64,000 nucleotides of DNA from Gamsiella multidivaricata (taxonomy: Eukaryota; Mortierellomycota; Mortierellomycetes; Mortierellales; Mortierellaceae). The notes under the pieces were generated by a model. It had not been told where the DNA came from. It saw nothing but the letters and a program-made list of their open reading frames with translations, and did no database searches. The translations under genes and the position numbers were made by a program. This document shows, piece after piece, positions 1 through 64,000 of this stretch. How positions within the stretch are numbered: position 1 is the stretch's first letter; the number at the start of each line of letters is the position of its first letter. Where the stretch lies: NCBI RefSeq assembly GCF_025024155.1, contig NW_026251804.1, positions 54,155-118,154 of the forward strand, in the 5' to 3' direction.

Positions 1-52
1 AAATACGATCCGCTGCTACATCAGACATGTATGACACTTATTGAACTCCCTC

Positions 53-55
<3 letters not shown>

Positions 56-88
<33 letters not shown>
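56..88. repeat. poly-T tract
   Basis: A run of about 33 T lies downstream of the stop codon of the C2H2 gene, which is on the minus strand and therefore reads it as poly-A. It could be simple 3'-flank sequence or the trace of an old retroposed tail. Nothing else is recognisable in the first 180 bases. Confidence 0.8.
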
Positions 89-180
89 CATTTCGGTGGC
101 AAAATGCGAATAGTTTATGTTTGAGAATGGACTAGATACAAAAAGTTGGGAGAGAGGGGAGGAAAGAGACCTAAATACAT

Positions 181-2822
181 CTAATTTGGGCGATCATAAC
201 CAGGCTCGCCCATCGTGCTCCGGTAATTATGTTCCTGGTGTGGTGGGGAACGCGGATAGTGGCTATATCGAATATCATTTGAGCGAGGTTCAGAATGAGG
301 GTCGATCTGTTGTAGGTGAGGCGAAACGCGACGGGGCCCTGGATGGGTGTATCCACTCGTATCAGGCTTCGGGGTCCCTCTGTTGTGACCGTCCTTCCAA
401 TATTCTTCAGAGTATGACTTATAGAAGTGCTGCCCTGTCGACGACTTTGTGCGTCCATCGTAGTGAGTTGGGGAAGAAGGGCGATGAGAAGGCCGTTGGT
501 GATATGTATCCGAAGCATATTCGCGGTAGGATGATTGTGAATAGCGGTAGTCGCTGCTGGGATAAGGAGGGCCATTGGGTTGTGGTGGCGGCGGTTGTTG
601 ATGCGAAGATTGATAACCAGGCGGTGAACGAGATGCTGCAGGTTGGAGCGAGCGTTGGTGCTGCAGCATGACCATCTCCCGAAAACTCGTCATTGTCAAA
701 GCTGCCTCTTTCTTCAATCGCATTTCGTCGCTGTCCTCGTCCTCTTCTACAATCTCGGACCCTCTCTCCCTGTGGCGATCATGGTTCTCGATGCTTCGTT
801 CTGGGCAGCTAGAATAGTCGTTTGATGGTCCGTTTTTGGGTGTAACTCCATTCGGAGGTAAGCTGTTGGACGGTGCTACGGGCGAATGTGAAGACGAACG
901 TGCTCGTCGCAGAGGAGTTGCACTTGATCCGGAAAGAGAAGTCGGTGACGGTACTATATTGGTTTCAACTTCTGATGACTGCGGATGATCCTCATTCAGG
1001 GGGCCGGCTGTGTTCTGATGCGCAACTTCGCTGATTCGTCGCGTAAGACTTCCAGTTGGAGGTGAGCTGGATCCTGTTATCGCGTGTGCGGATCCATTGA
1101 TAGGAAAGGTCGAAGCAGAGGGTGTCGTAGGCTGAGATAAAGGGGCTGAAAAAGGCTCATCCCTAGGTGTTCCCAATGGAGTTGTGCTTGCAGATTGGGG
1201 TAAAGACTGGGCTTGAGACTGAGATTGCGGGGAGGATGCTTCCTGTGGGATAAAGAGGATCGTTCCACTATGGGTTGTTCGTTGGTGAGTGATAAGTCTT
1301 GCGAGCTGAGTATAGGTTGCTCCACAGCGATTGTGGCGACAAACATATGGCCGCAGATTTTGATCCGTGTGTACGACGCGATGGTGAGATAATGAAGACG
1401 ACTATTAGAGCGCAAAAAAAAAAAAAGTACTGGATAAATACCACTTCCAGCTGCATGCAGTATACAGTATAGGCACAAAGCACATACAGTATGGAAAGCC
1501 TTTTGACAGTCCTTGTAACCGCAGAGATATGGTGGTTTCCCTGAGTGGATTCGATAATGCGTCGTGAGGCGCGAGGCAACCGTAAACTCCTTTCCGCATC
1601 GAGGCCAGCTACAGCGGAATCTATTTTGGATCGACCAAAAAAGGAAAGAAGAAGCGGCAATTGCCCAAAAACTAATCAGTAAAGATCTTTCAGTCTCTTA
1701 AGAGGTAGTAGAGAGCTCGAGCAAATGTCGGGCATTGATAGTTGCCAAACGACATGCGTAGCAAACAACATACTTTCCATCCGCGTTCCGCTCAAAGTCG
1801 GGGGTCGAGCTGAGTTCCTGATCAGTTGAATCCTCGCCTTGCGAGTCTCGTGCGGGCGAGTCGCTTTTGGGAGTCGATGGGGTGGTTGGCTTCATTGTCC
1901 GCTGCTTATCCTGGCCATCCTTATCCGTCATGACAAACCGGATCTCGAGTGGCTGGGCGTCATCCTCGGAAAGCCTCGGTGATGGGCGACCGTGCGGCTG
2001 CGCGTCATCATCCATGACCATCAATGTTGGACGACCAACCTTCCTGAGGGACCCATTTTTGGACTCTTGTTGAGCCGAGGGGGTTGGGGAGATAAAGAGG
2101 AAGGACGTCTTCCCACTTCTGGAGGCTATTGAGAGACATGTAAAAAACCATAAATCTTGACCAAGTTAGGATTGATGACAAACAAACAAGGCAAATGGAA
2201 TGGATTGATTATAACGTATTGCGCAAGGGAAAGAAGACTGACCTTGGCTACGCGGCCTTTTCTTGGCAGTGGATGTGGACGACGACAGGCCTTGCGGTAC
2301 ATTATGGTTCTTCTGACCTTGACTGAATGTATCGGTTATTCCCGCCGCTGCTGCTTGTGCTCCTATCCCTGTTCCTGTCCTTGTTCCTGATGGTCCATTT
2401 GACGCTGCTGAATTGTCTGTGGTGAATGTTGCGGGAGCCTTTTCCTTTGTCACAGCTACTGACTGTACAGGAGCATTGGCGCGAAAGGTATGGGTGCTGT
2501 ATCCATTACTGATCTCATTGGGTTTGATTTTTGGGTGCGGCGAGTTGCTGGTGCTACTGCTATTATGTTTGCCTGTATTGGGGTGGTGTGCGGACTGTTC
2601 CTCCAGTTGGGCCACGGAAACCGAGTTAGCGTGCTTCCTCGCGGAGGTACCTCCTGGGCTGCCATTGAGCGGGGTATCGAAGCGGAGGACAGTGGTGGTC
2701 GAGACTAGGGCGGTCGGAGGCAGTGGAGACGAGGTCCTGCCTTGGCCGCGACCGACATGGGTTGATTCTGACAGAGGGGCGACGGATGCCCCTGGGGGAT
2801 TCAGTATTTGTGACAGATTCAT
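181..2822 (-). CDS. C2H2 zinc-finger transcription factor (three fingers)
   Basis: Likely a nuclear DNA-binding regulator. Exons read by eye: 2822-2243, 2125-1774, 1620-1488 and 1401-181. They sum to 2286 nt, exactly 762 codons (761 aa). The start is the ATG of MNLSQILNPPG. Three C2H2 fingers emerge only after splicing. Finger 1 is C-x4-C-x12-H-x3-H (RCSWPRCGKEF...), finger 2 begins YLCGYKDCQKAF and is completed across the 1487-1402 intron, and finger 3 begins RPYVCRHNRCGATY and ends with H-x4-H. The linkers resemble the TGEKP type (HSGKPPY, HTDQNLRPY). The rest is Ser/Pro/Gln-rich and probably disordered, with a long C-terminal tail after the fingers. Introns are 117, 153 and 86 nt with GTCAGT, GTATGT and GTATGT donors. 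Its target genes cannot be told from the sequence. Confidence 0.85.
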
Positions 2823-2889
2823 TGTTGAGTGGAATGATGTAGGTCGTTGAGGGGGCGATGGGGCCCGAAGAGCTGGATTAGAAGAGTGG

Positions 2890-4344
<1,455 letters not shown>

Positions 4345-7300
4345 TTAATAGTCAGTCGTCTGAAGAGGGGTATCATCTTGTGGCAAACTCAAATCCACTT
4401 GTGATCCGGAACCCAGACGCGTATTCGAGCCATTGTCGTCCTGATCATCGGGGCTGTCCTGATTTTCGCTCTCTTGAATCTGAGAAAACGACCAAACGCC
4501 TCGGTTCTCAAGGGAAATCTTCTGTTGGTGGTATTTCTCTAGCTCCTTGTTATGACACACTGTGATACAGGTGATATTTAGGAGGCGGCATTGTTTAAAC
4601 ATCTCGTGCTCCGAGTCAGTGTCCATAGAGCTAGTAGCCTCGTCCAAAACTAGTAGCAATGAAGAGAAAAATGACAGCGTTGTCAGCTATTGTGTTCTGT
4701 ATTCTTTTACTCAGGTCATTGAAAAACTTATCATACTTACTTGCAAACATAGGCCGAAGGTAAAAGAGACGTGCAAACGCCATCTTTTGCATTTCACCTG
4801 GCGACAGCATTCGGCCCCAGTCCAGCGTGTATGTATAGTCGAAATCATCAATCAAATCTACGACGTTCTCAAGACGAGCTAACTTGAGGACCCTAATCAC
4901 GTCCGCATCCGACATACTCGAGGCGGTCTCGCTGAATGGATACACGAGCTGCTCGCGGAGGGAGCCATATGTCATGTAAGAGACCTGAGGCAGGAAAATC
5001 ACTTCCTTGCGGTATCGATGAGGAAGAAGGATTTCGCCTGCCCAAACCAAAGCGCAATTGAACCATTCATCCGTCAGTGCTGATAATTAATATCATCTGA
5101 GTGTGTATAAGAGGAAATGAAGCTGGCATTTGCACACATACCTCTCGAGACTGGCCATAATCCACCCATTGCGCGCAAAAGAGATGTCTTTCCAGATCCT
5201 AAGGTATTAAGAATAATAAGGAAGTCAGTAAATCCACGTCAATGCACATTGTTGGCAGTCTACTCTACCCATCACTTCAACCGCAAAAATGTCATGGCTT
5301 ACCGTTGGGTCCCACAATCATGGTATTAAGTCCAGCTTCAAATCTGAAGTTGAAATCTAATAACGGGCACAGAAATTGTCAGTCTAAACTCAACGATACA
5401 ATAGTGATCACTAAACGCTTCCCTTCCCGAAGCGACATACCAGACATGACAAGGTCTCCAGTGGGCGTATTGAAAGCCACATTTCGGAACCGAATGGAGG
5501 TATCCATCGACAGGGCCTCCTCGTGTGGAAATTCGATTGCAATGGTCTCAATCTCCGTGTTAAGTTCATCCAGCGCCTCCATAAGCTGCCCCAGTCGAGA
5601 CGTGTAGCCTGCGAGGTCGGAAAAGTCCGTGCTACATTGGATAATCTTGGAGAACAGATATGTCAAGTACATTGAGACGAATGAGGTCTAAAGGGATTGT
5701 TCAGATTAGTGATTATTCATTCCAAGGGTAACAAAGGACTGAGTGAAATGAACCACAGGTCGGCCGATCTTACGTACTCTGCTGATAACAGCCGAAATAT
5801 CCGAAGGAGGCAAGTGATCATAGCTACCCCAAAAGATGGGAATGGCGATGATTACGTAGCTTAGGATCGATCCAAAGTATGATACACTTTGCTGCAGGAC
5901 TATAAGATGGACCCAAGGCAAGAAGAAACAGACAAAACGACGTCAACCATTGACTCGAGTCGGATATTTTCGATCCGACCTTTCTCTCCTTCATACGACC
6001 TACATTTTAGAGGCAGCTCCTTGTAAATAACGTCCAGCTGTGTTTTGAGTAAAACCTCAAGCAATTCATCTGCACGGTCTTTTGCTTCGCCCTCTCCACG
6101 ACTGAAAGTGATCGATTCCGCAAATTGACGGAAACGCATATGCAGAAATCTAGAAGATATACAAGGTACAAGAGCGAGTTCGTTTAGTGCACGATGCATC
6201 AACGAAACAAAGTCCATTCCATCAGGATCGAGCACTCACCTGAAGTAACCTTCTGCCGATTCTTTATAAAAGACGGCATCGACAATAGGGTTGATTAACA
6301 ACCGACTGATAATCGTGCTAAGAATGAAATAGCCATAGATGCACAGTGGTCCGACATATCCCGTCATCTGCCAGCATTTCCAGGTGTAGAACGCGATGAG
6401 CAAAGGGATGATAATCAAATCCTCGACCATTTTCCTAATGGACTCTGATATTTTTTCAATGTCTTGTGTGATACGCTGGTCTCTAAAACCAGGAGTAGGA
6501 AGACATATTAGAGTTGCAGAGTGGCAAGTTAAGGCAACGACTTTTCAGTGTTTTAGTCCACTCACGGATTATCAACCTCTTCGTCGCGCATGAACAAGAT
6601 TCTGTAAAAGAGCTTTGGTCGGATGTAGATCTGGTGAAAATATAGCGTCAAAGACCTTCGGCTCTCCAAGGACAACAGACTGCCCAGAAGAAAGATGCCA
6701 CTTTTGCCCTAGACGCATGAATGCGTGATTAGTGGAGAGTCAGCACAATAAACCCTTGGGTCTGTGCGATTGAGCACGAGAGTAGATGGCAGATGGGACA
6801 TTTGGAACAGGCGGGACGATGGGAAAAGATGGGAGGCGAACTTACAAATCCCGCTAGAAAAACCGTTGTCAGCGAGGTGAGCAGCAGTTTCCAGAAAGCA
6901 GACGAGTCCTTGTCGCCCAGGACTTTGTAGTATCGCGAGGGAATGGTGCCCACATAATAAACGATACCTTCGTTCACGATGCAGAACAGAGTCATGCTGA
7001 GATAAAGCCAGAAGACCTTGGATTGTTTCCCGCAGTGCTTACTAAATAGGATCTTTGCAATCTTCCATAGACGCTTGCAGAACAGTGTGTCGATGAGGTA
7101 TTCGTCCTTTTTCTTTGGGAGGTGGAATCCGGAGATGGTGGGTCCCGAGTCTCCAGCAGCGGTTCTTGTTCTACATGAAGAGTCAGGATGACTGGAACGG
7201 AGGAAGGAGGGCTTGAGGGCCCTGAACCGCTGGGCGATGGACCGGAAGAACCCCTTCTTCTGATTCGAAGGGCCGTCGCACATGAATCTGTCCTGGTCTC

Positions 7301-7370
7301 TGACAGATCCGCTCACGGTGCGATCTTCATCCCTGGTCTCGTCGTCTTCGGTTGGAATCAAATGGTACAT
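4345..7370 (-). CDS. ABCD4-like ABC half-transporter (subfamily D)
   Basis: A membrane half-transporter. Human ABCD4 works at the lysosome with LMBD1 to release cobalamin to the cytosol. About ten exons join into one protein: a hydrophilic N-terminus, then a TM region (NEGIVYYVGTIPSRYYKVLG; FMRDEEVDNP/DQRITQD; SYFGSILSYVIIAIPIFWGS), then the nucleotide-binding domain. Walker A is rebuilt across an intron as GPNG/SGKTSLLRAMGG (about 5305 and 5190), the signature is LSPGEMQ rather than LSGGQ (about 4800), and Walker B is LLVLDEATSSMD (about 4655). LSPGEMQ, the IPSRYY region and AGYTSRLGQL are characteristic of ABCD4 rather than ABCD1-3. The start is the ATG at 7370; an in-frame stop lies upstream of the TTG that opens the frame further out. 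The tail after the NBD is acidic and polar. All nucleotide-binding motifs look intact, so the gene is probably functional. Confidence 0.88.
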
Positions 7371-9350
7371 GAGCTGAGGCAGGGGATGTCCCAAGTGATT
7401 AGGAAAGAGAGATGGTAGAGCAGTATTATTTGCCGCCAAATGGATTCAGGGCGACCTGGAAAGAAGGGTACCCCACATGTATCACACCCAGTCCAAACCA
7501 AACAAACGGGACAGAAAAAACAACCTTGAGTCAAACTATCAATTGAGGCATGGATAGATCTTTTACCACAACGGTGTCCTTGTTACTCACGCCTTGCTGC
7601 TGCTGAGTCTGATAAGCGCTTTGGTTGTGTATGCGTACTGGCTAAATGAGCGGCACACACGGAGGGGAAGGAGAAATTTAACACCCAACGCGTCTAGGAT
7701 GCATATCTCCGGCAGGAATCGACGCATGCGACGACTCCGACGATATTCACGATATTCTATGTTCTCCACTTGATGAAGCTCCATTCGCCCTGTATTTTTA
7801 TTAAAACAACATAGCTTCTAGGCCTGTTTGAAAGATGCTCCAGTGAGTGTCATAACAACCTTCATTCTATCAGGTGTTGTATTTGACTAATACGTTATTC
7901 GTGAGAATACTGACTGGCACGTACATTGATAAAAGGGTCACTTTCAGTCTCTTTGTCCTTCATTGGTCTTCTCCCACATGCATGCATTGAGATGGCACTT
8001 GATGGCGTTGAAATCTGCTCCGTGCGCTCACACACTTAAAGTAGTTCTGACTATGCCTCGAAAACACCCATCGTAACAACCTTGTTTGTACCGATAATGT
8101 TCAAAGCACGGAGAGAACTCAGATTGCATCGACAGTGAGCGCCAGTAAGAGGAACCAATTGCTTGCCAGGGTAGTGTTTGCCGCGTTTAATTGACAACAT
8201 CGGGCAAGATTTTCGATGCGAAGCTGTTGGCAAAGGCAAAATGAGTCGTCTCTATAAACTAGCAGGAAAAAGAACGCGCTGTTGAAGATGTTTATCTGTG
8301 GATGGCGGGCCTTGGTACAGGTCTTTTTGGTGCCAAAGTTGTAAGGCTATGAGAAGCTGACCCAACGATACTTTCCTGAAATATAGCTAACCTGAACGAG
8401 TGGAAGGGAAGGGGCTATCATTTTTCCCAGGGTCCTGTGAAATCGGTCCTGCTCCACAATACGCACATGGACAAGGCAGCAAAGCGTCCTGAAAGAGCTG
8501 TATCGGATGATCTTTCAAGTGCCATGGTCTGCAGCCTTATGTCTCGATTTCTTTCAAGGCGCAATGTCCCCATTTTCTGAGATTCTTATTGCTCTCTCTG
8601 TTAGAACGCAACCAGCAGCCATAATGAAAATAAAAGAACGAATTTATTTAGTAATGAGTATTACTTTACATATCTCATATGTACTCGTTGTACTTTCGCC
8701 GGTTGTCAGTGTCTTCTTTTCATCAGAATTTCGGCAACACTCATTAAATATCTAAAGCACTTCTCCGTTCATAAGATGTAGGGATTCAGCACCGATTGCA
8801 AAATGGCCCATGGAGCACAAAATGTATTCTTAAAATCTGTTGGAAGTGCTCGCTTGGGCTGAGTTATCCGGTACTCTTAAACAGTGTTGGCTCAGATCGT
8901 CTGCGCCCTCTTGAACATCAACATCTTAGATCCAAATACTTATGAAAATCGGTAGCATAATATACGGCACCATGGACTTTCGCCTAGACGCTCACTCATC
9001 GAAACAAAGAGTGATGCTGAGCCGAGGTGAGCTCATGATAGATAAAGTTAAATGACAACTCCTTATTCTAATGGGTCATGCGCGTAGTTCTTCTTGCTCC
9101 CATCATTCTTCTTAGTCGGTGCCCGGTTCCCACTGGGCCAATAGGCCCCCATGTGTCCCTATGAGTCCCTATGAACCCCTATGAACACCAATTCACTCTA
9201 TATCCCCATTTCACGTATAAACACCCACTTCTCTCTTTTCTCTATTCCATTCTTATCAAACTTCTTTCCCGCTTTTCTCATGTTCTTCTACACACATGAT
9301 AGTACTCTTTTCAGATACGTATTTTCATCTCCACCCTCCTCTATTTCGCT
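7371..9350. other. gene-poor stretch, no recognisable gene
   Basis: About 2 kb on the 5' side of the ABC gene. The first few hundred bases probably hold its promoter and maybe a 5' UTR exon (an open frame at 7587-7784 has no domain). From 7850 to 9350 I see only short unrelated open frames. Near 9155-9190 the octamer CCCTATGA recurs in four close, slightly diverged copies, followed by a pyrimidine-rich stretch. Confidence 0.5.
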
Positions 9351-9351
9351 T

Positions 9352-9873
9352 TCATTTTTCATGCCCTATTGCGCTTTCCAACTTCCATGTCTCACCTTGC
9401 ACCATATATTCTATACTCTTTCCCCTTGCTGACACGCTTTTACCTTCTTTTCGCTCAGCTTTGCTTTCTCTATAATCTTTTCGACCTATCGTCTCCAACA
9501 CAGCTTTACTGTCATCAGCAAACCTCTTCCACTTCTTGCTCTTCTCTAGGAGGTCCCAATACCCTGTTTGAGCGGCCTCGGCAACATAGAGATCCCAGGA
9601 ATTTCGGCTTTCAAGTTTCAATCTGTGCATTATATCCACTCCCCAAAGGGTTTATTAGCCCTAGCAGTACATTTGGGCCGGGAGCACCAAATCCTCGCAC
9701 TCCTCACTTTCCATACTCCCCTCAGGTCATCGTCTCCTCTGGTCATGCCTTCGGGACCGAGGAGCTTCACTTTCTTTTCACACAAAAACAAGAGGATTCT
9801 TAATAATGCTTCTGAACCTTTTTTTTTTATCCAGTTGGCCTCTTTTTGAGCCTCGCGCAGGAGGGGGGAAAAG

Positions 9874-9906
<33 letters not shown>

Positions 9907-10219
9907 AAGAGGTTAGAGTACGATGACTTGCAGCCTGCCCCTGGTATGCTCCGCAAAACCCTGCAACCAAGGTTGACTGATAGCAAGCTGAATCGAAGTT
10001 GTTGATAGGACTTGAACGAAGAATAGCCGAAAGCCAAATAATTGAGGCTTTAAACAGTTTTACTGGTGATAAATGAAACATCTGCCAGCGCCTCAATTCT
10101 TTGATCGAAGAAATGCGTTTAGCATAACTTATTTCGGCAAAAACTTGGGCTGAACGTTTAAAGCTTAGCCCGTAGGGCAAATTGAACGCATTTTGAACAA
10201 AATGATGCATATAAGCCAC
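9352..10219 (-). pseudogene. decayed coding fragments of unknown origin
   Basis: Two minus-strand frames look protein-like but match no family I know. At 9352-9639 there is a charged segment with the stretch FADDSKAVLETIGRKDYRES. At 9827-10219 a second segment contains FKRSAQVFAEISYAKRIS. They are in different frames, separated by a purine-rich GAAA/GA tract at 9865-9912, and neither has a convincing start or splice pattern. They are most simply read as relics of a repeat or transposon; a gene cannot be excluded. Confidence 0.3.
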
Positions 10220-10427
10220 GCCGATAACGTTTCAGATTTCGTGTTTTATATTTTTTCTCACCGCTACTATCCTTTGTTCCTTTTTGTTTTCTCCATTACA
10301 TTGTTTTCTTCGCCTACCTTTGCACCTTTGCACCTCTTCGCGCTCCTTTCCATCATTCGCTCTTGCGTTAAAAGGTAATGGACTCATTCCACTTTTCAAC
10401 CGCATGGAAAACATTTTGTCAGTAGCG

Positions 10428-10790
10428 ACCTGGCCTCCTTTAGCTCTAGCGTGTTCAACGGAAAGCTAACTTTCTCTGGCACGCCGACCGGGGAGGTAGC
10501 CGCGACAGGGTGGCCTCCAGTAGGGCCGCACGATGCATACCCGAGCTGGTGGTCGTGACGCTTTGCTGTCGGTCCATGTGGTGTTGGCGAAGGATGAACG
10601 GAGCCATTGTTAACAAAACGGCTTGCCTCCTTTAGCTCTGGCGTGGTTAACAGAAAGATGAGCTCTCTCTGGCATGCTGACCGGAGAGGGAGTCGGACAA
10701 TGTGTTCAGCTTGGACGCTCCATACAAACCCGAACTGGTGGTGGAGACTCTGCGTTGAAGTTCCGACAGACACATGTGCAACAACCTGCA
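10428..10790. repeat. diverged tandem duplication, period about 189 bp
   Basis: The segment starting near 10428 (TGGCCTCCTTTAGCTCTAGC...) recurs in the same orientation near 10622 (TTGCCTCCTTTAGCTCTGGC...). Similarity continues through CTCTGGCAYGCYGACCGG and an AACTGGTGGT/GAGCTGGTGGT block. On the minus strand both copies encode the related motif T-P/L-ELKEA. Probably an old tandem or transposon-internal repeat. Confidence 0.75.
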
Positions 10791-11255
10791 GCTCATCCTT
10801 TGTTCTTTCTTCCGCCAAATAGCCAGGCGGCAATGCGAGACTGTATGAATGAGTGGTTGCTAACAGCTTCCTATCTTGTGTGTTTTTGCTTTTGTGCTCC
10901 AAGCCTCGCAACATGCAACACATTGCGTGGGCCAATGAAGTCAGAGAGGTCGATGGCAAATTGAAGGAGCATGTCTCGTTCTAGTCCTTTGTCAGAAGGT
11001 TTGGTTTCAGCAGCAAGGAGGAAGCGATGTCTCAGTACGGGCGGCTGTTGAGCTCGTCGAGGTTGAATAAAACGCGACAGGAGCGTTTGAGAACTGTATA
11101 TGATGACTTTGTGGAGGCACGCCTGGATTCATTCTGGTTGTCATGGGGCAGCACAGGAAGGTAGCGAAGGCTGAAGTCGAGAGGTGTCTTAACCAGGTCC
11201 AACATCCCAAAAGCCGCTCATGCAAAATCCTTGGTAGTCTGGGGATTTGGTTTAA

Positions 11256-11650
11256 GTCATGGACGATGAGGTGACAGAGCCTGTTTCTGACGCTGTGAAC
11301 AAGCACCTTAAAGTTCTTGCGGATAGGATTCACGGAGAGATTGCTGCATTGAATATGGGCAAGGTAGCTACAGACGTAGCAAGGAAGGTAGCAACAATGA
11401 TTGTAGAAGAATGAAGGTTGTAAATGTTGCAAGTTTTTGTTGCTGTTGTTGTTGAAAGAAAATGGGGGTTCATGAAGGAAGGGAGAGGCGCCATGAAGAA
11501 AGAGAGAGAGGGTATGAAGATAGCGACGGATGTTATTAAGAAAGTGAGATTCAGCATGAAGAAAGTAAAGGAGTATGAAAAGAAAGCGCGGGAGTGTGTG
11601 AAGAAAGCGCGAGAGTTTATGAGGAAAGTGGGAGGGGCTGTGAGGTTTTT
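11256..11650 (+). other. Lys/Arg-rich imperfect repeat frame, origin unknown
   Basis: A plus-strand frame at 11256-11414 reads like protein (AVNKHLKVLADRIHGEIAAL). From about 11465 to 11640 the DNA is built from degenerate repeats of about 30 nt around ATGAAGAAAG, encoding basic units such as MKKEREGMK, VKKAREF and MRKVGG. There is no family match. It ends at a T/G/T homopolymer block (11646-11672) next to the 3' end of the LINE, so it may be flanking repeat rather than a gene. Confidence 0.35.
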
Positions 11651-11673
11651 TTTTTGGGGGGGGGTTTTTTTTT

Positions 11674-13725
11674 CTAGCGACGTCCCCTTAATTTATTGGT
11701 TGTTAGCTCTGAGGCTGCCTTCAAGATGCTATTAGGTTGTGGCGGGGGTAAGGACAATATGTTCGAAGAAAAAGATCTGGAGGAAGCGAGCGATGCCAGC
11801 CATCCCACAGGGGTCCCGCGTGTGAGACGCATGTTATCTTTGAAGGAGAGGCGTCCTTGCTTATCCTGAATAGAGACTAGGTCGAGGAGCTCTTTGTCTG
11901 ACCATTTGGTTTTTGTGCAGTGGTGTTGCAGGAGAGAGATCCAGGCTTGGCGCTTGGATGGGCAGAGCACAACATAGTGATCCAAGTCTTCCACGGATTC
12001 ATGGCACACTGGGCACATGGGGAGAAAAGTTACTCGGGGCCAGTTTGTGAGGCGAAAGCTCGCATGAGGAAGTGACTCTTGGAGATATCGCCACCAGAGA
12101 TTACGGCCCTGCGTTGGTAGAGCCTTCTTCCAGAACTTGGACCATTGAGCCGGCATTCCCTCAGATTTGTCCTTGTGGAAGGGGAGCTGTGCGAAGCGTC
12201 GGAAGTCCCCTGTGGTGGCCTGAGCGAAGGAGGTCGTGGGCACGTTTATGTCCGCGGTCGGCAAAAGGATGTTGGTCATGCGGCGACGTAGAGACTGGGT
12301 GTATAAATCCACGAGGCTTGGCCGTGCTGTTGCCAGAACTGGTAGGCTATATTGAGAGACATCGGAGCTTGTGGCAAGGGGCTGTCCGTGAGGTGGGTCG
12401 AGACAGAGGCTTCTGCGAGCTTGCGCGCAGTGGTGAAGAGGCGGTGCAAGAGACGAATGGACCTTGTGCAGGACCATGTTGCCTTCCTGTCCAAGCAAAG
12501 CAGGGGCGTCAGCGGATTAGGCGCATTGGCGTAGTGCTGGAGGAGACAGCCGAGGATCTTGCGTCCCATCGAGGGCTTTTCAGATGTCATGTTCTGTAGA
12601 TACCTGAGGAGGAGAGCGTCCAGTTGTCTCTCGGGATCATCGATTCCTAGACCGAGGCTGGGGCTGGCTTGGACCGCATGATAAAGGTCTTGGTGACGCG
12701 TCTAACCTTGGTGAGGAACCAGCGAGGAGGGGGAATCACCCAAATAACGCGCCACAATGTTGTGAGGGCAAAGGAGTTGACCACCAATGTCTTACCCTTC
12801 ACCGACAGTGGCCGTTGGGAGTGAATCGCCAAGCAGGACTGAATCTTCTAAAGGCGTGTCTGAAAGAACCCCTCGACCTGCTCTGGGCAGATGGGCACCG
12901 GGTATCCAAGGTATCGAAGAGGTTGCGGTTTGTTGGTCAGTGGGTCTTTGGTGTATTCATCATGCCATCCGATGTTGTCAGCTGCGATTGCCTCGCGCAA
13001 CTCTTGATTGGGAGCCTTGGTGAGTGGAAAGGCTACCGTCTTTTCGGGGTTGAGGATGCCGTTGGTTGCATTCGAGTATGTCGCGAAAACGGACTTGGCT
13101 CGATTCGATTCGCTCTTATTGCGCAGGATTAGCAAAATGTCGTCAGCGTAGGCGAGCTCCTTGATCGGGTGGTGGAGACGGGGGATTGTGATGCCGCTTA
13201 TCTCGTCGTTTTGCATGATAGTGCGGAGGAGAGGCTCGAGAGCGATGTTAAAGAGCAGTGGTGATAGTGGATCTCCTTGACGAACTCCGCGACATTGTTG
13301 TATTGGTTTCGACAAGTGGCCGTTGATGTTGGTCCTTATTTTGGTCTGGAAGAAGAGGCGCTGGATGAGAGTTCTGAAAGCCTCCAAAAAGCTCATCCGT
13401 TCCATTGTGGCCAGGAGGTGGTCTGGGTGGACACAGTCGTATGCTTTTTCCATGTCCAGAAGAAGACCAATCTCCTGTCCGCCTTCCTCCCGTGAATGGT
13501 CTATCAGGGCGTAAAGAGCGAGGCCATTATCGGCAATGAAGCGTCCTGCCATGAATACTGTCTGGTAGGGCGTGATGACCTTGGGGAGGATTTTGATGAA
13601 TATCTTGACGTCGCAGTTGATCAAAGAGATCGGTCACCAGTTCTTCAGGTTCTTCCGCTCGTCTTTCTTGTACAACAGGATTCGAATGCCTTTTTTTTTA
13701 GCTCCCTAATCGATCGCGGTCTCTA
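11674..13725 (-). mobile_element. 5'-truncated, broken LINE (non-LTR retrotransposon)
   Basis: Reverse-transcriptase motifs in the minus frame 13624-12848: LLLDMEKAYDCVHPDHLL, GVRQGDPLSPLLFN, the catalytic ELAYADDILLIL (YADD box) and a PLRYLGYPV thumb block. The frame continues to 12647 past an in-frame stop. A shifted frame (12498-11674) carries the C-terminal zinc-binding reverse-transcriptase tail, C-P-V-C followed by H and C. At 13636-13634 a TGA stands where the conserved NW-R-PISL arginine is expected. No endonuclease domain is found upstream, so the copy is 5'-truncated. An A/C/A homopolymer block at 11672-11646 (minus sense) fits a degenerate 3' tail. Dead copy. Confidence 0.9.
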
Positions 13726-13999
13726 GATTCTCCACAAAATGCCACGATATGCCTTTACAACATCGAGTCCTCATATTTTATTTATATAAGTGAAGCGTTA
13801 CGTCCATTACTGCTCATAAGCTGCGAACTACTTTACTGCTTTTGTGTATTGATCCTTTTGCTTCGACGCAGATCCCCTGCTCTGTTATCGCTCTAGGATT
13901 GTCCGGCGACACGAATAAAGGTCTTTGCGATCTCATAATAGCGTATGCTGATGTGCAGCGATTCCGGATCCCTTCGCAATCGTCTTCTCTCTGGTTTAA

Positions 14000-14707
14000 C
14001 GCAGCGATTTTGGTGATCGAAACCGAGTTTAAATAGATTTTGCGAAGGCGTTGCTATTGTCATTGCGACGGCGGCGCCGATAATAATGACAACGGTGGCG
14101 GTACTATTGGCGTTCAAGGCTCCCCAGGTACCGATTTAGTCGTGGTAAACGTTCACATCGTGGCTAACGTCAACAAAGCCCAAACGCAAAATGAAGGTCA
14201 GAAATGGCATGATGGTTCCTTGAACACAACGCTTTGGAGCCATAAAAGGGACTTCGCCTATGATGAACATTGCAAGAATAGGTAGTACCACAATTGCTGC
14301 ATTCCAAGCTGCCGATTTTTTGTTCGTGATTGCTATCGCAAAAGACCATGCTCCGGCTAGTTACTCGTCCCCAGAGAACCAAGGACAACACACTTGTGGA
14401 AACTATGGATAGATCCTTGATACGCCAAACAGGACCGTACTTTCAGCAGGCAGTGTATGGTCTTGTTCTGATAATACCACACACAACCAAAAACTTTCGT
14501 CAGTTTTTGGTTTTTGCTGCTGTCGAGCAAGGCATTGTTCCGTGAGAGGATGATTTGCTTTGAGGCATTATGAGACGGTACTATGTGTAGGGATGGTGTT
14601 GAAACCATGGGAGCAGTGTCAAAACTTGGCTGAAAAAGTGAAGGCGTACATGAGACTTTTATGACATTCGCTGGTCCAAATGAGTCGTCATTTACAGCGC
14701 TTGTCAT
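14000..14707 (-). pseudogene. remnant of a membrane-protein gene
   Basis: On the minus strand around 14340-14165 a frame reads WSFAIAITNKK, then a hydrophobic segment AAIVVLPILAMFIIGEVPFM, then KRCVQGTIMPFLTFILRLGF. A second hydrophobic piece, ATVVIIIGAAVAMTI, lies at about 14110-14060 after a stop. Frames 14707-14357 upstream look protein-like but are shifted. This pattern fits a decayed multi-pass membrane protein; the family is not recognised. Confidence 0.4.
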
Positions 14708-15054
14708 TGATCTCTGGATGCCTGATCGATTAGATCGCGTCTGAAAGAAATGGCTGACTTTTCCCTTCTTGATAGAAGTAGTCGACTTTCTTCTTCTTCA
14801 CCGTTAATTCTTTAATCGAATGAATCTAGACAAGATAAACATTAGTGGCAATCGAATGCCAGCGAGTAATCGAGGGATTATGCCGATGGTCCGTGCTTTC
14901 GAGAAAGAGGAGAACAAAATAGGAAGAACGAAAGAATGAAAGAAAGAGATGCAGATGAGATGTAATAATCAACAATAGATGAAATGCAACAACATAAAAA
15001 ACCCAAGGTAACAAACAAAATAGATATAAAAAAAAAAAGACGCGAAAGAGGTTT
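14708..15054. other. 3' flank of the deubiquitinase gene
   Basis: AT-rich sequence with short A tracts. I see no gene. Confidence 0.5.
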
Positions 15055-18037
15055 CTACAGCGCGCTCGGTAGCTGCTTGCCAGCGTTCTTGTTTTTCGCA
15101 AACTTTGGCTACCGATCAAGTAGCAAATATAGAAAAGAGAAAAAGTCGTTAGAGACTCTCCTCATCGAGGACATACGAAGCGACATTCGAGCACCATGAA
15201 AGAATCGGCCGTACCTTTACAAGGTTGCGCACATCCTGCTCCGACTGGAACTTGTTCGCAACCTTGGCTCCAATAGCAGTACCGTTCACCAGCTGCTTGT
15301 TCTTAACCTTCTTAACCTTTCCGCGATCATATTCAACATCGTATGCATCAGGTCGATGGTGTTTGGGCTTCAGTGTCCGAAGGATTTGATCACGGCTCTT
15401 TGTCACCTCCTGGCTGGTATCTTCCCATGTCGAGACCTTACTTCCCAGCATATGTTTAATCTCATCGAGCATCGCACCCTTGGCGTTCGCGCTGTTGCTC
15501 TCAGCCTCGCGCGCAATCAGCGCCTGCAACTTCTCGCGTTTGGAGATTGAGGATTCATCGTGAGAGACAACGATCACTTGGCTGACTGCCCTAGGCTTGA
15601 CAGTCCATCCGTCCTGTTCCATCTCATCCGAAGAATCCTTGTCATCATTTCTGTCCTGTCTCTCGTCCTTCTTCCGTTGTTCATTCATCTTCAGCTGGCG
15701 GAGCTCTTCTGCAACAGGCGACTTCATGGCTCCATCCGTAACTGTCCAGTCGGAATGGGGTCGTGTAGGGATGGCAATGGTCGAGGGCTTGGGCTTTGAG
15801 GATAGCAGCGGTGGTTGATTCAGGATAGTATCCAGATCGGCCAGTGGGCTCAGGCTTTTTGACGGCGCAGGCCCGTTACTGAGTGGCGCTCCAAAAAGTA
15901 GTTTGAGTGTAGAGGACGAGGGTGTCGAGGACGATGATGACGAGGGTAGTGGAGCCGTGGCAAGGTCGTAGTCGCTCTGTCCAGACTTTACTGCTTTCAG
16001 ATTCTCCAGTTTCTTGGCTCTCTTCCGCTCCTTCTTCAGTCGCAGCCTCTCTTCCTTAGACAACTCCGAGATTTCATCAATCTTTGCGCGCTTTTCCTTG
16101 GGGATAATCGAAGACCTATCAACCCTGTCGCCAATTTCGTCCTCGTCTATCCTTGGTCTCTTCATCTGTACAGGTGCTGACTTCAGGCCGTTAGGCATGC
16201 CCTTGGCATTTGTTCCATTAGCCAAACTTGTTCCGTTTGGTGTCGTTGACCGTCCCGCTCCCGTCTTATTCTGGGTGTAAAACAACATGTACGCGTTCTG
16301 ACTTAATACTGTCTGAAGACTAACCACGCTCACCTAGTGATCACAAACCACATAAGGCACTGTCAGTTTATGTGCCAAGGCCATAGCCTATAAAGACACC
16401 ACAGGGTACAAACAGAAAGCTGCACTTACATGTGAGTCGTTCATGGAATACCAGATGCCGTTGGAGCTCTTAACGTAACAGTAGTAGTGCCCACTATGAC
16501 ATGACCCTCCAGCGTGGACAAGGACGGCGTATAGACTATATAGGAGTTGCGGGTGCTTCTTGTTCGTGCTCATGACCGAGTTCAGCTCCAGCTCCGTGTC
16601 GAACCTGACATGTCTCCCGATCTTTTGGCCCGTGAATGTGAATCTCTTCAAATGCACGGACAAAACCTTGGGGGCTTCATAGATAGTCATTTGCTTCCGA
16701 GCATCTACCAGAACCTTGCACCTGCAATCAGATAGCGCCAATAAAGCAACGGAGCTTTATTAGTAACCTTAAGCAAAATATGCAACATCGACAGGCGCTA
16801 AGCATAAACGGAAAACAGAGAACAGAGAACATGGCAGCGCTCACTTACTTGTCGCACTTATACTGGTTACTCTTGGTGAGGATTTCTGGCCTGGTATAGT
16901 CACGGAAAGCCTTCTGCACACTATCTGCGGTCTTAATGTCCAAACTAACATCTAAATATGTCTCAAAGGTGTTGGATTCGTAGCCGCACTTCATGCACTT
17001 GACCTGGCTCTGAAAGTAGCCTCCAAAGATTTGATGAACAACAGTTGTTTCTTTGATCCGGTCGTCCATTTTGCTATCATTACAAGGCAAATGCGGGCAC
17101 GTCAGGAGGGGAGGACTGTTGTCCTTGCGGCACGCAAAGGCTGGCTGCATTGCTCAGAGTCGGGCATGTCAGGATCATATTGCGTACCTGTCGTATCCGA
17201 CTAAGCAGCTCTTTTGGAGGGCATCGACAAGGTATCTAGCGAATTCGTGTGAGTCCTCCTGACGCCCAATCCTGAACTGCTTGCCTATATCTATAGAGAG
17301 TATGAAGCAACTGCCATTAGGACACTGAAGACATATGGGGGCTCATGCTACAGGAGTGCTAATCAATCAGAGCAAAATACTTACTCCTGAGTCTTCCGAC
17401 AATGACTTTTGGAGCAATTGCCTCGCTCATCTTATGTGAAAAGCAACGACCGACATGTTTTTCCAACAGGCACATCATGCAGAAGTTCGTTGTCTTGCCT
17501 ATTCGAATGCGGAGGCAAGTTAGAGATAGTTAGTGATTGTGGGGAATCGAGAGACTGTTGCGCAAAAAAAAAAAGGAGGCTGTGTTGTATCTATGCTGCA
17601 TGATGCTTACAGGAGCTGTTGTGCTGGTTTGAAAGCAGATAGTTGGCCAAGGGTGCAGTATAAGTCAAGCACTGCAGCACCGAGTTCAGGAAGCAGGTAT
17701 TGCCGAGGTTGACCAGCCCGGGTCCGATCGCGCGAGGCTGTGGCCAGACCAGCTGAACCCTTTCTTTGCTGTAAAGGACCTTCGCAGGTAGTCTGAAGCC
17801 ATTGGGATCCTCAGTTACTGTGGAGGATGAGTTGGAGATGCCGGAATAAGGGACCGGGGCTACTAAGGACGCAGACCCAGCGGGACCATCTGAGGGAGCA
17901 TTGATGGGTCTATACTTCTTTTTAAGACGTTCCTGTTTAAGGTCGAGGCGAGTGGATTCTTTAAACTGGATGCGTCGTGCATGGAACGCCGAGTTGCTCT
18001 TTCGCAAGAGTTGGGAATCCAACGTCAGGGCCACCAT
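15055..18037 (-). CDS. ubiquitin carboxyl-terminal hydrolase, USP36/Ubp10 type
   Basis: A cysteine protease that removes ubiquitin. The relatives USP36/USP42 and yeast Ubp10 act in the nucleolus and nucleus, on histone H2B and ribosome-biogenesis factors. The start is ATG 18037. The catalytic Cys box is GLVNLGNTCFLNSVLQCLTY near residue 110. Next come QEDSHEFARYLVDAL, TTVVHQIFGGYFQSQVKCMK with its zinc ribbon CxxC pairs, and PKVLSVHLKRFTFTGQKIGR. The catalytic His is in CHSGHYYCYVKSSNG, with MNDSH supplying the third residue, and the domain closes at SQNAYMLFYTQN. The long C-terminal tail is Lys/Ser-rich, as in USP36. A last tiny exon, 15108-15055, joins in phase (donor at 15214) and adds a basic ending AKNKNAGKQLPSAL. 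All catalytic residues are present, so the gene is probably active. About seven introns. Confidence 0.92.
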
Positions 18038-18750
18038 CGCCGTTGTATTATGTTGGTGTCAAACAAAAGGAGTACGTTGGTATATGGATGAGGGATGCCG
18101 TTGCGGCTGAGGGGAGAGGATGGAGGAAAGAGAAAGAGGAATGAGAAGGTGGTACGAGGAAGAGGAAGAGGGTGTGAGATCAGAAGACACAGTGAAGACA
18201 GGAACAAAAACGATTGTAGACAAAAACGCTAAGATGAAGTTCAAAAAAAAAAAAAAAGGTTGCCAAACAATAGCAAAATAGAAGTGACTGCGTTTATCAC
18301 ACACCATGCGCCCCTGATATTATTCTCGACTGGAAAGTGTGGTATACATTCTAGCACCATAGCATAGCCGGATAGTGTAGAGTATGCTTGTGCTCCATTT
18401 GCAAGAAGAGTTGGCATTTTGAGGCATTCGGCAAAATGATGTGTTCTTTTATTCTGCAAGGAGTAACCGTAGATCCATGATAGTTTTGTTCGCCTGGTTA
18501 CAACGATTAATATCCGTGGAGATTACCTCAAGGGAAAAAAAGAAAAGAGCGCGAAAGAGCACATTCAATGTCGCGTATCTGGACATTTATACCCTTAAGT
18601 ACATAGGATCACGGTCCGAAATGCGCCTGTGCTATACTACAGGCACAGCGCCATGCTGATCAGTACCCAGGCCCCACGTTCTTCATTCGACCTCTGAACC
18701 AGAAGCGAGGATACAGCTCAACACACATAAATAATCAGGACTCGTGCATC
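18038..18750. promoter_or_regulatory. divergent promoter region (USP gene and COX20)
   Basis: About 710 bases separate the start codons of two outward-facing genes, so both promoters must lie here. The USP side is pyrimidine-rich in its own sense. No specific site is recognised. Confidence 0.6.
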
Positions 18751-19493
18751 ATGTCAGGGATCAACAACAATAAGGACAAGGAATCACTGCCAGAGATTCC
18801 AATACCTGTACTAAATGACCCAAAGCCAGCACCTGACAGAGATCAAGTCGTGTCTGCATTTAAGGCAAGCATAGCACTTTCGAATCTACTAGGAGCCAAC
18901 TCAGTCACAGTAACTGCAGCGAAGCTCTCGCGAGAGGTCTCTAGCTAATGTGTCCAGTTTGTGCATGCGCTAATACACATCCTTATTGATAATAGACATT
19001 GGAACCAACACGCGATTTTTCGACCATGAAAAAGTCACCTTGTGCAAAGGAATCTTTTATCGATGGCGCGGCGCTAGGTTTGGGTGTAGGATTACTGAAG
19101 GCGATGCGGTCTGGTGAGCTCCGTCGATCAATCGTCTAGGATCGTTGCTGACGGTTATACTGAGCCATTAGATCATGTTACTAACCAGCACGTATCTCTC
19201 AACTCGAAAGGAGTCGGGCGATCAGCAGCCAATTGGGGATTCGGTGCTTTTGTCTTGATGACCGTCGGAACATGGTAAACCCCTATGGACCTGGTCATAA
19301 TGCAATTTAAGCAACATATTAAGGCCCTGACATCTGATCATAACGTTTGGGACCATGTAGGGAATACTGTCATTTCAAGATTCGCCAGAAGCGCCAGATT
19401 ATGGCCTCAGGACAAATGCCGGTTGTGAGCACGATTGACTTGGATGCAGCAAAGAGACGTGAGGCCATTGCAGCGCGGCAAAGGGACGTATGA
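18751..19493 (+). CDS. COX20: COX20, cytochrome c oxidase assembly protein
   Basis: A mitochondrial inner-membrane chaperone for newly made Cox2. Exons: 18751-18909, 18996-19113, 19211-19274 and 19361-19493, total 474 nt (157 aa). The family core is clear: STMKKSPCAKESFIDGAALG with the invariant Pro-Cys, a first TM helix (LGLGVGLLKAMRSG), a second (NWGFGAFVLMTVGT), and the conserved WEYCHFKIRQKRQIM after it. The N-terminus is long and polar, with Pro-rich PEIPIPVLNDPKPAPD. The first donor could instead be GTCTCT a few codons later; GTAACT at 18910 gives a consistent phase. Confidence 0.85.
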
Positions 19494-21085
19494 GCGAGTG
19501 GAGAGAGTGGTGCATCACTTGATATGTTGCAGTTGCATAAAGCAGCACGAAGTTGCTCAGTCGATTGTGTAATAAATCATTTCAGCGAACATGACGAGAC
19601 TCAGTGATGCCAAGGCAGACAAAGACGGCGTATGATACTAGGCAGTTGGCCATATTTGCATCGCAGGGCGCATTCTTTTGGGCATAGCCCTTTAGAGGAG
19701 GACAGGGTCAGCATGGTACCACGGGCGGCCTTGGTAATCAATATTTCAAAGACCACCAATTTAGGGTGTGGGATCATCTGCCAGTGAGCCGTTGGTTGGC
19801 TGAATGGATAGTTGAGCCGGAGAAGCATCTTCTCCCGCCATTTTTTTGTTATTTGCTATTTGTTGAGTTGGCCATCGGCAACGAGGGCACATGAGTGACC
19901 ATCTGATATTCTTCATTTATTTGCTCACAAACTAAAAAAACACAGCAACTTCAAGCCGGCAAGTTTAATCAGTAGACTACATGTCTGACTTCGTCCGTCT
20001 TTGCCGCCAACTTTTTTTTTTGCACGGAACTCGTCTTTAGGTCGCGACCCCTATTCGTTTCTAAAAACATGTAGCTTTTTTTTTCTAGTCATCCTGTTTG
20101 TATGCCACGTCCAGTTGCACAAGAGAACCGTTGCAGTACATATCGGTGTACATGATATAAAGAAAAGAAGGCGAAGGAGGAGTGATCCTCCTCTTTGTGT
20201 TGAAATTGAATAGGGACCTGCTTTGTTTTCCCTCCAAAAAATACCTTCAGATCTGTAAAGATTCAGAGCTGCGCTCATATTGCATAAGCCCGTCCTTTGG
20301 ACAATGGTGCTCCGGGACATGATATTCACTTTTTTTCCCCCTCTCCAAGGGGTGCATTTGATGCAGGGAGCCACAGCAGTAGGAGGCAGGACGACTACGA
20401 CAGGCCATATTAATAAATAAAAAAAGAGCGGATGAAGTAGACTAGAGCTGAATTGTCTTTTTTTACCCCTGAAAACAAAAACAAGGGCGAAATCGAAGGA
20501 AGGCGAGAGGCACACACCCCAATAAACACTGACGGGATTGCATGAGGATAAAGCGATCGATGCACGTAATAAAAAAAAGTGCACAAGCGTACTTATTCTA
20601 CCACACAACAAAGAAAACCCATCCGCGCAGATGCACAGGCGAGCAGCAGCAGCAGGGAGGAGTATAGCTGCAGCAAAGAAGACAGACGATAAGAGACGGC
20701 GATAGACAGTGGTTGCTGTTTTCATTGTAACATTGCAATATGTGTAGGTTTCTACGTCGATGCAACGCACTTGTCTGCCCTGTCCTCTTGGTCCTTTGCT
20801 CGGGCAGACATGCTGCAGACTAGACCAGCAGTGACCAGAATCAGGGCACGGTTGCACGATTTTTTCCCCCTCCTCTGCAACGCACGCACGCGGTCTGCAC
20901 TTCCTCCTTTCATTGAATGTAGCGCGACATAGCTCTTCTTCTCTCCTTATTCCTCTCTTTCTTCTCCTTCTTTCGCTCTCATTCATTTCATACATACTCA
21001 TTCTTCCCACTGAGTCATTGTACATTCACTTTGTTCATTCTTTGATTCATTTGTTCATTCATTCGTTACTGCCACACTCCAATCG

Positions 21086-21120
<35 letters not shown>

Positions 21121-21349
21121 ATCCAGTTGCCTTCTTTTGTTCTTTGTTTCGCACACTTCTTTTTTCTCCACAGCACACTGTACAAATATCACCATACCCC
21201 TCGCACTTCTACTGTTGTTGTTACTATCATCTTATTCATACCATCCAACCTATCCTTATACACAATTCTCGCACCCCTGTCTATCCGTCCATTTCCCCTC
21301 ATTCTCACGCCACGTTGTCAACAATTCCTTCCTCAAGCTATCCTCCTCA
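19494..21349. other. intergenic region upstream of the SIN kinase
   Basis: The right half is the pyrimidine-rich 5' region of the kinase gene and includes a run of about 31 T at 21088-21118. A minus-strand frame of 324 codons (20051-21025) has no stop, but it is rich in runs read from homopolymers, contains no domain and sits in promoter sequence; I treat it as accidental. A minus frame at 19601-19828 looks somewhat protein-like but is unrecognised. Confidence 0.5.
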
Positions 21350-24300
21350 ATGACTTCTGCATCCACTCGGGTGGGCAACATCGTATGACCCATTCATGCC
21401 CCTGAAAAAATCGAAAACATGGCTGGCCAGGGCTATTTTGCTGTTCCTGAGAGAAATCCAGGCCTTTTTCTTGGGTTCCATGGAACAAATACCTACGACC
21501 AACCTCCTTCTTTTCATCATTCATTTCATTTACTAACCTAGTTGCTCGGCAATTGTATCGGGAAGGGCGCGTTTGGTTCAGTATGGCGTGGATTGAATCT
21601 CGACACTGCAACGACAGTCGCCGTCAAACAGATCAATCTCTCAGACATTCCTCAAGCAGAACTCGCCAATATCATGGTACTGTTTGAACTCAATGGCCCT
21701 TTTTTAAGCTTGCCCCTCAATGTTGCGTCAAACAACTCATATCGCTATCGACTCTTTCTTTGATCTCTCTCGGTGTTCACTGTGCTTTCGCCTTAGATGG
21801 AAATCGACCTACTAAAAAAATTGAATGTAAGCATCGCTATATGCATAATCAAGAAACTCTGTTCATCTAATGGACTCCAATTGACTCCAATTGACTTTAA
21901 TTGTCGATAGCATGCAAATATTGTCAAGTACCTTGGATTTGAAAAGACAAGCGACTATCTCAACATCATTCTAGAGTATGTGGAAAAATTGCCACCAATT
22001 TTCATCATGCAAACTCCGACAGACGCGTTGCTCTCATCCCACAGCTCACGCTCACAGAGCTCCTTCTATTTTTCTTTCCTTTGATCTTGTGAACACAGGT
22101 TGTGCGAAAACGGCTCGTTACGCAGTCTATGCAAGAACTTTGGAAAGCTGCCCGAACATCTTGGAGCCATGTACATTACACAAGTCCTGGATGGCCTGGT
22201 ATACCTGCACGACCAGGGTGTCATCCACCGAGACATCAAAGGAGCCAACATCCTGGCAACAAAGGATGGACTCGTCAAATTGGCAGATTTTGGGGTTGCG
22301 ACACTCTCAAATGATGTCGGAGATATGTCTGTGGCGGGAACACCTTACTGGAGTAAGGGTCTGCCCCACGTTTTTTTCTTTCTTTCAAGAAGCATTGCGA
22401 GTGTGAGACAAATCACTAACATAGCCTGTTTCTTCTCTCATAATCAATAGTGGCTCCTGAGATTATCGAGCTTTCAGGGGCGACCACCGCCTCAGACATT
22501 TGGTAAACACCAGGATTCACTCTCGAAATTGTCCCGGGTACTGGGAGCAGCGTGGGAGGATGGAGAACTCATCATCGGTCTCACTTTATCGTTCATAGGA
22601 GTGTGGGCTGCACAGTCATAGAACTTCTTGATGGCGAACCGCCCTACCATGACCTACCACCAATGGGAGCATTATACCGTATCGTGCAGGATGACCACCC
22701 ACCCATTCCAGAAAGCGTATCAGCTATCGTGCGGGACTTTTTGATGCAGTGCTTTCAAAAGGACTGTAACCTGCGAGTGTCTGCAAAAAAACTATCAAAG
22801 CACCCCTGGATTCAAATGTCAAAAAGGAAGGCGTCAGGGAGCCAGAGGAGCCGTGAAAAAGCCATACCGGCATATGATGAGGCTGTCAAGAGCGTGAAGC
22901 AGTGGAACGAAGCCCTCAAGGGCTCATCAATATCACTCAACAGAAATTCGGGCAACTCTCGCAGGAATTTTGGTGACAAGGGTAAGACTTTATGATCAAT
23001 TTCTCTCGTTGTGAAATATATAAAGAAGAAATATCTCTAGCCCATCGTAATTGGAAAACGTACTAAACACTTTTCCTCTCCATCTTGTTCGGTCAACTGT
23101 AATAGGTGGACGGCATGGGGTGCCGGCAATATCAGACATTTTTCATGCCCCAAAACCGCAAGGAAAAGAGGCACCGGGACTTCAGCTACAGCTGGAACGG
23201 GCGCAAGCAATTGCCCCACCTCCACCCAATTTCCATATACCACTTAACAACGCAAGCAATATTGCCGCCACCAATGCCAACAACTATGAACCTGAAGTCT
23301 GCACCGATAACTGGGATGACGATTTTGCGGACGGAATTACATCCATTCAGCTGGCTGCGCGGGAATTTCTTGATCAGGAGGATGAAATATCAAAAACGAT
23401 CCGGCCATCACCACGACCGCTGCAACTTCAGGTTGTTGCCCCTGAGAACGATATTGATGAGGACGACTTTGAAGATGATGGCGAGGAGTTGCGTTTGAAG
23501 GTCAGGGTCAAGGCACTCGAGGTAAGAGCGATATGACCTTAACGTTTGAAGGTCTTATTGATACGATGGTTCAATATTCTCATCAGCCGTCAATTCATTT
23601 CACAATAGGGTAAAACGAAGCTGCCTGTAAAGAGTCAAGAAACCTCTTCTAAGCCTAGTGGCTCACTTGCGGAAAGGGCCAAGGCCCAAGGACCGCATGT
23701 TCCAATTGATTTGGTCCGATCACGGTCAGCACCTGGCCAGCTCGCACTTTCTCCTCCGCTAGTGACAGATGAGTTTAAGCACTACCGTGAGGAAGAAGAG
23801 GATGACTTTTCTGATCTCTTTGAAGATGAAGGTGTGCAAAAAAAAAAGAAAAAAAGAAAAGCTTCATGGCGTTACGCTAATTTAAGATAGAGGGTGGGGA
23901 TACTAATTTCTTATTGATCATGAATTATAGAGAGTCAACGCGCAATCTACCAAGATGAAGGACTTACCCTGCAGACAAGACTTTCAAACCATAGCTGGGT
24001 AGGTCCAAAGTTGTCTTGCTGCTCTCGAGTGCTTTGCTCGGCAAGTCGACCTCACTAACATATGCCACTCTGTTTCTGTAGTTTGGAAATGATGCAGATT
24101 CTGACGAGGAAGATCCATTTGCGGAGGTTGACGAGGGCTTCGATGAAATCGGTAAGAAGCATTCTTTAGCAAAAGCAATCTGAGTAGAGTGCAAAATTTC
24201 TAATGCTAAATCTTGTTGCGTTTTAGATCTTGAGGCCAACATTGCAAGAGAAAAATATGCCCGGATATGTAACACTATTGCGGAGCAGTTTCGGTTGCTG

Positions 24301-27300
24301 GAACATCAGCGGACAGAGAAACAACTAGAGGTTGTATGCGATCGTCTTGTAAGCGTTTGGAGGTTATTGGCATCGATGATTGCGAGGAATCGCACAGAGC
24401 TTGTTTCGCATTTCTAACCCATCTGTTGCTTGCTGATGCTCATATCCTAGATGACCTTGCTGTCAGAGCATCCAGATATGCGCGGGCCTATGATCGCTAA
24501 CCATGGCGCCATTCCGCTCCTGGACTTGATCGAAAACTGCAATCAGCAAAGCTTGATTCTGAAGCTGCTAAATATTTTGAACTTGGTAAAAATCACCTTC
24601 GATATCTCATGCGGGCAATACAAAAAAAAAAAAAATTATGCACTTCCGCTTGTGGTACCATAAACTAACAACAATCGCTATGCTTTAAACAACTACATTA
24701 GGTGATTCGAAACGACTTTGCCCTCCAGGAAAGTCTTTGTCTGGTTGGCGCCATTCCGGTATTGATCAGATACACCTCCAAGCGATATGGCAAGGACATT
24801 CAGCTCGCGGCAGCTATCTTTATCCAGCAAATCTGCCATACCAACTCGTTGACACTACAGATGTTTATCTCGTGTCGTGGCTTGAGAGTTCTTATCGACT
24901 TTTTGCAAGGCAATTACGCAACGCAGAAGGAATTGGTTTGGATTGCAGTCAATGGTATCCACAGCGTCTTTAATCTTCAGGTATGTATCTCTTCATTCTC
25001 GCCCCGCCCAAAAGAAAGAGATGAGGAAGCGCTCTCTGCTGACAAGGCTTTCCTTTCATATTCTACAGAGTTTGACGCCAAGGAACGATTTCTGCCGTCT
25101 GCTGGCAAAGCAAGGTCTTCTAGATCCTCTCTCGGCAACGCTTTACAACACCATCCGAGATCCACAAGGAAGCGATTATACAGAGAAAATTGTGCAGGTC
25201 CTGCTGATCTTTTCACAAGGAGATTCGCCTGTAAAAGAGCTCTTGGCAACCAGGCAAATTGTGCATCGTAAGTACCTTGGAGAAGAGTAGACAGGAAAAA
25301 AAAAATGCAACGGCGCGAATTTTATTTGTTCTAACAAAACTACCATGAGCTCTTCTCTTATTAGGCATGCTGACCTCACTACAGAGTTTACCAGCCAACC
25401 TGTGCGTGATGATGCTCAAGTGTATCAAGAATATCTCCATGAACTCTAATACGCTGGATATCTTGCAAAATGCCAGTGCGATTCACACGCTTGTTCAAGT
25501 TCTCGGAGAGCGTACTGGACCCTTCGCTACGGTATGGAGGATAAAGCAGCTGTTTATACTCCTGTAAAACATGCTAGCAACATATGTCAACGACCACAGG
25601 AAGAATACGAGAAGACAACTAACAGATCTTTTGGTTTTTGCTGTGGACTCAATCTCACAATAGGATGTTTGTAACCATGTCTTGACGACACTGTTTAACC
25701 TGTGCCGTATCAACAAGTCTCGTCAGGAAGAGGCAGCGCAGGCGGGCATCATCCCTCACTTGCAGCAGATTGCAGAGTCTTCTTCGCCACTCAAGCAGTT
25801 CGCGCTGCCTATCCTGTGCGACATGGCACATGCAGGTCGTGCATGCAGGAATATTCTATGGAACAATGATTGTCTGCCTGTGTATCTTCGGCTTTTCAAG
25901 GATCCTTACTGGCAGATGAATGCCATGGACGCTGTTCTCGTCTGGTAAGTCAGGCACAGTTCATTCTTGTTTGATAATAACTCCAGTTTATTAACATCCT
26001 CTTTTTATCTCGATGTTTGTATTTTAATAGGCTGCAAGATGAGACTGCGGATGTCGAGCAGGTGCTTCTCCAGCCTTCGTCTTTGAATCTGTTTGTACAG
26101 GCCTTCCTGACGGCCAAGGCCAACTCGTTCGAAAATATCCTCGAGCCGTTCTATAAGATCATCCGAATTTCTCCCGCGATCGCCTGCGGCATTGCAGTTC
26201 CTGGACTCTTCCAGCGACTTTTGGATCGCCTGGCACACCCCAAGGCTGTGGTCCGGTTAAATTTGCTCCGCATCCTACGCGCCATCTTTGACGTCCACCC
26301 AGAGAGGCTGCAGCTCGTGGTTCGCTACGGCATTTCAGATGTGGTTATGAAGATTGCAGAGGGCGATTCTGCGGTGCTGGTCAAGGAGCTGGCCAAGGAA
26401 ATTTTGGATGCATTCGAGGAGAGCGATTCGGAAGCAGCACAGAGCCGCAAGGAAAACAGCGAATTAAGAGATGGCTTCATGAACGGATACGAAGACAGCG
26501 TCTCATCGATGGACAATTTCTTTGGATTGCGGCATTTCAAGTTTCCATCATCCATCATCGAAAGGGACCTGGATGAACAGGAAACAACATCTTCGCAGCC
26601 ATATGCAGTCGTTGGGAAGTTCAAGGATAGAGATTCGGATATCCAGCATGAGGTTGAAGACTTGCTCCAGAAGGAGGTGGACGATCTGGATGTCAAAACA
26701 ACGGGGATGGATCCAAGGCGGTCGTCGCACCAGCGCGAATTCGGACTAGAAGGTGATGGTGTGAGTTCTTCTGCAGAGCATCAGATTACTCATGTCCGGC
26801 ACCGCTTGACAGCAACACATATCAGCAACAATGAAGAGAGCAGCGGTGGTGGCTCGTCAGAATCAGACGAGGATCAGTTTGTGACAAGTCGAGGATGGAT
26901 TGGCGACGAACAGGAAATATCTACCGTAAAACAGAGCCAGGTTGGCTCGAGGACAAGGCAGGAGGAAGGAGAAGAAGTAGACGAGAAGGATGACGATGAT
27001 GAGGACGATAATGAGCCCAAGACAATCAAGTTCTCGCGGCCATCAGGTCATCAAAAGAGCAGGAGCCTCGGGGAGATTCTGGAAGAAGATATTGCAAAGA
27101 GTAATCGTCTACTCCAAGCAGTGCGATCGGAGGATATGTCTGAGAGTATGATCCTCAGGAGCGGACTCCCCAAGATCCGATTGGAGTTATTGGATATTGA
27201 ACGCTTCCCGGCTTGGAATCGACGGGATTTGGAGGCGGGGTACGGGAGCGATGAGGATGAGGATGACAACAACAGCCAAGGCAACGGCGTGGTCAGCTCA

Positions 27301-28140
27301 GCCGTCTGGCTGGAGGAGCGTGGAAGGAAGATTAGTTCTCGTGCAGTGAACTTTGGAGCGGCAGGCCCTACATCGACTGAGGAACTGGCCAAGATTTTGG
27401 AAGAGTTCCATGGCACTCGAAGGGAACCGTCGAGGAGCAGTACTAGCAGTAATGGAACGAGCGGGAGCAGCAGGCGAAGTGCGAATAGCTCGCAGGATAT
27501 GACCGTTCGGCTCAAGGACACCCCTTTCTCCTCGGTGTCGATTTCATCGGCAGTGCTTATGGATCACGCAAGGCAGCAGCAGCGGCAGCAGCAATCGCCG
27601 CTGACCTCCATTCCTGCATGGAGTGCACTGGAGTTAGCCAAGGAGCTGGATCCTTCTACAGGATTGGTGCTCGCAGAGCGACAAGAGTATGATTCGATGC
27701 TCAACCTCAGTGACGACGACGATGACTATGATGGTGACAGCGGAGATGCGAATTCTACCCGCAACATCAACAACAGCACAAACAACGCGAGCAACCTTCG
27801 CCACAATCTCGATAAAAACAACGCCAATAAGCCCAGTAACGACAACCGCGACACTTACAACTATGCCCAAGACAATAACGCTGATGATGATGGTGATGAT
27901 GATGATGATGATGATGGTGATGAAGAAGAAGATAACAACGATACGATGCGCTGGAACTGGAGAGCTTTACAAGGAGAAGGAAGCACTAGCAGCTACTTGA
28001 CGGAGGCGGACGAGATCGATTGGGATCGCGAGGAGGTTCGGAGCGGCTACGGTACCCCTGTAGCGACTATAACCGCGACGCCGACGGCAGCCTCGTCTTC
28101 GACTTTGCGTCGGCGTTCTTCGCACCGTAGAAACGAATGA
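21350..28140 (+). CDS. SIN protein kinase, Cdc7 (S. pombe)/Cdc15/SepH type
   Basis: A STE-group Ser/Thr kinase of the septation initiation (mitotic exit) network, acting at spindle pole bodies to trigger septation. The first exon, 21350-21382, encodes only 11 residues. The kinase domain starts at the exon at 21542: [11 protein letters not shown] (glycine loop), [10 protein letters not shown] (catalytic Lys), [22 protein letters not shown] (HRD), [10 protein letters not shown] (DFG), [21 protein letters not shown] split by an intron, and [19 protein letters not shown]. Close similarity to fungal SepH throughout this region drives the call. A long helical ARM-like region follows (about 24450-26400; for example [25 protein letters not shown]), also as in Cdc7/SepH. 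The big last exon, 26017-28140, turns into an acidic, Ser-rich, low-complexity tail ending RRNE-TGA. At least 15 introns. Every kinase motif is intact. Confidence 0.93.
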
Positions 28141-28344
28141 CAATCAGGGCGGATGCGTGAAGGACGTTTGGATCTCTCGGAGGATGATGAAGGCGACGAA
28201 GACGAGGACAGAAAGGAGGCAGCTGCCATGATGGATGAGGATACTGTCAATCAGGGTGGCGAGGAGGAGGTTGCGGCGGCGAAAAAAGAACAGAAGAGCG
28301 TTCCGTCTGACGAGAAGAAGTGTGACCGATGCATTATTTCGTGA
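28141..28344 (+). other. in-frame extension after the SIN kinase stop, ending in a CaaX-like motif
   Basis: Directly after the TGA at 28138-28140 the same frame stays open for 67 codons. It continues the acidic style of the kinase tail (LDLSEDDEGDEDEDRKE) and ends CDRC-I-I-S-stop, a four-residue CaaX pattern with Ser last, as preferred by farnesyltransferase. It could be reached by read-through (TGA followed by C) or by splicing out a possible 96-nt intron, 28052-28147 (GTACCC...ATCAG), which keeps frame and removes the stop. It may equally be 3' UTR. Confidence 0.4.
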
Positions 28345-29053
28345 AGAGAGGGAAAGATGCAGAGGAACCGCCAGTTTAAGAGATCCAATACGTAAAATTT
28401 ACATCCGCATATTCTTGCTTAACATGAAGCAACATCCCACAGCTATTGCCAACAAAAACTATCGGCTACAATAAACGCGGCTGTTGATATTTTTTTCTTC
28501 TTTTATACGTAATTAAATACACTGCACCATCGTGCGAGTCAAATACCTTTCGATTAATTGTGTCCAGAAACGTTCGAAAATGCTGGCGGATCGCAATGTG
28601 GATGTTTGCGGCGGCGTCCATCTGTGGTATACCCAGGTCCAAACCCTTACTTACTTTGACTGGTCTAAAATTCACTCGAACATTTGCTGGGCAATCTGCT
28701 TGGCCTATTTCGTTAATTGACCCTTTATTGGAGGTCCTTTTGAATGGACTGTGGTCATCGCAAGCGAAAGAAGCGTCCTGGCGACCGTAAAACCGTGCTT
28801 CTTATGCAGCAGCATATCGAGTGGGCCCATGTATTTCTCCTTTTTGAACGGCTGCTGACTTTGCCAGAGGAACCTGTGCTGACATCGATGTTGGCGTGAG
28901 TCGCTTCATAAGTTGCACTGAGCCTCTTATAAAGGGAAAACTCGAAGATCTTGAAAAAAATGAATCTGGCCTGGATAAGGATATGAACCGGCTCGTCCAA
29001 ACGTTTCGCAACCGCCTTGATTTCCTACCCATCCAACCTGGTCGCTCAATGTA
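28345..29053 (+). other. 3' flank and orphan coding-like fragments
   Basis: After the kinase gene there are about 400 AT-rich bases without a gene. On the plus strand near 28752-28895 a frame reads KTVLLMQQHIEWAHVFLLFE, and at about 28928-29053 another reads GKLEDLEKNESGLDKDMNRL before a TAG. They could be joined by a short 39-base GTGAGT...AAAG gap. They look like protein but match nothing I know, and may be relics of a repeat. Confidence 0.25.
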
Positions 29054-29083
29054 GATACCCCGCCACTAAGCCTGCGGTCAGGG

Positions 29084-30697
29084 CTACCGCTCTAAATACC
29101 TGACCAAACAGATGCTTTTGAAGATTGGCGCCGACTTGCCACTCTTCCCTGACGCTGATATCGTTTGCGCCCTTGTTTTTTTTTTGTTCTCCTGCTGCAA
29201 GCCTCCCTCCTTTATCTCAGCGACTTTGTCCTTCTCCTTCGGCTTGCACGGCTTAGAAAGCTTTACTGTCATTCCAGCAAGGTCGGATGGGACAACAAGA
29301 CTAGGTCGCGAAAGGTCCTTGATGAGTTTGGGTGTATAGCGAGGGTTATGGTCGAAATTGGGGACTTGAATCTGAGCAATATGGGGTCGATGGTCATGAG
29401 CTACAGCAGCGTCCGTCTGCATCATTCCCAAGCCTGGGATACTTATTTACATCGCTTGAACTTGCGCATTTTCTTCTCGTTAGTCTTGGTGCAAGTCCCC
29501 AGATCATGTTCCTTGGGTGACCTCGTTCTCGACTGGCGGACTTTTTGGCGTGCTACCAATCTGCGTTGCTCAAACATAACCAAAGTCGCGTAGACATCGT
29601 TGTGGGGCTGAGACGAGGGTGTTGCGTCGGGGGATCCGTGTTCTTGGCACAAGGCGAACGCCATGAGAACATGGCGGTAATCAACTAGGGTCTTGTTACT
29701 ATGGCACCCTACGCCTACCAGATACTGACGAATCCCGCAAGTGACCGAGTTCTTGCGTTCGCCTGCTTTGAAACGTAGGCTTTTGATGGTCTGGCTATTT
29801 CGCGTGATACCAAGGCCAGAGATACCGTCAAAATAATTATTTTTCGTAACCATTCCTGCCACCAGTAAATGTCGTTCTGCTGGAAGCTTCAGTAGCTTGA
29901 GTATATCGAATTTTATGAAAAGTGCCCACTAGTGCGCGCGTCCAATAGGCGCTACAAAGTTCCGAACGCCTTTGTAGATGATGAGACCGGAGTCGCGACA
30001 AACAACCACCGACTCCTCAGGCCTTAGTGATTGCCCACATATCATGCTAGAGTGGGTATCAGCCTGGCGCGGACAACGACAAACCCTCCAGCCGCATTCC
30101 TCGAGCTCGTTCATGGGTTCTTGCTAAACTACCATGGGTGGACAGTATAAAACTGTCGCGACCCCAGCTAGGTTGCATAGCCAAGACAGGGGTGTGTCAG
30201 GAACCAATTTCCTCTGTCCGGCCTGGGTAAGGGGTGTCCAGCACGACACTCCTCGTCTCACTTTGTCTGTCTTGCCTTTATTATTATCACGAATGCCTAT
30301 CTTATCTTGTCTGTATGAAAGAAAGCAATACTTACCACAGTAGAACCTCATCTAGGAACTTGATATTATCCCTGCTCATATCTTGAATAAACACAGTAAA
30401 CATATCCGAACCCCCTCGTGCCCTTGCTCCTGTTGTTGATCGAAGGATCACTCTGCTTAGCCCAGCCTGAGGTCTCTACAAAACCCACCATGCGGTTGTA
30501 AAACGAGGCCGGGAGGACTCCATTTGATGAAACGATTTCGTTGGTGTCCTTCCTGGCCGAATCGAGCTTCTGGTTTAACGTAGAGGCCCGGCGGGGATCG
30601 CTCGCCCAACTTTTCTAACGATAGAGCGCAGTCGCAGTGAATCGTAGACGCGCTTTTATGAAACTTCTTTGACAATAGCCGATCAATCTACCAGGTA
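29084..30697 (-). pseudogene. XPG/FEN1-like structure-specific nuclease, pseudogene
   Basis: Minus-strand fragments in several frames line up as one family of XPG-type nuclease-like proteins that I recall as multi-copy in Mortierella-like fungi. From the 5' side: FHKSASTIHCDCALSLEK (about 30660), then after the LTR insertion ECGWRVCRCPRQADTH and VVVCRDSGLIIYKGV (30114-29929, an XPG-I-like acidic block in which the family's expected DSD reads DSG). Next comes LLVAGMVTKNNYFDGISGLG (about 29880-29800), similar to the helix-hairpin part of FEN1, and VDYRHVLMAFALCQE. A Lys-rich tail follows (29431-29084). Several frameshifts and stops break it. The 5' end is lost at the boundary of the neighbouring Fanzor element. 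Confidence 0.6.
30154..30480. mobile_element. solo LTR of a retrotransposon
   Basis: A 327-bp segment begins TGTCGCGACC and ends GGTCTCTACA (TGT...ACA ends) and is flanked by the 4-bp direct repeat AAAC (30150-30153 and 30481-30484). It contains an AATAAA-like signal near 30395. Removing it and one AAAC brings two parts of the XPG-like pseudogene next to each other. No internal retrotransposon sequence is present, so it is a solo LTR left by recombination. Confidence 0.6.
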
Positions 30698-30775
30698 GAT
30701 TCTCGCCGGTGATGGTCACCGGTGAACAAAGACCAGTGAAATCCGGCGAAATCCAGTGAAACCCAGTGGTTTTTG
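30698..30775. repeat. left end of the Fanzor element: TIR and sub-terminal repeats
   Basis: GATTCTCGCCGGTGA is followed by TCACCGGTGAACAAAGACCA and three diverged AAATCCAGTG-type units. The same order, TCACCGGTGA-RCAAAGACCAGTG plus decamers, is found in direct orientation at 34044-34115. Confidence 0.75.
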
Positions 30776-31164
30776 CTTGGGGTTTCTTGAATCTAACAAG
30801 TGGTAAAAGAGCAGAAGATGTGGTAATGAGCGTTGTGCTTCAGTGTCAAGTCCAAAGCAAAATAAACCCAGCCAAAGCACTTACATTGATTTCATCGACG
30901 CCTATTAACCGCTTCGCGGCCTCGGTACTGGCCTGTGATGCACAGTAGAAGCCCTGCTATATTGATCCAGCGCTGGATTATCTGACTCCGCTCGCGGATC
31001 CATTTCTAATATCCCCTCGAAGCAAGGTCACGCGTGTACGCAGGGTGCTGAAGATGGCCTTGTTCATTTTGCGCTGGAATCACATATGTCTTGAGAGATT
31101 AGGGCGGCGAGGACTCTGATACGGTTTCTTCTGTATAATCTACTGTCGGCGGTGCAGACGATAC

Positions 31165-31310
31165 CTCAGAACGGCATCCACCTCTCTCCAAATTGGCTTC
31201 ATCTCCACGTCCTCGTCCAGAATGGGACTATGTGTAGTCTCCTCTGTTTGAACTAGCTTTATCTCTATGTCTTCGTCTAGAATCAAGCAATGTATAGTTC
31301 ACTGTAAAAC
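31165..31310. repeat. diverged tandem pair of about 65-bp units
   Basis: The unit TTCATCTCCACGTCCTCGTC-CAGAAT near 31198 is repeated as TTATCTCTATGTCTTCGTC-TAGAAT near 31259, both followed by a similar ATGTRTAGT segment. Most differences are C/T transitions. Confidence 0.6.
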
Positions 31311-31730
31311 AGGAACCATTGCGGCCGACATGGGAAGCGTACCAACTGCGGGGATGTTCGTGGTTCGGATCATGCTAGCGGCTACACTCATAGTACTCTG
31401 GTTCTGACTACTATTGCCTGGGATAGCGCTTGTGGGACTGCAAGAGGCAGCGTTCGATGATCATTCTCGGAGTCGGGCTGAGCTGCGCTTGGCGCCTGCT
31501 TTTGGATTCGGCTCGAAAATCGCTGTCGAGGTATTAGTGACGATATTCACAAGGTGCTGCCTCTTGATCTGGGCTTGTCCCGCCTCTTCATTTGACTCCC
31601 GCTTTCTCTTCGATAGGCGGCAATACTCGCTGCTGTCAGCAGGTTCAAAGGGGTCAGGGGAGAATCTGACTTTCTTAATGGGCCGCGGTGGCGATGAGGA
31701 TGAAGTAACGTTCGCGGAGAACTCGGTCCT

Positions 31731-32312
31731 TTAAGGATGTCTAGTCGCAGTAGGTCCTCCGCTCTTGGATGACACCAACAACGAGAGGTCTGCTTGTTCT
31801 TGTGTAACCAAAGACCACGCACGCTTGTTGTTCAAAGGCTCATGAATCTGTGGGCCAACCTGGAGGGCCGTCGGGATCACGCCGGCGTTTTCTTCCTCGA
31901 GCATGCTTTCGAGCCCGTTGAAGTGCGCAGAGAACTCGCCCTCGTCCTGTGGAGGAGTAGCAGTAGGCTGACATGGGAGAACGGAGACTGGAGCAGTAGC
32001 CACTTGGGATGGACTCTCAGCATCTGTGGGGGCAATAGCCGCTTGGAGTGGAATGTCAGCATCTGCGGCGGCACAACGGACAGACACTGCGGGGGCACAA
32101 GGGGCACGCGTTGCGGAAGTGGAGTTGGGAGCTGTGTTCATAGCAGTGATTCTGTTCACCTTTGTCGCGTTATGTTTGATCATACGTCGCTCTGTCAAGC
32201 GCGGTGGGTGCTCTGGGTCGTTCTCGTAGGAGGCAGGAGAGAGGACGATTGACAGAATGCATAGGAACATGCAGAAGTAGAGATCAGAGAATCTGAACGC
32301 GTTGTCGCTCAT
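31731..32312 (-). CDS. unknown ORF inside the Fanzor element
   Basis: A 193-codon ATG-started frame downstream of the Fanzor. It begins with a hydrophobic stretch (LYFCMFLCILSIVLS) that could be a signal or TM segment, followed by a Thr/Ala/Pro-rich polar region and SLVTQEQADLSLL near the end. No family is recognised. It is the longest intact frame in the element and may be accessory cargo or a fortuitous frame. Beyond 31731 the same strand is full of stops. Confidence 0.35.
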   Translation of the reverse strand: MSDNAFRFSDLYFCMFLCILSIVLSPASYENDPEHPPRLTERRMIKHNATKVNRITAMNTAPNSTSATRAPCAPAVSVRCAAADADIPLQAAIAPTDAESPSQVATAPVSVLPCQPTATPPQDEGEFSAHFNGLESMLEEENAGVIPTALQVGPQIHEPLNNKRAWSLVTQEQADLSLLVSSKSGGPTATRHP

Positions 32313-32561
32313 GGTGTTGGTCAGGGCTAGTTAGCGATGGTCAGGGCTAGTTACCTTTATTGACGCGTTCCCCCTAAGATATGGTAGCGGTGGCGTAGCG
32401 TTATTTCCCACGTGGCGCGGCTCGTGCAGAATTCTCTGCATCCTGACAGCAGTCACAGGACGCGCAGGAGTAAGAGTGCTGCCTCAGAAAAAAATAGTGT
32501 CTGCCATGGAGGCTGCTCGCCTGCGCCCACCAGCTCGCCCTTGCCCTTGCACCACCTCATT

Positions 32562-32565
32562 ACTG

Positions 32566-32627
<62 letters not shown>

Positions 32628-32645
32628 GCTGCTGCTGCCGCTGCT
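32562..32645. repeat. (CTA)n/(CTG)n trinucleotide repeat
   Basis: About 20 CTA units flanked by CTG/CCG triplets. It falls in the C-terminal tail frame of the Fanzor pseudogene, where it reads as an Ala run then a Val run, and in another frame as poly-Ser. An expansion in what was coding sequence. Confidence 0.9.
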
Positions 32646-32659
32646 GCTTCCGGTTTCGT

Positions 32660-34020
32660 GTGCGGCCTTGCATTTTGCTGCATCCAAGGGTAGTTCCCTT
32701 TTTCATCCACTGGCTGGAGATATAATGGTCGCTCTTAATGGAGTAAATGGCTACAAATGACATTGTATATGTTGTGGCCAGCCATGACATCGCGATGCAT
32801 GAGTGTCTTGCAGTTCGAGCAATATAATCTACAAACTTCTTGCAGGCTGGGCACCTCTTGGACATATAGGACCCGTTCACTCCAACCACGATGTAACCGG
32901 GGGACTTGGCCTAGAGCACATCAACACAAAGTCAAAGTTAATAAAAACATAAAACGATTTTACGCGACTTCGGATCTCCGGCGATAGTATCCTTACCTTC
33001 TGAACAAAGTATGACTGGAAGAACTCATGCAAAGACGAAAGTCTCGTCTTGATTGAAAACTTGCCCAAACGGATATCAATAACAACCTAGTTGGCTTCAT
33101 CTCTCTTCCTGCCGACCGATCGGCCAAGTACCTTGATTAGACGCTTCGCGATAAGCCTGTACTATTCATCCCGTGCCCTTCTTACGCCCCACTTATGCTT
33201 CTTGAACCGGTTGTTGCCGTTGTAAAACTCATTCGGTCGTCCCTGTACTTTCTCCAGTTCCGTAAGATAGCTCGCCAAGCTGGTTCCCTCACCACGTTGT
33301 GGTTGCAGCCTAGTCTCGATGCCGCTGGTGGATTCTATTCCGTCGCCTCGGATGATCCCTTTTTGCTCTTCCATCCACCGTCGGTGCTTGAAGGCTGACT
33401 GGTAAACGGCTTTCTGCTTCGCAGCCAAGTTGTAATAGGTGGCGGGAGCGGAGCCTGTGATGTATTGACCACATTATCTTGCTTATATAAAGTGCCTCAT
33501 TTCTCTGAATCCGCCACCACTCGGTGCTGATTCTTTATTAAGAGCACTGTGCCTCTGGGATTACCTCCTATATCTCCAGTCTCCTATACTAGATGAGTTT
33601 ATAGCTATTCCCTAGTATATAAAGCACGATCTGTCATTATTAAAAGAGCACCTCGTTTTTCACAGATCTATCGTCCCCACATACTCCGCAAAGCCTAGCG
33701 TTGGAGCAGGGGCTGGATTTGGACTTTCGCAAGGGCCCTCCATATCGACCTCGATACCAGAGTCACCTTGCTCCCTCACTGTGATATCGCGAGTCCCTTT
33801 ATCATGAGCATTCTTGGGGAGTAGCGTAATTGCTCCGAGTACACATGCCTGGCCGAGGTCGAGACCTAGGACCTTAATCTGTCCCGGCTCACAACCCCAA
33901 AGATCTTCGACATCCTGCCTAATCTCTACAACGTTTCGAACCTTAGTCCATGCCTCCGACGGTGGATGTGGTTCGATGAGGCAGGGCGTCCTGTAGAAAG
34001 TGCCTATATCTAACCGACTG
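32660..34020 (-). pseudogene. Fanzor (eukaryotic TnpB-like RNA-guided nuclease), inactivated
   Basis: Fanzors are RuvC-type nucleases guided by an RNA from their own transposon. Pieces read on the minus strand: RuvC-I IKVLGLDLGQACVLGAI with the expected D-x-G (about 33860); KAVYQSAFKHRRWMEEQKG (about 33400); FYNGNNRFKKHKW (about 33220); GKFSIKTRLSSLHEFFQSYF (33068-33000). A GTAAGG...CTCTAG intron (32996-32911) follows, then VVGVNGSYMSKRCPACKKF. Here the family's RuvC-II Glu (VNE-Y-TS) is Gly. After a frameshift come the second zinc Cys pair and RuvC-III, YCSNCKTLMHRDVMAGHN (about 32825-32770), and the usual ending RPLYLQPVDEKGNYPWM. In-frame stops are at 33162-33164, 33087-33089 and near 32741. 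Sequence between 33660 and 33430 does not fit the family and may be an insertion. The N-terminal lobe is missing or unrecognisable. Confidence 0.82.
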
Positions 34021-34043
34021 AAGCTCTTCCAAGGCTACTGATT

Positions 34044-34207
34044 TTCACCGGTGAGCAAAGACCAGTGAAATCCAGTGAAATCCAGTGAAATCCAGTGAAA
34101 TTCGGTGAAATACAGTGATATAGAAGACTCCATCATGTGTGGAATTCACCGGTGAAAAGACCCAAAAAAAATTATTTACCGCGGTTAATCGTTCACCGGT
34201 GAGAATC
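34044..34207. repeat. right end of the Fanzor element: TIR and sub-terminal repeats
   Basis: Three copies of TCACCGGTGA (about 34044, 34155 and 34193) plus a run of four or five AAATCCAGTG-type decamers at 34063-34115. The outermost copy, with GAGAATC, mirrors the left border. CACCGGTG is a perfect palindrome, a plausible binding site for the mobilising protein. Confidence 0.75.
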
Positions 34208-34680
34208 ATTAATCTGCCTTGCGACTGAAACGAGCGTCTTTGGTATGGGTGATTAAAGCAAGCGATGTAAATGATCTGATCATCAAATCACATCGCCCCA
34301 TGATATAGAAACTGATATAGAAACTCATGTGTATACCGACTGGGCTTCTTGCTGGAACAGGGCTATGGGAGGTCGTTCGACTGTGTCGATATACAGGTGC
34401 TCATGAGGAATGAGGCAAGAGATGAGTTCCAGAATAAGGCGAATGAAGAACGGATGGACAAAGCGGAGGAATAGTCGATCAATTGGAGTAGCCGATGAAT
34501 ACGAGAAGAGGCAATGAACTTGAAAAAGAATAAGGCAGAAGTGAGAAGTGGTAAGGCAGAAGTGGGCAAGACAGCATATTTTATTAGATTATTAGATTAG
34601 AGACCAGGTATGAAGAAGGTTTGGAAAGGGGTGTTTATACATCGTGTATCATGTCTATTCGTCCTATGGCTGAGGTCTCA
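34208..34680. other. sequence between the Fanzor and pogo elements
   Basis: About 470 bases. Minus-strand frames such as FVHPFFIRLILELIS (about 34450) look slightly protein-like but match nothing. It may be flank of the XPG-like pseudogene or another relic. Confidence 0.35.
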
Positions 34681-34682
34681 TA

Positions 34683-36910
34683 CAGTCCTTTTTGTGAAAT
34701 AGCCGAACTTTCATAGTAAAAGTTGGGCTATTTCGACTGAATTGAAATATATACACGAGGCTATTCATTTTTTGCAAGGATTTAAGGGATCACATGATGA
34801 GTTTATTTCTGGTAAGATTTACGGATCAAGTACCGTGCTGTTTTTCGGTAGCTCGCGTTCTCATCTCCAAGCAACTCAACCACCATCGTCGCCAAATCCG
34901 ATTCATGCCTGGACTTGAACGATTCGACAGCCTCTGCCTCGACGGAAGAACTCCTCTCTCGCAGGCCGCACCTCTTGGCGATCTTGTTGCGCACTTTCTG
35001 CCTAATCTCCTCTGCTATATCTTGTGCGTCCTTTTGGTCCTTATCGAGGGAGAAGTGAATCCTGTCCCCGTCCATAACTGAAGCAATCAATCGTACATAA
35101 TGCCCCTTGATTTGACTTGTATCCGTGTCCACCACGGGTGGATACAGTGGTGTTTGCTCCTCCACATCTATTGCTTCCTGCTCTAGCTTGTCATTTTGCG
35201 CCTTTGAGAGGACCCCCGCTTTGCAAAAACAATGCCTCACAGTTGCGGCCTTGATATGCGACCACACGTACGGAATAAGTGACCATGCCTCGCTGTTGGT
35301 AATCTTCTCCCCGATGGCGTACTCCTTTGTGATTGCTTTGTTGCTGAGCATCTCGAGGTATTGTCGTTTGAATACACTGATTATGCCTTGGTCCAAAGGT
35401 TGGGTAACGGATGTTGAATTGGGTGGCAGGCGCTCGATCTGAAGATGTCTCCATGTCTCTCCTGCAAGTGGATCGTTGCCACTAGAGTTGCCGCGTCTAG
35501 GGTTGCCGTGTGCTCCACATGAGTCGATAAGTAGAAGACTCCTATTGGTAAGGCTGTCATCTAGAGCGTGAAGCCATGCTTTGAAAAGATCCATGATCAT
35601 GTATCCATTTCCATGTCTTATTGAGGTAATAGGGAGCTCAGGGCATGGCTGGATACGTCGAGCAAGATGCGCGCCTAAAATAATAAGCAAAGGGATGGGA
35701 TAATTAGTTTCTAATTTATTTTTTTCTCTTAGAATAATAATGCGGCACGTTCGAGCACCTACCTATGACTAGCGGTCTCAAAGTCACTATCGTTGCTGCT
35801 CGGGCAAGCGAAGATCCAGTGACGTTGACACAGAAGAGAATCGACACTCGATTCCCGGCTCCCCGCTCTGGTTTGACACCGCTCGTAAGCTCCTCCGTAG
35901 TGTACGAGTGAGTGGAGAACTCCCTAAGGTACATGCCAGTCTCATCGCAGTTGTAGATGTCGTCGGGCTCGAAGTCAGAGCATATCTTGTAGATTTCGTC
36001 CATCCTTCCCGCAATCGCGTCTTTGTCGACAGATCCCGCTTCTCCTTTGAGACTGCAGTAGGCGACACTATACTCCTGCGTCATTCTCGAGCGCCACGCT
36101 GCCGTAAACGAGACTGTTTGACCGAGAGGAATATCATCGGGTTCACAAATGTCGTCCATGAGAATGTGAAAAATGGAGTTGGCTGCAGCCTGGAGTTGAC
36201 GGCCACTGACAATGCCGTTGCTCTTTCGAGCCTCCAACAACCACTCATAGACAGTCTTGTCCAAGATGTTTTGTACCAAGTCGACTGGATTGCTGGATAG
36301 CGTACATTTGTCGCCTCGACCATGCGCCACATCAAACTGGATTTTGTCGAAATCCATGTTCCATTTTGCGATCGACTTTCCTGGGATTGGCAGCCCCACA
36401 GACCTATGAAAATTGTTTGCTGTAACTCTCTTCTGGGGTTTATCGACGTTGATAGTTTCCTTGAGGTAACGAAAGATCTCAACCAGCTCCATCCGATGCC
36501 TCAAAGTGTATCCTTCGCCCCTATGGAGTTTTGAATAGGTAGGTTGTGGAGGTTGTTGAGGATGTTGGGGTTGCTGAGGTTGGTTTGCGATGGATTTGTT
36601 GGTTCGAGCCCGTGCTGCAGCCAACAGCGCATGATACTGCAGCGCACGCGCTTCATCCGTTTGTGTGGAGGCCCCGTTATGGAGCAAGGCCTCGCGAACG
36701 AGTGGGATGTCGTTTGTTTTTTGGCATATGGGAAAAAAGTGAGAATGAGAATGACACGCATTTTTGATGTAGTCATGAGCGTAAAGATTGCAGGGAAATA
36801 ATGTATTTCAGCCATCACAAAAAAATGAATAGCCTCGTGTATATATTTCAATTCAGTCGAAATAGCCCAACTTTTACTATGAAAGTTCGGCTATTTCACA
36901 AAAAGGACTG
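34683..36910 (-). mobile_element. pogo-like DNA transposon with perfect TIRs
   Basis: The element starts CAGTCCTTTTTGTGAAATAG at 34683 and ends with the exact complement at 36910. The two inverted repeats (34683-34773 and 36820-36910) are identical over 91 bp by direct comparison. A TA dinucleotide flanks each side (34681-34682, 36911-36912), the target duplication of Tc1/mariner and pogo elements. One transposase gene lies inside on the minus strand. Perfect repeats and target site indicate recent insertion. Confidence 0.93.
34803..36492 (-). CDS. pogo/Tigger-type DDE transposase
   Basis: Two exons, 36492-35763 and 35674-34803, with an 88-nt GTAGGT...TTTTAG intron; they join in frame to 533 aa. 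The N-terminal part resembles the helix-turn-helix region of CENP-B/pogo proteins. The DDE catalytic core is present: first D in IYNCDETGMYLREF, second in SLLLIDSCGAHGN, third in LPPNSTSVTQPLDQGIISVF. Then comes the usual C-terminal segment HIKAATVRHCFCKAGVL. The frame is open a further 65+ codons upstream (to beyond 36687) but with no ATG. The start MELVEIF at 36492 is the first in-frame ATG, while an out-of-frame ATG near 36726 opens MPKNKRHPTRSRGLAP-stop and could supply the true N-terminus if a 1-nt frameshift separates them. Confidence 0.85.
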
Positions 36911-36912
36911 TA

Positions 36913-37209
36913 GGCAGTTAGGCAACTAACCTTAAAGTTTAGTCCCCCACAGGACCAAAACGGGGGAAGGATAAATCTTTATTTGAATTAATATGCCCCC
37001 ATGGCATTGACAGTGATCTGCAACATAAATGTTGCCTGAAAAATAAATCCCTAGCACCATCAATAGTGAGCAGGCTTTGAGGGGCGTTCTTCTTGTAAAT
37101 GCAAACAGTTGGTATTAGAGTTCTTGAGTTAATGCTGTTTACTCAGAAAAGGTTCTATCTGATTGGTGGTATATAGAGAATGGATGCGAAGGAAACTATA
37201 GCGCGCTGT
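36913..37209. other. 3' flank of the Rho GEF gene
   Basis: About 300 bases without a gene, between the pogo insertion and the stop codon of the next gene. Confidence 0.5.
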
Positions 37210-40200
37210 TTACCAGCGAGAGTTAATATCCTCCTTCCAAGCCTGGATCACATCCTTGTCTCCCGTGAGGTACAGAATCATCGAGTCATCTACAACGCGA
37301 AGTACTATAGGAGAAAGGATAAGATACTTAGTATGTTCCTTGTCTGAAAACAGATTGGACATGAAATAAAATGAAAACAAAAACAATTGTGCTACTTACC
37401 ATCCTGTCCAAGGACTTCGGCAGGATGGAGGCGGGACTCGAGTTGAAGCACACGGCAGAGCTCTAGGTTCTTTGCTCCAGCGTCAGCATTCGCAGATCCA
37501 GATCCTGTTGCACCAGAAGAAGTACCCAATCCATTCACCGTTAGTCCTGAACTTAGTCCTCCTGCACCGCTACCACTGGCGCCACCCGCCCCTCCGACCA
37601 CCTTGCCCATCACTTGGTTACACTGGATCATGATATCATTGAACAGGATGAAGAGGTATGGCCTCTCGACCGTCTCCTCCGACAAGTGATGAACCGTCAA
37701 ATCACCGACCTGAGGTACCGAGGGGTTGCTGGCCGACACAGCCTTCTCAATCCCCATCGACACATTTCTGGTCACCACCCTGATCAAATGCAACATGCCC
37801 TCGCGAACAACCTTTCTATGGGGCTGAACAAGTGGAGTTCTATACTGTCCAATGATCCGGTTCTGAATCAGGAGCACCTTCTCGTGGTTCTCATACTGAC
37901 GCTTGCGCTCGTTCATTTCATCCGCGCGCGAAGAAATTTTTTCCAGTGCCGTCGCAATATCCTGGTAGTCTACATGATCCGGCCATGTGTTCTCCAGTAG
38001 ATCCTGAAGCAACAGTTTATACCGTGGGATGCGCTGAACAGGCAGAAGCAAGTAGCCTTGTAGTGCCAGTTGTGTATGGTTCGGATGTTTAGCACATCGC
38101 CTTAGAAACTCCTTCATCTTTTTCTTATGCTTCGCCTGCGTCAACTGAGCTTGGAGAACCCGTAGAGCATTGTCAAAGTTGTTGATGTAGAAGCTATACA
38201 TTTTCATGTATGCGACATGCTCTGCAAAGACTCGGCCAATTCGATCCTCGATCGCCGTCTTGATCGTCGATTCGATAGACTGATTTGTAGTCACTGAGGT
38301 AGCGGACGATGTTGTCGATTGCTCCACTGATCCAAAGTCACATCCGCCCGACAAAGAATCCTGGCTATTTGCGGCATTGGTGGCAATAGTGGCGGCGGCA
38401 GTTTGTTCCTGCTGGCTGCTAGTCGCAGAGACACCAGGGGTTTGCCCAACGTTTGAGTTCTGACGAGCGGCCCGGTTAACCGATGAAGAGATGGCTGATG
38501 AAGGAGCCGAGAGGCTGGACATTAAAGATGAGGAGGACGTTGGTACGGGGCTCATGGGACTGGTAACTCCATGAACCATAGTAGAAGGCTGCTGCTGTTG
38601 CTGGTTGGAGGAGGATGTGACCCGGTATGACTTCTCCAGCTCTGGCAGGAAATGATTTGCATGGAACGTATAGATCGCCTGGGCGTTCGAAAAGACCGCC
38701 TTGTGATCGCCTGGCGGCATAACTTGAAGTGCTGGCGTCAAGTAGATCTCAACCAGTCCCTTCAAGCCCTCGACATAGGTCCGCTCTGTCGCTATGATCT
38801 CATCTACGATCCTACGTCTCCTTGATGCCTGTGCCTGCAATTTTGCGATCCTGAGCTCTTCATCCTTGACCTGCTTTTCCGCATGCTCGCTTGTTTCTTC
38901 AGTATTCGACTCATCAGTAGCACCACCATGTCCTATTGTAGTTGACCTTTCGGTGTTCCAGACACGTCGCCATGCATAGACCTCTTCCCACTCGGAGGAG
39001 TCAGGATCGAGGTCGTGGAGATCTCTGAGATACTGCATCAGCGGTTTGATGCTGGCCGCGCTCTGGCTGTAGCGAGGGTTGGCTGCATTCCAGCTGCTGC
39101 CGCCAAGCATGAGTATAGATCCACGGCTGGCTGTTGGTGACGAAGGTAGCGGCGTGGTGGGTGAATGCACGGAAGACAAGCGATGCTGCTGCTGCTGTAG
39201 CTGGTGCTGTTGAGCAATAATGGTGTCGATCTCTCCATACTCTGATTCAAGCTCGGTTCCTTGGGTCAGATGGCTCTCGGCACTCATGGAACTGTACCGA
39301 TAATCCCTCTCCTTCCGTTGGGCTGGATCGAACGAGGACGAAAGTTGTGTATCCCGAGACGACAGAGGCGACCCATAGGGCAGATGTCCTGTGCTCTTGT
39401 TCTGGAAACGATTGTCAAGAACACTAGATCCCCGTCCATGTAGTAGGGTTTGGCTGAGGTCAGGCGTACTTCCGAGCGAAGGATTCAACTGAGACCCAGT
39501 TGCACTGCCGATACCGCCATATCCAGAATCACGCACTTGCTGAGCATCACTTCCGTCAAATGCATATGTGTTGAGCGAGCTCATAGAACCATGAGCATCC
39601 GAGAGAGTGCCCATGTCACTGGAGTTGGTTCTCTTGTGAAAGCGGTCCCGAACCCATTGATTGATTCCACTGGGGGTCGTGCGTCTGCCATACGATCCTC
39701 CAGCAGCAGAAATAGAGCCTTTGGAGCTAGGCCTTGACTCTCCATCATGAATGTCGGAGTCCACATCACCAAGTGGGTCAACCTCGCTGCCAAGAGAAAT
39801 ACGTTTCGCAGCTGCCTCTGATTTTATGGATGCTGGCGGAGTGTCCTTCAAAGATGTCTTGCTGCTCTTTCGAATCGACTTCAAGAACTTGTTGAATGAC
39901 AATCCGGAAGAGTTCGAATGTGCTGATGAGCTGGCAAACTCCGCAGGAGAGACAGTCGATGTCGAAACAGATCTTTCTCTCCTACCACCAGTATCCTCTG
40001 CACTCAGTGAGGCTGCGATATGTGTGCCAGATGATAAAGAGGCCATATGGGACTTGTGTTCCTGATCTACAGCCCCAGTTTCCGATTCGATCTCATCCTT
40101 CTTTTGCAAACCCATGAGCAACATAATGTCGCCGTGCGATCGACGCTTTGTCAGGGTGGCTGCACGTCTTTGACTAGGCATGATTGATCTCCTCCAGGGC

Positions 40201-42413
40201 TCATAGTCATATGCTGCCTTCACGGTCGTGGAGTTAACATTGCGAGTATCGTGATCTGAATATGGGTCATCGCTGAGGAAACCTTTGAGGTCGTATGTTG
40301 TAGAATCCTTGTTCTCGATCGTCAGGGACTGAACAAGTTCCGAGAAGGGCTGAACGAACTGGTTCCCATCCACCAATAAGACTGAGAGGGTTGAGGAGAG
40401 CAAGCACAATGCCGAAGGCAGTGACTTGAGAAGGTTGTTCCTGACATCGAGTTGACGAAGTGCCTTCAGACGTCCAACCGCCGGATCTACATCAAAAGGA
40501 GCAGGTTAGATTGAATTCGCAACATTGCTGAACATAACAAGGGATTCCCTCGATCAATCCATCCCATGACGTACTCAGAAGATAGAGCTGATTGTTGCGG
40601 ATATCAAGAACTTCAAGGCGCGCCATCTTTTGGATGTTGTCGGGCAGCTTCCAAAGCTTGTTGTTGGATAGATATAGCTCCCTTAGCTTTGTCAATAGTC
40701 CGATCTCCGGTGGCAGAATTTCCAGTTTATTGTCACACAGATCCAGTACTTGCAGATGATTCAGGCAGGTCAAGCTAGCGATGGGCGCAAATATCCGGAT
40801 CATGTTGTAGGCGAGACGCAAATGAGTGATAGCTAGATGGCAAAGGTGATGACATTATAAAACGATTTGTGAGTACAGTGCAAAACAGGATAGCAATTCA
40901 AAAGAGCATTTAGTGCAGCTGAATACCACATACTTGTAGGCATGTCCGAAGGGATCTCGGTCAACTCTCTCTTGCTGAGGTCCAGGATCGAAACACCATG
41001 CTGATTTGGATCGACAGTCAAAAGGGCAGTGTACCAGTCTGCGTCCGACACCGCAGAGAATCGGCTGGCTGCTGAATCTTTAGGTCTTCCTACTTGTTGC
41101 CCATCACCCTTGCCAGTTTTTACTCCAGATTCCCTGAGTGCGAACAGCGGCTCAAAGGATAAGGAGTTGGCGCCAATTGATCCGTAGGGTCGTCGGTCCT
41201 TTTGCTTTTGTGAACTGACATGCGTGATAAATGGGGGTATATCGGAACTGGATGTCGCGCTGTTATTGGCTGAAAGCGAAGCTGATGCCAGAGCGGAAGA
41301 TACTGGGGGCAGTGTTGCTGATCCCATCGTGGAAACTCTCTTTCTTTGCATGCTCTTCTCTGGCACTGGCGGAACATTGAGCTCATCTCCTAGTGATTTG
41401 CGTTGACGTTGCTTGGCAAAGTATGGTACATCGTCGCCAGCCATAAGATTTCCTGCAGTTGTAAAGTTGGGTCCCGCGTTGGCTAGATGCGACTTTTGAA
41501 GAAGCGAATATTGCTCCTGCAAGTGCTTAGAACGGTGGTGCATGTCGTCCACGTCGCTGTCATCGTAGTCTTCGCTTTCGAAATCCGGGCCCGATGAAGA
41601 TGCATCGACAGCATATAGCAGATGGCCAGGACCGCCACTTTGTCTTCGCGGTCTGTAGTCAGGACCATATCCAGTGGCACCATGACGAGTTCGAGGCGTG
41701 AGAGCGTCCTGATCGTGGTCCAGATTCGACACTCGACTGAGCTTTGTCTGTCGCTTCCCACTGTTCCCCCTGGCCAGGCTCTTTGGTGGCGCGACAGGAG
41801 AGGACTGAAGTGCGCTCGTTGATCTGATTGATCCTGAAGTATGTGAGCCTGAAATGGTAATTCCAGGCGGTTCTGACATCCAACTTTCCCGCTGCAGCTT
41901 GTCCCTTGAGGATGTGTCCTTTAAAATAGGTCGAGGGTAAATATGAGATATGCTATGGCCACTTGACGATGCAATTGAGTGTTCCCTTCGCCTTGTTGGT
42001 GGCGAAATATCCCCGACCACTGGTTCGTGGTCGGTCGATGACGGACCCTCTGTAGCAGAAGCAGCTGAGTGGTATTCAAGGACAGGTCCATTGGTGGATT
42101 TTGGGAGGGAAGTGCGACGGATACCCATTGCGGCTCCGATCTGGGGTTCCTGACGCAGCTTGTTCTTTGACTTTGCAGCCCTGGGGCTCTTAATAGTCAG
42201 AGAGGTGTCGCTTTGTGGAGGAGTAGTTGGCGGAGAAGGGCTGGTTGATAGCGCTAATGTTTTGTATTCATTCAGGGACGGGAAAGAGAGACGGTGGTGC
42301 GAAAGCAGCGAGGAAGTGAATGGTTCAACGAGGTGTCCATGTTCATGGCTATGGTCTTCATGATCGAGTCCCAGACTGGCCAGGCCCTGGGTTGAGCTGG
42401 GTGTAGGTGGCAT
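37210..42413 (-). CDS. LRR-DH-PH protein, Rho-family guanine-nucleotide exchange factor
   Basis: A predicted activator of Rho-type GTPases in cell polarity or cell-wall control. The start is ATG 42413 (MPPTPSSTQG). The first about 490 residues are Ser/Pro-rich and disordered. Next come five to six leucine-rich repeats split over exons: VSILDLSKRELTEIPSDMPT, LQVLDLCDNKLEILPPEIGL, LRELYLSNNKLWKLPDNI, LEVLDIRNNQLYLL, LRQLDVRNNLLKSLPSAL. A long Ser-rich linker follows. The DH domain starts RRRRIVDEIIATERTYVEGL; its last helices include LQGYLLLPVQRIPRYKLLLQ, the most conserved DH segment. Directly after is a PH domain (REGMLHLIRVVTRN..., PYLFILFNDIMIQC) with a Gly/Ser insert, ending in the last exon 37306-37210 (VVDDSMILYLTGDKD..IQAWKEDI). 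About 1640 residues. The DH domain itself has a Ser/Gln-rich insertion of about 130 residues after FLPELEKSYRV. Confidence 0.88.
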
Positions 42414-44340
42414 GCGTGGTCGTATGTGGATATGAGAGGGGTCGGGAGACGGAGCGGCGGACGAGATGATGTCTGCTGTATGAGTGGATGTAAGAGTGAA
42501 GAGGTGTGAGTGTGAGATATGAAGGTGGAGTGTAATTAAAGGTTAAAGGTTAAAGGCGTCAGGGATTTTTTTTTAGACATGAAATAAAAAAATAAAATAA
42601 AAAAAATGAGAGCGTCCCCGAGGAAGAATGGATGAAGTTATTAGAGAATATAGCAAATGAAGGAATTAATGAACGAACATTCGAAGGCGCGAAGGAATTA
42701 ATGAGAGAACGTAGGATGGAGGAGCGATTGAAGGAGAGAGGGTGATGAGATCAGATAGGGTGAGAGGTAGGGCAAAGAAAGAAGAAGGGAGGAAGAGGGA
42801 GGATAGTGGCAATTGGGGATTACGGAAAAGAGGGAGAGAAAGAGACGAATGAGAAGGAGAGCAGAGATAGAGATGGTTAGAGGGACTTTCCATGGTCGCA
42901 ATGGGAGTTAAAAATGTACACCAGACACAGAGACGCTCTTATTCAGGTCCATATTCTTCCTGACCAATGCACAGCGCCACTATTCGTATCACCACCGCCA
43001 GTGAACTGTAACCGCATTTGACCCTAAAATGATGTCCCCACCCCATCCACGCAAAACCCTCTCCCTCCTTCCAGTCAAAGATCGAGCATGTCTCACATAA
43101 CAATCCGTGCCGGGGAACTGCAACTCTTTGTTGTCGTGATTAAAAAGAAAAAGAAATGGCAAAGGGATTTGATTGTGCGCAGTGTAATAAGCAATTGAGA
43201 ATATTCAACATGGACGGAGAAGTGTATCAGTCAATTGGGTGTGGGTGTCGTAGCATTGATCATGTCGTCTGTGGTGTCGTGTTCTGCTATGTTGTGTCGT
43301 GTCGCACTGAATAAAAAGCTGTGCCAGTGTGAGTGGGGCTAGATGGGGAATCAAAGTGGAATAAAAAGGGAGCCAAAGGAAAAGAAGGATATACAACGGA
43401 GGACGATCGGAAAAAAAAAATCGTCCGAATCTAACGTCAACCAAGGAACGATGCCTGACCAGACCTGCGCTTTGCCTTGTGCAGACATAGAACAAAAAAA
43501 ACCATTGTGTTCATCTTTGAGATCTCCTTGCAAGGTGCAGGTGCGCGGGAGAGGGGTGGGGTGGAGGGATCGTTAAAAGACTGCGTGCGCGCGTGTTTAG
43601 TCTGTCTCACCGCAATCCCAGCCCAACTACTGTAAGCAGCACACTGCATACCAACATAACAAAGTGCTCACTGGGGGCAAATGAATGAATGAATGAATGA
43701 ATCTAATTTAAAAGCGCTCTGTACTCTCTCCTGAATCCTTTTTGCACGACCTCCTAAATCGAGAGAGACCTGTGTCTGACCGGCTGTTCTGTTCTGCTCT
43801 GTTCTGTTATCCTGAGTCTGTCGGTGCCTCAACAACTCCTTGATCAACCATGGTATGCTGCACTGCACACTGCATTTGCACATGTAGCAAAGTGCAAAAG
43901 ATACAACGGGAGACAGAAAACAGAGAGCACCATCCCGTCTAGGTTGCCATCATGTATTTGCTCGCTTATTCCCTCGTCTTTTTTTTTTCTTTTTCTTTTA
44001 GTGGTTCCTTGGCGCTGCTGCCCCTTCCTCATCCCCTCAATTTTCCCCTACACTCAGAGCGACTGCAGCACAATGTGCAATGGACAATGGACAATGAGCA
44101 TAGGCTCTTCTTGACAGCTGGAAGTGGCCTTGTCTGATGAGCCATACAAGCGAGGGGATGTCTCCCAAAACTCTCGATGCTCTGGATTGAATTTATTTTG
44201 TGCCACGTTCAACCCGTCACACCCTCAATTGATTATTCACAAACAAACGTGCTGTGTGCGCCTCTGTGTGCGCCTCTGTGTCCGCTCATAAACTGGGTTC
44301 GTACCCCCCTCTATACAATCTTTTAGTGCAATCAATTGGG
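42414..44340. other. intergenic region (Rho GEF promoter; 3' end of Ser-rich gene)
   Basis: About 1.9 kb. The GEF promoter lies at its left. It has purine-rich low-complexity sequence (42600-42890), ATGA/GAAT tetramer repeats at 43681-43702 and short direct repeats of GTGTGCGCCTCT near 44262-44280. A short last exon of the Ser-rich gene may lie here. No other gene seen. Confidence 0.5.
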
Positions 44341-45852
44341 CTATGGCTTACCTGACTGAACGTTTCCAGAACCACGACTAGACGTGGACGGTCGTCGCTG
44401 CGAGTGAATGCCTCCTGTCCTGCTCCTTGTACCGGTATCCATAGCAATGACATGCCCCTCTCCTCCTCCTTCAGCCATTGGATCCTGGTGTAGGTAGAGC
44501 GATGGCTGATAAACCAAAGACCTGTCTGATGATGCCGATATGCGTACTGTTGTCGGCGGCGAAGGAAGTACAGAGGTGATAGAGTCTTGTGGTTGAGGTT
44601 GTGGTTGTGATAGCTCGGACTGAAGACGGCGTTGGCTGCCAGAACATGAACGTGAACGCAAGATTGACTTTGGTTTGATTAGAATAGATGCAGGTCTGTC
44701 TGTTGCTGCTGCGTCATGTGGACTAGTAAGTGACCTTGATCGTGTAGATGATATCGAGGACAATGACGCGGACGATTGCTGTGGGTCGTTAGAAGTGCCC
44801 GAGTGAATAAGCTCAGTAGCAGTGCTAGTTGAACTGGCGATGTTGCAGACAGAACCGGATCCAGCGGTACGCTCCTGCATGCGACTGGATGGACAAATAG
44901 AATCTTGTCGGAGTGTCCTAATCGGCTCAGGATCCGCGGCAGACCCCAGAGAGGGGATCGATCCTGCGGTTGGTCCTGCTGCTGGTGGATTCGGGTAAGA
45001 GTAATTAGCGGCACTGATGATGGTGGTACCAGTGCCAGGTAACATGGCCACAGCATTAGACCTAGATCTGTTGCCCTTGACTGGTGTGATATGATAAAGA
45101 TTATCGTGGTGATGGAGACCCTTGCTCTGTCGATTCCTGGCGCCACCAACTGCACCCGTGGTATCCTGTGTCTGATTGGCCGCAATATCTCCATCTGATT
45201 CATCCTGGTCTTCGGTGAGGGTGGTGGTGATAATGTCAAAGCCGACTATGGTTGTACCAGCGTTTGATGAAGGTGAGCTAAGGGTTGCTTTGTTGGCAGT
45301 TGGCACAGGTATTGAGTTTATGGAATTCAGAGCAGGCGATGGCACAGGGGGGACAGATAGCGGTGGCAAGGTTAATTGAGGGCAAGATGTTGAGAGGGAG
45401 GAGTTGAGCAGTACAGAATCATCTTTGTCCTGACTGAGACGCATAGAGGATTGAGAAGAGGATTGGGAGCTTCTGTTCGTGGTGTGTGTGCTCGCAAAGC
45501 GACCAGAATGGCTGCTATTGCGGCTGTAGCCACCAATGCTGCCGCTGCCTTTCCTGTTGGAGTTGGAGCTCGACTCTGTTGAGACAGGCAGGATAACAAT
45601 GTCCATTGGACCAGGATATGGGGACGAGCAAGGAGAGGAGCCAGTGGAGGTCAGCATGGAGGCGGGAATGGGTTTGATAGTGGTGATGACTGTGGTGACG
45701 GGAAGGGGGAATCCGAAGGCATCCTTTGGTCCACTAGCACTGGAGGCCGTGGAGGCGTCAGAGAGATTGTGATCGCTGGGGTGTGAGGGGATAGAGGGTT
45801 GTGCTGACGAGGGCTTCCTCTGCAAGCCCTTTAGGAACCGTGGCAGACTCAT
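44341..45852 (-). CDS. Ser-rich disordered protein, function unknown
   Basis: A long open frame with no recognised domain. I take ATG 45852 (MSLPRFLKGLQRKPSSAQ) as start, since the upstream part of the frame reads like 5' UTR. The protein is dominated by Ser/Thr/Pro/Gly, with patches such as SSQSSSQSSMRLSQDKDD and a basic motif ILIKPKSILRSRSCS that looks like a phospho-regulated or protein phosphatase-docking-type segment. At 44353 the frame meets a good donor (CAG-GTAAGC) just before its nominal stop, so a further exon probably exists. A 41-nt intron to 44311 would add a short basic end (ERTQRRTQRR), but that intron is very short. Probably a signalling or cytoskeletal scaffold; this is a guess from composition. 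Confidence 0.55.
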   Translation of the reverse strand: MSLPRFLKGLQRKPSSAQPSIPSHPSDHNLSDASTASSASGPKDAFGFPLPVTTVITTIKPIPASMLTSTGSSPCSSPYPGPMDIVILPVSTESSSNSNRKGSGSIGGYSRNSSHSGRFASTHTTNRSSQSSSQSSMRLSQDKDDSVLLNSSLSTSCPQLTLPPLSVPPVPSPALNSINSIPVPTANKATLSSPSSNAGTTIVGFDIITTTLTEDQDESDGDIAANQTQDTTGAVGGARNRQSKGLHHHDNLYHITPVKGNRSRSNAVAMLPGTGTTIISAANYSYPNPPAAGPTAGSIPSLGSAADPEPIRTLRQDSICPSSRMQERTAGSGSVCNIASSTSTATELIHSGTSNDPQQSSASLSSISSTRSRSLTSPHDAAATDRPASILIKPKSILRSRSCSGSQRRLQSELSQPQPQPQDSITSVLPSPPTTVRISASSDRSLVYQPSLYLHQDPMAEGGGEGHVIAMDTGTRSRTGGIHSQRRPSTSSRGSGNVQSGKP

Positions 45853-46171
45853 AGAGGTCTGACGCGGAATGAGATTCGAATGAGTGGCAAGGATGACGAG
45901 AGAACTTGGTGGAATGAAGGGGGGGTTGGAGATGAAGATGGGAAGGGAGCTGACTCGATGGTGCAACAGCGGCTGGTCTTTCCCTCCTCCCCAAGGGAGC
46001 CCGCGCATTTTTTTCATTTTTGATGATCATGAATCCCACTTGTCGGGGGGTGGTGTCTGTGCAAAAACCTTATGGCCACAAGTTTTCAGAGCATGCAGAA
46101 AATGATATATTGCTATTTACAGATGGTTATTATTGATATTCGTAGTAACGATGCTATACAAAACAACTCTT

Positions 46172-49100
46172 TTATTCTTCTGTCGAGAGGGGTGCTGGCA
46201 GTGCAGTGTCGGATGGCACCACGGCTGCTGCTCGGCAGACCGGACACTTGTTCGCTCCTGTCGTGAGCCACTGGGAACAGGAAAAAATAAATAAAAAGAG
46301 ACATTGGTTAGCGCAGTTGGCTTCCTATGATACGGAAACGCCGAGTAATTGAGCGCCGAGATACGCGTTTGTGGTATATATGTACCTTGTCAATGCACTC
46401 CTGATGAAAGCCATGCTTGCAGCGCAGGGCACGCATACCTTCGCCCTCCTCATAGTCGCTCATGCAGATTAGGCACTTGGATCCATCGCCCAACATGTCA
46501 AAGTCGCGCATTCCCTGGGCTGCGTCCTCAAACTGACCCACGTGAAAGCCAGCATTGTCAATGGCCTCCTGTGTCGTCGTGGTCGGTCGTGCAGGTCCGA
46601 TCATATTAGATAGCATCCACAGGTCATCATAGCTCAATCCCTCGTCGTCGCCGTCTTCTGCAGCGCCCGCCAGCAGGCTGCTGAGATCTAATCATCATTC
46701 ATCAATAAGTGGAATATAGCTCGCGATTAATCAAATGTAAACCCAGTTCCGAATGAAAATATGGAGGATCAAAAAGAAAGCAAGACAAGCAGAGAGATAC
46801 TTACAGGCCCCTGAAAGAGTAAAAACAACCCAAGGCGACCTTCGAGGCCGTGTTCGAGGTGTCTCACCTCCATCCTGCGACGTTGTCTCCGAAGGCTCTG
46901 CATCAGACCCGTTTCCAGACGCAGGGCTGCTCAAGAACATGAGAATCGCATCCGCCAGTTCTTCATGTCCCACGCGAGTCGCATGATCGGGTGTCTCGCT
47001 GCGAGATGAGACCTGCCCTGAGCCAACAGACCCGCTTCTTGGCCGTGTAGCGCTAAAAGCGGCGAGACTTGTTCCACCTCCGATTTGAATAAAGCGAATT
47101 GTGGTGTGTCGACGAGGCCGTGATGGGGCGCTGCGTTGATCGAGAGTGCCGCTGGCTAGCGTTGGCCTGCTGCGTGGAAGGGCACTGTCTGATACGGACG
47201 CGTCGTTGATACTCGAATGAAGACCAAAACCTGAACCGGAGGAAGGAATAGTGCTGCCTTCTGTCGTCGACGTGAAAGCTGGGCTTGATGTACTGCGAGT
47301 TGGTGAGTCGCGATCCCCTTCGGTGCTGTGTCCCTGACCACCACGCAGACTTCGGCCAATTTCCATCAAAAGACGCGTGAAGAATGGAAGTTGGTTTTCC
47401 ACGAAACGTCTTTGATCCACAGTCTCCTCCAACCGAGCTCTCTGATCGTGTCGTACTGGAGTGAATCCTCTGTCGATCCCTGTGCCTCTGACGCTAGTCC
47501 CGGAAGTGCCCATGGTCGGATAACCAAGCAATCCTCGGAGACTGGATGAACGAGATCGTCTTCCATGAATGGCGGCGCTCCTGTGAGTTGTCGAATCTCC
47601 TCCCGAGCCAGCATCCAAACGAGGCCCATAAGTGCTGCTTTCTAGAGCAATTGTTCCATCGTTCAAGTTCGTCCTGGTAGTGCTGCTACGAAGGGTTTCC
47701 ATCGGTGTGGTTAGTGAACTAGGCATTGGGTATCTATGCTCTGTTAGCGGCGGTGGACGATTTGCTTCAGTTTCTGCAATGCCCTGTGCTATCTGCCCAC
47801 GGATGACATCGGCAATCAATTCGGGAGGTGGATATCGACTTGGCCTCGATGCACGCGGTCGTTCCCCTGCACGTTCTCTGACTCCTGCATTCATATGGCC
47901 TTGGCTCTGCTCTGTATCAGAGCGATGGCGTGCGAACACAGTGTTGGTGTCACTTGATGGACTAATTAGGCCATGTTCGAGAGCCTGTTCCTGATCAACC
48001 ACCCTGTGCTGGTTGTGAACGTCGCTGGCTGCAAGACTATCGTCATCTTCATCCTCAGACTCTGGTCGAATAGGTAATAGGCTGGATGAGATAGACGTGC
48101 CCCCTCGTGGATTGGAATGTCCAACAAATGGGCTGGCATCAAGACCCAAATCGACCGCGTTGATATTCCTAGTCTCCAAGGACTCCACCGTAATCATTTG
48201 TGATGATGCGGAGTGATTTGTCTGTATGTCATGTGCGGTAAATGGATGAGAGGGCAAGGCTTGAAGAGCAAAGGAGCGACGGGTTGAGTCCTGGTCCTGC
48301 TCTGTGGAAAGATGTCCATTTGGATGCGGAGAATACTGACGCAAATGTGGCTGAAATTGTCCTGCTAATGGTGCTGCTGTTGAAGAGGATGAGTGCGTGG
48401 CGAGAACGCCTGAGGATCGACTGGAAGTGGAACGAAAACTGCGGATAGATTGCTCGTCATGTCTTCGCTGCATATGCGAGACTCCGCGCGGTGTGCGAGT
48501 ACTCGACGTTGACGGATAAGGAATGCGTTGCGGTGTCTGAGGACGAGTCGATGTTGGGCGGGATGAGGTGGGAAGACCAGAGCGTTCAGGTTGGACAAGT
48601 CGTGCAGAGAGGCCTGTTAGACGATATTCGGGGGCGCTTGATATGACTGTGCTAATGCTACTGCTGCCATTGCTGATATTGCTACTATCATTGACGGTAG
48701 GTGCAGTCCTTGCACTTGGAGCGGCGTCGTCAGTGTTTCTATCTTGGCCTGTGATGCCGCTGTTATTGTGGATGTTGTTGCCGCTGGTGCTTCGGTTAGT
48801 GCTTCTGTTAGCTCCCCTGTTTCTGCCGGTGTTGGTATTGGTATTGCTGTTTCGAAAGAGCAGGAAATTAAATGCAGCCCGAATGCGTCTTCCACGGGTG
48901 CTGGAATGCCTTGGCCTTGCAGACGCAGCAGCAGTTGTCGCTGTGGTAGAACTAGGAGTCTGCGCCGGCGTTGATGAGGACGGTGTCTGTGCTTGTTGTG
49001 CAGAGCGTTGGGAAGCAGAGACAAGGGGCTGGGGGGTGGACTGGAGCATATGGCTGTGGTTATGGTCTAATATACAGGGTTGTCCGTGAGAATGGGAGTG

Positions 49101-49400
49101 CGGATGAAAGTGGGAGTGAACAGGAGAGGTATTAACAGAGGGCGGTGGATGAGTAGGAGTAGGGGTGCTGGTTCCTGGTGGTAGTGGTGGCGATAAGGAT
49201 GATGTGGAAGTTCCCGGTGTCGATGCTAGACGTGGCAGAGGCAGGGTTGTCGTTCGATCGGCAGTGGCGGTGGCAGCGACAGTCGCTGGTGCCAGGTGGT
49301 GACCTCCAACCCGGGACTGAGACTGAAGCTGAGACTGGGACTGAGACTGTGACCTTGAGGGCCGACTGCTCCGCGAAGGCGTGGAGGATATCTGGCCCAT
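46172..49400 (-). CDS. RING-H2 E3 ubiquitin ligase with long disordered N-terminus
   Basis: Predicted ubiquitin ligase. Exons 49400-46805, 46687-46386 and 46270-46172 sum to 2997 nt (998 aa). The C-terminal RING-H2 finger is complete across the last intron: CLICMSDYEEGEGMR, CKHGFHQECIDK, then WLTTGANKCPVCRAAA. Just before it is a block conserved in fungal relatives, LSYDDLWMLSNMIGPARPTT. The preceding about 850 residues are Ser/Thr/Arg-rich, with Gln/Asn and His-rich patches. The track-like start at 49442 is TTG; ATG 49400 follows an in-frame stop and gives MGQISS at the N-terminus, matching the N-myristoylation pattern (Gly2, Ser6), so membrane attachment is possible. Substrate unknown. Confidence 0.85.
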
Positions 49401-50220
49401 TAGGAGTAGGGCAGCAGCAACAGTGGGCAGGTCAGAGGCCAAAGATCAGAGGACACTTTGATATATGTTTATGTGGGCCCGGGCGTGTACGTAAAAGCGT
49501 CTGTGGGCGGAGGGGGGAAGAGGAAAGTGAAGTGTGAGAGAGAGGGAAAGCAGAAAGCGGAAACAAGGGGTGGAAGGGAAGGGGAGAATGGGCCGAGGAG
49601 ATAAAAAGTCATAAATGGCCTTCGGTCACCTGCTGGGATTGCTCAACCTCATCCATTTCCCATTTGCATTTGCATTTGCGCACAGACATCCCGTCTATTG
49701 CTGCTTCAACTGCGAGGTGTACGCCTGGGAAATCCATTCTTTGCAACAGCATCCTTAGACTGTGTGCAGATTGTATCATTTTTATTATGCTTTGATGACG
49801 ACTGAATTGGATGGGATCGATCCCCTCCCCTCCTTCTCGACTACCCTCTACCCTAAAATATAAAAACCCTAACATGTACGCTCTAAAAAAATGTCGCGCC
49901 CGTATTCAGCTGGTACGCGACACGTCCACTGCGTACCAACCGATCACAATTCCTTTGGATATCACCCTTGAGGATCTCCTTTTTCTCTTCTTGGCCACCC
50001 CTCTCTCCCCTCCTTTCGCTCCACCGCTCTTCTCACCACCACCACCACCACCATCGCCGCTGAAGGTAGCAGTAGCAGATACAGGAAGCAGATTGCGGCG
50101 AACAGGGTCCAAGAGAGCATCCTCCTCCTCTTCCACCATCATCATCACCTTCATCATCTTCATCTTCATCATCATCATCATCATCATCCCCCTTCCCCTT
50201 GATCTGCAGGCAACCTTCTA
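49401..50220. promoter_or_regulatory. divergent promoter region (RING gene and SEC24)
   Basis: About 820 bases between two outward-facing start codons. Near 50130-50190, just before the SEC24 start, there is a CAT/ATC trinucleotide-rich tract and CCACCACCA repeats. No specific sites are recognised. Confidence 0.6.
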
Positions 50221-53200
50221 ATGGCCTACTCGCAGCCCTCAACACCGACCATGCACCCTGCTCAGGCTGCTCCTCCCAGACCTGGATTCAGACCCCAGCA
50301 GCAACAGCAACAGCACCAGCAACTCCCATATGGCCAACACCCAGCTCCTCCTAATCACAATGTCCAGCCAGGCACCCTAGGACAGCCAGGTGGGCCTCCT
50401 GCACACCAAGGTGTGAACCCACCCATGGGATACAGACCATCCATGAATGGAGCACCTCCACCTGGCCCTCGTCCACCTATGAATGGAGGCATGCCCAGAC
50501 CGCCTCATCCTCATAACGCAGTCGGACCTCAGCCTAACCAGCAACCGACGCCTCAACAACAGCAGCAGCAATATGGACAGCAGATCGGCTCACCTCTCCA
50601 GAGGCCGCCATCTATCGTCGGCGCTCAACGCGCCGCTTCGCCCATGATACGGCCATCGACCCTGTCCCAACCTGGATCGCCCGGTATGCCTCGCCCATTT
50701 CAGTCGCCACAGATCCAAGCTCGACCCCCTCCAGGTCATCAACCTAGCCATGGGTCTCCTGCTATGAGGCCAATGGGATACAATGGACCACCCAGTGGAT
50801 CAATGCCTGGATATGGACAAAGTCAAAGTCAACCTCCCACACCAAAGATGTCGAACCAACAGTATCCCTCCCAGCAGCAACTTCCGCCACAGCAGCAGCA
50901 GCAGCAACAGCAGATGCCTCAGCTTCAGGACCATGGAGTTCCTGTCCCTGGCATGATCAATGGCTCTCCCACCCCCGTGGCTCATGCAGGCACACACAAG
51001 CCCAAGCGCATGTATCCCCAAGGTATGAACTCGTACCAGGATCCCGCATCGCCGAACCCGGGATTCCAGCCTTCAGCTATGCCAGGAGTAGCCCCTCCAC
51101 CCGATGCAGGCCACCTGCATGCCGTCAGCCAGGGCTCGCAATTCTTTGTCCCTGGCGAGAAGCAGGGCTCCAACTTTGACCAACCGGTTCCTGCTTACCA
51201 GCAAGGACTCCAACCCCTTATCGGGCAGCCTTTACAGCCCAACGCGAACCAATTGGCGAGCCAGATGGGAGGCATGAATGTTGGCGGTGGTTACGGCTTC
51301 GATGGTCAGGGAAACTCGGTATGTCACCTACTCGGCCTCCCCACAATCCAACATTGAATTCATTTTATGCGGCATAACTAACAATATTCGATCTTCTCCA
51401 TTCGGCAGCTTTCCACGGTTGCATTGATGGGCGTTGCGCCCAAAGTTCTGGATCTCGATACGGCGCCCCCTGCCATCAATCTTCCTCCCAACGTAATCTC
51501 TCGTTAGGACATGTCCGACAATGTCATGAGCTGTTTCTCGTTAATGCTGACACCTCACTCTTTTCTTGTCCTACATTTAATTCGATCTAGTCTTCGTTCA
51601 GCCAGTCTCCCCATGCCAACTGCCATCCCTCTTACAAGCGATCGACGCTAAATGCCATTCCCGCTACGTCGCAACTCTTGCAAAAGTCAAGGCTTCCGTT
51701 CGGTCTTGTCATTACCCCATACCGCAGCGTCAAGGAAGGCGACGTAAGTTTGCTGTGTATTTATCATTGGTGATTGCACTGCTTTCGTACAATAACCTAA
51801 CGGCGAATACAATCTTTCATCGCGTTTTTATGATGCAGGAGCCCGTGCCAGTCGTGACAGACTCGATCATTGCTCGTTGCCGCAGATGCAGGACCTATAT
51901 CAACCCCTTTGTCAGGTTTGTTGAGGGCGGTCAGCGCTGGAAATGCAACATGTGTTACACACTGAACGAAGGTAGGCGATACAAAATCTATCTGGAATTG
52001 TGCGACTCGACAAGAACATTGCAATCTGAACACTCATTATTATGTTTATCTGCTTGGTTTCCGCCAAACAATTCCAGTGCCTTCTTCATTCGACTATGAT
52101 TCGCAGACACAACAACCCGTAGATCGCTGGCAACGCAAGGAACTGAACCATGCTGTCGTGGAATACATTGCCCCAACAGAGTATATGGTGCGACCTCCCC
52201 AACCTCTCGTATACTTGTTCGTGATCGATGTTTCGTACGCTGCCATTCAATGTGGCATGGTGGCAACGGCTGCAACAACCATTTTGGAGTCATTAGACCG
52301 CATTCCCAACGATGAAGGCCGCACCAAAATCGGCATCATCACCGTCGATAGCTCGATTCACTTCTATAACCTGAATGTAAGATGATGCACGAACTCCTGG
52401 CGTATCTGATATGTAACAAGATCAATATGAGCAAGTTTTCCTGATAAACGCAACATTGGCCTTCACTCAATATTAGACCGCTTCAGGAGAGCCACAGATG
52501 CTGGTCGTATCCGACCTTGAAGACCCATTCTTGCCCCAGCCACAGGACTTGTTGTGTAACCTCAAGGAATGTCGCCCAACGCTGGAGGCGCTTCTGAACA
52601 GGATGAGTGACATGTTCAAAGATACACAGAACGTCGGCAACGCATTGGGCCCAGCACTGCAGTCGGCCTATAAAATGGTATCTCCGATCGGTGGCAAAAT
52701 TATGTGCCTGCAGGCCACCTTGCCAAATTTAGGGACAGGCTCGCTCAAGATGAGAGAGGACGCAAAGTTGCTAGGAACATCTAAGGAATCAACCTTGCTG
52801 CAGGCGGCATCGCCTTTCTACAAGACACTGGCAGTTGAGTGCTCAAAATCTCAAGTTTGCATCGACATGTTCCTCTTTGGATCCCAGTATTCCGATGTGG
52901 CCACCCTCAGTGAGTTTACATTCGTGTTTTTTCTAGACTGCACTCTACACTACCGCCGACAGTTTCTAACTCTTGCCATTTCGAATGCGACCGATTTACA
53001 ACGTTTACATGTACTATTAGGCTGTCTCCCTCGATACACAGGCGGAAGCACCTTCTTCTACCCAGCCTTCACTGCAGCAAAGTCGGAGGACGCCCTTAAG
53101 TTTGCTCACGAGCTGGCGGAATTTGTGTCGCAGAGGATTGCTCTGGAGGCAGTGATGAGAGTCCGCGCGTCCAAGGGACTGAGGATGTCGGCCTTTTACG

Positions 53201-54603
53201 GCAACTTTTTCGTGCGCTCGACCGATCTGCTGTCCTTGCCCAATGTCCCACGCGACCAGTCGTATTCTATTGAAGTGAGCTTTGAAGATAACCTCAACAT
53301 CCCGGTTGTCTGCTTCCAAACGGCACTATTGCACACGTCCTCTTCTGGTGAGCTGTCTGACTCTGATGGACCCTTCGTTTTCTCAAAATATCCAAAATGG
53401 CTCTGCTAATGCCACGTATATATTGTGTTTTCATTATGTATCCTTAGGTGAGCGACGTATCCGTGTTTTGACTCTGGCCTTGCCAGTGACCAACAGCCTC
53501 TCGGACTTGTTCCTTTCTGCAGACCAGGTTGCCATCGCGACATTGCTTGCCTGCAAGGGTGTCGAACGCGGCATGAGCTCGAAATTGGACGATGCTCGTG
53601 ACGCACTGACCAACAAATGCGTCGATATCCTGGGCGTCTATAAAACTCACTTGACAGCATCATCCACCGGAGCAACTCCAAACCTGCAGATCTCAGATAA
53701 TTTGAAGCTCCTGCCACTGCTGACCCTCGGCATGCTGAAACACGTAAGACTCTCACCGATATTTCTTCAGCATTCATTTACCCATGATACGTAGGAACTA
53801 CATCTGGAAAGTCCTCTTATATTGTGTATTTCTTGATAAAATTTCACTAGGTCGCTCTTCGTGGAGGTTCCCAGATTCCATCGGACCTTCGGTCCTATGC
53901 AATGCATCTTTTCTCAACTTTGCCGTCTCAGTGCCTAATCCCATATATCCATCCTAAACTTTATTCTTTGCACAACATGCCCGAGAACTGCGGCACGATC
54001 GGCTCGAATGGAATCGAGATGCCCCTGGCCCTGAACCTGAGCAGCGAACGCCTCGAGCGCGGTGGATTGTTCTTGCTGGAAGATTCGCAAAATATTTTCT
54101 TATGGATTAGTCGGGATGCTGTTCCTCAGTTGTGCATGGATCTCTTTGGTGTGCCCAATTATGACAGTATCCGAGGCGGAAAGGTACGAAACGATATGAA
54201 CATTTCACAACTAGACCAAAAGGCTCCTGGAACAATTGAGCCATTGATTAAGATGCTTAAACATTCGTCAACTCTAGACCACGCTTCCTACATTGGAGAG
54301 CGACTTCAACCAGCGCGTAAACTTGATTGTTGGGAAGATTAAAGAGATGCGCAGAACGGCCTACTACCCACAGATGTACATCATCAAGGATGATGGCGAC
54401 CCAGCGCTGCGTCTCTGGTTCCTGAGCCACTTGATCGAGGATCGTACAGAGCCCATCATGGGCTATCACCAATACCTCGGCCATCTCAAAGATAGGGTAG
54501 GCATAAATAAGGCACCGTCCATGATAAGGCGAAATGCCAAGCTCGTCAGCTCTAATACTCGGTTTTTTTTTTCTCCTGGTAGGTTAACAGCGGCTCATTC
54601 TAG
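50221..54603 (+). CDS. SEC24: Sec24, COPII coat cargo-binding subunit
   Basis: The cargo adaptor of COPII vesicles budding from the ER, partner of Sec23. First exon 50221-51318 (366 codons): Pro/Gln/Met-rich disordered N-terminus ending before the core. Later exons (51409-51492, 51591-51743, 51839-51971, 52078 onward) join in frame. The core reads [20 protein letters not shown], then the zinc finger [17 protein letters not shown] / [11 protein letters not shown] (two CxxC pairs). The trunk domain follows ([46 protein letters not shown]), then helical and gelsolin parts ([30 protein letters not shown]). The end is LGHLKDR / VNSGSF after a small last exon, stop at 54601-54603. Length and domain order are those of typical Sec24. 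Intact. Confidence 0.95.
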
Positions 54604-54815
54604 AGCATTAATGAACGGCGCGGAACGATGTTTAATTTGGTCAGGAACGGAGCAACTGGTAACACTTTTAGACGTGGCGATAGACACTAGCTTTCGAAAG
54701 CAGAACAAAGCAATGATTTTGAACAAAAACGTTTGTCTCCTTATTAAGATCCCTATAGATGTCTATTGTCTAGATCTATAGCTTAATCTTGTTGTTGTTC
54801 ATGTTTCTGTTTCTA

Positions 54816-55976
54816 CTACTTCTGTTGGTCCTGGATAGTATCTTGGATCTCGATCATCTTCTTCAGCGGTCGGACCAAATCCTACAATGAACAAAATACA
54901 AAAATTTGTCAGAGGCAAGCACCCCATTACCACGCAGTGTGAAACAATAACGCAGATGCAGGTCGCATGGGCGGTATATTTTACCTCCAGTAACAGCTCT
55001 GCTTCAGTCGACGAACCGTCTTCTGCGAACGCGCTTCCTGAAACAGTTGGCCAGCCAAGCAGTGCGACCGCCTGACCTACAGCTTCGGCTGTCGAGGTGT
55101 AGGTCGCCTTGGGTTCTGGTTTCAGGCCATGGTATATGGACTGGGGCGGGTTCGGAAACTTAATCTGAGCTAGCTGTTGCAGACGAGGATTGCAGCGGTA
55201 CATGATCTTGGCGTGGGACCAGCTGCCGTCCAGGGCGATGATGAGTTTATAAGGGTATGGTGTTGGAGATGTAGACTGTGGGTTGTTAGCATCGTTCATC
55301 ATATCGGTACTGTCGGCGCTTTGGTCGTGGATGCAATCCTGGCAAAAGTAACGAGACTGCGCTGCATGCTGAGTCGTGCCATTGCTGCCGTCTGAGGGCG
55401 CTACTGGTAATGGCAATGATGGTTCTGGTGCCAAGGTTTGGATATCGACGGCAGAGTGACTTGGGTACAAAAGTAGAGGCGAACAGTTCGGATCCCCGAG
55501 TGCTTGATCTAGTTCTGACAGAGTAAACGTGCGAAGCATTACAATGTCAGATAAAAGTCATAATTATGCTGGGCAACCAAGGCTCCCACTACGTGATATA
55601 GTTACCTGCTGATCGACCAGTCTTGAAGTCCTTGCCGATCACGATTTGACAGTATTTGAAGCTCATCTTTAGGATCCTTATCGTACCAATGCTGACCTGG
55701 CATCGTGGATGCTACATAAAGGAAACCAGGGAGGATATGGTGTAAGTGCACAGGTCGTATGGTTGAGCAAGACGCAACGATAAATGGGTGGCCCAAGGAA
55801 AAGGTTCCTACCTGTAATATCATGATCCTTACACGGCAATTGCAGTACTGCTGCGCTGTCAACGCCGAGCAGATGCAAGATCGGGACGGCCTCCAGCAAC
55901 GCTCACATTCTTGGCGAGCAGAATCCGCATTATTCCTGTGTATAGCATGATCTAGTTCGTTTCGATGGCGGTACAA
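54816..55976 (-). CDS. DTW-domain tRNA-uridine aminocarboxypropyltransferase (DTWD2-like)
   Basis: DTWD2-type enzymes transfer the aminocarboxypropyl group of SAM to uridine in the tRNA D-loop (acp3U). Exons: (55976)-55812, 55711-55606, 55514-54985 and 54881-54816, phases consistent. Family features: the Cys cluster CERCWRPSRSCICSAL, the HP after the first intron (IMILQ/HPRCQVSIGTIR), LKMSFKYCQIVIGK, LLLYPSHSAVDIQ, and the signature region LIIALDGSWSHAKIMYRCNP, where the usual DTW reads DGSW. FCQDC lies in an inserted loop. The C-terminus is DLVRPLKKMIEIQD. The start is unresolved: the frame is open to about 55990 with no ATG, and an in-frame TAA lies just upstream, so a 5' exon or a non-AUG start must exist. 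It overlaps the 3' end of the F-box frame by about 25 bases. Confidence 0.82.
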
Positions 55977-56929
55977 GGAAAGTATAGGAACGGATTAAGT
56001 AATCCTTGCCTCACATCTACTTCCATAAACATCGATCGCACCAAACAAGGATCTTCTTTTTCTTTTTTCTTTTCTTTTTTTGTCATCATTTTACCAATGC
56101 GATTAGGAGTCTTGACATCCTTAGATTCTACAAACCGGTAGTCTCCAAAGAACGTCCGCTTCCAGCTCCACAGGGTGTTTGTCCAAGCCAAGGGTGTGTA
56201 CTTGAGTTCCGGATCCAGTGACGGAAACTTGCGACGATGTGCACGCTGTTCGAAACGCGAATAAAATTTCGTCCGCTTTTGTTTTTTGTTCTGTCCGTCT
56301 TGTCCGCCTCGTTCTCCATCGTCTTCTTTAGTTGTTGAGTCTTCCGGTTTCGTCATAGTTGCCGGTCTACCGACCGCCGTATACCCTTCTGGCTGGTCAT
56401 CATCACCTTCTTGCCGAGCCCCCACGTTGCCAGCGTCCAGAAATGTCGTAGAGGATCCTTTAGGTGTGTCAGAAGGCTGCAACAGTTTCAACTGGTGTTC
56501 GCGCCGCACTCGGATCAGGTCGAGGCTCTTTTGGTCAGTTGTGGGCCAGTGACGATCCGGAAACCGAGCCAGAGTGAGCGGTTGCCAGAGCTGATCTGCA
56601 GACGCCAGATGGTTAAATCGTTGACTGCAGCAGCAAAGTCGGCAGAGAGTCCGCGCACCCGGTCCTGCTACCCTGGCAGACCCATTCTTTTTTTTCTTCT
56701 TTCGAAATTTGGTGGAGTTGTTGGTGATAGGAACAGGGGCTGGGCTGGTCTCTCCTGGTGGTACAAAAACCGTACTGTTGCTTTTGAGGCCTGAGGGCTG
56801 CGAATCTAAGTCTTGGTTCTGATTCCTTGACTCATCATGATTAGGTTGGGTCGCTCCTGAATCGTGATCGGTAACGAAGTAGGAGAATATCTTAAGAAGG
56901 ACATCGTCAGGGAGATCTGTAATTTGCAT
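55952..56929 (-). CDS. F-box protein
   Basis: Probably a substrate receptor of SCF ubiquitin ligases. It is a single long frame from ATG 56929, with the F-box right at the N-terminus: ITDLPDDVLLKIFSYF. A polar Lys-rich insert of about 70 residues interrupts it before the second half, TLCRLCCCSQRFNHLASADQ and LWQPLTLARFP. The C-terminal part holds LAWTNTLWSWKRTFFGDYRF, seen at the end of other fungal F-box proteins, then a very basic KKEKKKEKE stretch. The last about 25 bases overlap the first visible exon of the DTW gene in another frame, so the true 3' end may be earlier or spliced. Confidence 0.75.
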   Translation of the reverse strand: MQITDLPDDVLLKIFSYFVTDHDSGATQPNHDESRNQNQDLDSQPSGLKSNSTVFVPPGETSPAPVPITNNSTKFRKKKKKNGSARVAGPGARTLCRLCCCSQRFNHLASADQLWQPLTLARFPDRHWPTTDQKSLDLIRVRREHQLKLLQPSDTPKGSSTTFLDAGNVGARQEGDDDQPEGYTAVGRPATMTKPEDSTTKEDDGERGGQDGQNKKQKRTKFYSRFEQRAHRRKFPSLDPELKYTPLAWTNTLWSWKRTFFGDYRFVESKDVKTPNRIGKMMTKKEKKKEKEDPCLVRSMFMEVDVRQGLLNPFLYFPCTAIETN

Positions 56930-57075
56930 GATGCAATGATTGCCTCGAGCCTAGGCGATCGGTTTCAAAAAATATTCGTGGCACAGTTACAAATCGCAGA
57001 GTCGTGCAAAAGAAAAATCTTATATTATGGGCACGCAACTGCAAGTCGTCGCTACTATATAGTTGCATATTCCTC

Positions 57076-58034
57076 TTAGAATCGTCCACCGCGGCCACGG
57101 CCACGACCGCCCCTTGGTCCTCCACGTCCACGACCTCGTCCTCTCGATGAAGTCGGTCCAGCTGCTATGTATTGTTTCAAATCAGAGACGTGCAAAAAGG
57201 CAGTTGATAAGCAACATTATCATAAAAACCGACCCAATAATTGAGAACCACGCAGACGATGAATATTCGTACCAGCTTTCTTTTTGGATTTGCTCTTGGG
57301 TGAATCGTCAATCAACAATGTATCCAGTGGCAGGGAATCCGGAAGAATAAAGTATCGGATGTTGTTGCCACGAATGCTCAATGTGTCTAGACTGACGGGG
57401 TCCTTATTCTTGACCGTCATCTTCACAGCCCTCAGATGTGTGTTCATGCTCATATCCACTCCTAATTAGAAGCAGCATACACATAGCAGATTGTATAAAG
57501 GTTAGAACCATAAAACTTTTGCCCGCATCGTCGTGCTTCCAATGCTATCCCTTTGTTGAGTCCATACCTGTGACCGTGCCATGGACAATAGTACCGTTTT
57601 TGAGCTCGACTGTAACAGTCTCGGTATTGAGCTTCATAAGAAAACTAAACGATTGACATGGTATTCAGAACCAGGCGATGATGTTAGAGAGAAATCGGAT
57701 TGATATAGCCTGATCATATGTTTAGACGCGTTGTGGTGTCGTTCTATCGTTTCATGCGTGTGACGCGTAGAAACATCGATCCTGAGCTGGCGCTTAAGCT
57801 GTCTTGTTGCCTCATGATTGTACGCCTTTGAATAGGGCTACAAGTTGCTCCTTCGAGTCCTCTTTGTATGGCTTGAATGGGTCACAGTCTGGAGGTAATC
57901 TCTCTGTTTCCAGATCTCATCTGTCACGCCTCCATGTTGATGTCCAGTTGTTGCTGCTTTCCTTCATGGACCAATTTAATGCTTTTCTTGAGATGCTTTT
58001 GAAAATGAGTTGTCTCATACCGAACCAGCTTCAT
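57076..58034 (-). CDS. SMD1: small nuclear ribonucleoprotein Sm D1
   Basis: A core Sm-ring protein of spliceosomal snRNPs. Exons 58034-58021, 57644-57568, 57461-57273 and 57164-57076 sum to 369 nt, 122 aa (human 119). The first coding exon is only 14 nt (MKLV and part of R), confirmed because it restores the conserved start [20 protein letters not shown]. Sm motif 1: [20 protein letters not shown]; Sm motif 2: [20 protein letters not shown]. The C-terminal tail is an RG-rich segment ([18 protein letters not shown]), the target of arginine methylation and SMN-type binding in relatives. Intron 1 is unusually long for this window (376 nt). Confidence 0.95.
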
Positions 58035-58178
58035 GTTGATGTATACGGGATCGTGTGCTGGAGTGTTGAGAAGAGTAATGGACAGAGGTGGGGTCCAGAT
58101 CTCACAACACCAGGTGGCTTATAGTCCTGTACTATTCGGATTTATTGGGACTACTGCGGGAATTATAGAGTGAGTATA

Positions 58179-58981
58179 TCAAACGCCTAGCCCAAGACCT
58201 GATGAAGCAATGTTGGGTAACGTTGGTGGAGCAGGAGAAGAGACTGCTGTCTGGCCCTGTGATGGACCTGTAGGCCCTCCGGTATGACTGGTACTACTGT
58301 TAGCATGACTGAGACTACTGTGGACAATGTACGGGTTGTTGCTGTTGGTGAGAACCAACCCACCAACAGACTTGACAAGTCTCAAAAGATGAACATCGAA
58401 CTGCTCGGAGCGGATTGGCATCTCTGGGTTCTGGAAGGGATTCTTGACACAGTAATCCGAATAAACTTCGTAGATTTTCTTCATCGTATGGTCGATCGAG
58501 GGCTGCTGTGGGTCCGCCACCAATAGGAACTTTGTGCCTGGTAGAATTCAAAGCGCAATGGTCAGAATTAGGGCCAGTTACGTTGCAGGTGCCATACGTT
58601 TCCCTCAGTTAATGCAGCCGCCTTACCAGTGAGGGTTTGGAAACAGTGTATCCTAAAGGTGTCTGTTTCCAGCATTTCAATTCCACTTGATCCGGGGACA
58701 GGAGAGATCTTTGAGGTGATAGCATGGACACTATGTTGTCGTGAGGTGAAGATATAGCATTCTCTGTCAGCAATTGGTTCCCGTGTATGCTCCTTCGCGT
58801 TCTGCTGGTTGATTCTCCGGTAGCCTGGCTCATATCGCGCTCATAGTCAAACTGATTACCCATGGAATGTTCCAGCAAGGACAAGGTATTCGTTCGACGT
58901 GAGTTTCGAGAGCCCCTCGGAGTAGTCTTTGTTGTAGACAAGCCCGCCAGCCTTGTTGATGATGTAGATGGAAAAGATCAT
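58179..58981 (-). CDS. TRS23: TRAPP complex subunit TRAPPC4/Trs23
   Basis: A core subunit of the TRAPP tethering and Rab-GEF complexes (Ypt1/Rab1) at ER-Golgi. Exons 58981-58860, 58730-58627 and 58537-58179 sum to 585 nt (194 aa). The sybindin fold is clear: [35 protein letters not shown], then [53 protein letters not shown] and [20 protein letters not shown]. It lacks the PDZ-like insertion of the animal protein. A Ser/Pro/Gly-rich tail of about 50 residues follows the usual C-terminus. The stop is 145 bases from the SmD1 start. Confidence 0.93.
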
Positions 58982-59330
58982 GGTTGCCCTATGACGAAAA
59001 GTGTCGTCTTGTTTCTGCCTGCTCCACAGTGATGGCAAAAAGTCCTACTGTGTCTGTCGCTGATTCTCTTGGTATCCTGCGTCCAAAGTGCAAAAGTCGA
59101 TTGGGGTGTATATGGTCAAGGCGTAGATGATGCTCGAACGAACGAACGCATGATGTGAAGCTGAAACCATCCAAACCATGTGGGGACTGCTTCTTGCATT
59201 TACCAACTCGTTCGCCTATCTGCCCAACTTGCCTCTCATTCACTTCCTCCCTCATCATTGCATCGCCTTCTCGATCCAAGGCCCTAACCAAAGCACACCG
59301 ACATTAGAGATACTTGAGCGAGCTCATATT
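58982..59330. promoter_or_regulatory. divergent promoter (TRAPPC4 and Ypi1-like gene)
   Basis: About 350 bases between two outward-facing start codons, so both promoters lie here. No individual element is recognised. Confidence 0.6.
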
Positions 59331-60343
59331 ATGACCCCAACCTACGACGCCACCAACGATATCTACGGACCCGAGGGCCCGCCCACCATATCATCCCTTA
59401 TTGCCAACAATAGAAGCGAAGGAGGGGCAGCCTTTCCCGTCAGCGGTGGTCTTCGTGTTGCAGGGTCTGCCCGCCAACCTGCCACATATGGATCCCGCAC
59501 CATGACTCTAGATCCGACTCAGATCGAAGAGGAGGACCCAGCAGAGGAAAGCCATGATACTGGTGTTCTGGAACTCACAGGAGAATCAAGTTCAGGAAGG
59601 CGGGTCCAATGGGATGACGACGTTGTAGATAACGAGCATATGGGGAAGAAAAAGTCCAAAAGTAGGTGCCATGAAGAGTGTCGACTTTTACCTAAGACAG
59701 CATAAATGATGAAATGGTGCCATGGTGAGGTCGTTGACATTTCCTCTTTTATTCACGCACTAGTTTGCTGCATCTTCAAGAAACAAAAGGAATTTGGCGA
59801 GTCTTCAGACGAGTCATCGTCAGATTCGGATTCGGATTCTTCAGGGTCAGAGTCAGATGGTGGGCCTGTCTCGTCCAATCCAAGCAAAGGAAAGAGCAAA
59901 GGAAAAGACGGCAACGGACCCTGCGACCATTCCGATCCCAACCATCATCATCATCATGGATCTAAGAAGGCAAAGAAGCGAGTCCTGAACGAGTATGAGA
60001 GGATGCCAAAAGGTAATTACGACCGCAGCAACGAAGAAGAATTAGGATTGGTGACACACTCAATGCACGTAATCCTTGTTGCAAGTGGATTGGTACTAAC
60101 AGATGGACCATATCACTTTTTCTGCAATCGATACTCTCATCACAGTGAAGCTTTCGCAGCCTGCGCCTGTCAATCAATAACAGGGACTCCAAGAAGATCG
60201 TAATCAAGGCAGGAATCCCATATGTATAGATTGCCAAACAAAACAACAATAGAATTGTATGCTACGATTTTTGATTGTTTACAGACCCTTTGTTGAGCAT
60301 CGATCACACCAGGAGCAATGAAACGAAGTGCCATTCTTCTTGA
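59331..60343 (+). CDS. PP1 inhibitor/regulator, Ypi1/PPP1R11 family
   Basis: Binds and regulates protein phosphatase 1 (Glc7 in yeast); the family is small and disordered. Exons 59331-59661, 59764-60012 and 60285-60343 sum to 639 nt (212 aa). The family core is RRVQWDDDVVDNEHMGKKKS, containing the RVxW PP1-docking motif, running over the first intron into KICCIFKKQKEFGESSDESS, the conserved Cys-Cys and EFGESS blocks. An acidic Ser/Asp stretch and a His5 cluster (DPNHHHHHG) follow. The last exon is short and unconserved; the 272-nt intron before it is the least certain part. The N-terminus (TPTYDATNDIYGPEGPP) is unlike the yeast protein. Confidence 0.88.
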
Positions 60344-60479
60344 ACCAATATCTTGTTGAAAGACTTAAATAAAGAGCTGGGGCCATCTGGGCTTTGGCAT
60401 CAAGCAATTGGGCGAAGCTCAAACGCACTCATGCATGCGTGACTGATTTTATCCGTACAAGGCCTTATGCTCATCGTCC

Positions 60480-61433
60480 TTTTTTCGTTTCCTCAACTGG
60501 ACCCATATTCGTACGCTAGAATATCTTTAAGAACAGACACGAACCCTTGGTCAAGCATATGGAAACTGGTAGTGATCATGATACAAATATGTTTTCTTCA
60601 ACAAACACCGCTTACTATCCAACTGGGACTCAATATCTTCCATAACTTGCGGAATCAATTAACTCAGGTACCGCAACAAACAGCAGCAAAAGTGATGGTG
60701 TCCTGCAAGCATTTATTGAAGAGAAAGCCTTCAGCATCACAATTAAAGCAGCGCGGCTCGCAAAGATGCCGTGCCAATGTCCCACTCATGCAAGTATTCC
60801 CGAGATCTCGAATAGAGAGCTACAGGATACGCACCGCCAAGAGGACTTGACCATCTTGAAAGATATGCCAGGTAAACCACATGAAGCCCATCAATAGAAG
60901 GCCATATCGGGACTTATATCTAAGTTGAAGCCTTATTTTCCTTCGCCTCTGCTAGTAGAGGAACCAGCGTTTGAAAAGATGACGATTTGTTGCCACCAAA
61001 CCATTGAACATCAAGCGCTCGCGTTATCATTGCCCCCCGCCGACGTGCAAACCATACCATGCCGCATCGATGGTGGTGGCCTTGCGATCGACTATCGCCA
61101 TTTTGTGAACGGAGGGAACGTAAGCTTCTCGGTACTGCCTCAAGGACAAGTCGCCTCAATACTCCTCAATACCTCTGTAGGTGATTTTGAAAGGTGCATA
61201 TTTTTAGGGATGCTTTGCATGTTCGTCCGCCAATACTTATATATATATATTTCGTAGGCAGAACGACTGCCGTCGTGGTCAGTACATGGCGTTTCAAGGA
61301 TAGTGCCCATCGACATGGATATCTCGGATGGCTGTTGGCGTAGGTTTTTTTTATTATTATTAAAAAAAATCGACAGTCGCTTCGTAGCTGTTGAGGTCCT
61401 GATCCTTTGGCACTGATCATCAATCTGTGTGCA
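60480..61433 (+). pseudogene. unknown coding sequence with in-frame stops
   Basis: One plus-strand frame reads like protein for about 800 bases: KNRHEPLVKHMETGSDHD, VLQAFIEEKAFSITIKAARL, ISGLISKLKPYFPSPLLVEE, LAIDYRHFVNGGNVSFSVLP. A good intron (GTAGGTGATT...TTCGTAG, about 61178-61258) leads to ERLPSWSVHGVSRIVPIDMD. It is broken by a TAG near 60514, a TAA near 60643 and a TAG near 60896. At each, a C-to-T change from CAG or CAA would explain the stop. No family is recognised. Either a recently inactivated gene or several exons whose introns I failed to place. Confidence 0.35.
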
Positions 61434-61731
61434 TGTCGTGTGCTGTTGATGCTACTCGCTTTCATTTGAGCGGGGTTTCTTTGTATAATAAGCGCTCTGT
61501 GAAAGAAAAAAAAATCCTCCGGCAAGTCAACGCAGGAGACATTTATGTACATTGGAGGAAACAGGAACAGAGGTTTTTTCATTTTGCGAGATTATCAAGT
61601 AAAGCTGCCTTTGTTGAAATTGCTGGCAGACGAGCTGCATTGAAGGACTATTGGTAGTACAGATATTGCAATACCGCAGTACTGGGCGTCTGTTGTCTGA
61701 AGTGACTCTAATGAAAGACCATGGATGCCAG

Positions 61732-62469
61732 TTACTTCCGTCGAACGATTGCCAGGTAAAATGGGAGAATGTCCTGCAAAAATAAAAATAAGAATAAAAA
61801 AAAAAGGTATTTCCGGTTAATGTCCAGTCGTGATAAACCTAACGCTATTAAAAGAAAATGGGACACCTCCTTACAAGTTTTTACCTGGTCATTCGCAACG
61901 TAGTACACGTCGTCTCCTCCAGGTTTGTGTCGAGTGATGTTGCGGGCTCGGCAAATGAAGATGGGCAAGTGTTGATGGACTCCCGATTTCTTCGCTGCAA
62001 ATTCTCGTGGAATAGTCAACGACGGCGAAAAGAAGTGTCCTGTACATGCCCCGGACATAATAGTGAAAATAAACAGGACAAATGTTATTAGACCAGGATG
62101 CGAAAAGAGTCTAATAGACAAATGGACAGCAGAACAGGCATAATTACCGTTGGAAGCACACATAGTTCTCAGGTGGCCGTGGTTCAAGATACCCTGGGTT
62201 GCACAGCGCATGCTGCCACACCACTGGTGAGCAAGGACCATATGGTTTTCTGGGTTGGTAATCCTTGCTTGCAAGCAGCCACAGTGGCCTGTGCCGTGAA
62301 AGAACGCCTCCTTGTGCCATTGTGCCTCGTCTGCATGGCTTCCTACGACCGTCTCTGTGTATGAAATCTGGTACAGTGCGACCAGCTGTTTCGAGAAGAC
62401 AATATCGTAGATCTGAAACTCAAGGGTGCTGATCCGAACGGGCTCCACGTGGGCTCCTTTGACAGACAT
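61732..62469 (-). CDS. small PARP-like (ADP-ribosyltransferase fold) protein, tentative
   Basis: Exons 62469-62148, 62039-61885 and 61773-61732 sum to 519 nt, 172 aa; introns are 108 and 111 nt. The layout resembles stand-alone fungal PARP catalytic domains: an HGT box (EAFFHGTGHCGC), a Cys-containing middle (WCGSMRCATQGILNHGHL), a GHFFSPSLTIPREFAAK block at the place of the G-x-YF motif, and a typical domain end, GGDDVYYVANDQ/DILPFYLAIVRR. The usual H-Y-E triad is not obvious beyond the first His, so activity is doubtful. ATG 62469 is preferred: upstream, TATAAAG near 62595 suggests that region is promoter. Confidence 0.5.
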   Translation of the reverse strand: MSVKGAHVEPVRISTLEFQIYDIVFSKQLVALYQISYTETVVGSHADEAQWHKEAFFHGTGHCGCLQARITNPENHMVLAHQWCGSMRCATQGILNHGHLRTMCASNGNYACSAVHLSIRLFSHPGLITFVLFIFTIMSGACTGHFFSPSLTIPREFAAKKSGVHQHLPIFICRARNITRHKPGGDDVYYVANDQVKTCKEVSHFLLIALGLSRLDINRKYLFFLFLFLFLQDILPFYLAIVRRK

Positions 62470-62587
62470 TCTTATGTGGAACGGTCTTGTAAACAGGGTA
62501 CAGCGGCGATGAGATAGTGTTTGTAAATGACCCGACGGAAGTACAGGAAAGGGAGGAAGAAAGAAAGGAGCGAGCGCAGATGCATGT

Positions 62588-62602
62588 GTCGCTTTATAGT
62601 AT
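62588..62602 (-). promoter_or_regulatory. possible TATA box of the PARP-like gene
   Basis: On the minus strand ACTATAAAGCG lies about 125 bases upstream of the preferred ATG at 62469. The spacing is long unless the 5' UTR is about 90 nt. Confidence 0.35.
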
Positions 62603-62639
62603 CTCATTCTTTGCTGGAATATAAGATCGACCACTGATC

Positions 62640-64000
62640 AGATTTTACTGTCTTATGCAGGGCGAGGTATTCCCAGTGGCATGCATGATGTGGTGGCGAG
62701 AGCGATGGTTCCTACAATCGATAACTGCAGCACCGCTGTCCGATGTAGTACATGGCACAGCACAGCTCTTTCATTTTGGTCCGCAACGGTCCTCAAGGTC
62801 TTTGATGAGCAATGTGTTGTTTACTCAATATATTTGGTATAGAAAAACAAGATTACACTCATTTTCACCCCTCGCACACAACGCGTACAAGCTTATATAT
62901 AGTCCCCCTGCATTGAGTAGCAATGAATACCTGCAGGGTAATATGTTTTTGTCCTGTTCTTTGTTGTTCTGCATGCACAAACCTCAACCTAAAACGCACA
63001 GCATAAAACACAGCAATTGGTTTCACCTTCCGCCTCGTGCAACAAAACCCTTTCCTGTCCAAGGTCCGCGAGCTCTTGTTTGTGGTTGGTATTGAATCGG
63101 ATTGTTTACTGTATGCGCATCAAATTGCCTGCACATCTCTCCTAAGAGGAACTAAGAAATGCAAGCAGAAAGTAGTACGGGAAATCCAGAGCCAAGGCTT
63201 TTCTGCATGCAACCAGGATATTTACTAGTTTACCCTGCAAGATATAAATACAGGCATAGACTACCACCTCTCAGAAGAATGAGTGCTTTTATATAATCCC
63301 AAGACTTTCAGGGCCATGGGTGATGTCTCGTTTTCCCCATTATGGCACCATCCTTGAACAGCGGACCAATTCTCGTGCGGAGATAAACTTTGTCTAGGTT
63401 TGAGCCAACCATGCTATGCTCCGAACAACAAGAGCATTCAGTACACCGTCGTGTTATTTGATACGGGTGTCGTAAAGTGCGTTTCAAGGGTGGGACATAA
63501 CGACTATACCAACTAGTCACTAGAAAAAGAATAGCGAAACTATATATAAAAAACTAACAAAAGACACATAAACATATAAATCGATATAGAGTAAAGATTG
63601 ACAGAGGCAATGGGCTGTGTAACTTACAGTTGAGGGGGATAGTTCTTTTTAATGAGACATACAGCGGGGGTAAATAGGTCAGAGAGATTAGGAACGGTAG
63701 AAAAGGCTTCGCCATAAAAAAAAAAAAGCATTTCCACACATATCGAGGCGGACAAAACAATAACTAGTATCACTAGTGCCGTGTTAAGCTTCTATTATGT
63801 AGGTCGAAGGCTTCTTTAGATAAAACTATGTCGAAAGCGAGATATTCAAGCCGATGCCAAAAGTATGGATAGGCTAATGCGTCCATAAACAGCTTCGACT
63901 GTAAAAAAAAAAAAAAAAAAAAAAAACCAGTCAATTGCTCCTCCTTGAATTAATACCTCAATGGCTGCATGACTATATACATAGACCCCTGCAGAAGAAC
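62640..64000. other. no recognisable gene
   Basis: About 1.36 kb, AT-rich. The short frames here (62655-63095 plus, 63554-63760 minus) show no domain and no splice logic. A run of about 24 A at 63903-63926 is the only clear feature. Confidence 0.5.

Follow-up and report, generated by a model that had tools for sequence, protein, structure and literature searches.

What is the broken nuclease gene on the minus strand of this locus, how did it get there, and what do its relatives in the same genome encode? The window, i.e., the whole analyzed stretch of 64,000 nucleotides (G000:C177:54155-118154, in a 37.5-Mb assembly of 180 contigs), had been described in an earlier note as containing a dead copy of a Fanzor, a eukaryotic RNA-guided nuclease, in a fungal transposon. 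The fungal origin is borne out. The Zn2Cys6 domain (PF00172) is fungal, and its profile has 28 matches in this genome and none in 14 control genomes, a comparison made with bacteria and archaea, as far as the controls are named, and no test against other eukaryotes. The nuclease remnant consists of the following parts.

32684..34026, minus strand: decayed, 5'-truncated Fanzor1-like nuclease, from the end of the WED region to the RPLYLQPVD block
33849..33866, minus strand: RuvC-I motif GLDLGQ, with the catalytic Asp retained and D-Leu-G instead of DPG
33453..33691, no strand assigned: insert, a ~240-bp multi-copy repeat interrupting the RuvC part (ends estimated)
32997..33107, minus strand: RuvC-II region VVIDIRLGKF and the exon end preceding the intron, with a stop just ahead
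32911..32996, minus strand: spliceosomal intron, 86 nt, GT-AG
32842..32910, minus strand: alternative-Glu site NGSYMS and first zinc-ribbon CxxC, within AKSPGYIVVGVNGSYMSKRCPAC
32771..32827, minus strand: second CxxC and RuvC-III HRDVMAGHN, within LYCSNCKTLMHRDVMAGHN, in a different reading frame
within 32755-32705, minus strand: RPLYLQPVD block

The copy thus covers the WED end, RuvC-I, the RuvC-II region, the zinc ribbon, RuvC-III and the RPLYLQPVD block, and all the motifs named previously (GLDLGQ, the Cys pairs, HRDVMAGHN and RPLYLQPVD) are readable on the minus strand. The intron had been placed exactly (32996-32911); it reads GTAAGG...CTCTAG and occupies the same position as the intron in the relatives. 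The C-terminus is split by a trinucleotide run (32,561-32,638), beyond which weaker Fanzor similarity reaches ~32509. In a read-through of the copy, with the intron omitted and X in place of the insert and the stops, the zinc ribbon matches PF07282, the kind of profile that had been suggested as a check, with 37.5 bits (cut-off 26.3; E = 2.7e-9), and the stretch 33443-32997 is matched by the RuvC exon of a relative with E = 2.2e-40. Because the zinc ribbon is split between frames, the window copy was missed by the six-frame PF07282 search of the genome, where it is not listed. An unrelated zinc-finger transposase, the alternative considered earlier, or contamination by a bacterial TnpB is hardly credible as the source of this sequence. 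Such an origin would be compatible with the fact that the zinc ribbon alone reaches a curated profile and with the weak PDB sequence matches of the read-through, but it is contradicted by the spliceosomal intron, by the alternative-Glu layout and the TDG motif in the relatives, by more than 100 matches across a fungal genome, and by the lack of any relative in a prokaryote genome collection that was searched by pattern and with tblastn, a search reaching close relatives. No better match of the read-through to another transposase family was found in Pfam; the IS1595 transposase profile (PF12762), an uninformative choice, also gave no match. The identification as a Fanzor is accordingly retained.

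The damage to this copy exceeds what had been described. In addition to the stops and the frameshift already noticed, it begins mid-protein, at ELQSVRYR (34026), and lacks the N-terminal part of the fuller relatives. There are three in-frame stops, two ahead of the intron and one ahead of RPLYLQPVD, and at least two changes of reading frame (near 33,943 and between 32,842 and 32,827). The inserted repeat has 80-88% identical copies elsewhere in the genome and shows no clear terminal inverted repeat in the window copy. The Glu to Gly replacement, assigned earlier to RuvC-II, is valid for the alternative catalytic Glu, six residues ahead of the zinc finger, which is Gly in the window copy; the relatives read NEYYTS or NESYTF at this place, and the closest of them, L021 and L022, keep the Glu (NESYTF). 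The assignment does not hold for the canonical RuvC-II slot, which is Gly in 30 of the 37 aligned rows, so that Gly is normal there and, of the two, the replacement at the alternative site alone counts as a true defect. Judged by its sequence, the window copy represents the dead C-terminal part of a Fanzor1-like gene.

The motifs of the family were compared in rows that represent tblastn stretches from the window and 32 loci, with near-identical copies included and L008 dropped as a duplicate. The alternative Glu, described for Fanzors in excerpts of PMC10711439, is present in 30 of 36 aligned rows (S in 3, R in 1, K in 1, and G in the window copy), and the RuvC-III Asp in 32 of 36. The TDG motif of the WED region, characteristic of Fanzor1 according to the same excerpts, is found in 21 of 27 aligned rows, the window copy being truncated just after this place. 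The motif D-X(125,275)-[TS][TS]-X-X-C4-X(5,50)-RD, given for the Fanzor/TnpB family in the excerpted part of PMC3627910, occurs in relatives such as L051 (D...TSKKC..C...C..C..HRD), whereas the window copy deviates in one detail, with MS in place of [TS][TS]. The shared features with Fanzor1 (SpuFz1, GtFz1 and PpFz1, as portrayed in excerpts of PMC10432273, PMC11423790 and PMC10711439) include the RuvC-I Asp, the alternative Glu, the C4 zinc finger, the RuvC-III Asp, the TDG motif, a structured right element end and a eukaryotic gene; introns, present in the copies of this genome, are also known in some Fanzor1 genes (PMC3627910, in excerpt). The difference lies in RuvC-I, which here is D-Leu/Ala/Phe/Ile-G, mostly followed by Gln. 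DPG in this motif, near exclusive in Fanzors according to the PMC10711439 excerpts, is seen in none of the 30 readable rows (DLG 18, DAG 7, DFG 2, DIG 1, DRG 1, DLD 1); the same paper attributes the combination of D-hydrophobic-G with the alternative Glu to a separate clade of TnpB-family homologues. The predicted model of the RuvC exon (exon 4; pLDDT 37.8) is unusable.

Relatives of the window copy are numerous: the zinc-ribbon profile has at least 109 matches in the 37.5-Mb genome (104 above the cut-off), and the RuvC-exon query finds 120 stretches. The members of the L051 family (C93, C121, C62, C12, C140, C33, C111, C131, C98 and C88) show 96-99% identity with the C93 query in the portions that they retain. 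Their 472-residue RuvC exon is open in 6 of the 10, contains one TGA in two and is in pieces in two, and their 3' end falls at the same base in all six loci compared, with unrelated DNA beyond each. In a second family, both ends of the query copy C96 are matched to within 5 bp by C47 and C166; C94 and C124 start 95 bp further in, a contig end interrupts C129, and only a 3' fragment is present in C148. The C96 element is 4,646 bp long by its ends; Pfam scans of three stretches of this element recognized no transposase; the matches were XPG_I, Pox_G5 and the zinc ribbon of the Fanzor. Inspected by eye, these ends, of the L041 type, show neither a terminal inverted repeat nor a target duplication, a lack that is reported for some Fanzors. 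Both families have a terminal hairpin at the 3' end (z of -2.4 and -3.9 compared with shuffles), which would be consistent with a guide RNA from the right end like that of SpuFz1 (excerpts of PMC10432273) and also with other kinds of terminal hairpins. The active relatives predicted by the earlier note are partly borne out, by young, near-identical copies with sharp ends, unrelated flanks and, in six cases, an open RuvC exon; the genome search that it proposed recovered many relatives, although none of the copies read is intact throughout the whole gene (L051 itself has a frameshift in exon 1), and activity is putative.

LINE-like 5' truncation, suggested for the L051 family by the common 3' end and the various 5' ends, was considered and rejected. 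Five of the ten copies (C140, C62, C33, C12 and C111) run to a contig end, and the C131 copy stops, by eye, at an inserted transposase-bearing element, so that assembly gaps explain much of the 5' variation; this check covered the copies other than C98, C88 and C121.

The fuller relatives carry, upstream of the Fanzor, a second nuclease of the FEN1/EXO1/XPG type which the earlier note had missed. In the C96 element, the open stretch upstream of the Fanzor matches XPG_I with 23.8 bits, just below the cut-off, and Pox_G5 with 1.3e-5, also below the cut-off; another read-through matches XPG_I with 17.6 bits and XPG_I_2 with 23.1 (cut-off 24.2). Across the genome, the XPG_I profile (PF00867) finds nine places. 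Four strong ones are presumably the host's own repair nucleases, and the five weak ones (25.5-26.6 bits, cut-off 24.9) each precede a Fanzor zinc ribbon on their own strand by 2.97-3.15 kb. With a query specific to this family, 131 stretches were recovered, which form 100 clusters. In 71 of these clusters, the 6 kb downstream contain a same-strand Fanzor match, compared with 4 downstream on the opposite strand, 5 upstream on the same strand, 5 with the strand flipped, and 0, 1, 0, 1, 2 and 1 after shifts by 20, 40 or 80 kb either way. This count is based on all 109 zinc-ribbon, all 120 RuvC and 131 XPG rows; with only 34 of the 120 RuvC rows, picked by hand, the result is the same 71 of 100, the full set giving slightly higher controls. 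The median distance from XPG to the zinc ribbon is 2,965 bp (57 clusters). An XPG match lies upstream of 57 of the 109 zinc-ribbon matches, with none within 6 kb upstream of the other 52, and 29 of the 100 XPG clusters are without a nearby Fanzor match; fragments and contig ends may account for some of these unlinked matches. In the stretches read, the window copy and its nearest relatives, L021, L022 and L032, have no XPG part at E 1e-3.

Several loci stand apart from this arrangement. The regions C148:682347-682738 and C126:733779-734137 are 3'-part-only copies of young XPG-Fanzor families (99% and 97%) that resemble the 'ghost' guide-RNA loci reported for SpuFz1. A diverged Fanzor, L042 (C106:152800-157300), has a long open frame with one stop and no DNA-level similarity to three loci compared, and is possibly an old lone gene. 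Diverged XPG-like frames of ~330-470 codons with 24-27% identity are present in C113, C44, C57, C170, C134 and at C1:1022410, with no Fanzor match near; these are perhaps stand-alone relatives or partners of Fanzors that have themselves diverged too far to be recognized.

The XPG part shares with FEN1/EXO1/XPG 5' nucleases the MG-I/L-type start, the XPG-I region, the acidic residues and the predicted fold, and differs from them in belonging to a mobile-element gene with a Fanzor. Six acidic residues (D39, E167, D169, D186, D188 and D236) are invariant in five XPG families, and four of these families also have the D of the [YV]-x-DG block, where the fifth (L044) is frameshifted; by motif, we take the invariant residues to be those of FEN1/EXO1. 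The predicted model of the XPG exon, of middling confidence (pLDDT 61.6, pTM 0.53), resembles the EXO1/FEN1 fold, with the best fold matches 12-18% identical to solved structures, and the PDB sequence matches of this part are weak. Among viral proteins, the model is closest in fold to flap nucleases of giant viruses (best E 1e-6), which, together with the Pox_G5 match and the occurrence of Fanzors in large DNA viruses (excerpts of PMC3627910), brings up an origin of the elements as debris of integrated giant viruses carrying FEN-type nucleases and Fanzors. We consider this origin improbable, given the introns at conserved positions, the repeated copies with sharp ends, and the finding that neither the RuvC nor the XPG exon has a relative in the viral collection, as searched by pattern and with tblastn, which reach close relatives.

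The two nucleases are apparently encoded by one gene. In five of the six loci tested, representing four families (L051, L041, L043, L045 and L046), XPG exon 2 and the linker exon are connected in frame by a phase-2 GT-AG intron of 89-102 nt. In the decayed L044, obvious splice sites give no in-frame joining, and L039 yielded no exon-2 peptide. In L051, exons 1b, 2 and 3 can be joined into 639 codons without a stop. The linker exon contains a conserved motif, M-x-x-[YF]-x-x-KP-[YFW]-K, and has conserved residues ahead of any Met common to the families. In the fuller members, the predicted gene has about five exons and ~1,300-1,400 codons, with the FEN1/EXO1/XPG-type 5' nuclease in exons 1-2, the linker and the acidic Fanzor N-terminal region in exon 3, WED-REC-RuvC in exon 4, and the zinc ribbon with RuvC-III in exon 5. 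The alternative of two separate genes for XPG and Fanzor within an element, in tandem or alternatively spliced, appears unlikely. It draws on L044 and on the observation that, in four families, the XPG frame, if unspliced, meets a stop exactly at the 5' boundary of intron 2. This TAA stop is, however, an automatic consequence of a phase-2 intron starting with GTAA, and L044, with GTACG, has no stop at that place; furthermore, the in-frame joining in the five loci uses the same intron phase, and the conserved residues precede any shared Met of exon 3. The best reading of these exon structures is that the fuller relatives encode an XPG-Fanzor1 fused protein; because the reading frame, if unspliced, ends at the splice site, unspliced RNA may also give rise to a free XPG protein.

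Selection seems to have acted on the parts of this predicted protein that were compared. Between L045 and L046, dN/dS is 0.22 in XPG (166 codons), 0.19 in the linker (155), 0.14 in the RuvC exon (260) and 0.08 in the zinc-ribbon exon (85), a single between-family comparison that shows purifying selection on the putative XPG, linker and Fanzor parts. Between L045 and L040, the values are 0.30 for the linker (75 codons), 0.15 for the RuvC exon (276) and 0.09 for the zinc-ribbon exon (73); L045-L041 is saturated, and L041-L043 has too few changes. The copies compared are themselves broken, so the signal predates their decay. These values bear on the possibility that the XPG module is captured cargo, with no role in the spread of the element. 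The zinc-ribbon matches with no XPG nearby (52 of 109) are compatible with cargo, as are L029 and L031, in which the XPG start directly adjoins the RuvC end, as in internal-deletion derivatives. Nevertheless, the dN/dS in XPG, the invariant acidic residues of the nuclease site in five families, and an association that is kept between families with XPG parts 38-44% identical make this explanation doubtful. With a fused gene as the preferred reading, the family departs from Fanzor1 in the N-terminal FEN1/EXO1-type nuclease and in length, most Fanzor1 having 600-700 residues (excerpts of PMC11423790) and some up to ~800 (excerpts of PMC10711439). A fusion of this size that lacks DPG is a variant of Fanzor rather than a typical member. 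Among the matches listed, which include partial texts, no description of an XPG-Fanzor fusion was found in the openly licensed literature, and XPG is absent from the main texts of PMC10711439, PMC10432273, PMC11423790, PMC3627910, PMC8778642, PMC10799480 and PMC6338049. All these family results come from one genome.

With the family so defined, the arrival of the window copy can be considered. Its neighbors are the following.

29773..30105, minus strand: decayed FEN1/XPG-type nuclease piece, found by tblastn
31731-32312, minus strand: ORF, a piece of a small gene family (437 codons in L021)
34803-36687, minus strand: Tc5/pogo-type transposon adjoining the Fanzor remnant (DDE_1 3.8e-16, HTH_Tnp_Tc5 1e-4, two frames)

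The window also holds RhoGEF, Sec23, F-box, non-LTR reverse transcriptase and Tc5/pogo-type transposase stretches. Two other Fanzor-bearing loci (C33 and C11) match the window DNA at 83% and share with it the Fanzor remnant and ~1.4 kb downstream, including the conserved ORF. A 5'-truncated copy whose downstream flank is common with its nearest relatives suggests segmental duplication, and the window copy was probably spread in this manner, with the Fanzor already truncated. The transposon part of the earlier description is weak for this copy, for which no element ends were found. The Tc5/pogo-type element is separate from the Fanzor remnant; a transposase-like frame in an intron of the C131 XPG-Fanzor copy (L050) resembles the Tc5/pogo-type one by eye. 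The ORF was considered as a part of the element and rejected. Its family, with one hydrophobic stretch, a Ser/Pro-rich tail and no Pfam family above the cut-off, is low-copy (C33, C143, C11, C177, C102 and weaker matches) and stands beside Fanzor pieces at C33, C11, C177 and C102 but also occurs at C143. The XPG piece (30105-29773) lies 2.6 kb downstream of the Fanzor remnant. Its tblastn E-value is 3e-9 with the L051 query against the window alone and 2.4e-4 in the whole-genome search, and residues like those of the second exon and the linker continue, by eye, to ~29300. Both parts of the system have thus left remains in the window, but not within a single element. A 59-bp stretch rich in TTTCACTGGA and CACCGGTGAA is present with 90% identity at 34039-34097 and 30710-30768, i.e., upstream of the Fanzor remnant and of the XPG piece, and parts of it recur in L021 and L022. 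Remains of a non-LTR retrotransposon are located at 11674-13624 on the minus strand (RVT_1 3.7e-27, zf-RVT 1e-8).

How the intact elements might have spread can be outlined from the predicted parts. An RNA from the right end of the element would guide RuvC to cut the matching empty site, the 5' nuclease would trim or resect the cut ends, and repair by recombination would copy the element into the cut site. The window copy is itself inert, having lost the N-terminus and the alternative Glu, and was probably carried along by segmental duplication. An RNA-guided cut of the empty site that promotes copying is a working model shared with the known TnpA-type system, from which the present elements differ in that no TnpA-like transposase is recognized and a 5' nuclease of their own is carried. 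Cutting by SpuFz1 leaves 5' overhangs (excerpts of PMC10432273), possible substrates of a FEN1/EXO1-type enzyme, so that a 5' nuclease partner is mechanistically sensible. Taken as a whole, a dead remnant in the window, a one-gene XPG-Fanzor1 family and the proposed cut-and-copy spread appear to be the likely explanation. The more specific idea that a single polypeptide unites a eukaryotic RNA-guided nuclease with a 5' nuclease of the FEN1/EXO1 type as a self-contained cut-and-resect homing machine, spreading without a transposase, is tentative, with a rather low chance of being correct.

The role of Fanzors for hosts or transposons is an open question according to the excerpted text of PMC10432273. 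The linkage of a Fanzor with a 5' flap/exonuclease suggests that its role is to direct repair once the cut is made, and this combination could explain how such elements copy themselves; the cut-and-copy idea becomes directly testable with one protein. The missing DPG suggests that the published Fanzor fingerprint fails in some fungi. If true, the fusion would provide a precedent from nature for coupling an RNA-guided nuclease with an enzyme that resects ends.
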